DNA of 64,000 bases from Pycnococcus provasolii (taxonomy: Eukaryota; Chlorophyta; Pseudoscourfieldiophyceae; Pseudoscourfieldiales; Pycnococcaceae): the NCBI GenBank assembly GCA_938743325.2, contig OW568896.1:124001-188000 (forward strand), written 5' to 3'. Positions 1-64,000 of this stretch are shown here, one piece after another (position 1 is the stretch's first letter; each line of letters begins with the position of its first letter). A model generated the notes under the pieces. The model saw only the letters and a list, made by a program, of their open reading frames with translations, did no database searches and had not been told where the DNA came from. Position numbers and translations under genes: made by a program.

Positions 1-953
1 GACCCGCATGAGATAATCGTGCCAGGCTTGCCCCTACCACCTACAAGAAAAGTCCCCTTGGGTCATACCACCTCCATAATGGAGTCGTCCCAGCCAACAC
101 CTTGTGGGGGGACGTCCTTCTCATGGAGACGTATATTGTCCTTTGGGTTTTTTTTAACTACTACGACCCGGTACAAACTCCGCAGTAGACTAGCCCGCAC
201 GGTCCCGTCCTTAGTAACTCCGATAGGTGGCGGTGCAACAATAACACGGTGCAACAACACTCTGTGCAACAACACGGCGGCCGGTGCAGGCTCACTCTTT
301 TCTCAGCCTTTTCTCACTCACTCTCACTCTTAGCTCGTCTTAGCTCGTCTTAGGCTCTTAGCTCGTCACTTCCCTTTGTCTTTGAGACTACTTTGAGACT
401 TCACTTTTGTGTGAGTCCTCGCCTCTCCTCTCCGCCTTGGCATAATCAAGCTCTTAAGAGTTTTCTCATTCTCATCACTCATTCTCATTCTCATTCTCAT
501 TCTCATTGCTCATTCTCATTACAAGTCACTGTCATTCACGAAGTCCAGCACTTGTCGCACACTTACTCTCGTACAGTCGTACTCTTCACCTCGGTCCTCG
601 GAGACTTGTCTTGAGCCATAGAGAGGTGTGTGTGTGTGTGTGTGCCTGTTGTTGTGCTCGTGGTGGTGTTTTCGGCACTTACTTGGGATACAGACCTGTG
701 GTAATCTTGTTCCTTGCTACTACCTTCGACTAGCTTGCACACTTCGTTCGGCACGCTTGGTGTGTCACACGTGTGTGCGTGCACATCACATCATCATCGG
801 CTCACACTTGAGTGAGTGAGAAATCAACAACGAGAGAGAGAGAGAGAACTCGTTTCACTCGTTCGGTGGTGAGCGCTGCATTATTCACAACAGGTGGCAG
901 GTCTCGCCTCTTGCTTGAGTAGTTAGTTGAGTTGGCGTCGCACTTCACATATC
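1..953. other. Intergenic region with simple repeats, upstream of RWP-RK gene
   Basis: I see no convincing gene here. Open frames are short and of biased composition. The stretch holds a CTCATT-type tract around 472-520, a short GT run around 627-645 and a GA run around 832-847. The last few hundred bases probably include the promoter and 5' leader of the RWP-RK gene. The first 300 bases may be the edge of an old repeat, but nothing in this window lets me define its ends. Confidence 0.5.
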
Positions 954-1817
954 ATGGAGACGCTCACGCAGGTTGCCGAAGCAGCCGCAAAGATCGAACC
1001 AAAGCAAGAAAATGAAGCCGCCGCGCAGAGCGACACAAGCACGCACGACTATCCCAAGAACAACGGTAAGAGGCGTGCACCGGCCAGTAGCAGCCCGCAA
1101 GACAGCTTAGACAACACCGCAGATAGGCAGAAGAGTAAGAGGCCGCGTATACGCAACATGGAACTTGACGACCTCTTGCCGTACTTCGACAAACCCATCG
1201 AACAGGCTGCAACGGCACTCGGGTGCTGCTCAAGCGCGCTGAAGCGCAGAACGCGCAAGCTCGGCGTGGATCGGTGGCCTTACCGACGACTGCACAGCTC
1301 GAGACTTCGTGGGAACGAGCTCCACAAACTTGTAGAGCAGAAGGAGGCAAAGCAGAACAACATGGCCAGATGTCCAGAGGAGTCGCCTTGCTCGTCACCA
1401 AGGCGACAGGCCACTACGACCGCCGCGCCATCGACAGCTGGCCACGACAGGAATGCTACGGCGCAGCAGACGTGCGGCGACGGCGTCAAGAACCTGGCGA
1501 TGGTGCGCGATCTTCCCGCCGCCTTCGCCGCCGCTTATAGCGCGACACCTTCTGGAGGAGGGCTTTGTGGATTGCTTCCTCCGGGTGCCGCCACCACGCC
1601 ACCCACGCTAAGCCCCCCGTCGGAGGCTATGCGTGTGCTTCAGCATCTGATGGGCACTGCGAACTTCATTGCTGTTAAGGAGGCGTTGCAACAGGCCGCC
1701 ATGAAAAATCTCCTCAACTCATTGGCGAATAGCGACGCCAGCGCTTTGCTTACTTCTTATTTGTTCGCCGCCGGCATGCTGAGCAGTGCTGGCGCGAATC
1801 ACGGTTCAACGGCATAG
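954..1817 (+). CDS. RWP-RK domain transcription factor (short)
   Basis: A 287-residue protein carrying an RWP-RK DNA-binding domain at about residues 65-120. An N-terminal LDDLLPYFDKPIEQAATALG helix, which resembles the usual start of the domain, is followed by a CCSSALKRRTRKLG recognition-type helix and the signature RWPYRRLHS. In green plants and algae this family regulates nitrogen responses and gamete or mating identity. No NIN-like GAF or PB1 domain is present, so it resembles the short RKD/MID-like class. The rest is low-complexity, rich in Ala, Ser and Pro. The ATG at 954 is chosen; the frame is open a little further upstream but without an ATG. Which RWP-RK subclass it belongs to is inference. 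Confidence 0.85.
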   Translation: METLTQVAEAAAKIEPKQENEAAAQSDTSTHDYPKNNGKRRAPASSSPQDSLDNTADRQKSKRPRIRNMELDDLLPYFDKPIEQAATALGCCSSALKRRTRKLGVDRWPYRRLHSSRLRGNELHKLVEQKEAKQNNMARCPEESPCSSPRRQATTTAAPSTAGHDRNATAQQTCGDGVKNLAMVRDLPAAFAAAYSATPSGGGLCGLLPPGAATTPPTLSPPSEAMRVLQHLMGTANFIAVKEALQQAAMKNLLNSLANSDASALLTSYLFAAGMLSSAGANHGSTA

Positions 1818-2272
1818 CCAGTGTGTGAGTACTGAGTCGCTTCCAAGCGAATCAGCGAGAGTCAGGTACTTGGGTGTTTTTCTGTGAATGGTTAAATGTT
1901 TATATAAATGTTAATGCAGTTGTTTTTTACTAAATATAAGCAAGTCCCGTAGTAGGCCGTAGCACAACACCGCCGCACCCATGATGTGCACAGCAATGCA
2001 TCATGCACAAGCTTGCAGGCTCCCCTTTTGAAGAAGAAGTGCATGTATGGAATTCTGATCCAGGAAAAAGGGAAAAACCAAAGCACGCCAAAGCACGCCA
2101 GGCTCCTAATAACAATCCAAAAAAGCAAACCAAACCCCCAAAAACCAAACCCCCAAAAAACCAAACCAAACCCCCATTCCCCCCCTCAGGCATGGCCTCT
2201 CGTGGAAACTACTTGACAGTTGACATTGTGTGTGTGGCTGAAAACGTTCGGTTGTTTAGGATTCTGCGATCC

Positions 2273-3415
2273 ATGCTCGGGTGGTCGCGCGCGATGTCAA
2301 TGTCGATGTCAATGATGCGTCGGTGCTCTCGGGGCATTCCGTTTCCGTTTCTTGCTCGGTGTGGTGGTGCCCTCGTACCTGCTAGCACGTTACGGCCAAA
2401 CGTATCCGTAGTAGCGAGAGGCAGCGGCTCGCACGCCGGCGCTGTGATGCTCGGCGCGGTGGTCACGGCGGCCGCAACAAACAACGACGCAAACACAGTT
2501 GCGTGCGAAGCAGGCGTGCAGCAGCTCGCGTGGACTAGGGACAGGTACGACGGAGCGATTATCGACGCGGAGAGCGTTGCGCACGATGCCTCGACGTTCG
2601 AAGTGCAGCTCGAGCAAGCGGAACGAACGTGGAAGTTGGAAAAGTGCAGAGGCGTTTGGCTCAAGTTGCCGACGTCGCACGCGCACTTGGTTGGAGTCGC
2701 GACTCAGCGTGGCGGGTTTGAATTTCACCACGCGGAACCTGGTTACGTCATGCTGAACCGCTGGCTACCCGAAGACGAGCCGAACCTTATGCCACCTGGT
2801 GCAAGTCACCAGGTTGGCATCGGCGCGGTTGTGCTGAACAGCCGCGACGAGCTGCTTGTCGTGCAGGAGCGGCACGGCCCGCTCAGAGGCATGGGTGTGT
2901 GGAAGGTGCCAACAGGCTTGATTCACGTCGGAGAAAACGTGAGCGATGGCGCCGTGCGCGAGGTGGAGGAGGAGACTGGCGTGAGCGGGTGTACTTTCGA
3001 CCGCGTGCTTGCCGTTCGCCAAGCGCACGGCTTTCTTTTTGGCAAAAGCGATTTGTTCTTTCTCGTCGCACTTCGTGTGAACGAGTCGGAGTGCAAGCTG
3101 GACTCGGATGGTCGTCCTCTTCTCACACCACAGCTTGAGGAGCTTGAAGGGTGCCGATGGATTGACGTGTCGGAGTATGCGGCAGGTCAGGAGAAGGCGT
3201 TCGCGGACCGCTACCAGCGTGTGCACGAGAGTTTGAATCGCGCCATTTCTACGTACCAGCGAGGTGAGTACGGTGGTTTGGTGGTTGACAACTTGATGCC
3301 TCTTCCGAGTTCGTCGTCGTCGGTGAAGGCTGACGACCCTCCCAGACGCCTCCAGCTCTTGCTAACTTCTGCGAGAAATCTCAACGGCAAAGAAGACGAG
3401 AGAAGCAAGCTGTAA
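2273..3415 (+). CDS. Nudix hydrolase, organelle-targeted
   Basis: A Nudix-family pyrophosphohydrolase, expected to cleave nucleoside diphosphates linked to another moiety. The Nudix box is complete at about residues 214-237: G-x5-E-x7-REVEEETGV. It is followed by a typical second half of the fold (KSDLFFLVALRV). A region before the box resembles the N-terminal domain of NUDT6 and plant NUDX-type enzymes. The chosen ATG gives about 380 residues with a Met/Arg/Ser-rich leader typical of mitochondrial or plastid import. The frame is open back to an ATG at 2003, but that part runs through AAACCCCC-type low-complexity DNA that recurs upstream of other genes, so initiation there is unlikely. Substrate cannot be read from sequence. 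Confidence 0.85.
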   Translation: MLGWSRAMSMSMSMMRRCSRGIPFPFLARCGGALVPASTLRPNVSVVARGSGSHAGAVMLGAVVTAAATNNDANTVACEAGVQQLAWTRDRYDGAIIDAESVAHDASTFEVQLEQAERTWKLEKCRGVWLKLPTSHAHLVGVATQRGGFEFHHAEPGYVMLNRWLPEDEPNLMPPGASHQVGIGAVVLNSRDELLVVQERHGPLRGMGVWKVPTGLIHVGENVSDGAVREVEEETGVSGCTFDRVLAVRQAHGFLFGKSDLFFLVALRVNESECKLDSDGRPLLTPQLEELEGCRWIDVSEYAAGQEKAFADRYQRVHESLNRAISTYQRGEYGGLVVDNLMPLPSSSSSVKADDPPRRLQLLLTSARNLNGKEDERSKL

Positions 3416-4530
3416 TTGTTAAAAATTATTATAGACGAAACCTTACAGTAGGAGTGAAAGACATCAATCACTCAAGGGCTCACTCAGCCTACCACGAACA
3501 TCTACCGCCGCCGTATCTTAACTTACTGTTGTGTGACTGCCTTGGAACTTGTTGAGGAGAGTGGTTTGGACTTTGGGGTTTCGAGGAAACAACTTGGCAA
3601 GCGGGGTGTTTTTGGGGTTTGGCGCAACCATGGAGGGATCCAGCTCTCTGAACCAGGGCGGAGGACCTGGTGGAGGGCTCCTACCTTTACATTCGCAGAG
3701 GTGCTTCCCACTTCCCCCTTCCCAAACAACCCAACTACTTACCCAAGTACCAACCGGTCACCTGGATGCACTCACTGGTCTCTCCCCTCGAAGGCTCGAA
3801 GCAAACGCAAGAAACCGTCTCAAAGAAACACAAGTGGGAGCAAGTGGAAGGCCGGCCCTCTAGCTAGAGGGGCAGTCTGGTGTCTGTGGAGACAGGGACC
3901 AATCACCAGTCTCCATTCGAGGCCCTTAGAATAAAAGCATGTGTCTTCGAGACTTTTTGAGACGTGCTCTACCCTACCGGGTAGAGTCCATACCACCTGG
4001 CTGCCTGGTTATTATCCCTTCGCGTTCCCTCGCACTGAAGCTCCACCGTAACCACCTGTCACCGGACAATCCAATGAGCAGGCAGGCGTACAATAGAACT
4101 ACGATGAGCCGACGAAAGACGGTGTTTCTGCACAGGCCCTGAAGAACCACCTGATGAGAACCACCGTTGCCTGGGAACCCGGCCGGCCGGCCCACGCACA
4201 TGACTGCACTGCACTGCACAGCCTCTTCTTGAGGGCGTTCTCGGACCAACTGCTCGGAAACAACGCACTCGCACGTACAGTAGGTGTCTTGCTTGCAGTC
4301 TTCATGGCTATTAGTCGAGTCTTACTCTAGCTAAGGAAGGGCTAGGAGAGCCTCGGCGTACTCCCTTCCCTGGCTTGGCTGCCCCTCTCGGAGTACTCGA
4401 GCAAGTCGTCGCTCTCGGCCCCTGTGCCTGTTCCCTTCTCTGCGCGCGTCCCGTTTCCATTTCTTTTCCATTCCCACCTCCCCTCCATTCCCGGCCGGGT
4501 CTTAGTTACTCGCCAGCCTTAAGTAGCAAC
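3416..4530. other. Intergenic region, possible old repeat plus roadblock 5' leader
   Basis: No recognisable gene. Several open frames up to about 130 codons exist but have no domain similarity and repetitive Pro/Ser/Arg composition. Short palindromic bits such as CCTACCGGGTAG near 3972 suggest decayed repeat DNA. The last 150 bases are pyrimidine-rich and likely form the promoter and 5' leader of the roadblock gene that begins at 4531. Confidence 0.4.
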
Positions 4531-5510
4531 ATGGTAAGAAGTGTATCGTGTATGGTGTATGGTGTATGGTGTATGGTGACTCGTGTGTGTTGTCTTTGTC
4601 TTTGTGGTGACTCGTGTGGTGTGGCGTGTGTGGTGTTGCGGTTTGGTTTGGTTTGGCCGTGGTGGTTACTGTGGTTGGTTTGGTTGGTTTTGGCCGTCGT
4701 TGAGTCTCGCACTTGTACTCTTCGACATATGTATTCGTGTCTCGTCTTACCCTAGGGGGCACGTTTCGGAATAACGTGTTGCTTGAGTGAGATTTGCTCC
4801 GTACTGCTCGCACGACGTTTGATGTTTCTTGGGGTGGGTGAGCAAGCAACTCAAGCGACTTTTGAAAGCGACGCGTTTACTCTTCAAGGGACGACAAGCG
4901 CACAGCAACCGCGTTGCGTTGGACTTGGCGCCTTGAAATGAAACTCCAGGGGGGAGGGGGGGAGACCTCTTACCTCTTACGTTCGCTTCGCTGAAAAGAA
5001 GAAGCCGCGGCGCGTCTGCGCGACTACCTTTGGTGGGTGGTGTGAGGTGGTGTTTTCTGGAATGGCTCGGCGCGCTCGCGACTCGCAGTCGAAAGAGAGG
5101 AGAGGAGAGGAGAGGAACCAGAACCAACCGCACACAAAGCATACAAAGCAACAAAAATAAACACGGCTAACTCAAATCACACCTCGAACCAAACCACAAC
5201 TGAAACACCCTAGGCAACCGAGGTGGAGGAGACGATGAAGCGCCTCAACTCGCACAAGGGTGTGAGCGGCATCATCATCGTCAACAACGAAGGCATCCCC
5301 ATCCGCACGACACTGGACAACCAGGTGACCGTGCAGCACAGCGCGCTTATCACGCGCATCGTCGCGAAGGCGAAGAGCGTGGTGAAGACGCTCGACCCAC
5401 AGAACGATCTCACGTTTTTGCGCATTCGGAGCAAAAAACATGAAATCATGGTGGCACCTGACAAAGAGTACATCATGATAGTCTTGCAGGTGCCAAGCGC
5501 AGCTCCTTGA
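4531..5510 (+). CDS. DYNLRB: Dynein light chain roadblock/LC7, two exons with an ATG-only first exon
   Basis: Roadblock/LC7 light chain, a dimeric subunit on dynein intermediate chains in cytoplasmic, intraflagellar-transport and axonemal dynein. The exon-2 reading frame matches the family over its whole length ([44 protein letters not shown]). The frame at 5214 has no ATG before residue 8. Other roadblock proteins start M-A-E-V-E-E-T. A start ATG at 4531-4533 is directly followed by the donor GTAAGA, and a CTAAC branch-like motif (5167-5171) plus acceptor CCCTAG end at 5213. Joining 4531-4533 to 5214-5510 gives M-A-T-E-V-E-E-T and 99 residues. The intron is therefore 680 nt (4534-5213), long for this genome. 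The splice is inferred from sequence, not from transcripts. Confidence 0.88.
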
Positions 5511-5596
5511 CGGATGTTTCTTACTTTAATAGTTACTCATCAATCGAAAACTTCTCTCGTATGTGCCTCCTATCGTACTTCCTGTTCCTAAGCTCG

Positions 5597-7716
5597 TCAT
5601 CTGCTGCTGGCACCAACGAGGCTGGCGGTGACGCCACGCGCCTCGCGCAGCCGGATCTTCGCCCTCTCGACGATAGCGTTCAAGCTCATCGGTCTCGCGG
5701 GTAAGTCGCGCGCGCGCCTAGCCTTCTGCTCCTTCGTGGCCGTCGTCGTCGCCGACGTCAGGCCAAGTCTCTCCACGCGCGTCCGTCTCCTTGTCGAAGG
5801 CCCGCCGTGTTGCAGATGGCGCTGCACAACGCTGTTGATGCGCACCTTGAGCTCTCCACCGCTCTGCGCTTGGAATCCAAGTCGGCTGAGCGCCTTGGCA
5901 GGAGGCGCGGGCGCATCTGGAAGACCCCTTGCCTCCATCTGCCGCTTGTGCTGATCACGTTGGGCGATATTCAACTCCTTCCACGAAGCGGGCACGTCAA
6001 GATACCCCATATCCGACAGCTCGGAGACGCCGCCGCCGACGAATGCCTCCTGCAACCCTCCCAGCGCGCCGCAGAATGGACGCCACGTCTTGAGCTTGCG
6101 CTCGCACGTGCCCGGACAGATCGAGTCATCGAGGCGAAGCACGCCGTACCCTTTCGTCGACGTTCGATCCCATCCGTCGTACGACACCAGCCGGAAGAAC
6201 ATTACGGGGTAGCTCTCGCTGCAAGGCGCAGCCTTGGTGCGCTTTCCATCTCCGGCGGATCGATCCTGGTGGTCTTTACCGTCAGCATCGAAAGCAAGCT
6301 CCACAGGATGGCCAAAGTGGCTCACCGGAAGCGGGCTTGGATCCGACGCCAGCAGGTCGCCTGGATAGTACTGAGGAACGCCCACGTGACTCACGCCTTT
6401 CAGAGGGGCTCCAGCCACCGCGTTCGCGACGCTCCATCCGCGAGATGGTAGGCGCACCTCCCACTCCACGTACATGGGAGGTCCATTCTCGAAGCCCGCG
6501 GCGCTCACAATCTCCATGAACACCGCAAGGCGGAATGCGCTCTTCTTGTCAATCGGCAACTTCTCGAATGCCGCCACTGGCGCGGCCATCGCGGCGGCCG
6601 CCCTCGATCGAGCTTTCTCGTGCGCCTCCGCCTGTGACGCCGCCTGCGCCCCGTGCGCGGGCGCGCTGTTTGCGACGAGAGTGTATTCCCAAACGCTTCC
6701 ATTCGGCGTCTGGAAGGTGTACGGCTGGCCACCCGTGTTGCTCACTTGCCCGGGAACGGCGAGAGCGGGGCGAGCCTCGAACGCGCGTCCCTCCTCGTCG
6801 AGCGACGTGATCTGGCACAGAATCACCTCCACGCCGTCGACGTGAGCGGCGACTAGCATGTTTCGTGCAGCACTTTTGAGTGCAGCGACGCCGCCAGCCT
6901 TAGCATTCCTGGGCTGTTTGAATTCGCCCTCTGGATGCGTGGTGATTGCCGATGCGGCGCGTGCTGCATCTTCTTCCAAGCTCATGCGCACTGACACCTC
7001 GTCGTTGACATATGTGTGCAGCACGCTTGCGGCAGGAACGCCCGTGGACGAGCACTCCTTTACGTGCGCGGTGAGCTCGCGTGTGAGACGCCGCTCGAGC
7101 TCTTGCCGCTCCAAGGCGGTAAGAGGCTTCGCGTCGGACGACGATTGCTTCGCCGGAGCTGCATTCGTGTTTCCCTTGTTCAGGTTGAGGCACGACATGA
7201 GAAACGTTGGCGCATCTTCATCTGACGAAGGCAAGAGCGGCGTTCCTTCGACGTACGCACGCAGCTCGTCGATGCCAAACACCTTTTGTTGCCAGCCCAC
7301 CTCGATCGTGTAAGACTCCGTCGCCGCGAAATTTTGCGCCTCCGCCGCCGAATGCGGCGCTGGCGTGTTAATCGGCGTTGTCGTCTGCGCTTGCCTGGCA
7401 GCAGCTTCCGCCGGCGTTGGCGCTTGCCAAGTTGACGTCGTGGCTGCGAAGTCGCGCTGTAGCTCCGCCTGAAGACCGTGAGCTTGTTGTTGTTGGGCCG
7501 CAGCTGTCTGCGTCGGCTCGCCGATGGGATCAAGGCGTCGGCGTGCCCCCGAGGTTGTCGCTGCTACGTCAGTTGGCTCCGGTGCACGGCCTTCGAACCT
7601 CCCCGACTCCGCACGAAGTCCGAATCCCGTCGACTCCGCCACGGGGCCGGCATTTCCCGACGCCTCCGCGGCCAGGCCGAAACTACCTGCGGCCGGCTGC
7701 TGCTGCTGTGGGGGTA

Positions 7717-7750
<34 letters not shown>

Positions 7751-8080
7751 TGTCGCAGGCGTTGGCGACGTGTAAGGCTGCTGCAGTACCGGCGGTAGCG
7801 TTTGTGCGCGCTGCATATTCACAGCTTGCGTTTGTTGTCTCGGCACAGGCAGAGGCACCGAAGTGGGCGCTGAAACTGCGGTGTTGGCATCGACGCTGTA
7901 CTTGCCTGAGCTTGCAATAATGGCCGCACGCGAAGTAAGTTGAAGCGCTTCATTTTCCTCGCTCCATCCCGATGCCGAGCTCCTCATGGGAACTCCCGAG
8001 ACACGTTTCAGGGTCACCTTAAGCCTTAACCGCGCGATGTCGTCTGGCGAGCGGTACCGCGTCGTGCCGAACGCCTGCAT
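5597..8080 (-). CDS. MKS1: MKS1, B9-domain ciliary transition-zone protein
   Basis: Meckel syndrome 1 homologue, part of the MKS/B9 complex (with B9D1 and B9D2) that gates entry at the base of the cilium. Three landmarks fit human MKS1 in order: an N-terminal YRSPDDIARLRLKVTL block, a central EVGWQQKVF block near residue 258, and a C-terminal B9 domain at about 510-715 with WDRTSTKGYGVLRL, KTWRP and SRLGFQAQSGG. It is 827 residues, against about 560 in human. The excess is a linker rich in Gln, Pro and Ala, with a pure polyglutamine run near residues 110-125. The gene is divergent from the TBC gene; 367 bp separate the two ATGs. Confidence 0.9.
7690..7756 (-). repeat. CAG/CTG repeat encoding polyglutamine in MKS1
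   Basis: A run of GCTGCTGTTG-type triplets on the plus strand, read as CAG and CAA codons in MKS1. It encodes an uninterrupted Gln run followed by LPPQQQQ. Such tracts are prone to length change. Confidence 0.9.
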
Positions 8081-8365
8081 ACTTACTTAGAAAGAGAAAC
8101 AGGAGTACAATAGACTAAGGGCTAACCAACCTAACCACCAACCTAACCAACGCTAATGTCAACGTGGCGTGGAGGAGCAGAGCAGAGCAGGTGCGCCGAA
8201 ACGTATTCGTATGCTGAAATCTTAAATGACGCCCCGGGGAAATGGCGGAGATTTCACTTTCTCAGCCTGGTTCTGATTCGGCGGGAAAACACCAGGCGGG
8301 AGGGACTGACTGTCAGAGAAAACTTGAATGAATGCGCGAATGATGAATCCGTTTAGGGGTTAGGG

Positions 8366-8405
8366 ATGGTTTGGTTTGGGGTTTGGTTTGGGGGTTTGGT
8401 TTTCT
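8366..8405. repeat. GGTTTGG-type promoter-proximal repeat
   Basis: An imperfect array of GGTTTGGTTTGGGG just upstream of the TBC start. The same sequence, as CCAAAC on the other strand, recurs near other gene starts (about 2120-2180, 4640-4700 and 15890-15920). Confidence 0.6.
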
Positions 8406-8447
8406 TTGCATTTTTTTGTTGTTCCATTTTCATCTTCATCTTCATTC

Positions 8448-9734
8448 ATGTCCGCAGCCTCTTTGCGTCGCACCCATTCTGACGCGTACGGGTTCGACCT
8501 TCCTGCCTCGTCTTCACATTTACACGCTGACGCTGACGCCTTTTTTAGAAGGGAAGAGGACGAACGGTTCGACGCTTGGAACCTTCTCCTTGACGAGTAT
8601 GACTTGGATGTGCGTCGTGCCGTCTCACGTGTGCAAGCTGCTTGTTGTTCCTCGCGCACAAACTCTTCCGAGTTGGGGGATGGTGACGAAGATGACGATG
8701 ATGATGACAACAATGCCGACTTAACGCTTCTTGCACAAATGAGGTCGCTCGTCACGGCGGGTGTGCCCATGGCGCTCAGACGCGACGCATGGCGCGCATT
8801 TTTAAACGTAAACGACGACGGCGTCGGAGACTACGAAACGCACCTCGCGGCGGCGAACGAAGAGGCGGCACGCATTCTTGAGGAACGAAGGCTATTCTTA
8901 GCTGCGAGCGCGAGCAAGGTCAAGGACCCAAGTGCACCTACGCACGGACACGGAGGCCACTGGGCCGTGCAGATTGAGAAGGATATTCCGCGCACCGCCA
9001 ACTTTGAGCGGCAGCCGCTGATTGCAAACGACGTCGCGCTGAACATGTTGTGCAACATACTGAGAGCACACGCCCGGAAAAATCTACACGTCGGCTACTC
9101 GCAGGGACTTAACTTCGTCGCGTCCGTTCTCTTGCTTGTGCTTGACAAGGAGGAGGATGCATTCTATGCGCTCTGCAGGCTGACAGAAGATCGACTGAAA
9201 GGGTTCTGGGACACGTCCGACGACGGCTCGCTGCTGGCCGCTACGGAAGACAGCGACCTGCTTTCCGCACTCGTCGAAATGCACTTGCCCACCGTACACC
9301 GGCGTCTGCACGCTCTCGGCCACGACCTGCGCGCGCTGAGCCTGAGCTGGCTGCTTTGCCTGTGGGTGAACTCCTTGCCGTGGCAGACGGTGCTTCGCAT
9401 CTGGGATGTGATTTTCTTCGAGCCAACGGCAGACGCGGCGCGTGGCATGATCCTTCGCGTGTGTCTTGCACTTCTGGACTTGAACGCCGACGTCGTCGTG
9501 AACGCGGGCGACGGCGCGGAGGCGAGCATGGCACTTCGCAGCCGGGTTGCGCAGCACGAAGACGCCACGACGCTTCTCGTCTGCGCGTGCGCACGACGTG
9601 GAAGCCTTGCCGACTTGCAGAGAGAGGTTGCGACGATGTCGAAGAGCGGCGTGGTGTCAGTGTCCATGTCACCGTTGCCGGTGTCGTTCGGACCAGGTGA
9701 CGACACCACCACGGATGTACAACACATGAATTGA
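8448..9734 (+). CDS. TBC-domain Rab GTPase-activating protein
   Basis: A 428-residue TBC (Tre2/Bub2/Cdc16) protein, predicted to accelerate GTP hydrolysis by a Rab GTPase. The domain begins at GVPMALRRDAWRAFL. It has the arginine-finger motif IEKDIPRT (near residue 176) and the glutamine-finger motif YSQG (near 218), so both catalytic residues are present. It continues through SLSWLLCLWVNSLPW and RIWDVIFFEP. There is an acidic loop (EDDDDDDNN) before the domain and a short unrelated tail. The ATG at 8448 is used; the open frame upstream runs through a GGTTTGG repeat with no ATG. The partner Rab cannot be told. Confidence 0.9.
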   Translation: MSAASLRRTHSDAYGFDLPASSSHLHADADAFFRREEDERFDAWNLLLDEYDLDVRRAVSRVQAACCSSRTNSSELGDGDEDDDDDDNNADLTLLAQMRSLVTAGVPMALRRDAWRAFLNVNDDGVGDYETHLAAANEEAARILEERRLFLAASASKVKDPSAPTHGHGGHWAVQIEKDIPRTANFERQPLIANDVALNMLCNILRAHARKNLHVGYSQGLNFVASVLLLVLDKEEDAFYALCRLTEDRLKGFWDTSDDGSLLAATEDSDLLSALVEMHLPTVHRRLHALGHDLRALSLSWLLCLWVNSLPWQTVLRIWDVIFFEPTADAARGMILRVCLALLDLNADVVVNAGDGAEASMALRSRVAQHEDATTLLVCACARRGSLADLQREVATMSKSGVVSVSMSPLPVSFGPGDDTTTDVQHMN

Positions 9735-9816
9735 CTCTGTAAATATAGTCTATGATTTACGTAAAAACTCTCGCTGTTTTGTTGATATTACATGAGAACC
9801 AAAAAAAAGGAGAGTC

Positions 9817-10248
9817 TTACGCCGGCGGCGCGCCACGGCCGAATCCGCCACGCGGCGGACCACGGTCACCTCCGCCACGGTAGCTGTCGCGTCCGAAGCC
9901 TCCCCCGCGTCCGCCCGGCGGTCCACGTCCTCCCGGTCCCTCCGGTCGGCGCTCGACAGGGCGCGTGCTCTTCTTGAGCGTCGCGGGCACGATCTCCTCC
10001 GGCAGGTTGAGATACTCACGCAGATATTCGATTCCCTCATCCTTCAGGTACCAGTAGTAGTGTTGCCACGCGTACTGCTCCTTGACAAGCTCACGGCTCG
10101 TCAGGCTCTGCAGGAGCTTAATCACCTGCAGGTTTGGCACATCGATCTCCGGGTGCTTTGGCAAGTTCGGGTCCTTCTTGGCGTAGATGACGCCTTCGCG
10201 GAACAGGTACTTGTACACCTCCGTGCGGTTGCTCTTGGGAACGATCAT
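9817..10248 (-). CDS. RPS10: 40S ribosomal protein eS10
   Basis: Small-subunit ribosomal protein eS10, 143 residues. The globular domain matches the family throughout: [43 protein letters not shown], and a [18 protein letters not shown] winged-helix segment. The C-terminal tail is rich in Gly, Arg and Pro, as usual for this protein. The start is the conserved M-I-V-P-K at 10248. The stop lies 82 bp from that of the convergent TBC gene. Confidence 0.97.
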
Positions 10249-11134
10249 CGTTTGTGTGTTTGTGTTTGGTCTGTCGTTGTTTGTTTGTTTGTGAGGGAGG
10301 GAGATGGGACTCGTGAGTGACGACGGTTTCTTTCTCGACGTAATCCCTTTCTCCCCCAAATCCATCTCTCCCTCTCTTGCGACCGTGCACGTTTCAAGCC
10401 ATGGACGACAAACGATAGGTCTGCGCCACACCACACCACACCACACCACACCACACCACACCACGGGGCGGGCAGGAAAGCGCTCATCATGAGCCTCCCA
10501 ACCTCCCCATTCCAAATTCGAAGTGCCAAGAGTTCAACCAACCACGTCACCCAAAGTGCAAGAAAGCACCAAGGAGCCAGCGAGCGAGCGAAGACACCAA
10601 GACAGCAAGACACCAATCACCATCACGATAACGTACCTGAACGTGCGTAGACACTCTTATGCTATGCACGCACTGAGCAGACACGGAAATTCGCAGAGAG
10701 ATGCGTCGGCAAACGGCAAACCCACCCGCCTGAACCGGGGAACACGACGAACGCCGCCGGGTGCACAAAAAACCCGAAGAGGTATCCTCCGTCAGATTCA
10801 CGGGGATGGGACAAACACATTCGGGGGGTTCGGGTTTTTTTTGAGGTAGAATGATTTTCCAATACAGTAGGGAGTAAGTTAGGGGTTGGGAAATTTATTA
10901 GTGCTATTAGGGTTAAGGGCTACTCATTAGGGTAAGTGCTATTAGGGTTAAGGGTTACTCATTAGGGTTACTCATTAGGGTTAGGCTCGGGTTCGGGTTC
11001 CTCAGGTTCGCGCGTTCTGTTCTTTCTTCCCTGTTGTTTCTTTTGTGGAGGGGAAGGGAGTTGTTAACAGCCTTCCTCCCCCTTGGCCATTTCCCTCAAA
11101 ACAACTGTTAACACCTTCTGTGAATACCTCTGAA
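10249..11134. other. Intergenic region: CCACA repeat and telomere-like repeats
   Basis: No gene supported. It holds the eS10 promoter, a CCACA tandem run at about 10425-10462 and telomere-like TTAGGG interspersed with ACTCATTAGGG at about 10880-11000. A divergent promoter for the small membrane protein at 11135 is likely here. Confidence 0.6.
10880..11000. repeat. Interstitial telomere-like TTAGGG array
   Basis: Degenerate tandem repeats built from TTAGGG, GGTTAAGGG and ACTCATTAGGG. Not a chromosome end, because genes continue on both sides. Could be a fossil of telomere repair or an amplified telo-box. Confidence 0.7.
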
Positions 11135-11374
11135 ATGCGTCGCGCGAACGGCACTCCGTACGACCTCTTGCCCACTTGGATGCGCAGTGGGCGGTACCGC
11201 ACGCACGACAGTATCCCATCAGAGTACACGCCTCTGCCAGGGGAACAACTCATATTCCTCTGCCTTCTCATTGTCATGATCGGTTACCTAGTTTGTGTCG
11301 TGCGGCAAAAGCAACAATCCAAATGTGCGGTGGAAGTGCAAATGGAAGCTATCGTAGAACAGAAGGACGAATGA
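11135..11374 (+). CDS. Small single-pass membrane protein, unknown
   Basis: A 79-residue open frame starting MRRANGTPYDLLPTWMRSGR. It has one clear hydrophobic segment (LIFLCLLIVMIGYLVCVV) near residues 40-57, then a short charged tail with QKQQSK and EQKDE. I do not recognise the family. The layout (soluble N-terminal 38 residues, one membrane span, about 20-residue tail) is typical of small organelle or ER subunits. It stands alone between telomere-like repeats and the next gene. It could be a chance frame. Confidence 0.45.
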   Translation: MRRANGTPYDLLPTWMRSGRYRTHDSIPSEYTPLPGEQLIFLCLLIVMIGYLVCVVRQKQQSKCAVEVQMEAIVEQKDE

Positions 11375-11481
11375 ACAGTGAACCTCTGATTGGTTTCGTT
11401 CTTCTCATAATTATGTCTTCTTGTTGTATTGTGTTACATAGTCAATAGTGTATTACCTCGTTGCTTCTCACAATTTTTCTT

Positions 11482-12627
11482 TTAAAACGAAGGAACGACG
11501 ACGTCGCCGCTGCTCGTATTCGTCGTATGCATGGTATTGCCCACATCGCTGCTATTCGGAGGGGCAGGTGGCAAAGCCGACGCTGTGCCTTTGGAACCAC
11601 TCGTCGGGGCGCTTGCAGGCGCGCTTGTGCCATCCCTGCGTAGAGAAGAAGGTGGACTTCGTGGCGGCGCAGACAGAACGGCGGCGGGGGGAGCACCTTG
11701 GCCCATGGGAAGCGTCGTGCGACGCGCGTTGCGATCCTCGCTCGACGGACGACGCTCGTGCGACTCGCTCGAACGACGGCGTTTCTCAGACGAAGACGGC
11801 GTGGGTTCCAGAGGCGTGGGGTCCAGAGGTGGTGGCGCAAGAACCAACGCACCAGCAGCAGCAGCAGCACCAGTAGCAGCAGTTGCGACGTCACCACCAC
11901 AAACGTTGTCAACTTTGTCTCCACGGCCGGCGAGCCGTTTCTCCACTAGATGCGCGAGTGGCGGGGGCAAGAACTTGTCTGACGATGGCAGCGATGACGA
12001 CGCACCAGCGCCTCCACCTTCTTCGGGAACTTCACCGCGCAGCCACGCTAACCTCTCCGCAACCATCGCCTCTACGTCAGCAATGAGCTTTTTTCGCTGC
12101 GCCGTTTTCGAGTCCTCGCCATCCTCCTCCGCGAGGTCTTTCGCGACGGACGCGTTCACGTCGCTGAATCGCACCAGCTCCTCCGCATCTGTGCCCGCTC
12201 GCTCGAGTACCTTTGCAATACGGTCCAGCAGCAAACCGCGGTACACACCGTGTGTGCGCAACGCCTCAGCTAGCAGCGGGATCGCCGCGCCCCACGCGGC
12301 ATTATCCCCCGCACGAGTTGTAGGCTGTGGTGCAGAAGTCGACGACGACGACGCGCCGCCGCCAACACGCCGACGCTTGTTTGCTGACTCCGCGCGTGCC
12401 ATGCACGCGTGGAATGCCGACCTGAGACGACACGTCAAAGACGCGTGTGTGGCGTAGGCATCCAGCAAGTCGGCGACCGACGCGCCGTGCGCCGACGCGC
12501 TTGCGAGTAGGTTCGCCTCGCGCGTTGGCATGGACTGGCTGAGAGATCCGCCTAGGAGCTGCCACGGCACGGCGGTGAGCGTGCGCACGGGCGCGCCGAG
12601 GTGGTGGTCGTCGTGCGGGACGTCCAT
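11482..12627 (-). CDS. Hypothetical protein, Pro/Ser-rich tail
   Basis: A 381-residue frame that I do not recognise. The N-terminal half (about 1-215) is predicted mostly helical, with a blocky segment HGVYRGLLLDRIAKVLERAG and a basic KRRR patch near residue 85 that could serve nuclear import. The C-terminal 160 residues are low-complexity: Pro, Ser, Ala and Arg-Ser patches such as KRRRSSESHERRPSSEDR. The frame extends six codons above the first ATG with a GTG only. It is divergent or adjacent to no obvious partner; RPN1 follows on the same strand 127 bp downstream of its ATG side. Confidence 0.6.
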   Translation of the reverse strand: MDVPHDDHHLGAPVRTLTAVPWQLLGGSLSQSMPTREANLLASASAHGASVADLLDAYATHASLTCRLRSAFHACMARAESANKRRRVGGGASSSSTSAPQPTTRAGDNAAWGAAIPLLAEALRTHGVYRGLLLDRIAKVLERAGTDAEELVRFSDVNASVAKDLAEEDGEDSKTAQRKKLIADVEAMVAERLAWLRGEVPEEGGGAGASSSLPSSDKFLPPPLAHLVEKRLAGRGDKVDNVCGGDVATAATGAAAAAGALVLAPPPLDPTPLEPTPSSSEKRRRSSESHERRPSSEDRNARRTTLPMGQGAPPAAVLSAPPRSPPSSLRRDGTSAPASAPTSGSKGTASALPPAPPNSSDVGNTMHTTNTSSGDVVVPSF

Positions 12628-12753
12628 GGCGCGCGCGCGTTTCACTTAATGAAGAGAGTTTTTACACGCGACACAAGCGGCTCCAGGTTGGGCAAACAAA
12701 CCCCCACAATGGGAAGGCATTTCCTAACCCCGAATTCGCAGCAAACCTCCTCC

Positions 12754-15700
12754 TCACTCCTTCTTTTTCGCAGCCTCGTCGTCAGGACCCTTCACCTTCT
12801 TCACGAGCACGAAGCCTTCGAGCACGCCAGTCACCGGCTCGTACTCGTCCGTGCCAAGCTCTGCACGGTCGAGCGTATTCAAAAGAACAGGGGTCACGTG
12901 CGTCTGGAACCCCGTGACCGTCTTCGGCTTGCCAGCCTGCGCAACCACGTCCACAGCCTCGCCAACGCGTGCGGAGATGGGAAGCGGTTTGTTCAACGCG
13001 CACACCTCCGCCGCTTCCTCCGCGCTCAGCTCCTTGCCAGCCTCCCCGCCGTCGAGCGTCATCAGCATGCGCGGGTTCATTGCCGTGCTGAGGACGTAGA
13101 GTAGCACGTGGTGCTTGCGTGACAGCAATGTGCTGGACATGTCGAGTCCCGCGAACAGCACAACCAGCAGGCCGCTCAGAGCGACGTTGCTGATGAGCAG
13201 GCGGTCGCTGTGGTGGGGAGAAAGCGTGAGGAGGCCCTTTCCCATGTGCGCGAGACCCTGTGCGATGCGAACCATGAAGAGCGCGGACGGGTCCTTGTAG
13301 TAGTACCCGCTCAGCTGGCGCAGGATGTTCGCGACGCGTGCGTTGTTCGTTCCCGCGGAGGCGATGCCAAGTGCGAAGATGGCGTTCTGCGCAACCTCTG
13401 GATCCGTGTCGTGCGACAACCGGCTGAGCATGTCGACGATACCAACCTTGGGCTGCGAAACGCACAGCAGCGCGACGGCGAGCGGGATAGCCTTGCGCAC
13501 GCACGGCTCGCCGTACTGCAGCAGGTGCTCGAACGATCGAAGCAGCATCTCGCTGCCAATGTCCTCCGACATCCCCACCAGCGAAAGGCCGAGCACGGCA
13601 AGAGGCTGGTGCGCGGGGAACGCAAGCTTGTCTTTCGGCCTGTCCTCGTCGTCGTTGTCCCGCCCCTCGGCGGCTGGTGCCTCCTCCGGATGCTCGCCGC
13701 AAAGCGTGAGCAGCTTCTGGATCATCAGCACGTTGCCGCTGCCAGCGTACGCGCACACCTCGAGCACGGTGGTCACGTACGATGCGAGCGTGGGATGCAG
13801 CATCGTCTTGAGAATCTCCATCGTCGCATCGTACTTGCTTCCGCAGTTGAGAAACAGAAGGCCGAGACCGAGGCTGAGAAGGTGCAGCATCGGATCGTGC
13901 GCGAGCTCCTTTGCCTTCGTCTCGGACGGCGTCGTGGCTGGGGTTGCCGTGTTGCTGTTGTTTCCGTCTCCGTTCGCACCCTCCGCCGCCATCGCGGCGT
14001 CCTCCTCAGCCGCAGCAGCCTCGACGATCGTCGCCGACTTCGCCATCAGCGCAGAGATGATCGCCTGCGTACACTCCTCGTCGCACGTGGACACGAACAC
14101 CATGCCAAGCGCGAGGGCGGCATATGCCTGCACCTCGAGAGGCTCTTCCGCGCCTGTGCCGTCGTCAGCGTCACCCTCCCCCGAAATGATGGGCGCGAGG
14201 AGGCTGGAAACCTCCTCCTTGCGGCATCCGGCGTATGCGATGCCAAGACCAAGCATCGCCGCCGTGCGCACGTGAAGGTCCTTCGAGCGATCGACGCTGT
14301 CGTACAGCAGGGCGTACGCCGGGTCGCACTCGTTGCGCACGTTGGCGTTAATCATTCCCACGGCGAGAAGCGCGCCGGCGATGACGTGCGACTCGGTGCT
14401 GTACAGGTACTTGTCAATCTGAGGCAAGCCACCCTCGACGTCCCACATGAGGAGCATGCCAATGCTCCCCGCGGCGGACGTCTTGCCGTGCTCCTTGTTC
14501 TTGTAGATCCACTGCACCTGAGGCGCGGCGGCATCTGCAGCCTCGGCTTCGCCGTTTTCGCCACCACCCGACGAGGATGCGGGCAGCATGAGCTTGTCCT
14601 GGCCGAATCCTGCGTTCACGAACGCATTCACGTACGTTGCCGCAAGATTCTGCTGCGCGGAGTCCGCCGCGGCGCTCCCGCTCGCGCTTCGGCCTCCACC
14701 CTCCACGAGGTGGCTCTTGTACACGTCCTCCGCCGCCTTGGGCTCCATCACGTCAAGGTCGCGCGCGAGCGACAGGTAGTTCTCGCTCAGCCTCGCGTTC
14801 GAGATGGCACCCTGAAGCGCCTCGCGCAGAGGCTCCGCGCTGTCACCGCCATCCTCGAAGCACACGGCAGCCGGCCCATCCTCGAAGTCGAGCCAGTATC
14901 CGTGACGAGCGAGAAGGTAGCACAGCTGCTTCCTCTCCACGGCATCCTTCGTGTCCACGAACGTCGACACGACGTCGTCGCCGGCGTTGCGCTTCAGCGC
15001 GACGCGCATCGCATCCTGGTGCTTGCCGCACTTCCTGTAGATGGTGTACGCCGCGGCGAGCGCGACGTCGTCGTCGGGTTCGCTGAGGTACGACGCGATG
15101 GACAGCAGGTAAAGCCCGGTGCGTTCGCAGTTCTTGCTGTCGATGTACCCTGGCAGCGTGGCGAGCTGGTCCACCTCGATGAGCAGGTCGACGGCGTCTG
15201 GCTCTGCGTTGTGCAGGATGTGGAACGGCACGATGAGGCGCACGAGGTGCATGAGTTCGTCGTCCGTCGCGGACGACGAACGCGTGGGCGGATCGACGGG
15301 CTCGACGGGTTCCATCTGGCGTCTGTTGAACTCCGCCCCGATTTCACCCGCCAGGTGCTTGACATATTCGTGTCCCCAGTCTCCAATCCCTTCGTCCGAG
15401 CCGTCTGCCGCGGTCTGCGAGATGGGCGATCCCTCGAGCCTGTACGAGAGGCACTCGTTTTTGTCCTTGGTTCCAAACGCCATGGCGAGAACGGAGATGA
15501 CATCCGCGAGCAGGAGTCGGTTGGGTTGGTTTTTGGGCCACGAGCCGTGCGTCTCCTTGAGCGTGTCGAAGTGCGGCCTGAGGAACTTGAGAGGTTTGGG
15601 CACGGACGTCATGCTGGAGGTGGATTCTCGGATCTCCTTCCTCATCGTCTCGATGGCAAGTTTCTGCACCCCCGCTTCGTTGTTGGGTTCCGTGAGTCGC

Positions 15701-15840
15701 GTCACGCATAGTTCCAACGACTCCTTGAGCGCCTTGTCCTCCTCTGAGAGTTCCTCCGGTTCGTTCTTTGAGTTCTTCTTTGAGGCCTCCGGTGACTTCT
15801 TAGGCGGGTCAGACGCGCCACTGGTAGGTTTCACCGCCAT
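12754..15840 (-). CDS. RPN1: 26S proteasome regulatory subunit RPN1 (PSMD2)
   Basis: Largest base subunit of the 19S regulatory particle, a scaffold for ubiquitin receptors and shuttle factors. The 1028-residue length is normal. Conserved blocks include FGTKDKNECLSYRLEG and WGHEYVKHLAGEI at the N-terminal side. Repeated proteasome/cyclosome units follow (ALLAVGMINANVRNECDPAY, RTAAMLGLGIAYAG, AYAALALGMVFVSTC). The RPN1 C-terminal block LLNTLDRAELGTDEYEPVTG then EGFVLVKKVKG is present. The ATG at 15840 starts MAVKPTSGASD; the frame upstream lacks a better start and runs into a CCAAAC repeat. It is divergent from DapB with 364 bp between starts. Confidence 0.97.
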   Translation of the reverse strand: MAVKPTSGASDPPKKSPEASKKNSKNEPEELSEEDKALKESLELCVTRLTEPNNEAGVQKLAIETMRKEIRESTSSMTSVPKPLKFLRPHFDTLKETHGSWPKNQPNRLLLADVISVLAMAFGTKDKNECLSYRLEGSPISQTAADGSDEGIGDWGHEYVKHLAGEIGAEFNRRQMEPVEPVDPPTRSSSATDDELMHLVRLIVPFHILHNAEPDAVDLLIEVDQLATLPGYIDSKNCERTGLYLLSIASYLSEPDDDVALAAAYTIYRKCGKHQDAMRVALKRNAGDDVVSTFVDTKDAVERKQLCYLLARHGYWLDFEDGPAAVCFEDGGDSAEPLREALQGAISNARLSENYLSLARDLDVMEPKAAEDVYKSHLVEGGGRSASGSAAADSAQQNLAATYVNAFVNAGFGQDKLMLPASSSGGGENGEAEAADAAAPQVQWIYKNKEHGKTSAAGSIGMLLMWDVEGGLPQIDKYLYSTESHVIAGALLAVGMINANVRNECDPAYALLYDSVDRSKDLHVRTAAMLGLGIAYAGCRKEEVSSLLAPIISGEGDADDGTGAEEPLEVQAYAALALGMVFVSTCDEECTQAIISALMAKSATIVEAAAAEEDAAMAAEGANGDGNNSNTATPATTPSETKAKELAHDPMLHLLSLGLGLLFLNCGSKYDATMEILKTMLHPTLASYVTTVLEVCAYAGSGNVLMIQKLLTLCGEHPEEAPAAEGRDNDDEDRPKDKLAFPAHQPLAVLGLSLVGMSEDIGSEMLLRSFEHLLQYGEPCVRKAIPLAVALLCVSQPKVGIVDMLSRLSHDTDPEVAQNAIFALGIASAGTNNARVANILRQLSGYYYKDPSALFMVRIAQGLAHMGKGLLTLSPHHSDRLLISNVALSGLLVVLFAGLDMSSTLLSRKHHVLLYVLSTAMNPRMLMTLDGGEAGKELSAEEAAEVCALNKPLPISARVGEAVDVVAQAGKPKTVTGFQTHVTPVLLNTLDRAELGTDEYEPVTGVLEGFVLVKKVKGPDDEAAKKKE

Positions 15841-16204
15841 TGCGACTGCTAAAGTACCTGCCGTGGGAGTGGGGGAGGGAGGGGGAAACCAAAGCGCGGC
15901 AAACCAACCAACCAAACACCACAGGGGCAGAGGGGTGGAAAAAACCTAACCCTAAAACCCCTAACATCCGAAAACCAAGTTGGAGCAAGGGGAGATAACA
16001 GTGAGGGGATCATAGACATAGTCTTATAGGACAAGGGTGGATCCCCTTTGGTCGGGTTCCTTGGTCGGTGTTTTTTTAATTCGGGTTTTGTTCCCATTTT
16101 CCGCCCATTCGTGCTCCGAGTGAGTGTGAATCCCCGAACGTCCTCTTGTTCCCGTTTTTTTGGGACCCAGCGCCGCCATACCTTCCTCATCTTTTCCCAT
16201 TGTC
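15841..16204. promoter_or_regulatory. Divergent promoter RPN1 / DapB with telo-box-like and CCAAAC motifs
   Basis: Gene-free interval between two opposite start codons. It has CCAAACCAACC-like repeats near 15895-15920 and CCTAACCCTAAAACCCCTAAC near 15945-15965. The latter resembles plant telo-boxes (AAACCCTA). Assignment as a promoter is inferred from position. Confidence 0.5.
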
Positions 16205-17167
16205 ATGTCCGCAGCAGCTGCTCATCTACCTCACCCGTTGCAGTCACCATGGCACAAGGCTGCCCTCAGAAGATCCTTGAGGAAAAAGGCTTCCATTCGC
16301 AGGGCTGCCATGATTACGTCGGCCGTGCCTGTCCTCGTCAACAGCTGTGCGGGGAAAATGGGACACGCCGTGGGAGAGGCGGTGCTCGAAAGCGGGAACA
16401 CGCTACTCCCGTACAGCGTCGCAGGACCGGACGTCGGAGTTGACGTTGTCAACTGCGCGGGTCAGCCGATCCAACTCGTTCCGCCGGAGGAGGCGGTCAG
16501 CCTCATCACAAGGCTCAAAGAGGAACACCCAGAACTCATCGTTGTCGACTACACCGTGCCCGCGATTGTTAACGCAAACGCAGACATGTACTGCAGCCTT
16601 GGCGTGCCGTTCGTCATGGGAACCACAGGGGGGGACCGAGACGCGCTCAAGGCAGCCGTCACGGCGAGCGAAGCAACGCACGCCGTGGTCGCGCCGCAGA
16701 TGGGTAAGCAGGTGGTCGCCTTTCAGGCGATGATGCAGCGTATGAGCGAGATGTTCCCCGGCGCATTCAACGACTACACGCTGAGCGTCGTCGAAAGCCA
16801 CCAGAAGACGAAAGTTGACACAAGCGGAACCGCCAAGGCGATCGTCGAGAGCTTTCGCGCACTTGGCGTGCAGCCGTTCGACGACGACGACATCGAACTT
16901 GTTCGCAACCCCAACGATAGCGTCGATCGCATGGGCGTTCCTGAGACGTACCTCGACGGACACGCATACCACACATACCGCCTCACGAGTCCTGACGGAA
17001 CGGTGGCATTCGAGTTCCAGCACAATGTTAACGGGCGCGCCATCTACGCGCAGGGAACGGTGGACGCCGTGCTGTTTTTGCACAGGCAACTGTACGGAAA
17101 GCCCGGAGGTGCCACGCAGAAGCTGTACGACATGATTGATGTGCTCGAGGCTGGTGTGATGAGGTGA
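16205..17167 (+). CDS. DAPB: 4-hydroxy-tetrahydrodipicolinate reductase (DapB), plastid-type
   Basis: NAD(P)H-dependent reductase of the diaminopimelate pathway to lysine. It shows the Rossmann start SAVPVLVNSCAGKMGHAVGEA (read as two parts: VPVLVNSCAGKMG, then HAVGEA), VVDYTVPAIV, VMGTTGGDRD, VVAPQMGKQVVAFQ and the substrate block VESHQKTKVDTSGTAKA. These match the plant-type subgroup, whose members run longer than many bacterial enzymes. A leader of about 40 residues rich in Ser, Ala, Arg and Lys fits a plastid transit peptide. The ATG at 16205 is chosen for that leader. In plants lysine is made by the DAP aminotransferase variant in the plastid, which is the likely context. Confidence 0.9.
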   Translation: MSAAAAHLPHPLQSPWHKAALRRSLRKKASIRRAAMITSAVPVLVNSCAGKMGHAVGEAVLESGNTLLPYSVAGPDVGVDVVNCAGQPIQLVPPEEAVSLITRLKEEHPELIVVDYTVPAIVNANADMYCSLGVPFVMGTTGGDRDALKAAVTASEATHAVVAPQMGKQVVAFQAMMQRMSEMFPGAFNDYTLSVVESHQKTKVDTSGTAKAIVESFRALGVQPFDDDDIELVRNPNDSVDRMGVPETYLDGHAYHTYRLTSPDGTVAFEFQHNVNGRAIYAQGTVDAVLFLHRQLYGKPGGATQKLYDMIDVLEAGVMR

Positions 17168-17477
17168 TGAGGTTATGTTTGGTAGTACTACTCTTTTTTT
17201 TTTCACATTCATATTTTTGGTATGTTGTTGGCGTTGTAGGTGATGTCGTTGTCGTAAACGGCGGGAAAGGATGCTTCTGCCAACACACATGTTCTCAGCA
17301 AGCAGACAACTACAGAGACAGTCGACGACGACGTTGACGACGACGACGAAACTGCGTCGTGAGCTGGATGAAGGAGCTAAAGAAGGGGGGAGGGAAGCCA
17401 CGCGTGGCACTTAAAGACGTTTGCACATACAGCAGCTCTTAAAAAGTTTCATTAAAATTGCAGTTAACAATTACACG
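17168..17477. other. Intergenic, convergent gene ends
   Basis: Space between the stop of DapB and the stop of the convergent RRM-like gene. It has a T-run at 17192-17201 and short GTTGAC/GTCGAC palindromic patches. No gene seen. Confidence 0.5.
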
Positions 17478-19796
17478 CTAGAATTCCTTCATGGCAGATT
17501 TTACACCAAGCACATTCCCACTCCACGGACCAGGCAAGGGCAGCTGGCCCATTGATATGAGACGGTCGGCGTCAGATACGGGAATCTTGGCAAAAGCATA
17601 TCCAGCACATTGCCTGGATATAGTGGGAATTTTGATGTCGCGAATGAGAGATACACCGTTCTCCTGAAGCAATCGCGCGATGCCCACTTCACCAGCCTCG
17701 GCAATGAACTGTACGTTCAATCCAAGGTAAATGCTTTTAAACGCTTTAGATCGATTGTCACCGCTTGGTGGCATCATTGCGCCGGATCGCGCCGCTATTG
17801 CGCTAGGATGATTTGGATCCTTGCCATCTCGCTCGAGAAGCTGGCGGGTGACGGACGCTGAGATCTTTTCAGGTGTCAAACCTGTATGTTTTTCCCACTT
17901 CGCCAACTTGTTCATCTCCGAGCTCTGATCGTTAGCCTCTGGGCTCATTTCACAGCGCAGAGTGCGATCGAGAGATGGATTCTCTTTATCGCCCATGTAC
18001 GCAAGGCCGAGTCCCAGGCGACACCCGTCAAGCCTCTCGATGGCGCACCGTGCATCTCCCACATCCCGAAAGTCTGCGAAAAAGCGACAGTATGTTTTAT
18101 TCACGGACAACCTTCCCAGGCCGACAAGTCCATGGCACCTGGTCCCTAGGTATTCCTTCAGGAGAGCCGTCCTCACGTTGAATGCAAATCCCTTAATCTC
18201 GATGACTTTCACATCGTCACGGGCTAAGGGTGTTGGGACGTCGACATGTGCACGCTTCTTGCCATTTTCTGTGGGACTGTGGAGATGATTTGGATCCTTG
18301 CCATCTCGCTCGAGAAGCTGGCGGGTGACGGACGCTGAGATCTTTTCAGGTGTCAAACCTGTATGCATTTCCCACTTCACCAACTTGTTCATCTCCGAGC
18401 TCTGATCGTTAGCCTCTGGGCTCATTTCACAGCGCAGAGTGCGATCGAGAGATGGATTCTCTTTATCGCCCATGTACGCAAGGCCGAGTCCCAGGCGACA
18501 CCCGTCAAGCCTCTCGATGGCGCGCCGTGCATCCCCCACATCCCGAAAGTCTGCGAAATAGCGACAGTATGTTTTATTCACGGACAACCTTCCCAGGCCG
18601 ACAAATCCATGGCACCTGGTCCCTAGGTAATCCTTCAGGAGGACCGCCCTGACATTGAACGTAAATCCCTTAATCTCGATGACTTTCACATCGTCACGGG
18701 CGGCTGTGATGGTGTGGTCTAAGACCTTTGCACGAGTTTCGTGGGCGTCGATGTCATCGAAGCTGTACCAAGTACCCTCCATTGTTTTGGTTTCGTCAGA
18801 CATTGAAATTGTTCCATCGTCAGCACGGATCCAACCAACACGTGATATCGACACATGCGGACTGCCTGTGGTAAATAGGATCGAATCCATGGGTATCGTG
18901 CATTCGACTGCTTGACAAGCACAAACCGTATTCCTGAACTCTGCAAAGAAACGATGGTGCTGAGAATTTGCACCATCACTGAATACTCCAAAGCGAACCA
19001 TTCTCAGCATCTCGGGCGACGAATCTCGTAGATACGTCATGACATCATCCCAAGGGACATCTTTCGCCACACCGGTGATCTCAATGACTCGACCCATTTT
19101 GGGTAAAACACTACTTCTGGGTAGGCTGGGTGGTGGTGCAAGCTGCAGCGGCGCATGATGTTGTTGTTGTCGTGGTTGTTGTGGTTGTGGTTGTTGTTGT
19201 TGTTGTTGCTGCTGCTGCTGTTGTTCTAGTGGCAGTAGCAGTGGCAGTGGCTGTGGTTGTGGTGGTGGTGCAAGCTGCAGCGGCGCATGATGTGGTGGTG
19301 GTAGTAGTTGTTGTTGCTGCTGCTGCTGTTGTTGTTCTAGTGGCAGTTGTTGTGGTTGTGGCTGTGGCTGTGGCGGTTCCTCATTCTCCATCATCTGGAT
19401 GGCAATTCCAGCTTGCGCTGTCTCCTTCAAGCGACTCATCGCCGATACATACGCATCTGTCTTTCTATCAAGCAGAGCAAGACGCTGTTCGAGCCCCATG
19501 CTTTCCAGCTCTTGCACGTGTTTTTTCAAAGTCATGGCATATTCGTACCACTGCGTGAGCTCTTCTTGGTACTTCTGAGCGCGTCGGTCCGCGTCGTCCT
19601 TCGATCGAACGAGTTCTTGGAGTGCGTGTCTCGCCTCCGCCTCATTTTTCTGCTCGACTCCAAAATCGCCGTAATCAGAATAGGAAGAAGACGGATGGGA
19701 CCCCCTCAGTCTAGGGTCCGAAGGCACATCCATGTCCACGGAGCCGTCGTCCATGTCACGAGCAGTCACATTGTCGTGGTTCATCACCAGCTCCAT
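17478..19796 (-). CDS. Gln-rich RRM-like RNA-binding protein with internal tandem duplication
   Basis: A 772-residue protein. A heptad-like helical segment near residues 50-120 is followed by two Gln/Pro-rich blocks. About four RRM-like units come next: VIEITGVAKDVPWDD with HHRFFAEFR, two copies of KVIEIKGF with YCRYFADFRDVGDARRAIER (YCRFFADFR in the other copy), and a C-terminal YLGLNVQF with CAGYAFAKIPVSDADRL. The RNP-like strands, spaced about 50-60 residues, support the RRM reading. The aromatic positions are atypical. The two middle units are nearly identical at DNA level, 477 nt apart and in frame. The frame is open above the ATG at 19796 only from a TTG. Function unknown; post-transcriptional RNA binding is an inference. 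Confidence 0.75.
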   Translation of the reverse strand: MELVMNHDNVTARDMDDGSVDMDVPSDPRLRGSHPSSSYSDYGDFGVEQKNEAEARHALQELVRSKDDADRRAQKYQEELTQWYEYAMTLKKHVQELESMGLEQRLALLDRKTDAYVSAMSRLKETAQAGIAIQMMENEEPPQPQPQPQQLPLEQQQQQQQQQLLPPPHHAPLQLAPPPQPQPLPLLLPLEQQQQQQQQQQQPQPQQPRQQQHHAPLQLAPPPSLPRSSVLPKMGRVIEITGVAKDVPWDDVMTYLRDSSPEMLRMVRFGVFSDGANSQHHRFFAEFRNTVCACQAVECTIPMDSILFTTGSPHVSISRVGWIRADDGTISMSDETKTMEGTWYSFDDIDAHETRAKVLDHTITAARDDVKVIEIKGFTFNVRAVLLKDYLGTRCHGFVGLGRLSVNKTYCRYFADFRDVGDARRAIERLDGCRLGLGLAYMGDKENPSLDRTLRCEMSPEANDQSSEMNKLVKWEMHTGLTPEKISASVTRQLLERDGKDPNHLHSPTENGKKRAHVDVPTPLARDDVKVIEIKGFAFNVRTALLKEYLGTRCHGLVGLGRLSVNKTYCRFFADFRDVGDARCAIERLDGCRLGLGLAYMGDKENPSLDRTLRCEMSPEANDQSSEMNKLAKWEKHTGLTPEKISASVTRQLLERDGKDPNHPSAIAARSGAMMPPSGDNRSKAFKSIYLGLNVQFIAEAGEVGIARLLQENGVSLIRDIKIPTISRQCAGYAFAKIPVSDADRLISMGQLPLPGPWSGNVLGVKSAMKEF
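17809..18701 (-). repeat. In-frame tandem duplication, 477-bp period
   Basis: The segment 17809-18224 recurs at 18286-18701 with only scattered mismatches, an offset of 477 nt (159 codons). Each copy encodes one RRM-like unit plus the stretch LRCEMSPEANDQSSEMNKL. The near identity, including synonymous sites, points to a recent event or gene conversion. Confidence 0.93.
19155..19350 (-). repeat. CAA/CAG repeats encoding Gln/Pro tracts
   Basis: Two blocks of GTTGTTGTT / GCTGCTGCT triplets on the plus strand separated by a repeated GGTGCAAGCTGCAGCGGCGC unit. They encode LEQQQQQQQQQ and HHAPLQLAPPP twice each. The block pair itself looks duplicated. Confidence 0.85.
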
Positions 19797-20442
19797 GGAT
19801 GAGTCAGTCACGTGGTTGGCAAAGCCTTTATTTATGCCGGCATCAAACAAACTCTGGCGGAGAATGAGGGGGGGGAGGAAAGCGGGTCAGGCAGGGCCGG
19901 GCGCCAAAGAGCACTTCAGGCAGGGACGAAATCACCGGGGAGACGGAACACCTCAACCACGACGGGACAAAAACGTCTTGAGTTTTGGGGGCCTGCTTTG
20001 CTTTTCCCGGGGGGGATCCGTCGTAGGCCTGTAATCTTTGGCTAAGGGCACTTGGGATCCCGGTCGTGTCACAGTCACGCGGCTTCCAAGTTAAGGTAGT
20101 TCCAACCACGCCTAGACGCCAGCCACGCTCGTGTGGCGCGACAACATGCCGAAAGCGGCGTGCACGCGAGGAAGCGAGAGCGAGTGATCGAGCTCGCGAA
20201 AGGGCGTCCAACCACTCTGAGGGGACTTCGAAAACAGATCGATGTACTGGTCTCTGAAGGCGACGTCGTGCGTGCATACCCGCCTCCACGGCGCCAGGCA
20301 AGCCGTCGCAAGAAGAACGACGAAGTTTTCCCGCAAGCCTTTGCGCTCTTTCATGGACCGAGTGATGACACGCCCAAGCCCAAAATTCCCGGCGCTGCTG
20401 AAGCCATCCGTGCCCGTCGGGAGGCTGCTGATGTTCGTAACG
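19797..20442. other. Repeat-like gap, no gene assigned
   Basis: Upstream of the RRM-like gene. A plus-strand frame of about 170 codons crosses 20133-20648 (contains ARKRERVIELAKGRPTTLRGL) but lacks an ATG, has no recognised domain and ends inside repeat DNA. I do not call it a gene. Confidence 0.4.
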
Positions 20443-21285
20443 CTATTGCTGCTTGTTGCCACAACCTCGCCGACGAAGTGACGTCATGGATTCACGTGAT
20501 GCAGCACTATGGCAGTAGCACCGCCGTCGTCTTGATTCGTGCTCTCGCACCGATGTTGCATGCGCGCTCGCCGGTGGCTCGTGAGGCCACGGGCACATGG
20601 AACGACCGTCCGAAGTTCGAGCGGGGCTCCCATGTGCGCTCGTCGTAACCCAGCCATTTGACGCGATACTCGGCGCGGCGTGTTTGGCGGTTGAAACGGC
20701 GTGCCTGACGAGCTCCGACGCGGGCGTGGTGGGCGTCGACGCGAAGTCGGGCATCATCACCTCCACACCCTGCACTAGGAACGTCGTCCCGGTGCTCGCC
20801 CCGGTGTCGACGGGCGTACCTCGTGGTGGCGACGGCAAGCAGCTTTCCAGCGACTTTAGTGCGTCCCCGCACCTCTCCCACTGCGCGTGCAGTCGGCGCA
20901 AGTCGCCCTGAATGTTGGTTGCTGCGTCGGCCAAACAGGTATCCACTTCGAGGTCGTGGTGTAGCGCATCATACTCCTTGCAGGTGTCGAGCAGTTCGCC
21001 GAGCCTGTCGTAGACCCTTTCCACCGCAGCCTCTTCCGGGCCGAGGGTCTTGGGCAGCGGAGTGCCCGGGACATCCGAGATCACATCTGTTGCTTGCGAC
21101 AGCGTTGCTTCGACATCGACGCCGCGCGCCAACGCCTTCTGCAGGGCGCTCTCAGCGGCCGCGAAGTCGTCACGAGCGGCAGCAACCGCCTTTTCGGTTC
21201 GCGTGAAAGCGCGTTGCGCGCGCGGTGAAAGAGGGTGCGAAGTGGTCATCACTGGTTGAGGACGAAACGACGTGTCTCGCTCCAC
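20443..21285 (-). mobile_element. Broken Ty3/Gypsy-like (chromovirus) remnant with chromodomain
   Basis: A chromodomain-like block (EYRVKWLGYDERTWEP at about 20605-20695) on the minus strand resembles the chromodomain at the integrase end of chromoviruses. A neighbouring stretch (about 20700-21240) looks coding and helical, with many Glu, Ala and Arg. No reverse transcriptase, intact integrase core or paired long terminal repeats are visible. The element is broken and incomplete, with at least a couple of breaks. About 94 bp beside the chromodomain recur at 34722-34815. A decayed host chromodomain gene is an alternative. Confidence 0.35.
20504..20597. repeat. Dispersed ~94-bp repeat, copy 1
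   Basis: Matches 34722-34815 in the same orientation with only a few mismatches (shared core GCTCTCGCACCGATGTTGCA). Lies next to the chromodomain-like block. Confidence 0.85.
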
Positions 21286-21672
21286 CGGCCTCTTTCTTCG
21301 AGAATGATGGACGGCGGTGGGGCGGGACCGGCTACGTCAGGCGGAACCCCTGCCGGCCCGAAGGCGGGAACAACTTTCGGAGCTCGAGCGGTGTCGGGGA
21401 TGAAGCCAGAGATTCAACCTCCAAGGAGGATTGAATCCCCGACCTCCCGTCACCAGTGCCGGCCCCGATGAAGTGAACGTCCTAGGTGCAGGATCTTTCT
21501 TGTAACCCCAATAGTCTGGAAAAAAAAAAGGGGGTTCAAAACAAATTTCCAATCGCTGATATCATGCTACCTGGACCTGGTAGTGTGTACTGACCTAGTG
21601 ATGAAGAAGAAGAAGAAGAAGAAGAAGAATTATTACAAGATTATTAATTATTATTGCAATTTAGAAATTAAA
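21286..21672. other. Gap with hairpin and GAA microsatellite
   Basis: An imperfect inverted repeat centres on GATTCAACCTCC / GGAGGATTGAATC at 21411-21437, extended outside by GTCGGGGA / TCCCCGAC. A GAAGAA run lies at 21604-21629. The AT-rich last 50 bp probably hold the polyadenylation region of the P-domain/FAS1 gene. No tRNA could be folded from the TTGAATCCCCGACC patch. Confidence 0.5.
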
Positions 21673-24600
21673 TTACAATTGTTTTAGTCCATTTGTTGTA
21701 GTCGTCGTCGACGTCGTCGTCGTAGTTGGCGGCGTCTCTGTCGTAGGTGTTGTCGACGTCGTCGTCGTAGTTGGCGGCGTTTCTGTCGTAGGTGTTGTCG
21801 ACGTCGTCGTCGTAGTTGGCGGCGTTTCTGTCGTAGGTGTTGTCGACGTCGTCGTCGTAGTTGGCGGCGTTTCTGTCGTAGGTGTTGTCGACGTCGTCGT
21901 CGTAGTTGGCGGCGTTTCTGTCGTAGGTGTTGTCGACGTCGTCGTCGTAGTTGGCGGCGTTTCTGTCGTAGGTGTTGTCGACGTCGTCGTCGTAGTTGGC
22001 GGCGTTTCTGTCGTAGGTGTTGTCGACGTCGTCGTCGTAGTTGGCGGCGTTTCTGTCGTAGGTGTTGTCGACGTCGTCGTCGTAGTTGGCGGCGTTTCCG
22101 TCGTAGGTGTTGTCGACGTCGTCGTCGTAGTTGGCGGCGTTTCTGTCGTAGGTGTTGTCGACGTCGTCGTCGTAGTTGGCGGCGTTTCTGTCGTAGGTGT
22201 TGTCGACGTCGTCGTCGTAGTTGGCGGCGTTTCCGTCGTAGGTGTTGTCGACGTCGTCGTCGTAGTTGGCGGCGTTTCTGTCGTAGGTGTTGTCGACGTC
22301 GTCGTCGTAGTTGGCGGCGTTTCTGTCGTAGGTGTTGTCGACGTCGTCGTCGTAGTTGGCGGCGTTTCTGTCGTAGGTGTTGTCGACGTCGTCGTCGTAG
22401 TTGGCGGCGTTTCTGTCGTAGGTGTTGTCGACGTCGTCGTCGTAGTTGGCGGCGTTTCTGTTGTAGGTGTTGTCGACGTCGTCGTCGTAGTTGGCGGCGT
22501 TTCTGTCGTAGTCGTCGTCGTAGTTGGCGGGTCTGTCGGTGGCTTTGGTTTTTTCTTCTTCCGGTAAGGAGCGTGCTGGTCAAGCACGTGGTCAACTAGG
22601 TAGGCGACACCATTGCAAGCTTTTGTGCTTTCCCGCACCCTCACCTTGCCGTTCAGCATCGTGGCCATGTACGGTCCATCGAGCTGACGCGCGCTCACTT
22701 CCACATGTGAGCCGTCCATCGTGGGTAGGAATCCATTGAAAAGATTATTATTCACGCTGAGATCGGGAAGTTTGCCGCATGCGAGATGGTGAAGCAACAT
22801 CCACTCAGCCTCCGGTAAGCGCACGAATTTCCGCAAGGCTGCAACCTCTTCCACGTAAAGGTTCAGCGATTCGATTTTATTCTGTCCACGATAGAAGTAT
22901 CTCTGGTGCTTCCCAGGATGGCTCATCACGCCGATTTGCATCAAGTACCGCGTCATTGCTGCATCGTCAGGTACAAATGCATTGACTTTGCCAGGACCAA
23001 GCAACGCGTCAAATACACGACCTGGATTCACCAGATACTCCCACAGCGTCGCAGCCTTATCGTGAATCTTATCAGCCGTGCGTTCGAGCTGTTCCACCAG
23101 AACGTGCGACGTTCCTTCGATTGCTAAAAGCGCTGATTCCTCCTGCCGCATGATTTTCAGCATCTGACGCTTGAATTTTTCATGCAAAAACTTGTTCCGG
23201 ATCTTACGATGCTGCTTCTTCGATTTCTTTTGTAGCGATTTTTTCTTCTTCTGGTAGTACCGGCTGTAGTCGTCGCCGTCGTGCTCGTCTTCGTCGTGGG
23301 TTTTGTTGTAAGCCTCCATGTATAGATCCTTCACAGCACGACCTGCACGAATGGCAAGCTTCGCAGTTTTCGTCGTGCACGTCGCATAGCAGCCAACTGA
23401 GCACTGCGTAAGGCAGGTGAGATCTGAGGCGTAGTCAGGACGAAGCACGGACTTGAAGCCAACGCTAAGTCGTGCCCAGTCTGGCTTGAGCACCGTCTGC
23501 GTCCACTGATTCTCGACATCCTTCAGTGCGGTGCCACCTTCTCCCTGGAAGGGACACGCGCGGAGATAGCACGTGTCAATGCAATTCGCACATTCACCTT
23601 GCTTCGGTTCCGTGCGATTGAACGAGAAGTCCGTTTGCCCCTGCTCTTCGATGTCGCCAGTGTGCGTTTCGTTACCCTGCTCTGGTCGTCGTTTGTCCTT
23701 TGCATCTCTCAATTTTCCAATATGACCGCTCTTCTCAAGCTGCTGCTCATTGTACTGGTCAACCATGTACTCGGCGATGAAGTCAGCCGTATCCCACAGT
23801 TTTGCGCTCTTGTAGCACTCGTAGTCTCTTTCGCCGTACATGTCGTGCTTGCAGCGCTCCTTGTGCTCGAGGAAGTTTTTGAGGTAATCGCCGTCATCGT
23901 CGACACCATATTCATCTTTCCACAGACTTTCCTTCTTGTACGACGACTTGCCGTCAGCATCATCGGTGCCATTCTTCTTCGTGCAATTTTTAAGGATCTC
24001 GTGAATCAACTCCGTCTTGTTGTCCTTGGCATACTCGTAGAACGACTTGGAGGCATTCCAGTACTCCGCACTCTTGAGTGATGGCAGCTGGTCGCGCGCG
24101 TCGTTCTTCTCGTCCGCGTACTCTTCCAGTTTCATGCGAATGCACTCAGCGTTTGCATTTTTGTACCACACGGCTGATTTGATTGCGTCAAGCTTCTGAT
24201 CGATGTACAAGTACAGCTGGTAGAGCGCCTCGACAGCTGCCATGACAGCATTCTTTGCCATTGACTTAGCGGCAATTTCGTTTGACTTCACGCGTGCAAT
24301 CTTCGCCTCAAGCGACTCGTCGAGCAGGCTCTTGAGGAATTCAAATTTCATTAGCACAGATTTCGTGGTTGCCGCGGTAGATTCCTTGCCATACATTTTA
24401 TTTTGGTCGACGTCACCGTCACTGTACAGCTCGGACACCCAAGCCTCCGGATCCTTATCGTACGGCAGTGGTTTCTTCGCGAGGTTTGCAACCTCCGCCA
24501 CCAGGTTCAGCCAGTCGTCGAGTTTGCCCTTTTTCTTCTCGTCGATGTAGATGTTTGCTTTCTTCACATCTTCCACGCGCTGCGTGAGGCGATCCACAGC

Positions 24601-25929
24601 ATGCAGGGCGTCCCTCAACTTCACGTATCCGGGAACGTACGCAGCCTTCTTTTTCCACTTCCACTTATTCTGGATGCGCACGCTTAGCATTTTCGTCGCG
24701 GCTGTAAACAGACGGGCATTTGGATGCTTTTCCAGCACATGGCCGACCGTATCGTTTTTGCAAGCTGGCGTATGTGGAAGCGGTGCATTCTTCTTGTACT
24801 TGTACACCTTATCGTATTGATCGGCGTAGCATGTGTACGAGTTTGTCGCTTTCACAGCGGCGATCCAAATCGCATCCTGCTTGGCTGACATGCGCTTGTT
24901 CTTGCGGATGGCTGATTCCAGCGCAACGCGCTTCGCTTTCTTGACGGCATTTTTCGGCAAGTCGACGATGTATTTAACGCCTGCAGTCACTAGAATTTTT
25001 GTCGCGAGGTCGCGGACAGGTTGCGGCAGCCTTCGTGCATCACGCTCGTTGTTTTCGACGATGACCGCGCCAACGGCGGGTGCGGTTGCAGCCGCCGCGC
25101 CTCCAGCCAAGGCACCACCAGCGAGGGCGGCTGGCAGGAAGGATGCGGCGGGTGAAAGAAGTGCTGCGGCGCCCGATGCCAAGCCACTTCCGAAAGCAGG
25201 TGATCCTCCACCATCTGGTACGAACACCTCATCCACCGGATTGTTGCTGTTCTGGTCACTACCACGACCACCACCAGAGAAGAGTGGTGTGGAATCGCCG
25301 CCGTCAAGGATGATGGTGTCGCCGGTGGCAGGTTCGAAGTCAGCTTGCTTCTCTCTCACGGCGTGGTCCTGGCAGATGGAAAGTGACCAAGCGCGCAGCG
25401 TTCCCATATTTGTTGAGCCGACCATATCGGAGACACGCAGGTGCCACATTCCACTCTGTTGGTTGTTGGCTGGTTGTATTGCCGCTGAAGTGAAGGTGTT
25501 GTCGTGAGCGACACGGAGAGGCACCGACTCCCCACTCGGCATGTCTAGCGCCACTTCCACTTCGTCAACGTTGGGATACGTGACGTTGGCTGTAACGACG
25601 ACCGTGTCGACGCTGCTCCATAAGTTCTCGCGCACAAGGATGGTTGTGCTCGTGTAGTACGTGAATCTCCTGCTCGTGGTGTTACGGTACGTAACGCACG
25701 CACGTGCGTCGTCGTCGTCGTCTCGTCGGTTCGAGGGTGCGTGTCCCACGAGCGCGCCCCATAGGCTACGCCAACCTCGTTCGAGCATTCCGTAGGACTG
25801 GTCGGCATGGGCATCTTCCCGCCCTTGACGACTAACGGCGTTGTTCGCCGCGACCTCCGCCGAAGCGTGCGCGACAGCTACGTACGCGACGAGCACGACG
25901 GCGGCGGCGGCGGCACGCGCCATGCCCAT
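21673..25929 (-). CDS. Secreted P-domain + FAS1 protein with mucin-like Thr/Pro repeats
   Basis: A 1418-residue extracellular protein. The start at 25929 gives a signal peptide (MGMARAAAAAVVLVAYVAVA then HA-SAEV). A P/Homo B-type domain spans about 90-190, as in proprotein convertases: ENLWSSVDTVVVTANVTYPN, DMPSGESVPL, GMWHLRVSDMVG, LRAWSLSICQD. No protease domain precedes it. A long charged helical middle follows, with a Cys-rich patch (CANCIDTCYLRACPF and CLTQCSVGCYATC). A FAS1 adhesion domain lies at about 970-1120 (FVPDDAAMTRYL, LLHHLACGKLPDL, ACNGVAYLVDHVL). The tail is about 17 copies of TTTTTSTTPTTETPP, a good substrate for O-glycosylation. A wall or extracellular-matrix role is inferred. 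Confidence 0.85.
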   Translation of the reverse strand: MGMARAAAAAVVLVAYVAVAHASAEVAANNAVSRQGREDAHADQSYGMLERGWRSLWGALVGHAPSNRRDDDDDARACVTYRNTTSRRFTYYTSTTILVRENLWSSVDTVVVTANVTYPNVDEVEVALDMPSGESVPLRVAHDNTFTSAAIQPANNQQSGMWHLRVSDMVGSTNMGTLRAWSLSICQDHAVREKQADFEPATGDTIILDGGDSTPLFSGGGRGSDQNSNNPVDEVFVPDGGGSPAFGSGLASGAAALLSPAASFLPAALAGGALAGGAAAATAPAVGAVIVENNERDARRLPQPVRDLATKILVTAGVKYIVDLPKNAVKKAKRVALESAIRKNKRMSAKQDAIWIAAVKATNSYTCYADQYDKVYKYKKNAPLPHTPACKNDTVGHVLEKHPNARLFTAATKMLSVRIQNKWKWKKKAAYVPGYVKLRDALHAVDRLTQRVEDVKKANIYIDEKKKGKLDDWLNLVAEVANLAKKPLPYDKDPEAWVSELYSDGDVDQNKMYGKESTAATTKSVLMKFEFLKSLLDESLEAKIARVKSNEIAAKSMAKNAVMAAVEALYQLYLYIDQKLDAIKSAVWYKNANAECIRMKLEEYADEKNDARDQLPSLKSAEYWNASKSFYEYAKDNKTELIHEILKNCTKKNGTDDADGKSSYKKESLWKDEYGVDDDGDYLKNFLEHKERCKHDMYGERDYECYKSAKLWDTADFIAEYMVDQYNEQQLEKSGHIGKLRDAKDKRRPEQGNETHTGDIEEQGQTDFSFNRTEPKQGECANCIDTCYLRACPFQGEGGTALKDVENQWTQTVLKPDWARLSVGFKSVLRPDYASDLTCLTQCSVGCYATCTTKTAKLAIRAGRAVKDLYMEAYNKTHDEDEHDGDDYSRYYQKKKKSLQKKSKKQHRKIRNKFLHEKFKRQMLKIMRQEESALLAIEGTSHVLVEQLERTADKIHDKAATLWEYLVNPGRVFDALLGPGKVNAFVPDDAAMTRYLMQIGVMSHPGKHQRYFYRGQNKIESLNLYVEEVAALRKFVRLPEAEWMLLHHLACGKLPDLSVNNNLFNGFLPTMDGSHVEVSARQLDGPYMATMLNGKVRVRESTKACNGVAYLVDHVLDQHAPYRKKKKPKPPTDPPTTTTTTTETPPTTTTTSTTPTTETPPTTTTTSTTPTTETPPTTTTTSTTPTTETPPTTTTTSTTPTTETPPTTTTTSTTPTTETPPTTTTTSTTPTTETPPTTTTTSTTPTTETPPTTTTTSTTPTTETPPTTTTTSTTPTTETPPTTTTTSTTPTTETPPTTTTTSTTPTTETPPTTTTTSTTPTTETPPTTTTTSTTPTTETPPTTTTTSTTPTTETPPTTTTTSTTPTTETPPTTTTTSTTPTTETPPTTTTTSTTPTTETPPTTTTTSTTTTTNGLKQL
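21709..22529 (-). repeat. 45-bp minisatellite, about 17-18 copies, coding
   Basis: Units of 45 bp, nearly identical (rare T/C changes in the GTTTCTG step), each encoding the 15-mer TTTTTSTTPTTETPP. The homogeneity shows recent expansion or gene conversion. The frame is kept because the period is a multiple of three. Confidence 0.97.
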
Positions 25930-26247
25930 AGTGATATGAGTGCCAATGCTGGTGGAGCGGTGGAGGAGCACGATCCTATGTGGTTCATCATCATGGCGGC
26001 GAGAGAAAAGAGGAGGAGGTTTGTATGGCGTGCGGGGGGAGGGGGGGACAGTCACCCAAAGAGAAGGGAAAGGAAATCCTATCGGATTTGTCACGGGACC
26101 CGGATCCCGAGGAGGAGGACAGTGTAATAATGACTCGAAAAAAAGGAATTCCCAACCCCGAATAATTCCCAACCCCGAAATAATCACCCCCTCTTCTCCT
26201 CCTGTTGAATCCGCCGCCACTCTTCTCTTCCTCTCCGGCAGTGCGCC
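25930..26247. promoter_or_regulatory. Divergent promoter, P-domain/FAS1 gene and SRP19
   Basis: A 318-bp interval between opposite ATGs. It carries two copies of CCCAACCCCGAA in TTCCCAACCCCGAATAATTC context at 26147-26180, near the SRP19 start, and a palindromic GGGACCCGGATCCCG at 26094-26108. Confidence 0.5.
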
Positions 26248-26874
26248 ATGATGGAGGCTGACGGCGAGATCGAGACGATACCGTCAAACGTCACCATGGA
26301 CAGCGCGCAGGCACAGCAGCAGGACGCCGTCGACGTATCGAGCTGGGTGTGCATGTACCCCTCGTACTTCTGCAAGGAGCGATCACTCAGTAACGGACGA
26401 CGCGTGCCACTCGAAAGTGCACTCCCCTCCGTGTGCGCCGCGGAGGTGTACGAGGCGACGAAAAGGGTCGTGCCGCCCGAATACGTACGCATAGAAAATA
26501 AAACGTACTGCCGCGACTATCTCAACAGGGGACGCATACGCGTGTCACTCAAGGACTGCTCTGCCAAGGCGAAGAATAGACAGCAGCTGTTCCTCGCGGT
26601 TGCCAAGGAACTGCCTTTCGTGCGCTCGGCGATGGAGCAGGCACAGGCTATGGCACAGGCGCAGCTGAAACCCAATAAGAAGAACAAAGGAGCCAAGGAT
26701 GCGGCAGCAGCCATCGAGAGCGCTAAGGACGTCGCGGCGATGGCTGCTGCCGCCGCCGCAGAAGAGGGCGAGGAAAGCAGCGCTGCGGCGGCTGCCGCTG
26801 CCTCGTCGTCGGGCGGGTCGTCTTCGCAGGCACGCGGAGGGTCGAGCAAAAAGGGCAAAAAGGGCCGACGCTAG
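26248..26874 (+). CDS. SRP19: Signal recognition particle 19 kDa protein (SRP19)
   Basis: Binds SRP RNA helices 6 and 8 and allows SRP54 loading. Recognisable blocks are WVCMYPSYFCKERSLSNGRRVPL, split here as WVCMYPSYF and SNGRRVPLESA, then NKTYCRDYLNRGRIRVSLK and FLAVAKELPFVR. The basic tail ends KKGKKGRR, as in other SRP19 proteins. At 208 residues it is longer than human SRP19 (144) owing to an Ala-rich insert near residues 150-195. Two ATGs (26248, 26251) are adjacent; the first is used. It converges on the haem lyase gene, with 91 bp between stops. SRP14 is also in this window. Confidence 0.93.
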   Translation: MMEADGEIETIPSNVTMDSAQAQQQDAVDVSSWVCMYPSYFCKERSLSNGRRVPLESALPSVCAAEVYEATKRVVPPEYVRIENKTYCRDYLNRGRIRVSLKDCSAKAKNRQQLFLAVAKELPFVRSAMEQAQAMAQAQLKPNKKNKGAKDAAAAIESAKDVAAMAAAAAAEEGEESSAAAAAAASSSGGSSSQARGGSSKKGKKGRR

Positions 26875-26965
26875 GGAAAACCCAAACGGCGGTGGCCACG
26901 GCGAACGATGATTTTGACTCCGACGACGATGATGACGACGATTGTAACAAAAACCGAAAATACGA

Positions 26966-28036
26966 TTACTTGACGGGGCAGGGCGCCTGGTTGGGGTTGC
27001 TGCTCCTGACGTCGGTCTTCTGCGCGCCCACCACCGGACAACCCGCGGCGAGCATGCTTGCGGCATCAGCGGTGGTTCCGTTCGGGCTGCTTGCGGCGTG
27101 ACCAATCTCGCCAGGAGAGCCGCTGATAGGACAAGGCAAGCCGTACGCGGCGAACGTCTTGTAGATGGACATCTTCGCGCGGTCGACGAGCGCGTCAGGT
27201 AGTGTGCCGTTCGGGTCAAGCGCCGGGCGTGCGTTGATCTCAAACTGCTTCTCCGTGCCCGCGAGCTGCTCGTGGAAATAAAAGTCGATGATGTAACGAA
27301 CCTCCTGCCCGCACCTGTCGACGTACCAGTCGTGACGGTCGAAAGGAAGTTCGCCGTCGCCGAACAACTGTCTCACTCGCGCCTGGAACGAGTAGTCGTC
27401 TGGCCGACCTCGAAAGCGGCTGAGGCGCGGGTCGTCGCCGCACGTGTTGCGGTGAAGGCTCTCCCAAACAAGCACACTCTGCCAAGTCGCCTCGTTCATG
27501 GAGTTGTGAACGCTCACGACGTCCACCATGTCCTCCGGTTCGACATCCTGCGCCTTGTCCTTGCGAACGAGTGCGTTGTAGAACATGGCGGGAGACGGGT
27601 ACACCCACTTATCCTGCTGCGTTCCCCCTTTGGGTATGCTGCTGACTACGCGTGACGTCGACATCGTCTCCGTTCCGTGGTTCAAGTTCGCCGGCATGTT
27701 GTTCGTCGGGTTCACGGCGTTCTTATCTGACGCCGCCCTTCCTTGTTGGTTTCCCTGTTTGTTTCCCCAGAGCACGCGTCTCATTCCGGGGAAGAACCCG
27801 CGTTCCTCCGTGGTGAGCACGGCGTTCTCTTGCTCGACCTTGGCCTTCTCCGCGTCGATCTCCGCGATGTTCTGCGCGTACACGTTGTATACGGCGGGTC
27901 GTGGTGCGTTACCTGCAGAGCCGTGGTCGTCTGCTGCTGCTGCTGCTGCTGCGGTGGAGGCCGTGTCAGCGTGTGCCGTCTGCGCGCTGATCTGGCTCTG
28001 TTGTGCAGCGGCGGCGGAGGAGGCGGAGTTGCCCAT
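26966..28036 (-). CDS. HCCS: Holocytochrome c-type haem lyase (HCCS/CCHL)
   Basis: Attaches haem to cytochrome c in the mitochondrial intermembrane space. Family blocks are continuous: WVYPSPAMFYNALVRK, VVSVHNSMNEATW, VLVWESLH, DPRLSRFRGRPDDYSFQAR and FDRHDWYVDRCGQEVRYIIDFY. The conserved His of the first block (VHN) is present. Length is 356 residues. Three Cys-Pro dipeptides (PCPIS, GCPVV, PCPVK) sit in the C-terminal 60 residues, whereas in better-known members such haem-regulatory CP motifs are N-terminal. The N-terminus MGNSASS fits an N-myristoylation signal. This system III enzyme is the type used by green algae, animals and fungi. Confidence 0.93.
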   Translation of the reverse strand: MGNSASSAAAAQQSQISAQTAHADTASTAAAAAAADDHGSAGNAPRPAVYNVYAQNIAEIDAEKAKVEQENAVLTTEERGFFPGMRRVLWGNKQGNQQGRAASDKNAVNPTNNMPANLNHGTETMSTSRVVSSIPKGGTQQDKWVYPSPAMFYNALVRKDKAQDVEPEDMVDVVSVHNSMNEATWQSVLVWESLHRNTCGDDPRLSRFRGRPDDYSFQARVRQLFGDGELPFDRHDWYVDRCGQEVRYIIDFYFHEQLAGTEKQFEINARPALDPNGTLPDALVDRAKMSIYKTFAAYGLPCPISGSPGEIGHAASSPNGTTADAASMLAAGCPVVGAQKTDVRSSNPNQAPCPVK

Positions 28037-28217
28037 GGCCTGGCGTGTGGTGTGGTGTGGCAAACGAAGAGTGACGTACTTACTTACTCGCGTGAGAGGG
28101 AAGGGAAGGGAGGGGGAGATCTGAAGGGAGCAAATAATATCAACCCTGAGGGCCTGACCTCTCCCCTCCTGGACCTAATCACACGACCAGAATCAGAACC
28201 CCCAAGGGGGAAAACCA
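28037..28217. promoter_or_regulatory. Haem lyase upstream region
   Basis: Short gene-free stretch above the HCCS ATG, G-rich with a GGGAAGGGAAGGGAGGGGG run at 28091-28109. Presumed promoter from position. Confidence 0.4.
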
Positions 28218-28524
28218 CACCTGAGGAGCCCCCTGGTCATAGTGAATGTGCAACTCTGTCATAGTGAAAACAACCTGGGTTTAGGTCGGGGGCCTAACTT
28301 ATACAAAGAAATAGGTTCCATGACGGATCCCCATTGGTCGGTATCACAGGTCGAGTGGTGTTGGCTGGTTATAAACCTACCCAACTAGCTTTGGGACGGG
28401 TGCCCTAACCTTTGGGCAGTCACTCGACTTTGGGCAGTCAATCGACTTTGCCCCGACCTAAACCCAGGTTGTTTTCACTATGACAGAGTTGCACATTCAC
28501 TATGACCAGGGGGCTCCTCAGGTG
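28218..28524. mobile_element. MITE-like element with 74-bp perfect terminal inverted repeats
   Basis: 28218-28291 and 28451-28524 are exact reverse complements over 74 bp, with a 159-bp interior. The ends read CACCTGAGGAGCCCC and GGGGCTCCTCAGGTG. Flanks AAAACCA (left) and AAAACCC (right) may be a 7-bp target duplication with one change. No coding capacity. Long perfect arms suggest a recent insertion of a non-autonomous DNA transposon or foldback element. The superfamily is unclear; long arms favour a Mutator-like origin. Confidence 0.9.
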
Positions 28525-28530
28525 AAAACC

Positions 28531-28846
28531 CAGGGCTGCCACCCGACACCGATTTGCAACCCGACAGAGTGTCGGGATGTCGGGCATCTAACCCGACCGA
28601 GTGTCGGGTCTTAACCCGACACTAACCCCGAATTTCGTCGACCTATTTCCCCGACTTAACAGTATTAGGGGTTTGGTGGTTCTTATGATCAGGTATCCCT
28701 ATGATCATCGATCATATCTTGTTCTTTTTACCCTATACCCTAACACCCTAACCTAACCTAACCCTCGACCTAAACTCTCGACCAACGCGCAAACCCCGAA
28801 AGTTGACCAGTGTCGGTGTCGGTGTCGGGATGTCGGGCAGCAAATA
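28531..28846. mobile_element. CCCGAC-rich short element, possibly hAT-type MITE
   Basis: Starts CAGGGCTGCCACCCGACACC and ends near GTGTCGGGATGTCGGGCAGC, giving imperfect inverted ends of about 20 bp. Many CCCGACA / TGTCGGG copies lie inside at both ends. CAGGG-type termini with subterminal short repeats are typical of hAT elements. Ends are not exact, so the boundary is approximate. Confidence 0.45.
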
Positions 28847-29157
28847 TTGGTATATGAGAGTTGTTACGGAATAGGAATGAACCTGTTACTCGAAGAGAGG
28901 GAAAGGGGAGAGGGCACGAAGCTTGCGTTCCATGCTTCGTGCTATTCCATGCAACCTTTCTAGAAGTCGATGGAGATTCTCTTATCTCGTTCTAACCGTC
29001 TCCAAACCAATTAAACCTCATCTCTAGAGATCTCTTGCTCCATATGGAAGGGTGTTCCCATGTGTCTAGACGTCTCCACTTCTAGACACAAGAACCTTAT
29101 CTTGTCCTTCTCCTTAACCCCCAAACTTCGACAGGTGATGTGTCGTACTACAAACCC
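28847..29157. other. Gap downstream of BED-finger gene
   Basis: AT-richer, no gene. Probably part of the same mobile-element patch or the 3' end of the BED-finger gene. Confidence 0.35.
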
Positions 29158-29829
29158 CTAAAACTCCAACACCCCCACTCGACAATCGTCTCGACGCTCG
29201 AGCTCGGCAACTGTCTTTCTAATAGCTCCTTGCCGTGACACTACGACCGCCGCGGCATCACGCCCAGGCGGACGTGCGTCGATCGCCTCGGTAGCACCCG
29301 CACCTGCCGCGCTAGCACCCGCACCTGCCGCGCTAGCACCCATTCCTTTGTGCGCGCCTGCGAGCATCGACACGAGCGATGTCGTTGCAGACAGTTCGTT
29401 TTCTAGTTCTTTGATCCGGCGTTGTTGCTTGCCTTTGCCTAGTGCGCCATCATAGCGACGTTTGCTACCAGCGACTTGATCCGCGCCTCTGCCTTTTGCT
29501 TTTTCAAGAATCTGATTCCAGAAAATCTCCTTGACTCTTTCCGACGAAGAGGTGGCCGGGCATCCACTCACTGAAACTCCGCCGTGCTTTTGGCACGCAA
29601 GATGGCACTGCGCTTTCTTTATGTTGCCGCTAAACTCCTTGTCGCAAAGCGAGCACTTCAGGGTGAAGTTGCTGTACCCCTTCGGATCCCTCCTAGCGAT
29701 GCGGACTACGTCGAAGACGTCCGTCCTCTCCGTGATGGCGTCAAGCTTCTCTTGGATGTGTGAGTCTTCAGCTGCTGTCCCACCGGTGCCGTCGCTGCCT
29801 GCGTTGTCAATCTGTGTGACTGCCGTCAT
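29158..29829 (-). CDS. BED zinc-finger protein, hAT transposase-like N-terminus
   Basis: A 223-residue protein with a BED-type finger at about 55-95: FTLKCSLCDKEFSG, then CHLACQKHGGVSVSGC. The CxxC, the His and the trailing Cys match the finger at the start of hAT transposases. After it come a basic block and a helical segment (RIKELENELSATTSLVSMLAG), then an Ala/Gly repeat ASAAGAG and a short tail. No hAT catalytic or dimerisation domain follows. It is either a truncated transposon gene or a domesticated DNA-binding factor. ATG 29829 is used. CCCGAC-rich element ends lie 300 bp downstream. Confidence 0.65.
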   Translation of the reverse strand: MTAVTQIDNAGSDGTGGTAAEDSHIQEKLDAITERTDVFDVVRIARRDPKGYSNFTLKCSLCDKEFSGNIKKAQCHLACQKHGGVSVSGCPATSSSERVKEIFWNQILEKAKGRGADQVAGSKRRYDGALGKGKQQRRIKELENELSATTSLVSMLAGAHKGMGASAAGAGASAAGAGATEAIDARPPGRDAAAVVVSRQGAIRKTVAELERRDDCRVGVLEF

Positions 29830-30333
29830 GGCAGTGCTCCTGTGCGGGCGTGAAATGATTCGGTGGTGATTCGGTCCGATTCGGTCCGATTCGGTCCGAT
29901 TCGGTTGCCGCCGGCGGCGGGGACCCATTCGTCGCGAATTAACCCCGAATGAAAACGAATGGACCATCCTAGCGTAGAAGTGTAGAACCAAATTCCCAAT
30001 TCATGCAAAGGCGTATCCCCAAGTGAATCTCCACACAGGCGGGCATGAACATGTATGCCTCGCGGATGGGAATCGATCGATCCCGTTTCCGTTCCCCATC
30101 CCCTCCCCTCCCTCCCCCTCCTCACTGATGAAGACCGGGATCGGGATCGGCATGGAATTAGTTGTCCATCGCCCCCCCCCCCCCCCAGAGTCCCCCCGAA
30201 TCTAAAAAAAATCTACTCCTGTGGCTCCGAAGAGCTTCCCGAGAGATCCCCCTTGGGGGCTCAACCTCCACTCCACTCCTCCAGCACTCCCCCTTCCTCC
30301 CCGCCCCCCCCGACAGCCTCCTTGAAAGAAGAG
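29830..30333. other. Intergenic with 11-bp tandem repeat and C-run
   Basis: Four copies of an ATTCGGTCCG(A)-type 11-mer at 29868-29905, above the BED-finger gene, and a C homopolymer at about 30171-30186. No gene; a divergent promoter between 29830 and 30333 is likely. Confidence 0.6.
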
Positions 30334-31293
30334 ATGTTCGCATCCATGTCCTCGTGGAAGGCGAACGTGGCTTCACAGGCTACACAGGGTAACAGCGCGA
30401 CACAGCAAGGGCAAAACACGTCCTCCGAAGCGTCCGCGAGGCGACGGCTGCGAGGGCTCGCGATGGCTGCGAGGCGAAGGAGAAGAGAAGGCGCGAACGG
30501 ATCGTCAACGGCGGCCAGGCGATCTACGAGAGATGGAGCGGTGCAGGCACAGCACCGAGCGCACGCAGCATCAACCTCGAAAGTCGCGGCGTCGGCCGCG
30601 CTCGTGCACAGCGTCAACGTCGCGCCTGGAGCACACTCCTTCGCAGAGAAAAAGGTGAGAAACGCCGTCTCGTACGCAAACTCACCGCCGGCGTCGGCAC
30701 CCGCCGCGTCGGCACAGCCATCCTCGTCGGATGCCTCGGACTCGTACGCAGGAAAGCCGCAGTTCGTTGACCCGGCGCTGCGCAACGTGACATCGTGGGA
30801 CGTCGTGAACATCGCCGCATCCTCGTCGCTAAGCGTCAGCAAGCTAGACGCACTTGGCAACCTCAACAAGGATACCGTGTATGAACTGCTCGACAGCGGT
30901 GTCGTGCTCGACGTCGCCACAGACGCGGGTGTTAGCGACATGAGTGACATTGTCAGCATCGTGGATGAACACGTTCGGTGCCTGTATGATGCCATCGTGA
31001 ACGATAACGACGCGACGCTTACAACGAGGTGCTACGAGGCGCTCGAGAAATTGCCGCCCTTGCTTGGGAGCCAGCAGCGAGCCGCCAAGGCGGCGCTGGG
31101 TGGAGCGGCGCTCGAGGAAATGCGCGAGGAAGCGGAGATGAAAAGGTCCATCATCGACGAGGCGCTTGATGGAGTGAGCGAGTCGGATGACTCGACGTTG
31201 GAAGCGCGAAGGGAGAGAGATGCGGCAGTCGCGATCATCGACGGCATCGACGCCGTGCTCGCGCGTCTGCCGTTCGAGGGCAAGATGCCTTAA
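30334..31293 (+). CDS. Hypothetical protein
   Basis: A 319-residue frame that I do not recognise. Residues 1-145 are low-complexity, with Ala, Ser, Gln and Arg (RRRLRGLAMAARRRRREG). From about 150 it looks structured: FVDPALRNVTSWDVVNIAAS, KDTVYELLDSGVVLDVATDAG, then two helical stretches ending AVAIIDGIDAVLARLPFEGK. The second half looks all-helical with acidic and basic faces. No signal peptide or membrane span. ATG chosen as the first in frame after a C-rich leader. It converges on ZRANB3. Confidence 0.65.
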   Translation: MFASMSSWKANVASQATQGNSATQQGQNTSSEASARRRLRGLAMAARRRRREGANGSSTAARRSTRDGAVQAQHRAHAASTSKVAASAALVHSVNVAPGAHSFAEKKVRNAVSYANSPPASAPAASAQPSSSDASDSYAGKPQFVDPALRNVTSWDVVNIAASSSLSVSKLDALGNLNKDTVYELLDSGVVLDVATDAGVSDMSDIVSIVDEHVRCLYDAIVNDNDATLTTRCYEALEKLPPLLGSQQRAAKAALGGAALEEMREEAEMKRSIIDEALDGVSESDDSTLEARRERDAAVAIIDGIDAVLARLPFEGKMP

Positions 31294-31416
31294 TAAGTAA
31301 TACCTATAATAAAGTTTACTTCGTCTTTCTAATGGTCGTCCATTCACATTCCTAGCTAGAGTGATGATTTCGACCAAAAAAACAAATACATGAAAATACA
31401 CAACTCTTTGATTTCG

Positions 31417-34416
31417 CTACGCGAAATATGACCCGAGCGTCTCCGGAGTCGTTCGCTTCTCCACGCCCAGCCGGCGCCTCTTCGTAAGACGTGCGTGCAA
31501 GTCACGCGTCGCCGATGCGTGGCACGGCGTGCACAGTGTCCTTAGATTTTCGAGCGTACACTCTCCTCCACCTTCAGCAACCGGAATGATGTGGTCAGCC
31601 TGCCAAAGCATGCCCTCGTGAATCTCTGCACTCTTGGCGATGGACGACGCGCTGGCGGACGGGAATCCAGATGAGCGAAGCAGACGTTCGCGAGCGTGCA
31701 CCGAGCCAAGAGCCCGGACGTCACCGTGCAATTTGTGGCAGTCTAAGCCGCAGGACTGGCACACACCCTTCTCAACCGCGAAAAGCTGCTTCCGCGCCTC
31801 CCCGGCATCCGTGAGCAGCCGTGCCATCTTGTAGCACTGCTCGGAGCAAAATGGCTTGCCATTTCGGGGCATCGTCGACATCGCAGCGCCGCACGTCGCG
31901 CACTGTGCGCATGTCGCGACCGCTGTCGTTGTCGACGAAGGCGCTGCTGCCGCCGATGCGCTGACATTAGCACCCAAGCTGCGACTGACAAATGCATCCA
32001 TCTTGCCAACGCGTACCGTTGATCCGCCACCACCAGCAGCCTCGACTGCGCCGACCGCTGCACGGTGTGGAGTTGATGCACTTGCGGCACAAGAGGAAAG
32101 GTTCGTGTTCATACCCACGAGCACGCCACTTGCCGCGACAGCTGCTCGCACCTGCGGCCTGTGCGAGAGCCACTTGCGAGCAAAACGTTTGCATGCAGCT
32201 GCATCACGTAAATCGCGCAATTCAGGAGGTGGAATATCCGTCTCATCGTCGGCAGCTGCGGCGGTGGCCATCGCCGACAATCGCCATGCCGGCGCATCCT
32301 CGATCGTAAAGCTTCCCAGCACGGTTGCATCTTTCCACAATGCATCACGCGTGCCAATCGCAGAAGCGGCGGCGTTCGTGTCAATCGATGCAACGAAGCA
32401 CCGCCCCGTGTGCATGCTCACATCGAATGCATACGTGCGTGCACCGTCCACCGACGCTGCATCCATCGTCGTGGCAGTATCATTCACCTTGACACAATTT
32501 TCGTCGTCGTCGCCAATGACGATGACGTCGTCGTCGCCGTCGTCGCCGTCGCCATCGATGACGACTACTTCCTGGTTATTCTGCTCATTTGCGTTGTGAG
32601 ATGCGTCACCCGCCGCCTGCGAAGAAGACGGGAGAGTGCCCCCACACGCTCCACCATCGTTCCGAGCAGTGGCACTCCCCTTCGCTTTCGCATCCCTCCT
32701 CGTGAAGAACGATCGAATGTCTTCATTGTCGTAGTGCACGCGTAGTGAGACACCTCCGCCACCGCTGCCACGATTACGTTTCGTCGCGAGATGGTCAGCG
32801 CCAGAATCGCGACTGCATTCACCGTACGCTTTGCGATGCCATCGCATGAACTGCGACACCAGTCCACCACCGTCGCCGTCGCCGTCGATGTCGAGCACAA
32901 CACCACCAGCGTCATCGGGTGCGGCAACGTCCGCAGCCTTGAGCGAGGCAGCCGCGCCGTCCACGCAAAGTCCTATCGTCTGCAATTTTCGACTGAGCGT
33001 TCGCCACATGAAGTTGTCAAGGCTATTTTTTAAGCAGACGTAGCGTATAGTCACCCCAGAAGCCTTCTGTCCTATGCGATGAACGCGATCCTCCGCCTGC
33101 ATCAGTACGGCGGGAACCCAGTGCAGCTCCGCAAAGATGACATCGTGCGCTGCCGTCAGTGTCAGCCCTTGGCCCGCCGCCGTGACGCTTAGCAGCGCAA
33201 CTCGACACGCAGCATCAGTTTGAAAGCGTTTGCAGCGCTCGAATCGTTCCAGGGAAGGCGTGGTTCCGTCGATCCGAATGAAGCCAGTCACGATGCGCAT
33301 TGCGCGAAACGCGCCTTCGAGATTGTCCATCACCGCACGATGGTGAGCAAACACCAGAAGCTTGCTTGTGCCGCCCTCGAGCAAGTCTCCGACCAGCGCA
33401 GCGGTGGCACTCACCTTCGCGCTGCCACCGCTCATGTATGCCTCCATCAGAGCCGTCAGCAGCTCCTTCCGCGCTTCGCCATTCGAAGGATTCCTCATGC
33501 ACTTTGAGCAGAGGTTCTGCACAGCGACCTCGGAGGTTTCCGACGCACCAGCCATGTTCGGCGGCGCATCAACGCCAACGCGCTGCCTAGTCTTTGGAGG
33601 TAGCTGATCTAGTACGTTTTCCTTGAGACGTCTGACGAGGAAACTTCGCTTGAGGATGTCGTTCAGCTGGTCGAGATTCGAGCCGCCCGAGATGTCCCAT
33701 CCCCATTGTTGTTTCTTGCCGTTGCAGAAGTGCTTGGCAAACCACGTGTGAATTGTGCGTCCGAAAGCGCCCGGCATGAGAGCGTGTAACTGACACCACA
33801 GCTCCGCCGGACGGTTTAGCGCCGGCGTTCCGCTGAGCAATAGCACGCGCTTTGCGCGTTCGAGCACGGGAAGCAGAGCCTTGGTCCTCTTAGCTCTGTC
33901 ATTCTTAATGCTATGGCTTTCGTCCGCGATGATGCACTGAAATCCACGTGCTTGCACCTGCGTAGCAATGTTATCCGAGCAGAGCAGGCTGTACGTGACG
34001 ATAGTGACGAGTTTTTGAGGGTCCACTATGGCGTCGTTGTTTCCGTCGCGCACGACATTTAATGCCGAGCTTCGGCACACGCCTCCGGCAACCACCCACT
34101 TTTCCCACTCGTCTACCCACGGCCAGCGCATGCTGGACGGCACGACGATAAGCAGCGGCCAGCAGTCACGGTAGGCGCACGCGAGCGCCAGAGCCTGTAT
34201 TGTCTTCCCGAGTCCCGGCTCGTCTCCCAGCAGCGCGCGTCCTTGCAGATTCAGGCACGCCTCCACGCCAACTTTTTGAAATGGCATGAGCGCCGTTCGT
34301 AGTTTGTTCGGCACGGAGAGTATGCGCCGCTTCATCTCTTCTTGCTCCGGCGGACGCGTGGAGTGCGCGAGGAGTTGCTGCACGGGCGGCGGAGGCGCGT
34401 CCTCCGCCTTCGCCAT
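31417..34416 (-). CDS. ZRANB3: ZRANB3-like SNF2 helicase with C-terminal HNH nuclease
   Basis: A 999-residue structure-specific helicase/nuclease of the SMARCAL1/ZRANB3 branch, which remodels stalled replication forks. The helicase has motif I GDEPGLGKTIQ, the DESH box (IIADESHSIKND), and motifs V-VI SVTAAGQGLTLTAA and QAEDRVHRIGQ. Near residue 563, NEDIRSFF fits a PCNA-interacting (PIP) box. A Cys cluster (CAQCATCG, FCSEQCY) and VEKGVCQSCG lead to the HNH motif WQADHIIPVAEGGG, LRTLCTPCH. The last residues PETLGSYF are another degenerate PIP-like motif. The order matches vertebrate ZRANB3 apart from a missing obvious NZF finger. ATG 34416 chosen; the frame above has TTG only. Confidence 0.93.
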   Translation of the reverse strand: MAKAEDAPPPPVQQLLAHSTRPPEQEEMKRRILSVPNKLRTALMPFQKVGVEACLNLQGRALLGDEPGLGKTIQALALACAYRDCWPLLIVVPSSMRWPWVDEWEKWVVAGGVCRSSALNVVRDGNNDAIVDPQKLVTIVTYSLLCSDNIATQVQARGFQCIIADESHSIKNDRAKRTKALLPVLERAKRVLLLSGTPALNRPAELWCQLHALMPGAFGRTIHTWFAKHFCNGKKQQWGWDISGGSNLDQLNDILKRSFLVRRLKENVLDQLPPKTRQRVGVDAPPNMAGASETSEVAVQNLCSKCMRNPSNGEARKELLTALMEAYMSGGSAKVSATAALVGDLLEGGTSKLLVFAHHRAVMDNLEGAFRAMRIVTGFIRIDGTTPSLERFERCKRFQTDAACRVALLSVTAAGQGLTLTAAHDVIFAELHWVPAVLMQAEDRVHRIGQKASGVTIRYVCLKNSLDNFMWRTLSRKLQTIGLCVDGAAASLKAADVAAPDDAGGVVLDIDGDGDGGGLVSQFMRWHRKAYGECSRDSGADHLATKRNRGSGGGGVSLRVHYDNEDIRSFFTRRDAKAKGSATARNDGGACGGTLPSSSQAAGDASHNANEQNNQEVVVIDGDGDDGDDDVIVIGDDDENCVKVNDTATTMDAASVDGARTYAFDVSMHTGRCFVASIDTNAAASAIGTRDALWKDATVLGSFTIEDAPAWRLSAMATAAAADDETDIPPPELRDLRDAAACKRFARKWLSHRPQVRAAVAASGVLVGMNTNLSSCAASASTPHRAAVGAVEAAGGGGSTVRVGKMDAFVSRSLGANVSASAAAAPSSTTTAVATCAQCATCGAAMSTMPRNGKPFCSEQCYKMARLLTDAGEARKQLFAVEKGVCQSCGLDCHKLHGDVRALGSVHARERLLRSSGFPSASASSIAKSAEIHEGMLWQADHIIPVAEGGGECTLENLRTLCTPCHASATRDLHARLTKRRRLGVEKRTTPETLGSYFA

Positions 34417-34721
34417 GGCGGAGCGAGGCTTCAACGAGGTGGTATGTGACGGTGGGGTGCCCTGAGGGACCTGGGGGGACCTCAGGATTCAAAACCACCT
34501 ATGGTAAACCCGAACTACTGATCCCTTGAGGGTGACTTTGGGGAACCTTTGGGGATCCCGGTCGCGTCCTCGTGAGTCGTGAGCCGTGAGTCGTGTGTCT
34601 GTGTGTCAGTCTAATTTCATTCCAAACCGTGCTACGTCGACGACTTCTTCGCCGTCGACGCGCGCGAAACGGCGGCTGAGGCTGTGGCAGGTGGCGCCTT
34701 GAGTTCGCACCGCAACGCTCT
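34417..34721. other. Gap upstream of ZRANB3
   Basis: Promoter of ZRANB3 and then repeat-like DNA with GTGAGTCGTGAGCCGTGAGTCGTG near 34570-34595 (a GTGAGYCG-type tandem). No gene. Confidence 0.4.
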
Positions 34722-34815
34722 GCCACTATGGCAGTAGCACCGTCGTCGTCTTGATTCGTGCTCTCGCACCGATGTTGCACGCGCGCTCGCCGGTGGCTCG
34801 TGAGGCCACGGGCAC
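34722..34815. repeat. Dispersed ~94-bp repeat, copy 2
   Basis: Matches 20504-20597 with a few mismatches, same orientation. Flanks do not match, so only this segment of the remnant is shared. Confidence 0.85.
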
Positions 34816-35415
34816 ACGGAGCCATGCGTCGAGACCAACATGGGCTGCAATAGGGAAACTGCTCAAAACGACGAAGGAGGAGGAGGACCACCCCGACTCG
34901 GCACGGTGCGTCACTGGTATCCATACTTGTGCTTGATCCCAAGCTTGCTGTGGCAGGTGCACGAGTATGTATTGGATGTACTGGCAGATTTTCTCTTCTA
35001 GTGGGAGCTCTTGAAGAAGATGAAAGGCACGTTGAAGTTTCACTTCCTTGTCGAAAGTCATCTTCTTTAGCTCCGTGTCGTCGCTGTTGAGGAACGCAGC
35101 CTGAAACTTGACAGCCTTCTTCTCAGCTCGCTTGACACACGCTCGGATCGGAGGATTTTGATCGAGGGAATTTCCCCGCGGGCAAAGGTGTCCAGGGACA
35201 CCTATTGTCCGAATAGTCTTAGGCGAAGTCAAGAAGAGCAAAGCAGATTTCGTTGTCGTCATCGTGACATCGTCACGACGATCCATCACACCAGCCAGAT
35301 GCGCCCGTCCAGCGGCAGGGTTACTAATTAGTGAACTGCCTAAAAATTAAATAAGTTTTGGATTTGATTAAATGGGGATTTATACAAAGTATACTCAACT
35401 AGCTAGCTGCACTTT
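34816..35415. other. Gap with an unassigned minus-strand frame
   Basis: A minus-strand frame starts at an ATG at 35286 (MDRRDDVTMTTTKSALLFL) and remains open into the repeat at 34726. Its middle (FDKEVKLQRAFHLLQELPLEE) looks protein-like, but I know no family and its end lies in repeat DNA, so it may be a gene remnant. The rest is AT-rich spacer before the lipase gene. Confidence 0.3.
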
Positions 35416-36909
35416 TCACCATTGACCAACGTTGACGTCCTGCTGCTGAAACACGAGCGGGAACAATATCTTGCCCATGTCCTTGTCGCCCAGCAAACCA
35501 CTGTGCGTCGCGTTCAAGACGTGCACGGGATACACCGGCATTCGCTGCACGCCCGCGAAGCTGTCACACACGCGTAGACTCGACGAAGCCACAGTACCAT
35601 CGCCGTCCACGAACGTCGCGCCGCTTGGCGTCTTGAGCTCTTTCATCGAGGAAAATGTCAACGTTGCGAGCGTCGAATGGTTGTATCCCGACACACATAT
35701 CGTTGTGACGTTCGGAGCGAGGCTCAAGCCAGAGACGTCCTTGTATTTCGACCACAACAACGCGGCTTGCGTGGCGCCCGCGTCTCGGAAAAGGCTGCCC
35801 ATGTCATCGAGCTTGTACGTCTTGTCTTTCACAGTGACAATCGCCTCGTCCGCCGAGAATGTGGGAGCGGTCGGAACCAGCCACGGAATGCTGCCAAGGC
35901 TGCGTGACATTTCCATAAACGGCTTGAACAAGTAGCTCGGTAGAGGCGTCTGTCCAAACGCGCCTGTGAGTAAGTGCAAGATGGCGAGACTGGAGCCGCT
36001 GAACACGCCCGAGAGACTCAAGAACGCGTGGATGTGCTTGTCGCGCCACTGCTGGCTGACATGCCGGGAGGCAAACGCAGCGAAGTACGGGCCGCCCATG
36101 GAAATGCTTACGACGACGATTTTTCGACCGTCGTTTGCCGCAACAGCCGCTTCAATGGCCGCCTTCGTCCGATCGAAGTCGCCGTCGGGAGCCGACCACG
36201 CATCTGGACCAAGTCGCCAGTCATATGGCAGGCCAACGATATCTCGTCCGCGCACGAACGCCGGATTGACGCTCTCAAGCGCGTTCACCCAATCTTTCCA
36301 CGCGAGGTCGATCGCGCCGCCAAAGCTCTCGTCTACAGACACGTTTACGCCACTCACTTTTGGACGATATGTGCCGCTCCCTTCGTCGTAGACGAGCTGC
36401 AGATTCGCGCAAAGGCACGTGAAGTGCCAGAGGATCGTCATATTCGGCGGAGGAGGCCAGACTAGCTCTGTGTCGACGTTGCGTCTGCAGAAGGGATTCG
36501 TCGTGCGTTCGCGGTTATTCACAGACTCCATAAGCCGCCCTCCCATCAGGCCGGTTACGAACGCTACTGGCCGTGCGAACACGGGAGCGCCTTCTTTCTT
36601 CAGCAGCCCGAGCTTCGAGGCTTGCTCGAGCAAACTGTCTCGCATGTGCGTCGATTCTGAGTGACTTGCTTCTGAGCCTGTAAGCAATGCGTTCATCGCG
36701 TCCACATTTAGCAAACCATTCGAACGTGTTGACAACTCTCCACCACCCGTTACTATATCGCCCAATGCATTCGAGCGCTTCACTGCGTCATCCCACCACC
36801 ACCGCGCATCTTCCTGAGCTCTCGCAGACGCCGCACCTGTTCCAACGAGCCGAGCGTGTGCGGTGGCGAAAGCCACTAACAGCAGGATACACGTTAAGGC
36901 GTAGAGCAT
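35416..36909 (-). CDS. LCAT/PDAT-type secreted acyltransferase or lipase
   Basis: A 497-residue alpha/beta-hydrolase of the lecithin:cholesterol acyltransferase family, which moves or releases acyl chains from phospholipids. The start MLYALTCILLLVAFATAHA is a clear signal peptide; the frame above it is open but unlikely. Family landmarks are PVAFVTGLMGGRL, DIVGLPYDWRLGP, nucleophile Ser in VVSISMGGPY (about residue 270), catalytic Asp in FVDGDGTVASSSL and His in LNATHSGLL. The triad is complete. The N-terminal 90 residues have no known domain. Exact acyl donor and acceptor unknown. Confidence 0.88.
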   Translation of the reverse strand: MLYALTCILLLVAFATAHARLVGTGAASARAQEDARWWWDDAVKRSNALGDIVTGGGELSTRSNGLLNVDAMNALLTGSEASHSESTHMRDSLLEQASKLGLLKKEGAPVFARPVAFVTGLMGGRLMESVNNRERTTNPFCRRNVDTELVWPPPPNMTILWHFTCLCANLQLVYDEGSGTYRPKVSGVNVSVDESFGGAIDLAWKDWVNALESVNPAFVRGRDIVGLPYDWRLGPDAWSAPDGDFDRTKAAIEAAVAANDGRKIVVVSISMGGPYFAAFASRHVSQQWRDKHIHAFLSLSGVFSGSSLAILHLLTGAFGQTPLPSYLFKPFMEMSRSLGSIPWLVPTAPTFSADEAIVTVKDKTYKLDDMGSLFRDAGATQAALLWSKYKDVSGLSLAPNVTTICVSGYNHSTLATLTFSSMKELKTPSGATFVDGDGTVASSSLRVCDSFAGVQRMPVYPVHVLNATHSGLLGDKDMGKILFPLVFQQQDVNVGQW

Positions 36910-37162
36910 CGTGGCTATGGCAGCACGTTGCGCGTGACGTATCGCCGGATGGCTGAGGGTGCTGTGCTGCTCCCTTGCACGCGCTAAGGCGTGGAGCCGG
37001 AGCACTGAGCGCAAGCCGAAAAAAGACCCCCCCCCCCCCCCCGGCCGGATGCGGAGCGCTCTTGGCCGTGATGTCATGCACAAGATGAAAGGCATGCATG
37101 GCGGAGACAGGCTGTAGACGGCCCGCGTGGGAGAGGCCCCTCGCCGACGCTTGCACAAGTAC
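36910..37162. other. Gap upstream of LCAT gene with C homopolymer
   Basis: Contains a run of about 16 C at 37027-37042 next to GGCCGG. Upstream region of the lipase gene. No gene. Confidence 0.5.
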
Positions 37163-37286
37163 CACCCGCGCACAGATCGTTACGCTTACATAATCTCGTT
37201 AACCGATTGCTGCTGGCTCGTAGAAAACAAGGCGATCCTAAGCTCGCTTTGGGACGACGAGCGCAAGCTTCCCGTTAACGTCTTTA
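37163..37286 (+). pseudogene. Decayed fragment of the SET-domain gene
   Basis: Reads TDRYAY...LVENKAI...LWDDERKLPV, matching the SET protein encoded at 48662-48884 (TDHYAYDIDLT, LLVENKAIPCKARF, LWWDDERKLPVVVF). Two internal stretches are missing; one junction sits at a short shared word (AAGCTCGCTT beside GAGCTTTGG). DNA identity in the kept parts is high. The fragment is a relic left when the SET/HECT pair was duplicated in inverted orientation. Confidence 0.88.
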
Positions 37287-37322
37287 AAATACATCAAAAT
37301 CGCCATTAAATTACAAAAAATG

Positions 37323-40300
37323 TCATGACAGATGAAAGCCATCTCCGGCCGCATCCAGCGCGCTCATCAGCTTCGACCGCATCTGCGCCTCCGTTTTGTA
37401 GTTCGGAAGCTTAAGTTGATTAAAGCAAGTTGACGCTGTGGGCAAACGCGCAATGTCTGTCTTCAGTCCCGCGCGCGTGAGCATGGCACTCATAATCCCA
37501 CCGGCTGATTCCGTGCTAACCTTGTGCAATCGAAATGCATGAGGCTGGAGATGCGCAAACCCCAACAAAGGAGGGCGAGGACATCCAGTGACGAACATGA
37601 GAAGCTTTGATTTCTGTTCCGCGCTCAATCCGCGAACGACGCGCCAAAAAATCGCCACGGTGCGACTTTGCGCAGTGTACCCTCCGCTGTACTCGGTATG
37701 CTTGGCCAGATCGTCGACGTCAAAACCGCGTCCTCGTGCATCCTCATCTCCGCTGATGAGACGACTCAGCTCAAGCGGTGAGAAGAGCGCGAGTGCTCGC
37801 GGGTCCACCGCACCGCACAATCCGGAGAGAAATGCGCGATTCGCCGCAGCGGGTTCCACGTTGCAACGAAAGTCCGCTACGAGATGCACATATAACCTAC
37901 GATTCTCGCGCGTGACGGCGCGATCAGCGCCACCGGGAACCAGCTCAACCTCCTCCTCGTTCGACCCGCCGTATGTGTCACGAGGGCAAACAAATGCTAG
38001 ACACAGGTCGTTCTCTACGTCGCCCTCGTAATCGAGCACCTTAACAAGGTTCGAATACAGCACCGCGTCGCGGCTCGCGAGATGAGACAAGCCCAGACGA
38101 CGCGTCCCGCTGCTGGCGGCGGGTGCAAGCACTCCTGGCGCGACCGAAGCCTCCATCAGCTGGCCCTCACGCATGCAGCGTGCAACCACGGCGCCGGCAA
38201 ATGTCAACATCGAGAGACCACCGTCAAGCTGAGGTGCCGCGGCACGTGGGAAGAGCCAACCGGTGTCCGAGGCAGCTTGGAATAGCCCAAAGTTTGGGTT
38301 CAATACGCCACGAGCGAGAATTGTAAGCAGTTCGTGGCTAAGGCCGCCCTGGTCTACGCCAGCCTCGGGTTGTCCGGTTGTGGGCTCAACGAATGTAACG
38401 TGCCACGGCAACTTCATTGCCTGCGACAATCCTCCACCGCTGTAAGACGTTAGCTGCGTCATAGCGTCTGCAAGCTCGTTACCTCGCCGCACCGCGAGCG
38501 TCACCGTCTCGCGGCGATGCGGACTCCCGCCATCCGCGTCATCGTCGATGTGCTCGCTCGATACCCATGAGCGGAGCATTCGAGCGCGTATCTCGAATGG
38601 TATCACGTGTGGACAGACGCGAAGTACACGAGGCAAGCCTCCGACGACCGCAGCATTCGGGGTTTCGCCAGTTGAAGCAGCGCGGGCGTTTGCCGCTGCC
38701 CGATTAGGATCGCTCGCATGCTTCTTTACCCAAGCGCGTGCGGGTGCTATCCACAAGTCTGCGGGAACGAATCGCTGTCGCTCGTTGCGGTCGTGAAGTT
38801 CGGCAAGGACTGCGGAAAGTGACGACAGCGTGTCAAATCCATCTCTCCTCTCCATTGCCGTCCTTGAGTTGGATGGGAAGGCGCACGCGCGGAACATGAC
38901 CACGTTCGCCGCGGCAGCGAGTGCACGCAGTTCATCGACAGGAAGTGATGCACGGTCTGCGTGCATGTCGTCGTCGCTGCGCGTGGCCAGGTCGTGCCGC
39001 ACGGCTCGAGCAACAACGCAAAGTCTAGCACGAACGGCCTGATTTGAACGCGCGAGCGCGTCGCCCTCGCCGAGACTTGGCGGATCCCACACTGAAACGC
39101 CCAGCTTGTCGGCAACCGCCTGAGGAACGTTCGCCGCAACACCAAGAGGCTTGGCTGCCGCGTGCCAGAGGTCCGCAATCACACCCTTAGTGACGACGAA
39201 TGCAGTCAGCGAAGCCATCACTTGTGCGGTGGCGTCAGAGTCGAAGATTCTGGCAAAGAACACCGCGGCTGCATCGTGCTGCGAGGGTGGTGCGTGCTGC
39301 AGGATCTGCTGAGCCAGTGACGAAGAGAGAAGATGCATCGAATCATCATCCTTGCCGCGGCGAGATGATGAAGTCAACAGAGCTGGACTTTTCTCGAGGC
39401 TAGCACTGGCGGCACATACGAATGCCCGTGATGTCGCAATTGAAGGACAAGCTAGCACTAGCGCTGCAAGATTATTTAGACGCACTTTCGTCGAAATATC
39501 CTGAAGTTGTGCGCAGCCGGCAACGCCGCCGGCAGCCGACATGGAGTCGGCGTCCCCGGCGTACATCTCAAAGGCGCTACACACCGCGGCAACGAGCTTG
39601 CTGGCGGCACCATCCTCCTTAGGCAGTGGAAGTTTTCGCGGCTTCGTCTGTGCCGCGACGAGCGTGAAGGCGAATGAACACGACGCACTGGAATTCGCGT
39701 CAATTTGCAGGCATCGCGCAACCAAGCGCGTAGCTGCCGTTGCAACGGCATCAGCCACATTTTGCGGTTTCGTGCTGAGTGCGACTCCCGCAGCTGCGGC
39801 GGCGTACGCAGCCCTGATAACATCCGACTGTGCCGCGGTTGTGGAGAGCGCGAGAATCGCCGACGCACCGCTAGCTCCGACGCGCTCGTCGCGTTGGCAG
39901 ATGGAAGCGGCAGCCGCGAGTGCGAACCAACGCAAGAAGGTACTCTCCGATTGACTGAACGTGGTCCCAGCTCTCCACGCAGCTGCAAGCCATGCGAGCG
40001 CTTGCGCGAGTGCGAGTGCTTTTTTGCTACTTTCGCCGCCGCTCTCTTCCAATGTGCGTGCTGTCGCTAACACCACGCGTCCTCTGTGCGCATACTCCGT
40101 TCGCGCAACACACCTCGGCAGGTAGACAAACGTCAGAGCAGACAACGCCTTGGAGAGCTGCGCAGCAGCTTCCTCTCCCCAAGGCGACTTCTGAGACAGT
40201 TGAGTCGTCGCATTTCCGTGTGCCGTTCGTAAGAATGCGAGAGCTTCTTCCGCGACGATCCAGGCGAATTCAACCGACTGAGCGAGACTTCGTGCTTGTC

Positions 40301-40451
40301 TGACTTGTCGCTGAAGTCGCACGGCCGTTGCTTTGACTAGATTTTCTCTCCGACGCGCGTCCCTCTCAGTCTTCGCGTGCGCCAGAAGCTGCGACTTGTT
40401 CCTCTCAGCCTCGCGAAGAAGGTCGCCGGACGTGCGAAACTGACCCGACAT
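37323..40451 (-). CDS. HECT E3 ubiquitin ligase, UBE3B/UBE3C (UPL6/7) type
   Basis: A 1042-residue HECT ligase. The N-terminus (RENLVKATAVRLQRQVRQAR) carries an IQ-like basic helix as in UBE3B/UBE3C. A long helical region follows. The HECT domain covers about 700-1042: WHVTFVEPTTGQPEAGVDQGGLSHELL (read as two parts), YGGSNEEEVELVPGG, FSPLELSRLISG, and the catalytic block LPTASTCFNQLKLPNY with Cys near residue 1007. It ends with the usual short tail. Start at the first ATG after an upstream GTG-only frame. The last 170 codons exist again at 47873-48397 on the other strand. Only 181 bp separate it from the divergent cyclophilin gene. Confidence 0.9.
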   Translation of the reverse strand: MSGQFRTSGDLLREAERNKSQLLAHAKTERDARRRENLVKATAVRLQRQVRQARSLAQSVEFAWIVAEEALAFLRTAHGNATTQLSQKSPWGEEAAAQLSKALSALTFVYLPRCVARTEYAHRGRVVLATARTLEESGGESSKKALALAQALAWLAAAWRAGTTFSQSESTFLRWFALAAAASICQRDERVGASGASAILALSTTAAQSDVIRAAYAAAAAGVALSTKPQNVADAVATAATRLVARCLQIDANSSASCSFAFTLVAAQTKPRKLPLPKEDGAASKLVAAVCSAFEMYAGDADSMSAAGGVAGCAQLQDISTKVRLNNLAALVLACPSIATSRAFVCAASASLEKSPALLTSSSRRGKDDDSMHLLSSSLAQQILQHAPPSQHDAAAVFFARIFDSDATAQVMASLTAFVVTKGVIADLWHAAAKPLGVAANVPQAVADKLGVSVWDPPSLGEGDALARSNQAVRARLCVVARAVRHDLATRSDDDMHADRASLPVDELRALAAAANVVMFRACAFPSNSRTAMERRDGFDTLSSLSAVLAELHDRNERQRFVPADLWIAPARAWVKKHASDPNRAAANARAASTGETPNAAVVGGLPRVLRVCPHVIPFEIRARMLRSWVSSEHIDDDADGGSPHRRETVTLAVRRGNELADAMTQLTSYSGGGLSQAMKLPWHVTFVEPTTGQPEAGVDQGGLSHELLTILARGVLNPNFGLFQAASDTGWLFPRAAAPQLDGGLSMLTFAGAVVARCMREGQLMEASVAPGVLAPAASSGTRRLGLSHLASRDAVLYSNLVKVLDYEGDVENDLCLAFVCPRDTYGGSNEEEVELVPGGADRAVTRENRRLYVHLVADFRCNVEPAAANRAFLSGLCGAVDPRALALFSPLELSRLISGDEDARGRGFDVDDLAKHTEYSGGYTAQSRTVAIFWRVVRGLSAEQKSKLLMFVTGCPRPPLLGFAHLQPHAFRLHKVSTESAGGIMSAMLTRAGLKTDIARLPTASTCFNQLKLPNYKTEAQMRSKLMSALDAAGDGFHLS

Positions 40452-40632
40452 GAGAGGTTGAACAAGACTCCACTGGCTGACGGGGGTCGTCTGCACTGGT
40501 CTCCATACACGACCAACGAGTTGGGGTTTCAGGCACTCAAATGAGTCGCGAATCCCCGAAATGCTTATCCACAGCTCTTTGATAGTCTATCGTCTTGATA
40601 GTCTATCGTCACCACTCCACGAAACTTTGCTC
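40452..40632. promoter_or_regulatory. Compact divergent promoter, HECT ligase / cyclophilin
   Basis: A 181-bp interval between opposite ATGs with AATCCCCGAA near 40551-40560 and two GATAGTCTATCGTC copies at 40582-40609. Each copy holds the palindrome GATAGTCTATC-like core. Function inferred from position. Confidence 0.45.
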
Positions 40633-41307
40633 ATGTCCGCCCCCTTGCGCCAGCTTCGTCGTTGCGTTCAGACCCGCTGCTCGGCGTCGAACACGAACGT
40701 ACAGCTCGCGCGACGCACGCTTATCGGCTCGTCCGTCGCAGCGACGCAAGTCCTCGCGTCGCGATGGGGACGCGCGTACGCGAGCGAGACGACGACGCAA
40801 GCTAACGTCACCTCGAAGGTGTACTTCGACGTGTCCATAGGCCCGAACAAGGCTGGACGCATCGTGATGGGCCTCTACGGCGATGACGTGCCCAAGACGG
40901 CGGAGAACTTCAGGCAGCTCTGCACGGGCGAGGCTGGATACGGCTTCCAAGGATCCAGCTTCCACCGCGTCATTCCTCAGTTCATGATTCAGGGTGGCGA
41001 CTTCACCGCAGGCAACGGCACCGGCGGCAAGAGCATCTACGGACGCACCTTCCCTGACGAGAGCTTCAAATTCAAGCACACGGGACCGGGAATCCTCTCC
41101 ATGGCCAACGCCGGACCGAACACGAACGGCTCGCAGTTCTTCCTCTGCACGGTGAACACGCCGTGGCTGGACGGCAAGCACGTTGTGTTTGGACAGGTTA
41201 TTGAAGGCATGGACGTCGTGAAGAAGATCGAAGGTACGCCGACGAACCGCGGCGACCGGCCACTGGAGCCTGTGACGATCACGGAGGCTGGAGAGCTCGT
41301 GGAGTAA
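40633..41307 (+). CDS. Cyclophilin-type peptidyl-prolyl isomerase, organelle-targeted
   Basis: A 224-residue protein: a targeting leader of about 60 residues rich in Arg, Ser and Ala, then a single cyclophilin domain. Catalytic and cyclosporin-binding residues are intact: [17 protein letters not shown] (Arg of FHR), [14 protein letters not shown] and [12 protein letters not shown]. The leader with [25 protein letters not shown] could be mitochondrial or thylakoid-directed. A further in-frame ATG lies at 40561 ([12 protein letters not shown]); I prefer 40633 because it gives a standard leader. Confidence 0.9.
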
Positions 41308-41919
41308 GGGAGGAGGTCGGTGGCCACGACGGCGTGTTAGTAAAGAGTTGCTGAATTGCTTCACGTCATCAACACGATCAAACCCCCAATCGAATTCGGG
41401 GTTTGCGGTGTGTCCTGGGGTCGGGACCCCCACTATCGTAGTAAAGGTGGCCCACTTTCTGCAGCCGCCATTCTTTGGCATTATTGGCGCTCAAGACTGC
41501 ACTCAAGGTACGAACATCGCACGCGCGCAAGCAGTGCTCGACCGCACGCGTAAGACTCCGCGCCCTTATCGATTCTACTCGTCGTTCGAAACGGTGCCTC
41601 GTCGTCTCTACGTCCTTGGCCACGCGAGAGATGCGTCCCTCGCGCGCGCTAACACATAGAGACAACACGTCGGCCCGAACCAATCGAACGTACGGGACTG
41701 CCCAGTGGCGCGCAAAGCACTTGCCTGGACAAAGTCGGCACACTTGTTTGCTATCGCTCGCAACGTCTTACTGCGCTTTCAGCCGTCGACAGTGTGTCTA
41801 GCTCTATTGGCTCACAACTCAATCACGCACACACGTATATATATATACACACACAGAGAGACGACAGACAGACGATAGACAGATCGACATCCTTCGTTTT
41901 TTCGCACAACTACTGCGCA
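41308..41919. other. Intergenic, no gene seen
   Basis: Contains ATTCGGGGTTTGCGG near 41395, an imperfect palindrome CCCCCAATCGAATTCGGGG, and an ATATAT microsatellite with CACACA flank at 41826-41855. Includes the cyclophilin 3' end and TMEM97 promoter. Confidence 0.5.
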
Positions 41920-42486
41920 ATGTTATCGGCAGCAGTCTATGCCTACCTCTGCTTCAGCGTGGCATCCGCCGTCTTGATCGACGCACAGGCGATTCTTCCT
42001 AGCGCACTCTACGAGTGGGGTCCTAAGCACGCTCTGCCGTTCTGGGTCAAGCTGTCAGGTGACTGCCTCATGGTCCCAAACGCCGCGCCGCCGTGGTTTG
42101 AAAGCCTCGTACTGTGCGAGCTCATCATGCAACTGCCCCTACTTCTCTACCTGATTTACGCCATACCAAAAGGCAGCTCGTACTCGAGACCTGCTGCCAT
42201 GCTGTACGGCGTGCACGTTGCCACCACGCTTGTTCCCATCTTTGCGCACTTTCTTACTCATGCGGGACAGCGCGAGTGCGCCACGACTCTCTCCACATAC
42301 TCGCCGAATTCCCCGCCCACTCAAAACAACGTTATCCTGCTCTCGGCATATGGCCCGTTCTTCGTCATGCCAGCCGTCGTTGCGTACTGCGCTTGCACTG
42401 GAACTGGCCCATTCACTGGCGTGCCTTGGCCAACGGCAGAGCCAGCCACGAGAAGGTCTTCGCGACTTGCGAAGAAAAAGTTGTAA
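41920..42486 (+). CDS. TMEM97: TMEM97 / sigma-2 receptor homologue (EXPERA family)
   Basis: A 188-residue four-span ER membrane protein. Matches TMEM97 blocks LPFWVKLSGDCLMVPNAAPPWF (split as LPFWVKLSGDCL and PPWFESLVLCELIMQLPL), AMLYGVHVATTLVPI and LLSAYGPFFVMPAVVAY. The acidic residues of the ligand pocket region (GD, CE) are kept. The end AKKKL has Lys at -3 and -4, a KKXX ER-retrieval signal. The family binds sterol-like ligands and regulates NPC1-related transport in animals. Start gives a typical first span (MLSAAVYAYLCFSVASAVL). It converges with ADPRM; 55 bp separate stops. Confidence 0.9.
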   Translation: MLSAAVYAYLCFSVASAVLIDAQAILPSALYEWGPKHALPFWVKLSGDCLMVPNAAPPWFESLVLCELIMQLPLLLYLIYAIPKGSSYSRPAAMLYGVHVATTLVPIFAHFLTHAGQRECATTLSTYSPNSPPTQNNVILLSAYGPFFVMPAVVAYCACTGTGPFTGVPWPTAEPATRRSSRLAKKKL

Positions 42487-42541
42487 AAATCAGTAAAAAA
42501 AGTTGTTAAAGTTTGTTGAACATAATTACTATAGGGTAGTC

Positions 42542-43753
42542 CTACATATGAGCGTTAGCATTTAGTGACGCGCTGGGGACGGCGATCGTTCGAACTTTGC
42601 TTACTTGCCTTGCGTCACTGCTTGCGACACACGATCTGGCGTGCTCGGCGTCGCGAAATAGTGGGCTTGTGGTCTTGGCACCGTTTCCGACGATCCTAAT
42701 GCACTCGTCGCTCACCTCCACCACCGCGTACGGACCAGCATCCGATTCCTCCGGATGTTCCGGGTCAACCGGCTGCGCGAGCAACGGACTTTCCATGACG
42801 ACGAAGTGAGTGCCCATTTCCTCGCACGTATGAAAGCCACCCTCGTGCTGGTGGCCGCTAAACACCGCCGCGACTGGGTTGCCGCGCTCTGCGCTCCTTC
42901 TCAGCACGCCAAGTGCGTCTTCGTAGTTCCACAGCAAAGTCTTGCCTCCGTCTGCGGCGGTGTGTGGGTGTACCAAAAGGTGCGAAAAGATGATCACGCG
43001 CTGCTCGCATTTTGCGGCATCGTCAAGCTCCGAAGACAGCCAATTGAGCTGTGCCTCGCTCAGTGCGCCGTTGAACGGGACCCATCGCTTGTTGCGTCCC
43101 TCCAACCCCTTGAAGTATGGAAAGTGGCTCATCTTCTCCGTCCTGAAAACGTCCGGCGTGTTCTTCACGTACTCCGCGGCGCTCGGGCTGTTTTCGCACA
43201 GCAGCTTCACAGCGTCTTCGCAAAGCCCCATGCCACGTCCACGGCTGTACACACTAATGTCGTAGGGATCGAGCACGACGACGCGCCATTTCGCGTGAGG
43301 CGAGAATGAGTGGTAGAATTCGCCTCGTTCGTTTGCGCATCGGAACGTGAAAGGTGTTCCACGTTTCCCTTCGACGGTTATGCCATCTCTCAGCTGCGCG
43401 CGCGTGAAGTTGTACATTTCGTGGTTCCCAAGCGTGAAGATCCATTCCTTTGTGAAGGAGCTCGACAGAACGCGCATCACCGCCTTGAGTGCCTCCATGC
43501 CCTGCTGCTGGTCCCGGAACTCGTCGCGTTCAAAGTCCCAAGCCGCCTGGTGGTCGATGACGTCGCCGTTGTGCAGCGCAAATGCGAGCGGCTCGACCGA
43601 GTGGTGCGCGTTGAAAAACTCCACAGCCCTGTGCGCGACGTCCAGGGTGCCCCGATACCTCCTGAACTGCGTTCCCGTTGCGTTCGTCTTATCTGGCACA
43701 TCCGCAAACTGTATGTCGCTGATGAGAGCGAAGCGGAAGTCTGCAGCTTTCAT
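42542..43753 (-). CDS. ADPRM: Mn-dependent ADP-ribose/CDP-alcohol diphosphatase (ADPRM)
   Basis: A calcineurin-like metallophosphoesterase of 403 residues. Metal-binding motifs are all visible: ISDIQFAD (DxQ/H), HNGDVIDH, TLGNHEMYN, IFSHL and FSGHQHEGG. The specific family block WVPFNGALSEAQLNWL and GGDIV-type spacing match ADPRibase-Mn. It hydrolyses ADP-ribose and CDP-alcohols in the cytosol. The start MKAADFRFALISDIQF places motif I at the usual distance; the longer frame upstream is not needed. Divergent from the transporter gene. Confidence 0.9.
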   Translation of the reverse strand: MKAADFRFALISDIQFADVPDKTNATGTQFRRYRGTLDVAHRAVEFFNAHHSVEPLAFALHNGDVIDHQAAWDFERDEFRDQQQGMEALKAVMRVLSSSFTKEWIFTLGNHEMYNFTRAQLRDGITVEGKRGTPFTFRCANERGEFYHSFSPHAKWRVVVLDPYDISVYSRGRGMGLCEDAVKLLCENSPSAAEYVKNTPDVFRTEKMSHFPYFKGLEGRNKRWVPFNGALSEAQLNWLSSELDDAAKCEQRVIIFSHLLVHPHTAADGGKTLLWNYEDALGVLRRSAERGNPVAAVFSGHQHEGGFHTCEEMGTHFVVMESPLLAQPVDPEHPEESDAGPYAVVEVSDECIRIVGNGAKTTSPLFRDAEHARSCVASSDARQVSKVRTIAVPSASLNANAHM

Positions 43754-44016
43754 GCGTTGCGTTTGTGTGCGTGAGCGTGTGTTGGCTTGTTTGTAGTGTA
43801 TTCTCCGAGGCGCGTTGTGCACCCGTGAGCGGTCCATGCAGCGCCTACCGTCAAGTCCGTGCGGTGGTTGTGTGATGTTCTGTGGTGGATGGAGGGGGAG
43901 GGGACGAACAAGAAAGGAAAAGCATCCAAGGGTGGATCCCCTCTTTCCTCCCCCTGCGAAGAATCTTCTCCGCTCCCTCCCCTCTGGATAGAAACACTGC
44001 TTCTCCCTCCCCCGCC

Positions 44017-45039
44017 ATGCCCGCCGTCGCGGTCGCGCGAGCCACCACGCTAGCGATGTGGCTGCTGCTCTCGAGCGCAATCATACTCTCGAACAAGGAA
44101 CTAGTCGGCGCACACAAGTTCGTACACCCCATGACGCTATCCGCGATGGGCATGGCCGCAACGGCGGCGCTCGCGTACACGTGCAAGCTTGCCGTGTACG
44201 CCCTTGCACGAGCGGCGCCGAAAAGGGAAATGAAAGGGAAGCCGGCGCCGGAGGCGAACAGTGTGACATCCATGCTCGTCGTACCGCTCGGGTTCGTCAG
44301 CGCGCTCACGTTGTACACGGGCAACGCTGCATACCTCTACCTCAGCGTTGGTTTCGTGCAGATGCTCAAGGCGTTCACGCCGGTGCTGACCATGTTTCTG
44401 CTGTGGATCTGCGAGCTGGAAAACATCACGCCCAGACTAGCAGTGGCGACGGTGGTCATCGCTGCGGGCACTGCGATGGCTGCAAAGGCGGAGCCGAGGA
44501 TCAATCTGCAAGGACTCGCGTACATGCTTACGTCCATGGTCGGCGAGGCGGCGAAAATGGTTCTCACGCAGAGCTTGCTGACAAAGACGAACGGCTCGAA
44601 GAGCAGTAGCACGCCGAAAACGGCAACAGGCTGGTCGTACCAACAAGCTAACAGGTACTTGGATACGCTGGGCTCGTCGTCGTTCGTCACCTCCGCCTTT
44701 CTTGGCATCGGTGCGCACGTCTACGAGGCGGACGGCTTGTACCGTGCCCTTCCCAACCTCTTCCTCGCCAAGCCGATGTATACCGTCGTCAAGTCATCTC
44801 TCGCGTTCTTCGTCAACCTCAGCCAGCTCGCGGCACTGTCGTTGTGTGGAAGCCTCGTGCTGAAAGTGGCCGGATGCGTGAAGAGCGCTCTGCTTGTCTA
44901 CCTTGGATGGCTGCTCTTCAACGAGGAGGTGAGCGCGCAGGGCATCTTCGGATACGGAGTGTCGCTCGTGGGCTTCTACTTCTTCACGCAGGCGAAGCAG
45001 AGCGCCGCTGTGCCGCCGAAGGCGGCTAAAGTATCGTAA
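44017..45039 (+). CDS. Drug/metabolite superfamily transporter (TPT/nucleotide-sugar type)
   Basis: A 340-residue polytopic protein of about ten spans, in the plastid-phosphate/nucleotide-sugar transporter family (TPT). Family features include SSAIILSNKELVG near the start, YTGNAAYLYLSVGFVQMLKAFTPV and FNEEVSAQGIFGYGVSLVGFYFF at the end, with the conserved Lys of MLKAFTPV. Such proteins exchange sugars, triose phosphates or nucleotide-sugars across Golgi or plastid membranes. No plastid leader is seen, so Golgi or ER is more likely. Substrate not assignable. It shares a 263-bp divergent promoter with ADPRM. Confidence 0.85.
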   Translation: MPAVAVARATTLAMWLLLSSAIILSNKELVGAHKFVHPMTLSAMGMAATAALAYTCKLAVYALARAAPKREMKGKPAPEANSVTSMLVVPLGFVSALTLYTGNAAYLYLSVGFVQMLKAFTPVLTMFLLWICELENITPRLAVATVVIAAGTAMAAKAEPRINLQGLAYMLTSMVGEAAKMVLTQSLLTKTNGSKSSSTPKTATGWSYQQANRYLDTLGSSSFVTSAFLGIGAHVYEADGLYRALPNLFLAKPMYTVVKSSLAFFVNLSQLAALSLCGSLVLKVAGCVKSALLVYLGWLLFNEEVSAQGIFGYGVSLVGFYFFTQAKQSAAVPPKAAKVS

Positions 45040-45075
45040 TCTTGTACTTGTCTTTTTACATGTGTATTGTCGCGT

Positions 45076-45402
45076 TCACCTTACCGCGCCTCGAACAACG
45101 CGTAGAGATTCACACAGGCCCGCAACATCGACGCGAAGGCGATTGGCTCGACGTAGCGCTTCTGCCGCTGCACCGAGATTGGGCGCGGGAAGCTTCTCAC
45201 CACCCGCAAGGTGCACCTGCGCGGTGTCTATTGGCGTCTCAGCGAGAGAGCCACGCGCGAAGACGCGCTCCCAGAATGACGCGGCGCTATGGGATCGCAA
45301 CGCCTTGAAGAGCGTCACGGCGAGCTCCGCGTTGGAGACGGTCCACTCCCACGTGACATACGAGTCAACGTCGTATGCAAGCTCGCCGTCGATAAGTGTC
45401 AT
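45076..45402 (-). CDS. Hypothetical small protein
   Basis: A 108-residue minus-strand frame from ATG 45402 (MTLIDGELAYDVDSYVTWEW). Codon use is like neighbours and the composition is globular, not repetitive. No family recognised. It converges on the transporter gene, 36 bp apart. The frame is also open for 17 codons upstream of the ATG. Confidence 0.45.
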   Translation of the reverse strand: MTLIDGELAYDVDSYVTWEWTVSNAELAVTLFKALRSHSAASFWERVFARGSLAETPIDTAQVHLAGGEKLPAPNLGAAAEALRRANRLRVDVAGLCESLRVVRGAVR

Positions 45403-45479
45403 GTCGCCGTGCTTCACCACGAGCCTGCGTCCGCGCGAAACGGTGGCAGACACATGTGCACCCTTTCCCGAGGTTGGGT

Positions 45480-45525
45480 TAGGGTTTTATTGGAGAGGAA
45501 GGGCTACGATAGGGTTAGGCCTGCC
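45480..45525. repeat. TTAGGG-like motifs upstream of the DRM gene
   Basis: GGTTAGGGTTTTATT and ATAGGGTTAGGCC, telo-box-like, 60-100 bp above the methyltransferase ATG. Confidence 0.5.
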
Positions 45526-45582
45526 GTGCTGCCTGCTTTGCTCCCCACCTCCTTTGCCCCAGGGATTCGACCAATCTTTTTC

Positions 45583-45865
45583 ATGAAGGAGGAGGCGGAG
45601 ATGTCGCGGCAACCGCAACCTCAACCGGGTACCTTGTGGTACGAGTTGACCGTCATGGAGCAAAAGAAAGACGAGGAAAGAAGGAGGGAGGAGGAAAAAC
45701 AAAGCGAAGAATTTATAAAAAAAATACAGCAGGAGGAGGAGGAGGAGGAAGCGAAAAAGAAGAGGGACGAGGCGGCGTCGATCGCGCTCGCAGAGAAACT
45801 CCGCGAGGGGTTTTTGAGGGAAGATCGCGAGCGGATGAAGCAGAGCACGAAGGAGGAGCGTGCGA

Positions 45866-45905
<40 letters not shown>

Positions 45906-47631
45906 CGACGACGACGATGAGCACGACGACGACGACGACGACGACGACGAGGACTCAGACTCGGACTACAGTGTCCAACGAAAGCGGCAAAGGGTAGGCG
46001 CTGGGGCTGGGGGCCGGACCGCCGTGCCACGCCGTGCCGCCGCTCCGGAACAACGCCGTGGCGCTGCTGCTGCTGCTGCTGGCGCTGGTGGTGGCATTGC
46101 TGCTGCTGGTGGTGGCGCTGGCGCTGGTGCCGCTGGTGGTGGCGCTGGTGGTGGCGCTGGTGGTGGCGCTGGCGGTGGCGCTGGTGGCGGCATTGCTGCT
46201 GCTCCTCCTCGTGTTGGTGCAGGTGCTGGGGCACCGCCGCTTTCCGCCGCTTTTAGGCAATTCATGATGCCTGAAGCGTCCGCTCAGGCTGCGGCAGCAG
46301 GTCTCCTTCCTGCCGATCCGATTCCTGAGTTCATGCCGATCGAAGAAGCGTTGAAGGTCGAAGCTGAATTCAGCATCGATGAGTACGACGCGACGACTGA
46401 GGATGAGATGCAGCGTGCAGTGAACAAATTCGCGAATTGTGGGTACAGGCTGACGCTTGACCCCGGGATGGAGCCTCCGTCAACACCTCGGCCGAAGATC
46501 CGCTCGCCGCTCTTCATCGTGGAGCAGGTGTTTAACCCGGACAAATTTGGCTTCACGATCATCAGGGCTTTCAAAGACGAGCTGGAAATGGGCGAGTCCC
46601 CTATTTTCGTCAACAATGGCCGGATGTTCGGACAGGCACAGCGGCGCCGAGTATTTCCGACGAATGTGCGACGCATCGGTCCATTGAGCCAAGCCGAGCC
46701 TGCCCCAGGAGCGCCAAGCACAGTGCAGGAGCTGTGTTTCTGGCCTGCCGACAAGGAGTGGCCAAGTTGGTGCCAGCAGGTATACCCTGAAGGCAAGGCC
46801 ACTTCTGTGGTGCACACAAAGCAGGTCCAATCATGGATCACGCTGAACACGGAGTGCGTGACGCCGCTGAGGGAATCGCACGATCCGTTCAAGGCGGTTT
46901 ACGACGCCAAATTCCAGAAAAACGCGGTGAAGTATTGCCGGAAATTTCATTATCTGCCGGACGCGAACACAGGCCTGCCACGTGTGATGACGAGGCAGGA
47001 GGCACTCACCTTAATGGGATTTCCACTGGACCATTTTGGCGGCGTGCAACTCTCAGATCGGCAGGCACTTGAGCACATCGGTGAGTCCTTTTTGGTTCCG
47101 CAAGTCACGCACATCTGCAAGGGAATCCGCAATATGCAGGACGCGAATGAGTTCGCCAAGAAGAACGTCGTCGTCGTCAGCCTATTTGGAGGGATTGCCG
47201 CTGACGCCTTAGCTCTCAAGCGCGCCGGAGTGCTTGGCATCACCAGAGTGGTGTACTGTGAGAAGGATCGCCTGAAAAGGCAAGTCGCGAAGCTGGTTTG
47301 GAAAAAGCATTTTCCAGAAGCATCGTTTGAGCCGTTTGAGGGCAACAATACACTGAAGCCTGACGAGGCTGGCAGCATCCTGAACATGCCGAACGAAATC
47401 TTCGAGGACCTCGTGAACGAGACGCATGGCAACGGAGGTGACATAGTGGTGATTGGCGGTAGTCCTTGTACTGAGGTGTCTTCGTTCAACCGCACAGCGT
47501 CTGCCTCGTCTCACTCATTTGAGAGAGGTGAGAGCGCGTTGTTCTACAGGATGGCCAGTATAATCAAGACAATGTCCTCACATAAAAAGGACATGATCAT
47601 CAACGATTTGGAAAAGAGCACACATCGTTGA
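45583..47631 (+). CDS. DRM: DRM-type (domain-rearranged) DNA cytosine methyltransferase
   Basis: A 682-residue C5-cytosine methyltransferase in which the conserved motifs are circularly permuted, as in plant DRM enzymes. The order here is: a possible motif VI (VEQVFNP, about 312), AQRRRVFPTNVRR, WPSWCQQVYPE, motif IX-like LTLMGFPLDHFGG (about 478), motif X IGESFLVPQ (about 500), then motif I VVSLFGGIAADALALKRAG (about 531) and motif IV GGSPCTEVSSFNR with the catalytic Cys (about 625). It ends soon after SALFYRMASI, as DRM proteins do. DRM2 performs de novo methylation guided by RNA in plants. The N-terminus replaces UBA domains with a charged coiled coil, an Asp-rich run and a Gly/Ala run. 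ENV is apparently EQV. Confidence 0.88.
45867..45953 (+). repeat. GAC repeat encoding poly-Asp in DRM
   Basis: A nearly pure GAC/GAT run, coding for more than 20 Asp with two Glu-His and Glu breaks, followed by EDSDSD. Confidence 0.95.
46060..46205 (+). repeat. GGT/GCT-rich tandem encoding Gly/Ala tract in DRM
   Basis: Repeated GGTGGTGGCGCT-type units encode GGGAGGGAGGGAGGG and related Gly/Ala sequence between the acidic run and the catalytic part. Confidence 0.9.
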
Positions 47632-47872
47632 TGTCATTAAAGATGTTGCAAAAACTTGTAAACCCATCCATTGCTGGCAAAACTTCCGTCCGGCGACGTG
47701 CCACCTTGCACGTAGACGATGCCCGTTCAAAATACGCCGAGCGACATCTAAGAATGCGCATCCTCGCTATTCACGATGACCGTGTCCCATTCGCACGTGC
47801 CACCTTAGAACGATACACCTGGCTTAAACAAAAAGTCCGTTCCCCCGTGAAATAAACGCTCGTGATGTCGGC
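47632..47872. other. Spacer between DRM gene and duplicated HECT fragment
   Basis: Contains a 75-codon frame of no known similarity. The left limit of the duplicated HECT segment is at about 47873. Confidence 0.4.
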
Positions 47873-48397
47873 AATCGCGCATTTCTCTCCGGATTGTGCG
47901 GTGCGGTGGACCCGCGAGCACTCGCGCTCTTTTCACCGCTTGAGCTGAGTCGTCTCATCAGCGGAGATGAGGATGCACGAGGACGCGGTTTTGACGTCGA
48001 CGATCTGGCCAAGCATACCGAGTACAGCGGAGGGTACACTGCGCAAAGTCGCACCGTGGCGATTTTTTGGCGCGTCGTTCGCGGATTGAGCGCGGAGCAG
48101 AAATCAAAGCTTCTCGTGCTCGTCACTGGATGTCCTCGCCCTCCTTTGTTGGGGTTTGCGCATCTCCAGCCTCATTCATTTCGATTGCACAAGGTTAGCA
48201 CGGAATCAGCCGGTGCGATTGTGAGTGCCATGCTCACGCGCGCGGGACTGAAGACAGACATTGCGCGTTTGCCCACAGCGTCAACTTGCTTTAAACAACT
48301 CAAGCTTCCGAACTACAAAACGGAGGCGCAGATGCGGTCGAAGCTGATGAGCGCGCTGGATGCGGCCGGAGATGGCTTTCATCTGTCATGACATTTT
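47873..48397 (+). pseudogene. Inverted partial copy of the HECT ligase 3' end
   Basis: Reverse-complement match to 37316-37840, the last 170 codons of the HECT gene plus its stop and a few bases beyond. The frame is open from 47894 to 48391 and keeps the HECT Cys block (STCFKQLKLPNY). A handful of changes separate the copies (MFVTG to VLVTG, AFRLH to SFRLH, FNQ to FKQ). With no HECT N-lobe it cannot be a full ligase; expression of a 165-residue C-lobe cannot be excluded. Confidence 0.9.
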
Positions 48398-48435
48398 TAT
48401 TAACATTATTTAATCCGCATATATCCCGTCGCTAC

Positions 48436-50505
48436 TTACGCCTTCGCGAGGTTCGGGAAGTACTTGTCGAACTTCGCGTCGGGCATAGGCGGTAGGTCGA
48501 GTTTATTCTCATTTAAAACGCGCTCCAACTCCTCGCATCGGGCATACGTCCGCACCCAAAACTCCGCGTGCGCACGCACGAGGTGCTTCCACACGATGCG
48601 CCAATAATCTCCGCCGTAGTCGACGACAATCTCTTCATCCTTAGGAATCCGCCTCGATGCGGCAAAGACGACAACGGGAAGCTTGCGCTCGTCGTCCCAC
48701 CAAAGCTCCGCGTGGCAATTCACGTCCTTTTCGCCACCCTCGCGCATGAAGCGACAATTGGCGAAGCGAGCTTTGCACGGGATCGCCTTGTTTTCCACAA
48801 GCAAACTTGGCCCGTCATAGCCGGCAGCAATCAGTCCAGTGAGGTCAATATCGTAAGCGTAATGATCTGTGTGCGGGTCGACATCCCCCCGCTCGCTCGC
48901 GTTAGCTAGCGTTTCTCCTGCCCATAAATTTCCGGCGTACACCTCCACGACGTCGCCCATCTCAAGCTCGCGTGCGGCGATTAGACCGTAGGCCTTGCTA
49001 TCAGGCGGTGTAAAGTATCGGCACGGGTGCGGCACGTATTGGACCTCAACGACATGCGTGCGGTCGTCTTCGTCGTAGCCCCTCAAAATCGCTAACACCT
49101 CCGGCTCGTTCTCCACCATGTGCCAGCCGCGTAACTCTAACTTCTTTGGATTCACGTGTTTGAGCTTATCCAAGACATCGGGTTCTAATTGCTCGACGTT
49201 GTACTGGTTCTCGTTCTCCAAGCTCAGGCCCATGCTCGTGTACACATCCTTCGCGTCAACCACCTCAAGCCCTTCCTCCTCCGTCATGTGCTCGTACATC
49301 TTGATGCGCTTCTCGTCGTGCGCAGGCGGGAGGTCGCCGGCGTACTTGATGCCGTCTCGAGGATTTTCGCCAGCTGGGAGATAATCGTTTACGCCACAAT
49401 ACCCCCGCGAGCACGGGTCAAAATATAGAACGGAGTTCCTCAGCTTCTTCACCCGCGCCTCGATGCGCGTCTCGTCGAGGCCGTTGAGACCGTGCGATGC
49501 CGACTTCAGGATATTCAGCCACCTCCAATACCATAGACTCGTCTCTGCCTGGTTGGTGAGATAGCGCTCCATCATTGGCATCCACGCATCCGGTCCCCAG
49601 TCCACGAAAAGTTGCTCTCCTTTTTTTACCGCTCGCGTCGTGTAATAGGCCAGGTTTGGCATCGCCCTCTCAGTACAAAAGACCAAGAAAGCTCCCATGT
49701 TGCACATCGAAGGCACATAGTAATCCTGCGCCGCCCACAACGGATCATTCACGACCCGAAATTGATTGCCATGCGCTGTGCAATCTATACGCATTTCTGG
49801 GATTTTGTGATGCTTGAGTGAGTCCACACCCTTCCATAGTTTAGATTCGACATGTGTCGAATGCAATCCCAATAAAGAGTCCCCCATCCTTTCCTTGAAC
49901 TCCTCCTCTGTCGTGGCCACGCCCGTCTCCACGCCGACGACGGCGCTGGCGTCCATGTCGACGGCGGCCTCGAGCGCGTATGCGTATCCGTCGTCTCCAC
50001 GTCCTTCGCTCACAATGCGACAACGGCAATTTGTCTTGGCGTCTTTGAGAGCTGCCAAGAGGAAGCGGTGATTCGTGACTCGTGGCTCGTGACCCCGCAG
50101 CGATATCTTTCCGGCGACATCTTGCCAAATGACCAAGTAGCGGTCTGATGTCTGTTTGGCAGCCGCTTTGAATATATTTTTTATTGGCTCTGGGAATTCG
50201 CTCTTGAGTGCTGTTTGTGAGCTCACTTGGAATCCCTCATGACTCGCGACCACACTCACATCCACCACGCGATCCACAGTATCGTCCTCGTCCTCGCTAG
50301 TATTTTCGTCGTCCTCAGTATCAAATGAGACTAATCGAATGCCCAACAACATGGGCGACGGCGACGATGACAGCGACGACGATGCGCCGTCCTTCGTCTG
50401 AGCCTCACGCAACTGCACACCTTTCCACGGTCTCCGCGTCGGAAGCTCTGTGCGTGGCGCTTTACCTCCAGTCGACTTCTGCGCAGTCATTTTGGTCCTT
50501 GCCAT
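48436..50505 (-). CDS. SET-domain protein with a histone H3-like N-terminal tail
   Basis: A 689-residue protein starting MARTKMTAQKSTGGKAPR. After removal of Met it gives A-R-T-K at the N-terminus and keeps the H3 residues K4, K9-S10 and K14-A-P-R17, with Q5 changed to M and R8 to Q. An acidic linker (FDTEDDENTSEDEDDTVD) follows. Residues about 440-620 form a SET domain: GLIAARELEMGDVVEVYAG, ARFANCRF where RFxNH is usual, and DEEIVVDYGGDYW. A diverged SET-like copy lies at about 150-300 (GNQFRVVND, KKGEQLFVDWGPDAW). A lysine methyltransferase role, possibly on its own tail, is inferred. The start ATG is the only one placing the tail. It converges with the HECT fragment, 44 bp apart. Confidence 0.85.
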   Translation of the reverse strand: MARTKMTAQKSTGGKAPRTELPTRRPWKGVQLREAQTKDGASSSLSSSPSPMLLGIRLVSFDTEDDENTSEDEDDTVDRVVDVSVVASHEGFQVSSQTALKSEFPEPIKNIFKAAAKQTSDRYLVIWQDVAGKISLRGHEPRVTNHRFLLAALKDAKTNCRCRIVSEGRGDDGYAYALEAAVDMDASAVVGVETGVATTEEEFKERMGDSLLGLHSTHVESKLWKGVDSLKHHKIPEMRIDCTAHGNQFRVVNDPLWAAQDYYVPSMCNMGAFLVFCTERAMPNLAYYTTRAVKKGEQLFVDWGPDAWMPMMERYLTNQAETSLWYWRWLNILKSASHGLNGLDETRIEARVKKLRNSVLYFDPCSRGYCGVNDYLPAGENPRDGIKYAGDLPPAHDEKRIKMYEHMTEEEGLEVVDAKDVYTSMGLSLENENQYNVEQLEPDVLDKLKHVNPKKLELRGWHMVENEPEVLAILRGYDEDDRTHVVEVQYVPHPCRYFTPPDSKAYGLIAARELEMGDVVEVYAGNLWAGETLANASERGDVDPHTDHYAYDIDLTGLIAAGYDGPSLLVENKAIPCKARFANCRFMREGGEKDVNCHAELWWDDERKLPVVVFAASRRIPKDEEIVVDYGGDYWRIVWKHLVRAHAEFWVRTYARCEELERVLNENKLDLPPMPDAKFDKYFPNLAKA

Positions 50506-51564
50506 TGTAAAAAGCTGTTCGGCGCGGTCGAGTCGGGCGAGTCTGACGACGTGCTGGAGCTGCGTTAGCCGTCAGGCGACGGGCGCGGCGGTCGCCGGCG
50601 GAGGGTGAGGAGGGTGAGGAGGAGGAGCTGTCCGATTCGGTGTTCCGTCTGATGGACAACACGAACGAAGATTTTTCCGTCGGCCTTAAGGACTCGTCTG
50701 TGTTGACCTCGTCTCTGGACCTTTCAGTACGTGGTGATGAGTGCCGACGGCGGCAAGCTGTCTCTCCAGGGCGAGGATCCGAAGGGTAGCGCGCGTCGGC
50801 TGCGCAAGCGTGTGGCGTGCGAGGTGCTGGCTGGTTTTGCGCGGATAGCGTGCGCCGTGTTGTATTTCCAGAAGGCGGTGCTGCGTTCGTCCTAGGGGAC
50901 GGTGGTCAAGGTGGTGCGCTGCGAGACGGGCGCGATGTTGAAGGTGTGCAGCCGCGTGCCGGTGCAGGTGAAGAAGCGGGGCCGTGACGGGAACAAAGTG
51001 TTCTTATATTTGTTTGTGTGCCTGCAAGAAACAGTGGAGGATCAAATTGAGAAGTTAGCCGAAGCAAGAATCAATGGAGGTGAATGCCGTACCTTGCCTA
51101 CTTGCGTTGTCTACCCTCCCTGCTTTGCCGTGCCGTGCATGTCAAGCAAGAATCAATGGAGACGAATGATTGGCGGAGAACACCTAGCTAGACGAGCACA
51201 AAAAGCAAGCTCAAATACACGTGCAAAATACACGTGTATTTTCAACGCCTCTGGACTTGGACTAAAAAGTTAACGGGGAAAAAGTTCCGCGTAAAAAGAG
51301 GGGACCATGCATTGGGACGAGGTCCGAGGCGTTGTTTTTCTCCGCCTGCTCCGTCATCGTGGAAACCTCGCAAACTGCAACTTGCAACTTGCAAGCAGCA
51401 TCCAGCTCATTGCCACCGTGTTAAAAGGTGGTCAAGAACCCGGCCGCAACCTGGCAAGCTTGAAACGTGACTACCTTTATGGATATCTACGGGTTGGTGT
51501 GAAACGGGACGACCGTTGGAAGACGTAAGTAGGTATCACAGACAAACAAGTGTAACATTTTTCT
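50506..51564. other. Gap with a GC-rich coding-like remnant
   Basis: About 50600-51070 is GC-rich with codon-like periodicity on the plus strand. It can be read in pieces such as EEEELSDSVFRLMDNTNEDF and YVVMSADGGKLSLQGEDPKG, with CTTTCAG before the second like a splice acceptor. Stops interrupt it and I know no family, so it may be a decayed host gene or an unspliced one. The 51180-51564 part shows nothing clear. Confidence 0.35.
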
Positions 51565-52980
51565 TCACGCCATCGAAACTGCCTTGGCAGCTAAAATTCT
51601 CAACTCCAGCGGCGTGGGTCTCTGCTCCGGCGTGCGACGGAGCATAGCGCGTAAGACTGACATCAAGTCCGCGGTCACGTGACCCGTGGCCGCGAGAGCG
51701 TCAAGGCTCGCATTCAGCCAATCCTCCCTCGGAACCATCCAATCGCGCTCAAGCGGACGCCCATATGCCGCATGATACAGCGACGCGCCGAGGCTGAACA
51801 CGTCGCTAGCTGTGCTCGGTGGTGCACTTTCGTCCAGAAGCTCGGGTGAAACGTACCTGCCGTCGCCCTCCTCCCAGCTCGCGCTGCTCGTGGCGGAACG
51901 CAGCGCACTTCCAAAATCGCCGAGTTTGCAGTGACCCGTCGTGTCGACGAAGATATTATCCGGTTTAATATCGAGGTGTTGGACGCCATGCTGGCTAAGA
52001 AGCTCCAGCGCGGATGACATCTCACCAAGCACGAGCCAGAGCGCCTGCTCGAAGAGACGTCCACCGTTGCGATCAATCAGCAACGTCAGGGTTCCGTTAT
52101 TTGCAAGCTCCATCTGTGTGTACAGGTGGCTGTCCTGTTGCCAAGCACGCTTATAGCGTATGATGTGCGGGTGCACCGGCAGGTTCGCGACGCTTTTGAT
52201 CTCCGCCACGAGCCTTTCGCGGTCAGCTTTTCCGCGGAAGTCGTGCCTTGACTTTTTGAGCGCCCAGTCCGACCCGTCGGACTTCTGCTTCACATGCCAA
52301 ACCTCGCTCGTCTGCGTTGCGCCGAGCTGCTGCACGAACACAAAGTGGTTCTCGTAGCGGAAGAGCTGTGGGTTGACTACGCTCTCCGTGCGCTGCAGCG
52401 CGACGAGTACCTTCGTTTCGTTCAAACTGTCCGTCCTGTCAACACGTGGCGCTGCCCTCTTCGATGGCACGGGCGTCGGTGGCGGTCCAGCGAACCATGG
52501 TGAGTGTCCTCCGTGAGCCGACATAGGCGTGGGTGCCCCTGTAGGCAATTTCGGCGTTTCGCAGTGCTCCGGACTCCTCAAAGGTGTAGACGGCATTTCG
52601 TCCTCGTATTCGTCGCTTCTACCCAGCATCGTAGTGTCGGACACCGCCAGTGGTGACAGTCCAACCTGCCCGTATTGCCGAGGTCCCACCTGCAACCCGC
52701 AGACTTCATACGGCTCATGAAATGCGCCCTGAAACGACCGACTGGCACCATATGTGGGTGTATTCTCCGTCACCGCAGCTGCCGTTGGCGTCTCCGTCTC
52801 CGTAAGCGTTGTATCCGTCGTGTTTGTGGGTGACACGAGAACCGAAAGCGGCGACGGTTTCCAGCTGTCCGCCTTGCCGTGTGAGCTGGGGTCTCTGCGC
52901 GTTGCGGCTGATGCCTCCAAGACAGGCGAAGGAGTACACACGTCCCTCGACCGTAACGTCAGCTCGTCGTCGACCTCCAT
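51565..52980 (-). CDS. WEE1/MYT1-like protein kinase
   Basis: A 471-residue protein kinase of the cell-cycle inhibitory WEE1/MYT1 group. The kinase domain (about 190-465) has LGATQTSEVWHV, the ATP Lys (WALKKS), Glu (VAEIKSV), catalytic loop QHLDIKPDNIF with HLD in place of HRD as in this group, GDFGSA and EEGDGRYVSPELL. The last matches the EGD-x-R signature of WEE1/MYT1. The N-terminal 190 residues are Ser/Thr/Pro-rich with several S/T-P sites (CTPSPV, STPLRSPE). Expected to phosphorylate the inhibitory Thr/Tyr of CDK. No membrane span near the end, which favours WEE1 over MYT1. First ATG at 52980. Confidence 0.85.
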   Translation of the reverse strand: MEVDDELTLRSRDVCTPSPVLEASAATRRDPSSHGKADSWKPSPLSVLVSPTNTTDTTLTETETPTAAAVTENTPTYGASRSFQGAFHEPYEVCGLQVGPRQYGQVGLSPLAVSDTTMLGRSDEYEDEMPSTPLRSPEHCETPKLPTGAPTPMSAHGGHSPWFAGPPPTPVPSKRAAPRVDRTDSLNETKVLVALQRTESVVNPQLFRYENHFVFVQQLGATQTSEVWHVKQKSDGSDWALKKSRHDFRGKADRERLVAEIKSVANLPVHPHIIRYKRAWQQDSHLYTQMELANNGTLTLLIDRNGGRLFEQALWLVLGEMSSALELLSQHGVQHLDIKPDNIFVDTTGHCKLGDFGSALRSATSSASWEEGDGRYVSPELLDESAPPSTASDVFSLGASLYHAAYGRPLERDWMVPREDWLNASLDALAATGHVTADLMSVLRAMLRRTPEQRPTPLELRILAAKAVSMA

Positions 52981-53185
52981 CGTTGGTGCAGGGGGGGTGG
53001 GACAGATGGGGTGAAATTTTGGAAACTTCACCTTCGGCGAGCTGGCGGGAAAAGTCACGGGAAAAGGGATCACATCGTTAAGTTAGGGTTTTGGGATAGG
53101 GTTAACTCGACCCTTAGGCCAGTCTTTTCATGTCGGGTAGAAGTGTAGAACTATGATATCCCCACGATGTGTTACAGAAGCCTAA
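52981..53185. promoter_or_regulatory. Kinase upstream region with telo-box-like motif
   Basis: Includes AAGTTAGGGTTTTGGGATAGG near 53079-53099 (as two parts, AGTTAGGGTTTT and GGATAGGGTTAAC), upstream of the kinase and just below the receptor gene's end. Confidence 0.45.
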
Positions 53186-56100
53186 CTAAAACTGTGTTAG
53201 GATGTCGGGCATAACCTCCTCGTCTTCGAAGGTAAAACCTTCGACTCCGATGCCGTAGCTTATTTCCTTCTGCTTCGCAATCAGACTGTGCGGATTGAGA
53301 TTACAGCTGGCAAAGCTCGAACGCTTCCGTAGTCCTAGGAATACCAGAAAGTGATGCCACAGGCCCAAGCGAGAAAACCAATTGTCATACACCTGAATGT
53401 TGATTAGAAGGTCGCGAAAGGCAATACGCTGGGAATTTGTGCTTTCTTGGAGGAGCCAATTCAACAGCGGTGCACGGTCAGCTTGAACGACTAGCTTACC
53501 CAAGTACGATCGGCGCCCATGCTTGGTGAAAGTCTCATTGTCAGTATTGTGGCGCTCGAAAACCATATACATCCTGTTGATGGCACTCGCAAATTCTGTT
53601 ATTTGTTTTGTTTTTTGAATCATGTGAGAAAAGGTTATGTTGGTTGCGTTGAGTTCCGTTTATGCAAGTTCCTTACCAGCAACCTCATGCTCACTTGTCG
53701 TGAGAATGTAGTCGATGATACTCGGATTTTTGACAAGACTGCGGAGAAATACGGCGCGGTCCGAGTACGAGTAAATTCCCAGGTCTCCGTCGTCTGCCAT
53801 GTGTGGTGAGACCCATTGGTCGATCAGTGCGGCCTTTACTATAAAATCCTTCATCGATTGGTCTTGTTTAAGCGCATAATCCAGCCAACAAGACAAAGCT
53901 AAGCTATTGATCGTTGACGTAAGCTCACCAGCTGTGCTAATCAACATACGCTTCCGATAATTAAGCTCTGCCACCACTTTGCTCCTATCTATGATTACCG
54001 CACGCTTCGTTGGCACCATCGTATGACGGCACTGGGAATGGATCCACGTCATGGCTCTTTCGTTCAGGCTGCTAGCGGGACCATCGTCCTTGGCATCGAA
54101 AATATTCGAACATACATTTTCAACTTCCTTCTCGTTCAAATACGTCAAATTGTACAAGCCGGACGCGATCTCTTCTACTGTCAGAGTTCCCGACCTGTCG
54201 GTATCCAGCATCATGAAGAGAATCTCCGCCATCATGGTCTTACGTCTTAATATTTCCCTCAAGAAGTCACTCGCCTCGTTGGCAGTAATGTGTCCGTCAC
54301 TATTGACATCCATCAGTTTCATGAGTTCCTCTGCTGATTTGAATTCACTGTGCAACACCAGCGACAGAGCCATCCAGGCCTCCGCAATGTGATGGACAAA
54401 GTTCTGAGCATTTATCTGTTGTAGCAATACGACGCGTGCTTGCCTCACAATTACGACTATAGAGACTGCGATGGCAGCAACCGTGGATATGAGAAGGAAG
54501 ACTGTGATGGCGTGGCGATCCGATTCCGTCACGTCCTGGTTCATGTAAACCGAACCACACATCAAGTAGACAGCGGTTATGATCAGCATGAATGAATCAA
54601 CAAAGTCTACCTCTGGCATCAAAAACGGGCGGTAGAAGTACTGAAGACATATGGCCAAAATCAAGAAGATCACACCGATCCAGAGCTGAATGTATGGCTT
54701 TTCCGACGCGAAAACTACGAGTAAGCAAAATACTAAGCGGCGAACGAGAAAGAGGATTGGCCACCACCAGAAGTTGGCCTCATATGACATGTACAGAAAG
54801 CCCCATTGCTTCAGCACCTCCGGCTTGTGTAGCAAATTTTCACGATGTAGGCTCCACAGTTTCCAGCTCAAGTAGAGGGGGGTGCCCACAACATATATTG
54901 GTATGGCCACAACCGCGCCGCCAATCAACGCATGATGCCTTGACGAGCCACACGCAACGTCCGGTGCGGCATTGAGGAATCTCTGTCCATCGGACATCTC
55001 TGTGCACATGAATGCACTAAATGCTTTGATGCATATTGCGTTGTATACAATCACGAGCAGCGTTGCGCAGTTTCGTGTAATAGAATGTGCAGCAGCCGTC
55101 AGGCTCTCGTTCCGCATCTCTTCGGTTATAACATCTGTAGAGCGCATAAGGCGGAGCTTCTTAATGATGTACAAAAGCGAAGTGATGCCAAGTGTTATTA
55201 AGGGAAGCATATATGTGAAGTAGGTACTAATGACGTAATCCCAGGGCAAAATGCACGCCGGCGATAAGAAGTCCACATCGAAATTTACGATTGCAAAAAC
55301 ATTTGTTAGGACGCGAAGATCCTCTGGCCAAGGAATGCTGAAACTTTGGATGATGTTGACAATCTGCATGAAGAGCAATGTGACGTCGAAGCATTCGTAA
55401 CGCGAGGCTGCAATGGCATTTGTTTGAAGCCAAATGAGGATCACCACCGCCCAGCCTGCAATGGTTACTCCAATAGAAGCGCCGGAATCCTTTCCGAGAG
55501 GGCATTTCAAGCAGTAGCCACCAACATTAAACCAGGCGTCTTTGCACTGAATGCATAACGCGTTTCGCTTTGACTCTGAGCACTCGTAAATGTTTCCAGG
55601 ACAATCTTCTTGATTTGGGCAGTCGAGGAACAGCTTTGGCAATTCCCCGAATCCAAAGTCGTCCTGCGTTGGTTCTGGTTTCGGGATGCTGTTATCGCGC
55701 TTGAACGGAAAGCCTGCTATAATATGTACAGCTGAACCCTCTGGTCCGAATTTATCATTTGTTGTAGCATTCAGCATTTTCGTCTTAGTCCAAAAGCCGT
55801 ACTTTGGCTTGGGCATTGTAACGCGCTTGATATGTGTCGACGCATCGCAGATTGCGCCTTCGGGGCATGCAATGCAAGCAGCACCCTCAACGCCATCTGG
55901 TCGCCAGTATCCCTCCGCGCACAGGCATTCACTTATCGAGACACCGCCTTGCCCGAGCGGTTTGTGCGTGTGAGCTGGGCACTGCTTGCACATCCGTTGT
56001 CCTTCCTCGTCTTGATACTTGGCACCTGGCTCGCTGTTGCAAGGGATGCAATTGTTCGAACGCTCCTGATTAGTGGAGGTGCCGACAGGGCAGGGCGTAC

Positions 56101-58444
56101 AGTCGCCTGTGGTCATATTAAGATACGTTCCAGGCTGACAAGGTTCGCACTTCGTTTGTCCAATCTTTCCAAACGTTGACGTACCACCGGGGCATGTCTT
56201 GCATCGGTCAAGACCTTCCACGTCCGAGTACGTATTGCGTTCACAGGGATAGCACGATTCAAGCCCTGACACATTCGCAAACGTTCCCGGGGCACAAGGT
56301 GTGCACTCGCCTACTGTAAGCCCAGCACTGCTGCTGCCTGGATCGCATGCGTCAAGGCACTGCTCCCAACCAAGAAGCTCACAGCGCGCGGCAAAAAGCT
56401 TTGTCGCATTTGAAAAACGAGTGTCCGCTTGATACGGTGCCGTTTGAAGCATGTCATTTGCGTCAGCAAGCGCGTTTGCAGAAAATGCTGCCTGTGCGAG
56501 CACGACCACGGGCCAATACCCCTGAAGATACGGTGCTGTTAGAATGACGTTCACCAGACTCGGGTGCGTGAGAGTATCCTCATTCGAGGGCATGTCAAAA
56601 CCCACGATAGGAAGCAATTCCGAGCTACCATTGCCACTGTCTACTAGCTGGTTCGCGGCAAGGGTTGCAATTCGCGTCAAATGGCCGCTGATCGCCAACA
56701 TGCCCACGATTGGCACAGTGCTGTCTGCAGCCGCTTCTCTAAGCACGCGCGATGCGTAGCTTGGATTTGTGCCATCCACGCCGATGACTTCCATGCTTGT
56801 CCCGCGAGCTTCCAATACTTCTGCTGCACCATCACATCTGCGGCGTTCACCTTCATCGTCTGCTTCTGAGCTATCTTTTATGCATAACACCTTCCCACTG
56901 CTGGACGATGCTGACAGCTTTCGTAATATTTCCGCGCCTGCAAGTCGCCCTGCATCATGTGGCGGATACCCGACGAAAAGATCGGTACTCGTCTCCACGC
57001 CCTGCGCAGGCGAACCAACTGTGACAACCTTGATGCCAGCCTCACGCGCCTCCTTGAGCTTTTTCACGAATTCGGCAGTTGGTGCGGTGGATATGATCCC
57101 GTAGGGCTTTTCGGCGATGGCGTCGTCGAGGTCCTTCAGGCTGGCCTTTTCATCACCCAACTCGCGAAACTTGATGCTAATCTCAATCTTCTGGTCTTTT
57201 GCGCCCTGCCGCAGGCCATCGAGCATCGACCGCGTTGCGGGGATTCGCGTTGGCGAATGGCTGACGGCAACAATTTTCTTTGACGACCTAGCGATGCACT
57301 TGCACCCTTCTGGTTGCTCTAGTACCGGTTCGCGATCCTTTGTGGGCGCAGCCTCGCCGCAGAAAAAGACGCCGCTGGATTCGCACTTCTTCAAGTCGAC
57401 CGTGTCTATGGTTATGAAGCCCGGCCCAGTGTTAACAAGTCCGCCCTGAAGATTCGGCTGGGTGCGTAGCGCAGTGGTATTTAGCGTGGCGAGGTAGACG
57501 ACAGGGAGATATCCCTGCAGATACTGCTGCTGGTCGATGCTAAACGCGACATTTCCATCCTTCATGAACTGCGCTGTGTCGGCGTCGAAGTCGAACGTCG
57601 CGTAGAGTGTGCTGGCGCCGCGACTTGGATTTTCTTCTCTCCACTTTCGAATCGCAGGAGTTGCAGACGCGCTGTTAAGTGCAAGAATCGCGTCAAGCTC
57701 TGCATCCTCTTCAAAGGCTTCGCTCACCGCTCGATATATGCTCTCAACGCTTCTCGCGGTGAAAATCAACTTTGTCGGAAGTGCGGCAGCGCACCCGTCA
57801 GCGCGGTCGACAAGCGCGGAATTTGCACCGCTCTCGATGTCGATGACCAGCACCTTTTTGGCACCCAAAGATTTGAAGCGCTCGCACCCCTTCGTGCCGG
57901 CGTATGATTCCACCTGTCCAAAGTGCGCGAGCAGGCCAAGTTCCTGAAAATTGTCGCTTCCGCTGTTCAGCGACACGACGGGTATTCCAGCCGCCACGGC
58001 TGACTTGATCGCCGGCCCTAGGGTGTCCACGTCAGGCAACGAGATGGCGAGGCCGTCAGGTTTTTCGGAAACGGCTTGCTCGATGAGTTTCCTCATGGCG
58101 TCGAGGTCATAACCTTCCTCGTTAACGCGGTAACTGAGTTCGACGCCCAAGTCTCTTGACGCACGCGTGGCGGCGTCTTCCACCACGCCCCAGAAGTTGT
58201 TCGCGAACGACCCGTGCGTGACCATGATGATTTTGGCGTGCTTACGATACAGGCAAGGGCACGTGTTCGTCGCGTCGTCGGGTTCGAACTGCGCGGATGG
58301 TGGTGGCGGCAAGGCGCAAGCGCCGTTCGTATTCACCAAGCCAGGCACGCACAGTGCTTGCGTGCCGAGCCCGAGGTGAAGTATCGTCGTGCTCACTAGA
58401 CATAACCACAACGGCACGCGTGTTCGTCTGCCCCAAACGGGCAT
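53186..58444 (-). CDS. Large sensor receptor: two periplasmic-binding modules, GCC2/3 repeats, membrane domain, EF-hands (two exons)
   Basis: A predicted 1725-residue type I multipass receptor. Signal peptide (VPLWLCLVSTTILHLGLG) then two LacI/ribose-binding-type Peripla_BP modules (about 70-330 with IIMVTHGSFANNFWGVVEDA; about 390-660 with GKVLCIKDSSEADDEGERRR). GCC2/GCC3 Cys-rich repeats follow (about 710-870; GTFANVSGLESCYPC, GTSTFGKIGQTKCEPC). Roughly seven or more spans lie at 985-1320. Two canonical EF-hands come next (DVNSDGHITANE and DTDRSGTLTVEE), then a helical tail. Exon 1 ends at 53677 at GCTG|GTAAGG; intron 53596-53676 (81 nt) ends AACAG; exon 2 is 53595-53186. Without splicing the frame stops after GKELA. 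Role as a small-ligand (sugar or autoinducer-like) sensor linked to calcium is inference. It is divergent from GGPPS. Confidence 0.82.
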
Positions 58445-60036
<1,592 letters not shown>

Positions 60037-60118
60037 GCGAGGTTTGAAGGCAAGGAGAGTTGTGTGGTTCTGTTTTTGTCTTTTTGTTTGCTGTAATCAC
60101 GCATACACTGTGTCCGCC

Positions 60119-61201
60119 ATGAGAAGGAAGAGAAGGCGCAACGAATACCCTACTCCCCGGTCCCGACAGCGCAACCGATGCGGAACCCCACTACTGCAAA
60201 CCCCTACCACCTCCGGAACACCGAGGCGTCACAGATTCTCACCCATGGCGCCCGCGACCGGCGCGATGCCTGTCGCCGTCGCGCGCATACAGGAGGTGGC
60301 GCGACGTGCACTGAAGCACGACGACACCGTCGAGGACTTCGTCGTTGAGGCAATAGCGACGGCGCTAGCGGCAACCAACTCCAAGGAGGAACGAGCATCA
60401 ATCATTACTTCGTTCTTACCAACACCGACGTCGCAAACACTCCTGCCAGCCATTCACGCGTTGTTCGGCGATGATGTCAGCCAAGACGAAAGCTTTCTAC
60501 CGTCAACAAGTTTGTCTGGTGTCGGTGGGAACGACGCAGCAGCGATGCAGGTGTCACTTGGCACGATCAACAGGCCTGTGAAAAAGTCGAAACCAAAAAA
60601 GAAGCACTCATCGATCGAAAAGAGTGAAAAACTTACCCTCGACGAACTTAATAGCAGGCCGGTGGCTGGTCGTAAGTTGTGCAACTGCCAGGCTCAGACG
60701 CACAGACTTGTTGGAAACTGCCTCTCGTGTGGACGCGTTGTATGCGAGCAGGAGGGGAAGGGACCTTGCCTTTTCTGTGGCGCGCTTTGGGGAGCAAAAC
60801 ACGATGCACCAAACGCGAGTGCACGTTTCGAAGACGCCGAGAGTGCCGATGCGAAGGCACTCGCGTTCAAAGACCGTCTCGTGGGATACGACAGGGAGTC
60901 CGCCGCACGCACCAAGGTTCTCGACGACCAGAGCGATTGGTTTTCGACGAGCGCGTTTCTGGGTGCCGAAGACTCCGCTTGGACAACTCCGGAGGAACGC
61001 GCGGCGGCGGCAGACCGTCGACGGCTCATCGAGGCTGCCGAGGAGGAGATGCGTGAGAAAAAGATGGAGTTGTGTATCGACATCGCGGGTGGCGCTGCGT
61101 TTGTCAAACAAGACACGTCCGCTATGGAAAAACTGACGAAAACGCTACGAGATCAGGCGGCGCCCGAAGCGTTTGCCATGGCAAGTAGCGGTGTAAGATA
61201 G
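60119..61201 (+). CDS. TRIP4: TRIP4/ASC-1-like zinc-finger protein
   Basis: A 360-residue protein with the C2HC5 zinc finger of activating signal cointegrator 1 at about 183-225: GRKLCNCQAQTHRLVGNCLSCGRVVCEQEGKGPC, read as CNCQAQTH, CLSCGRVVC and GPCLFCGALW. Vertebrate TRIP4 is part of the ASCC complex, which rescues stalled ribosomes and alkylated DNA. The usual C-terminal ASCH domain is not seen, so only the N-terminal half of the family is present. Helical ends follow (EERAAAADRRRLIEAAEEEM). A second ATG at 60245 gives 318 residues; either may be used. It starts 82 bp after GGPPS and shares the strand. Confidence 0.8.
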   Translation: MRRKRRRNEYPTPRSRQRNRCGTPLLQTPTTSGTPRRHRFSPMAPATGAMPVAVARIQEVARRALKHDDTVEDFVVEAIATALAATNSKEERASIITSFLPTPTSQTLLPAIHALFGDDVSQDESFLPSTSLSGVGGNDAAAMQVSLGTINRPVKKSKPKKKHSSIEKSEKLTLDELNSRPVAGRKLCNCQAQTHRLVGNCLSCGRVVCEQEGKGPCLFCGALWGAKHDAPNASARFEDAESADAKALAFKDRLVGYDRESAARTKVLDDQSDWFSTSAFLGAEDSAWTTPEERAAAADRRRLIEAAEEEMREKKMELCIDIAGGAAFVKQDTSAMEKLTKTLRDQAAPEAFAMASSGVR

Positions 61202-61226
61202 ACAGAATACAGTACAGAACTATATT

Positions 61227-62006
61227 TTACATACTCCTGAGCCAGCTGTCGCGACGCAAATGCACGGCTCGTTTACTCACGTTGAACGCGAGAGCAACGC
61301 GGGGCGTGTCGTTTGTCATCAACGCCGTCGGCTCGACATGGTGTGGCACCCACCCTGCAAATGCGACGATGTCACCCACACTGGGCATAACCACCTGCAC
61401 ATGCTCGCCGCTACCGAGCACGAGTGACCCTGCGTTATTAGGCACCGAAAGATATAGAGCACCGCTGACGAGTGCTGTGTCATGCGTGTGCACTTCGTGA
61501 CCAAGCTCTGTTCCTTCTTGCAAACCTCCCACAGCTGCCCAAATATCAGTCGTTACCGTCCAGTCGTCGGCGGCGCGCAAAGAGTGTGCTAAATCACGGT
61601 GTCTCCAACTTTCAAGCAAGTCCGCGGCGGTTAACGTAACGCTGCGTTCGAGCACTTGTCCTTCCCGTGACTTCAGTACGCGTCGCAAGGGCGCCATGAT
61701 GCGGTCGTCAAGCGAACCATGTTGGTAGTTTTGCAGCCTCTGGCGCTCGAAAAAGCAGTTGTTAAGGTTTTCGTGTGACGACGCACTAGAAGACGAGGAC
61801 CACGATGCGTAGTTGCGAAAGCTTTCGAGAGATGCTTTCGTTAAGTCCTTCATCAGCGCTTCACCAAGCGTGTCGTGTTCGAGCGAGCGTCGCAGGAACG
61901 GCAATGCGCCACGAGCGTGTCGCAGCAACGACCCTCCTCCGCACATCGAACGGAAACCCAAAACAGGGAATGGCGGATCCTTAAAAGTGTGTAATGATTC
62001 GGTCAT
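61227..62006 (-). CDS. 2-oxoglutarate/Fe(II) oxygenase-like protein
   Basis: A 259-residue protein whose C-terminal half matches a double-stranded beta-helix of the prolyl-hydroxylase-like group (PF13759-type): HEVHTHDTALVSGALYLSVP, GDIVAFAGWVPHHVEP and PRVALAFNV. The H-x-H-D at the first strand and the His of PHHVEP could be the Fe ligands, and Arg before VALAFN the 2OG contact. The N-terminal half has no known domain. Substrate unknown. Convergent with TRIP4, 25 bp apart. Confidence 0.7.
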   Translation of the reverse strand: MTESLHTFKDPPFPVLGFRSMCGGGSLLRHARGALPFLRRSLEHDTLGEALMKDLTKASLESFRNYASWSSSSSASSHENLNNCFFERQRLQNYQHGSLDDRIMAPLRRVLKSREGQVLERSVTLTAADLLESWRHRDLAHSLRAADDWTVTTDIWAAVGGLQEGTELGHEVHTHDTALVSGALYLSVPNNAGSLVLGSGEHVQVVMPSVGDIVAFAGWVPHHVEPTALMTNDTPRVALAFNVSKRAVHLRRDSWLRSM

Positions 62007-62106
62007 AGTGTTGTTACAAGAGCGGGTCCTTGTGTGCCCACGTGTGGTTGATGGTGCACCGGCGGTGCGTCGGGGTACGCCGTTCCGTCACATCGCGGTT
62101 GTGTTC

Positions 62107-62529
62107 TCACCGCGCTGGTGCCGCCGCCTTTGTCGTTTTGTTCTTCTTGTTCTTTTTCTCCTTTTTATCTTTCGTCTTGCGTTTTAGTTGGCTCATGTGC
62201 GCACGAAGCAGCGTGTTGAAGTCCTTCTGGAATTTCACGTGCTCCGACGATGACACCGCCGTCGACGACTTGGCTTTGCGCCTGCGGTTTTTAGACGCGG
62301 AGACGGAGGCCCGAAGCAGGCACACCGCACCGCCTGCTTTCTCCGCGAGCGCGGCTGCTTTCGATTCCTTCTGCGCTTTTGCCCCGCCCTTGGGTATTGG
62401 CTGCAGCGACGACCTCTTCATGACGAGCGAGAGTGAGCCGCTCTGCGTGGTTGCCTCGAACATGCGCGTGAGGTCGGTGAGGAACGACCCCTGGGACGAC
62501 ATGGACGACGACGACAGCGGCGCCGCCAT
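62107..62529 (-). CDS. SRP14: Signal recognition particle 14 kDa protein (SRP14)
   Basis: Binds the Alu part of SRP RNA with SRP9 and slows elongation. Blocks: SFLTDLTRMFEATTQSGSLSL, LQPIPKGG, VCLLRASVSASKNRRRKAK, HVKFQKDFNTLLRAHMSQLK and a Lys/Ala-rich tail KKNKKNKTTKAAAPAR. 140 residues against 136 in human. ATG 62529 gives MAAPLSSSSMSSQGSF; the longer frame upstream lacks an ATG. Together with SRP19 two SRP proteins lie in this 64-kb window. Divergent from PA2G4. Confidence 0.93.
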   Translation of the reverse strand: MAAPLSSSSMSSQGSFLTDLTRMFEATTQSGSLSLVMKRSSLQPIPKGGAKAQKESKAAALAEKAGGAVCLLRASVSASKNRRRKAKSSTAVSSSEHVKFQKDFNTLLRAHMSQLKRKTKDKKEKKNKKNKTTKAAAPAR

Positions 62530-62889
62530 CGAGAGAGGAAAGAGGAAAATGAGGTTGGGGAGTAGGAACAACGAGCTCGAGTGAGTTGGGGTTCGCAGGA
62601 CACTCCCAACCCCGAACTAACTTCGCCCTCGCCCATATGCCACGGGGATTAGAAGTACCCCCGTGGCAGTCTTCTCTTCCGAGGCGCTGTCATCAATCAG
62701 CCTGTGGAGTTCCAAGGGTTTCTTCGGATCAAAAACCCTCCCCCCCTTTCCCTCTTCCCCTTATCCTTCGCGCCGCCCCGGGAATATCCCCTTGGACTAC
62801 CCTGTCCCACGCACCATTACCGGCTCATTACCGGCTCCTCGCACGCAACTCGAGCATAACTTGCCCAGCACACGATAACACACGATACG
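62530..62889. promoter_or_regulatory. Divergent promoter, SRP14 / PA2G4
   Basis: A 360-bp interval between opposite ATGs with GTTGGGGTTCGC and CTCCCAACCCCGAACTAAC at 62585-62622, i.e. the recurrent AACCCCGAA motif. Confidence 0.5.
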
Positions 62890-64000
62890 ATGTCCGATGA
62901 CGAGCGCGACCCCGAGGAGGAGGAGGAGGAGGAGGAGGAGGAGGACCAGGACCTCACCAACTCTGACGTCGTCACCAAATACAAGGCGGCGGCGGATATC
63001 ACAAACAAGTGCCTCGTCACCTTGTTACCCAAACTCGTGCCCGGCGCTAAGCTCATCGACCTGTGCAAGACCGTCGACGACATGATGAACGCAGAGCTCG
63101 CTGCAATCTTCAAGGGCAAGAAGCTCGAGAAGGGTATCGCATTTCCGTGCTGCCTCTCGTTGAACAACGTCGTCGGGCACTACTGCCCCGCGGACGACGA
63201 CACCGTTACTCTCAAGGCTGGCGACGTTGCGAAGGTTGACTTTGGGTGCCACATCGACGGGTACATCGCCACGCAGGCGCACACGCACGTCGTCAGCGAC
63301 TCCGCCGCGGACGGCGCAACACCCGTTCCACCTGTTACTGGGCGCGTCGCGGACGCCGTCGCTTGCGCGCAGACGTGCTTCGACGCGGCGGTGAGGCTCA
63401 TCCGGCCTGGAAAGAAGACGGACGAGGTGGACAAGGTGCTCGCCAAAATCGCCGAAGTGTACGGCTGCCAGATTGTCGAGGGTGTCATGACGCATCAGAT
63501 GAAGCGCTTCGTGATCGACGGCAACAAGGTGATCCCAAACAAGCCGGCAACTGACCAGCGCGTCGATAGCCAGGAAATTGAGGCGGGAGAGGTGTATGCC
63601 GTGGATATCGTCGTGAGCACCGGCGAGGGACACAGCCGCATGATTGACGAGAGGCAGACGACCGTGTACAAACGCGCGCTTGACATGGAGTACAAGCTGA
63701 AGATGAAGGCTGCACGTGCGGTGTTCTCCGACATCAACAAGCGATTTCCCGCGCTGCCGTTCACGACGAGGTATCTCGAACCTCCGGAGGGTAAGGCGTC
63801 TTTGATAAAGTTGGGAATGAAGGAATTGCTGGATCACGAGCTTCTGTACGCGTATCCAGTGCTCTACGACAAGGCTGAGAAGCACGGCGAGTGCCATGTT
63901 GTGCAGGTGAAGGGAACGATCCTGCTGATGCCGAGCGGATGGAGTGACCGCGTTACGAAGGTGCCCCCGGAGATGGTGGCGGAGGCGAAGAGTGATAAGA
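62890..64000 (+). CDS. PA2G4: PA2G4/EBP1-like protein (cut by window end)
   Basis: ErbB3-binding protein 1 family, a pita-bread protein related to methionine aminopeptidase 2 but without enzyme function, bound to ribosomes and linked to growth control in plants. Starts MSDDERDPEEEEEE, then LTNSDVVTKYKAAADITNK, FPCCLSLNNVVGHYCP, GDVAKVDFGCHIDGYIAT, GVMTHQMKRFVIDGNKVIP and DIVVSTGEGHSR. The metal ligands of active aminopeptidases are replaced (FGCHIDG where MetAP has D..D), as in EBP1. Only the first 370 codons are here; the frame is still open at the window edge. Confidence 0.93.
   Translation, partial: MSDDERDPEEEEEEEEEEDQDLTNSDVVTKYKAAADITNKCLVTLLPKLVPGAKLIDLCKTVDDMMNAELAAIFKGKKLEKGIAFPCCLSLNNVVGHYCPADDDTVTLKAGDVAKVDFGCHIDGYIATQAHTHVVSDSAADGATPVPPVTGRVADAVACAQTCFDAAVRLIRPGKKTDEVDKVLAKIAEVYGCQIVEGVMTHQMKRFVIDGNKVIPNKPATDQRVDSQEIEAGEVYAVDIVVSTGEGHSRMIDERQTTVYKRALDMEYKLKMKAARAVFSDINKRFPALPFTTRYLEPPEGKASLIKLGMKELLDHELLYAYPVLYDKAEKHGECHVVQVKGTILLMPSGWSDRVTKVPPEMVAEAKSDK

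Follow-up and report, generated by a model that had tools for sequence, protein, structure and literature searches.

A near copy of the histone H3 tail heads a SET-domain protein and several otherwise unrelated non-histone proteins of Pycnococcus provasolii

Why would a protein with a SET domain begin like a histone? The question is raised by a gene in the window, the whole stretch of 64,000 nucleotides of Pycnococcus provasolii DNA that we analyzed. The protein encoded there (the SET protein hereafter) starts with MARTKMTAQKSTGGKAPR (Table 1). Comparing its residues 2-18 (ARTKMTAQKSTGGKAPR) with the tail of this genome's own H3 (ARTKQTARKSTGGKAPR), we found 15 of the 17 residues after the Met to be identical, the two changes being Q5M and R8Q; the original prediction had given the same count and the same changed residues. 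K4, K9, and K14 are all present. A weaker H3-like match continues past residue 18 to about residue 30 (19 of 30 residues identical, the Met included). The likeness begins at the first residue after the Met, with A-R-T-K, and the A-R-K-S/T motif of the G9a/HP1-type H3K9 mimics is absent from the SET protein, which has AQKS. The ORF reading agreed with the earlier placement of the tail on the start ATG: the frame is open for 711 codons, with no ATG, GTG, or TTG upstream of that ATG.

Table 1 Places of the features discussed, in the window (plain positions) and elsewhere in the genome (contigs C, loci L). E values are those against the genome's own H3 tail.
Feature	Place	Strand	Tail	E value	Remark
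H3-tailed SET protein, 689 aa	48436..50505; contig C36	-	MARTKMTAQKSTGGKAPR	1.7e-4	single open frame from first in-frame ATG
H3-tail copy, residues 1-18	50452..50505	-	MARTKMTAQKSTGGKAPR		start of SET protein
SET domain, residues 506-631	48613..48990	-			Pfam SET, best stretch
First, diverged SET-like unit, ~residues 235-304	49594..49803	-			below Pfam cut-off alone
525-aa cysteine-rich/coiled-coil protein	contig C14			3.0e-7	
2878-aa SMCHD1-like ATPase	contig C24		MVRTVQTARKSTGGKAPS	0.0055	
245-aa cysteine-rich protein	contig C30		MARARKMARKSTGGNAPR	0.013	
SET-gene scraps, 74-137 bases	L002:1507-1643 (C38), L003:1508-1594 (C43), L004:709-782 (C23)				98.6-100% identical
H3 variant with shortened tail	C21:614890 (L013/L047)		MARSKTVARKVTGG		soon afterwards GGVKKPHRYRPG
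Chromodomain-like match	20615-20701	-			in 153-codon frame at 20510-20968
SNF2 helicase	31417-34416	-			C-terminal HNH nuclease domain
DNA cytosine-methyltransferase-like ORF	45289-47631	+			0.8 kb from SET gene
HECT ubiquitin-ligase part, C-terminal	47894-48391	+			N-terminal part absent from frame
1594-aa protein	53660-58444	-			

The H3 likeness of this N-terminus is beyond chance. Searching PDB sequences with the SET ORF, we obtained 150 distinct matches at E ≤ 10 (best E 7e-4), and the best 60 of these 150 were all H3 peptides, H3 proteins, or H3 variants, Cse4 included. In the reverse direction, a six-frame genome search with the genome's own H3 tail reached the SET gene (Table 1). Within the SET protein, none of 1000 shuffled tails equalled the score of the real one. 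Tails were also scored over 2541 distinct M-started 31-mers from 391 kb of sequence, comprising the window and a set of loci, some of which overlap and 12 of which belong to other assemblies. The SET-protein tail scored 92, and 60 shuffled tails reached at most 44. An assembly artefact had been named beforehand as a case against the prediction; the gene lies well inside a contig of 486,817 bases, so it is no contig-end artefact. A further claim had been that RPWKGVQLRE resembles RPGTVALRE of H3 and that the fusion arose from an H3 gene with its middle lost. Shuffled sequences were as good in 1076 of 2000 cases, and in 1576 of 2000 for the wider stretch of residues 24-60. We rejected this remnant, and the loss of an H3 middle is unsupported because the likeness is no better than that of shuffles.

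The SET domain of the SET protein is diverged. Pfam SET matched the whole at 44 bits (cut-off 22.4) and the C-terminal unit alone at 29 bits. The first SET-like unit alone gave 18.7 bits against the same cut-off and covered profile positions 46-105 of 105. Thus, of the SET domain and second diverged SET-like unit announced earlier, the former stands and the latter holds in part, being sub-cut-off by itself. By reading, the Asn of what we take to be the usual NHS motif is kept, its His is replaced (ANCRF), and the presumed DYG tyrosine is kept. The best PDB sequence match, at E 7e-4, likewise marks the SET domain as diverged. No relative of the SET protein was found at E ≤ 0.001 among the 8000 candidates scored from a large protein collection. 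In viral contigs, one stretch was counted as encoding a relative, which is possibly this genome itself. The genome has 45 SET-profile matches at E ≤ 0.01; among the 30 of these 45 that were compared, the closest to the SET protein were weak (E ~0.01). With residues 1-45 alone as the query, restricted to proteins of 0.55-1.75 times the query length, there were 11 candidates and one match at E ≤ 0.1, a Haematococcus gene model in which two H3 units flank an EF-hand part.

A search of the genome (32.3 Mb, 46 contigs) at E ≤ 10, for which residues 1-45 of its own H3 served as the query, led to eight places: three histone-cluster H3 genes with identical tails, one H3 variant on C21, and four non-histone frames, namely the SET protein and three further proteins of 525, 2878, and 245 residues. 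Each of the four non-histone alignments starts from query residue 1 and from the first Met of its frame, and the four genes are unlinked, each well inside its contig. The proteins begin with A-R in three cases and with V-R in one. The A-R-K-S/T motif is present in the three tailed proteins other than the SET protein, and the 525-aa tail also retains the second ARKS site, AARKSAP. Taken singly, two of the four matches (E 0.0055 and 0.013) are weak. The H3 tail heads several otherwise unrelated non-histone proteins of this organism. Only the best candidates were scored; therefore, four is a lower bound, and the tailed genes number at least four. Searches with the tails of the tailed proteins yielded no further genes. 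The histone tails searched were those of H3 and H4. A 45-residue H4 tail at E ≤ 10 led to three places, all identical to the H4 tail, and to no H4-tailed non-histone protein. In viral contigs, none of 35 pattern matches was confirmed as a relative of the H3 tail, and none of 31 as a relative of the 525-aa protein.

Other H3-like stretches were met in these searches. In prokaryote assemblies, 372 stretches matched the pattern, and 12 (L087-L098) were confirmed as relatives of the H3 N-terminus. Ten of the 12 were read. Eight open with an H3 tail, of which five continue as H3 and three (L093, L095, L097) are short pieces; the other two are a diverged H3-like frame (L094) and a weaker one (L098). 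No non-histone fusion was seen among the ten, the short pieces being too short to judge, and all ten look like stray eukaryotic DNA in contigs filed as bacterial. Within the genome itself, the H3 variant on C21 has a shortened tail (Table 1). Two near-identical H3-like genes (L014 on C28 and L015 on C38) have, instead of the H3 tail, one rich in glutamine; our guess is that they encode centromeric H3.

What do these tails sit on? The Pfam Histone family matched none of the four tailed proteins (2611 of the 2878 residues scanned in the largest). By their domain matches, two of the four belong to known chromatin families, the SET protein and the SMCHD1-like protein. The latter resembles the SMCHD1 family in its S5 domain (97.4 bits against a cut-off of 27) and its ATPase domain (25.2 bits against 25); an SMC hinge scored 13.1 bits against a cut-off of 22.5 in a query lacking the last 267 residues. 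Among the 8000 candidates scored, 64 homologues were found at E ≤ 0.001, the best named ones from green algae (mostly 31-37% identity) and then from animals, mainly fish. The H3 motifs tested are absent from every one of the 64, and all of them align only from query residue 232 or later (median subject residue 49). The H3 tail and the roughly 230 added residues have no counterpart in any of the 64, which marks tail and linker as an N-terminal addition, judging from these alignments. A number of these gene models seem truncated at their N-terminal end and are less informative, but none of the rest has a tail either. Past residue 19, the H3-like extension of the SMCHD1-like protein is weak (70 of 2000 shuffles as good). 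In the 525-aa protein, a likeness to H3 beyond residue 31 was considered and rejected (541 of 2000 shuffles as good). No Pfam family exceeded its cut-off in the 525- and 245-aa proteins. A small cysteine-rich module is common to the two (31% over 99 residues; E 7e-11 pairwise and 0.001 as a genome-wide query), and because of it their tails may go back to one event.

The original prediction had suggested that the SET protein may be its own substrate. As a substrate or pseudosubstrate, the tail would enter the protein's own active site and be methylated or inhibit it. Tail and SET domain do lie within one protein, and the tail offers K4, K9, and K14. This reading leaves the SMCHD1-like and cysteine-rich tailed proteins unexplained, as these three gave no match to Pfam SET (the query for the largest stopped 267 residues before its end); the divergence of the SET domain also speaks against it. 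We regard it as quite unlikely. Equally troubled by the same tail on three proteins lacking a SET match is the notion of a decoy, by which the tailed proteins would draw readers or erasers away from H3 and thereby free chromatin of them. It is in keeping with a near-full tail at the N-terminus and with the replacement of K4 in two of the four tails. A decoy must be abundant, however, and in the H3-tail search each tailed protein had one genome place against three H3 genes. We hold the decoy to be improbable, and more so than self-methylation.

The tails were compared residue by residue. K9-S10-T11-G12-G13 shows no change at its 20 positions across the four tails, against 14 changes at the 48 remaining positions of residues 1-17 (Fisher P 0.007; permutation P 0.004 for this block and 0.04 for any block of five), although the block may in part be a search effect because word-based searches favour intact runs. 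R2, A7, and P16 are also unchanged in all four. K4 is replaced in two of the four tails, as is K14, and residues 3-6 and 14 account for 10 of the 14 changes. ARKS is kept in three of the four tails, against AQKS in the SET protein. The residues kept thus point, as far as sequence can tell, to K9/S10 and not to K4. The emphasis originally placed on K4 finds no support, because two of the four tails lack it and K9-G13 is intact in all. R8Q is expected to weaken recognition by G9a/SUV39-type enzymes. The SET protein may therefore be no substrate of a K9 writer, and the four tails need not share one fate.

The same pattern bears on a simpler use of the tail, as a tag for nuclear import or for a histone chaperone, in which basic charge would count and the exact sequence would matter little. 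H3 tails can act in import, all four tails here are basic, and import by a basic tail fits several of the facts as well. Such a tag has no need for S10-T11-G12-G13 and P16, which are kept in every tail, and the confinement of most changes to residues 3-6 and 14 is not what it calls for. We consider import unlikely, but it is the hardest rival to exclude without an experiment.

How old are the tails, and where did they come from? Within the first 20 residues, we compared synonymous codons with those of H3 wherever the residue itself is the same; the expectations for independent codons are approximate, as they were drawn from three genes of the window, one of them the SET gene. The SET gene differs from H3 at 11 of 15 codons (10.3 expected) and the 245-aa gene at 9 of 12 (8.8 expected). 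The SMCHD1-like gene is intermediate, with 7 of 15 (9.7 expected, P 0.10). In the 525-aa gene, no more than 3 of 14 codons differ (9.1 expected, P 3e-4); this gene thus descends from H3 DNA, and its tail, to judge by these codons, is H3-derived. In the SET gene, the synonymous codons are saturated; therefore, it is the peptide and not the DNA that was kept. The lost DNA-level trace and kept peptide of the SET and 245-aa tails argue for selection on the peptide. The descent from an H3 gene proposed earlier is thus borne out for the 525-aa sister, and the trace in the SET gene's own DNA is gone. It is possible that tails arose by convergence and not by descent, or spread from one tailed gene to another; whether each came directly from H3 or from another tailed gene is a conjectural part of our proposal.

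Pieces of the SET gene lie in three other contigs (Table 1), and close to them is a repeat of about 440-520 bases common to these places. In L003 there are, in addition, about 290 bases with 95% identity to DNA that lies ~1.2 kb away from the H3-variant gene; this may simply be a further repeat. From the scraps it follows that small gene pieces move in this genome, and such movement could offer a way for tails to be captured. The scraps might also be taken to favour an accident, in which the tails are functionless products of recent fusions or of assembly errors. The saturated synonymous codons beside a kept peptide in two genes (SET and 245-aa) stand against this, as do the position of all four cases at the first ATG of long frames well inside contigs and the lack of any such case for the H4 tail in the same search. 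We judge an accident very improbable, the least probable of the rivals.

We propose instead that the H3 tail was recurrently reused in this organism as an N-terminal docking tag for readers or writers centred on K9/S10, with a probability of roughly 0.5; the docking is what we infer. Once each tailed protein had lost its start Met, its N-terminus would be free, H3-like, and probably disordered, with R2 and A7-x-K9-S10-T11-G12-G13-x-x-P16 at its centre. The cellular proteins that write or read the H3 tail, chiefly at K9/S10, would modify or bind this tag as they do H3. As a result, all four tailed proteins would be brought to the same chromatin or complex. Candidate partners are encoded in the genome. 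One is an SRA+SET protein with no pre-SET match in its frame; we take its arrangement to be that of the SUVH H3K9 methyltransferases. Others are five frames that between them have six chromodomain matches marked as above the cut-off. The SMCHD1-like protein, with a built-in K9-like tail, could reach directly what its mouse counterpart reaches via LRIF1 and HP1; mouse SMCHD1 is described as coming to H3K9me3 indirectly through these two (PMC4628070).

The window holds other features besides the SET gene (Table 1). In the DNA cytosine-methyltransferase-like ORF, the end of the Pfam profile (224-322 of 324) matches residues 514-613 at 25.7 bits (cut-off 22), and motif I-like and then IV-like stretches follow at residues 633 and 723, an order that is presumably that of the plant DRM enzymes. 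This ORF may belong to the same silencing pathway. The HECT piece (profile 170-306 of 306, E 4e-41) is either a gene fragment or a last exon. The chromodomain-like match scored 24.5 bits alone and stands at the cut-off of 25.1 with its neighbours; a 268-aa ORF in another frame at that site has no domain match. The SNF2 helicase with its HNH domain has an arrangement that we take to be as in ZRANB3. The 1594-aa protein combines periplasmic-binding-protein domains in two stretches with ephrin-receptor-like repeats, a TRP-like membrane part, and EF hands.

Systems of a similar kind are known, and the match of a SNAG domain to H3 is short. The tails described here resemble the SNAG domain of Snail1 and the AKER tail of Sgo1 in their position at the extreme N-terminus and in being H3-like from residue 1 (PMC12612597, PMC9253516). 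The N-terminal H3-like SNAG domain docks on LSD1 (PMC12612597) and the free H3-like N-terminus of Sgo1 on Survivin (PMC9253516). The H3 match described for Sgo1 has four residues (PMC9253516), whereas the tails here run from 17 to about 30. Their shared core is K9-G13, and not residues 1-4. Like the G9a/GLP H3K9 mimics (WIZ, LIG1, and others), they have ARKS in three of four cases and a silencing context. In contrast, those mimics are short motifs, searched as 10-residue segments in a study that lists 171 human H3K9-mimetic candidates (PMC10611923), and here most of the tail is present and N-terminal.

An engineered protein has a similar build. CHARM, a fusion of the H3 tail to Dnmt3l, has an N-terminal H3 tail of up to 30 residues, a linker, and a chromatin effector, and a tail of 30 residues gave a more potent effector (PMC11875203). 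The tail serves there as an N-terminal ligand; the fusion activates DNMT3A, and its authors infer that a free N-terminus is critical (PMC11875203). CHARM is engineered and depends on unmethylated K4 (PMC11875203), whereas the tails here are natural and K4 is not conserved. In the accessible parts of the open-licence literature, we found neither a natural protein that bears an entire H3 tail nor a genome encoding several such proteins. The original statement that known H3 mimics are much shorter agrees with that literature, which gave short mimics and one engineered fusion.

Four unlinked genes of one genome, each encoding 17 to 30 H3-tail residues, would be evidence that the greater part of a histone tail has been reused in nature to target proteins, and the tailed proteins would be a natural counterpart of an engineered epigenetic editor. 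They would also amount to an evolved test of the docking residues apart from the nucleosome, in which K9-G13 and P16 are kept and K4 and K14 are free. In such organisms, an antibody raised against an H3K9 or H3S10 mark may also recognize proteins other than H3. More tentatively, at somewhat less than even odds, we suggest that the H3 tail is a movable tag, copied over time onto several unrelated chromatin proteins and read and written by the histone-code enzymes as nucleosomes are. If this is true, the histone code would extend to non-histone proteins with whole tails.
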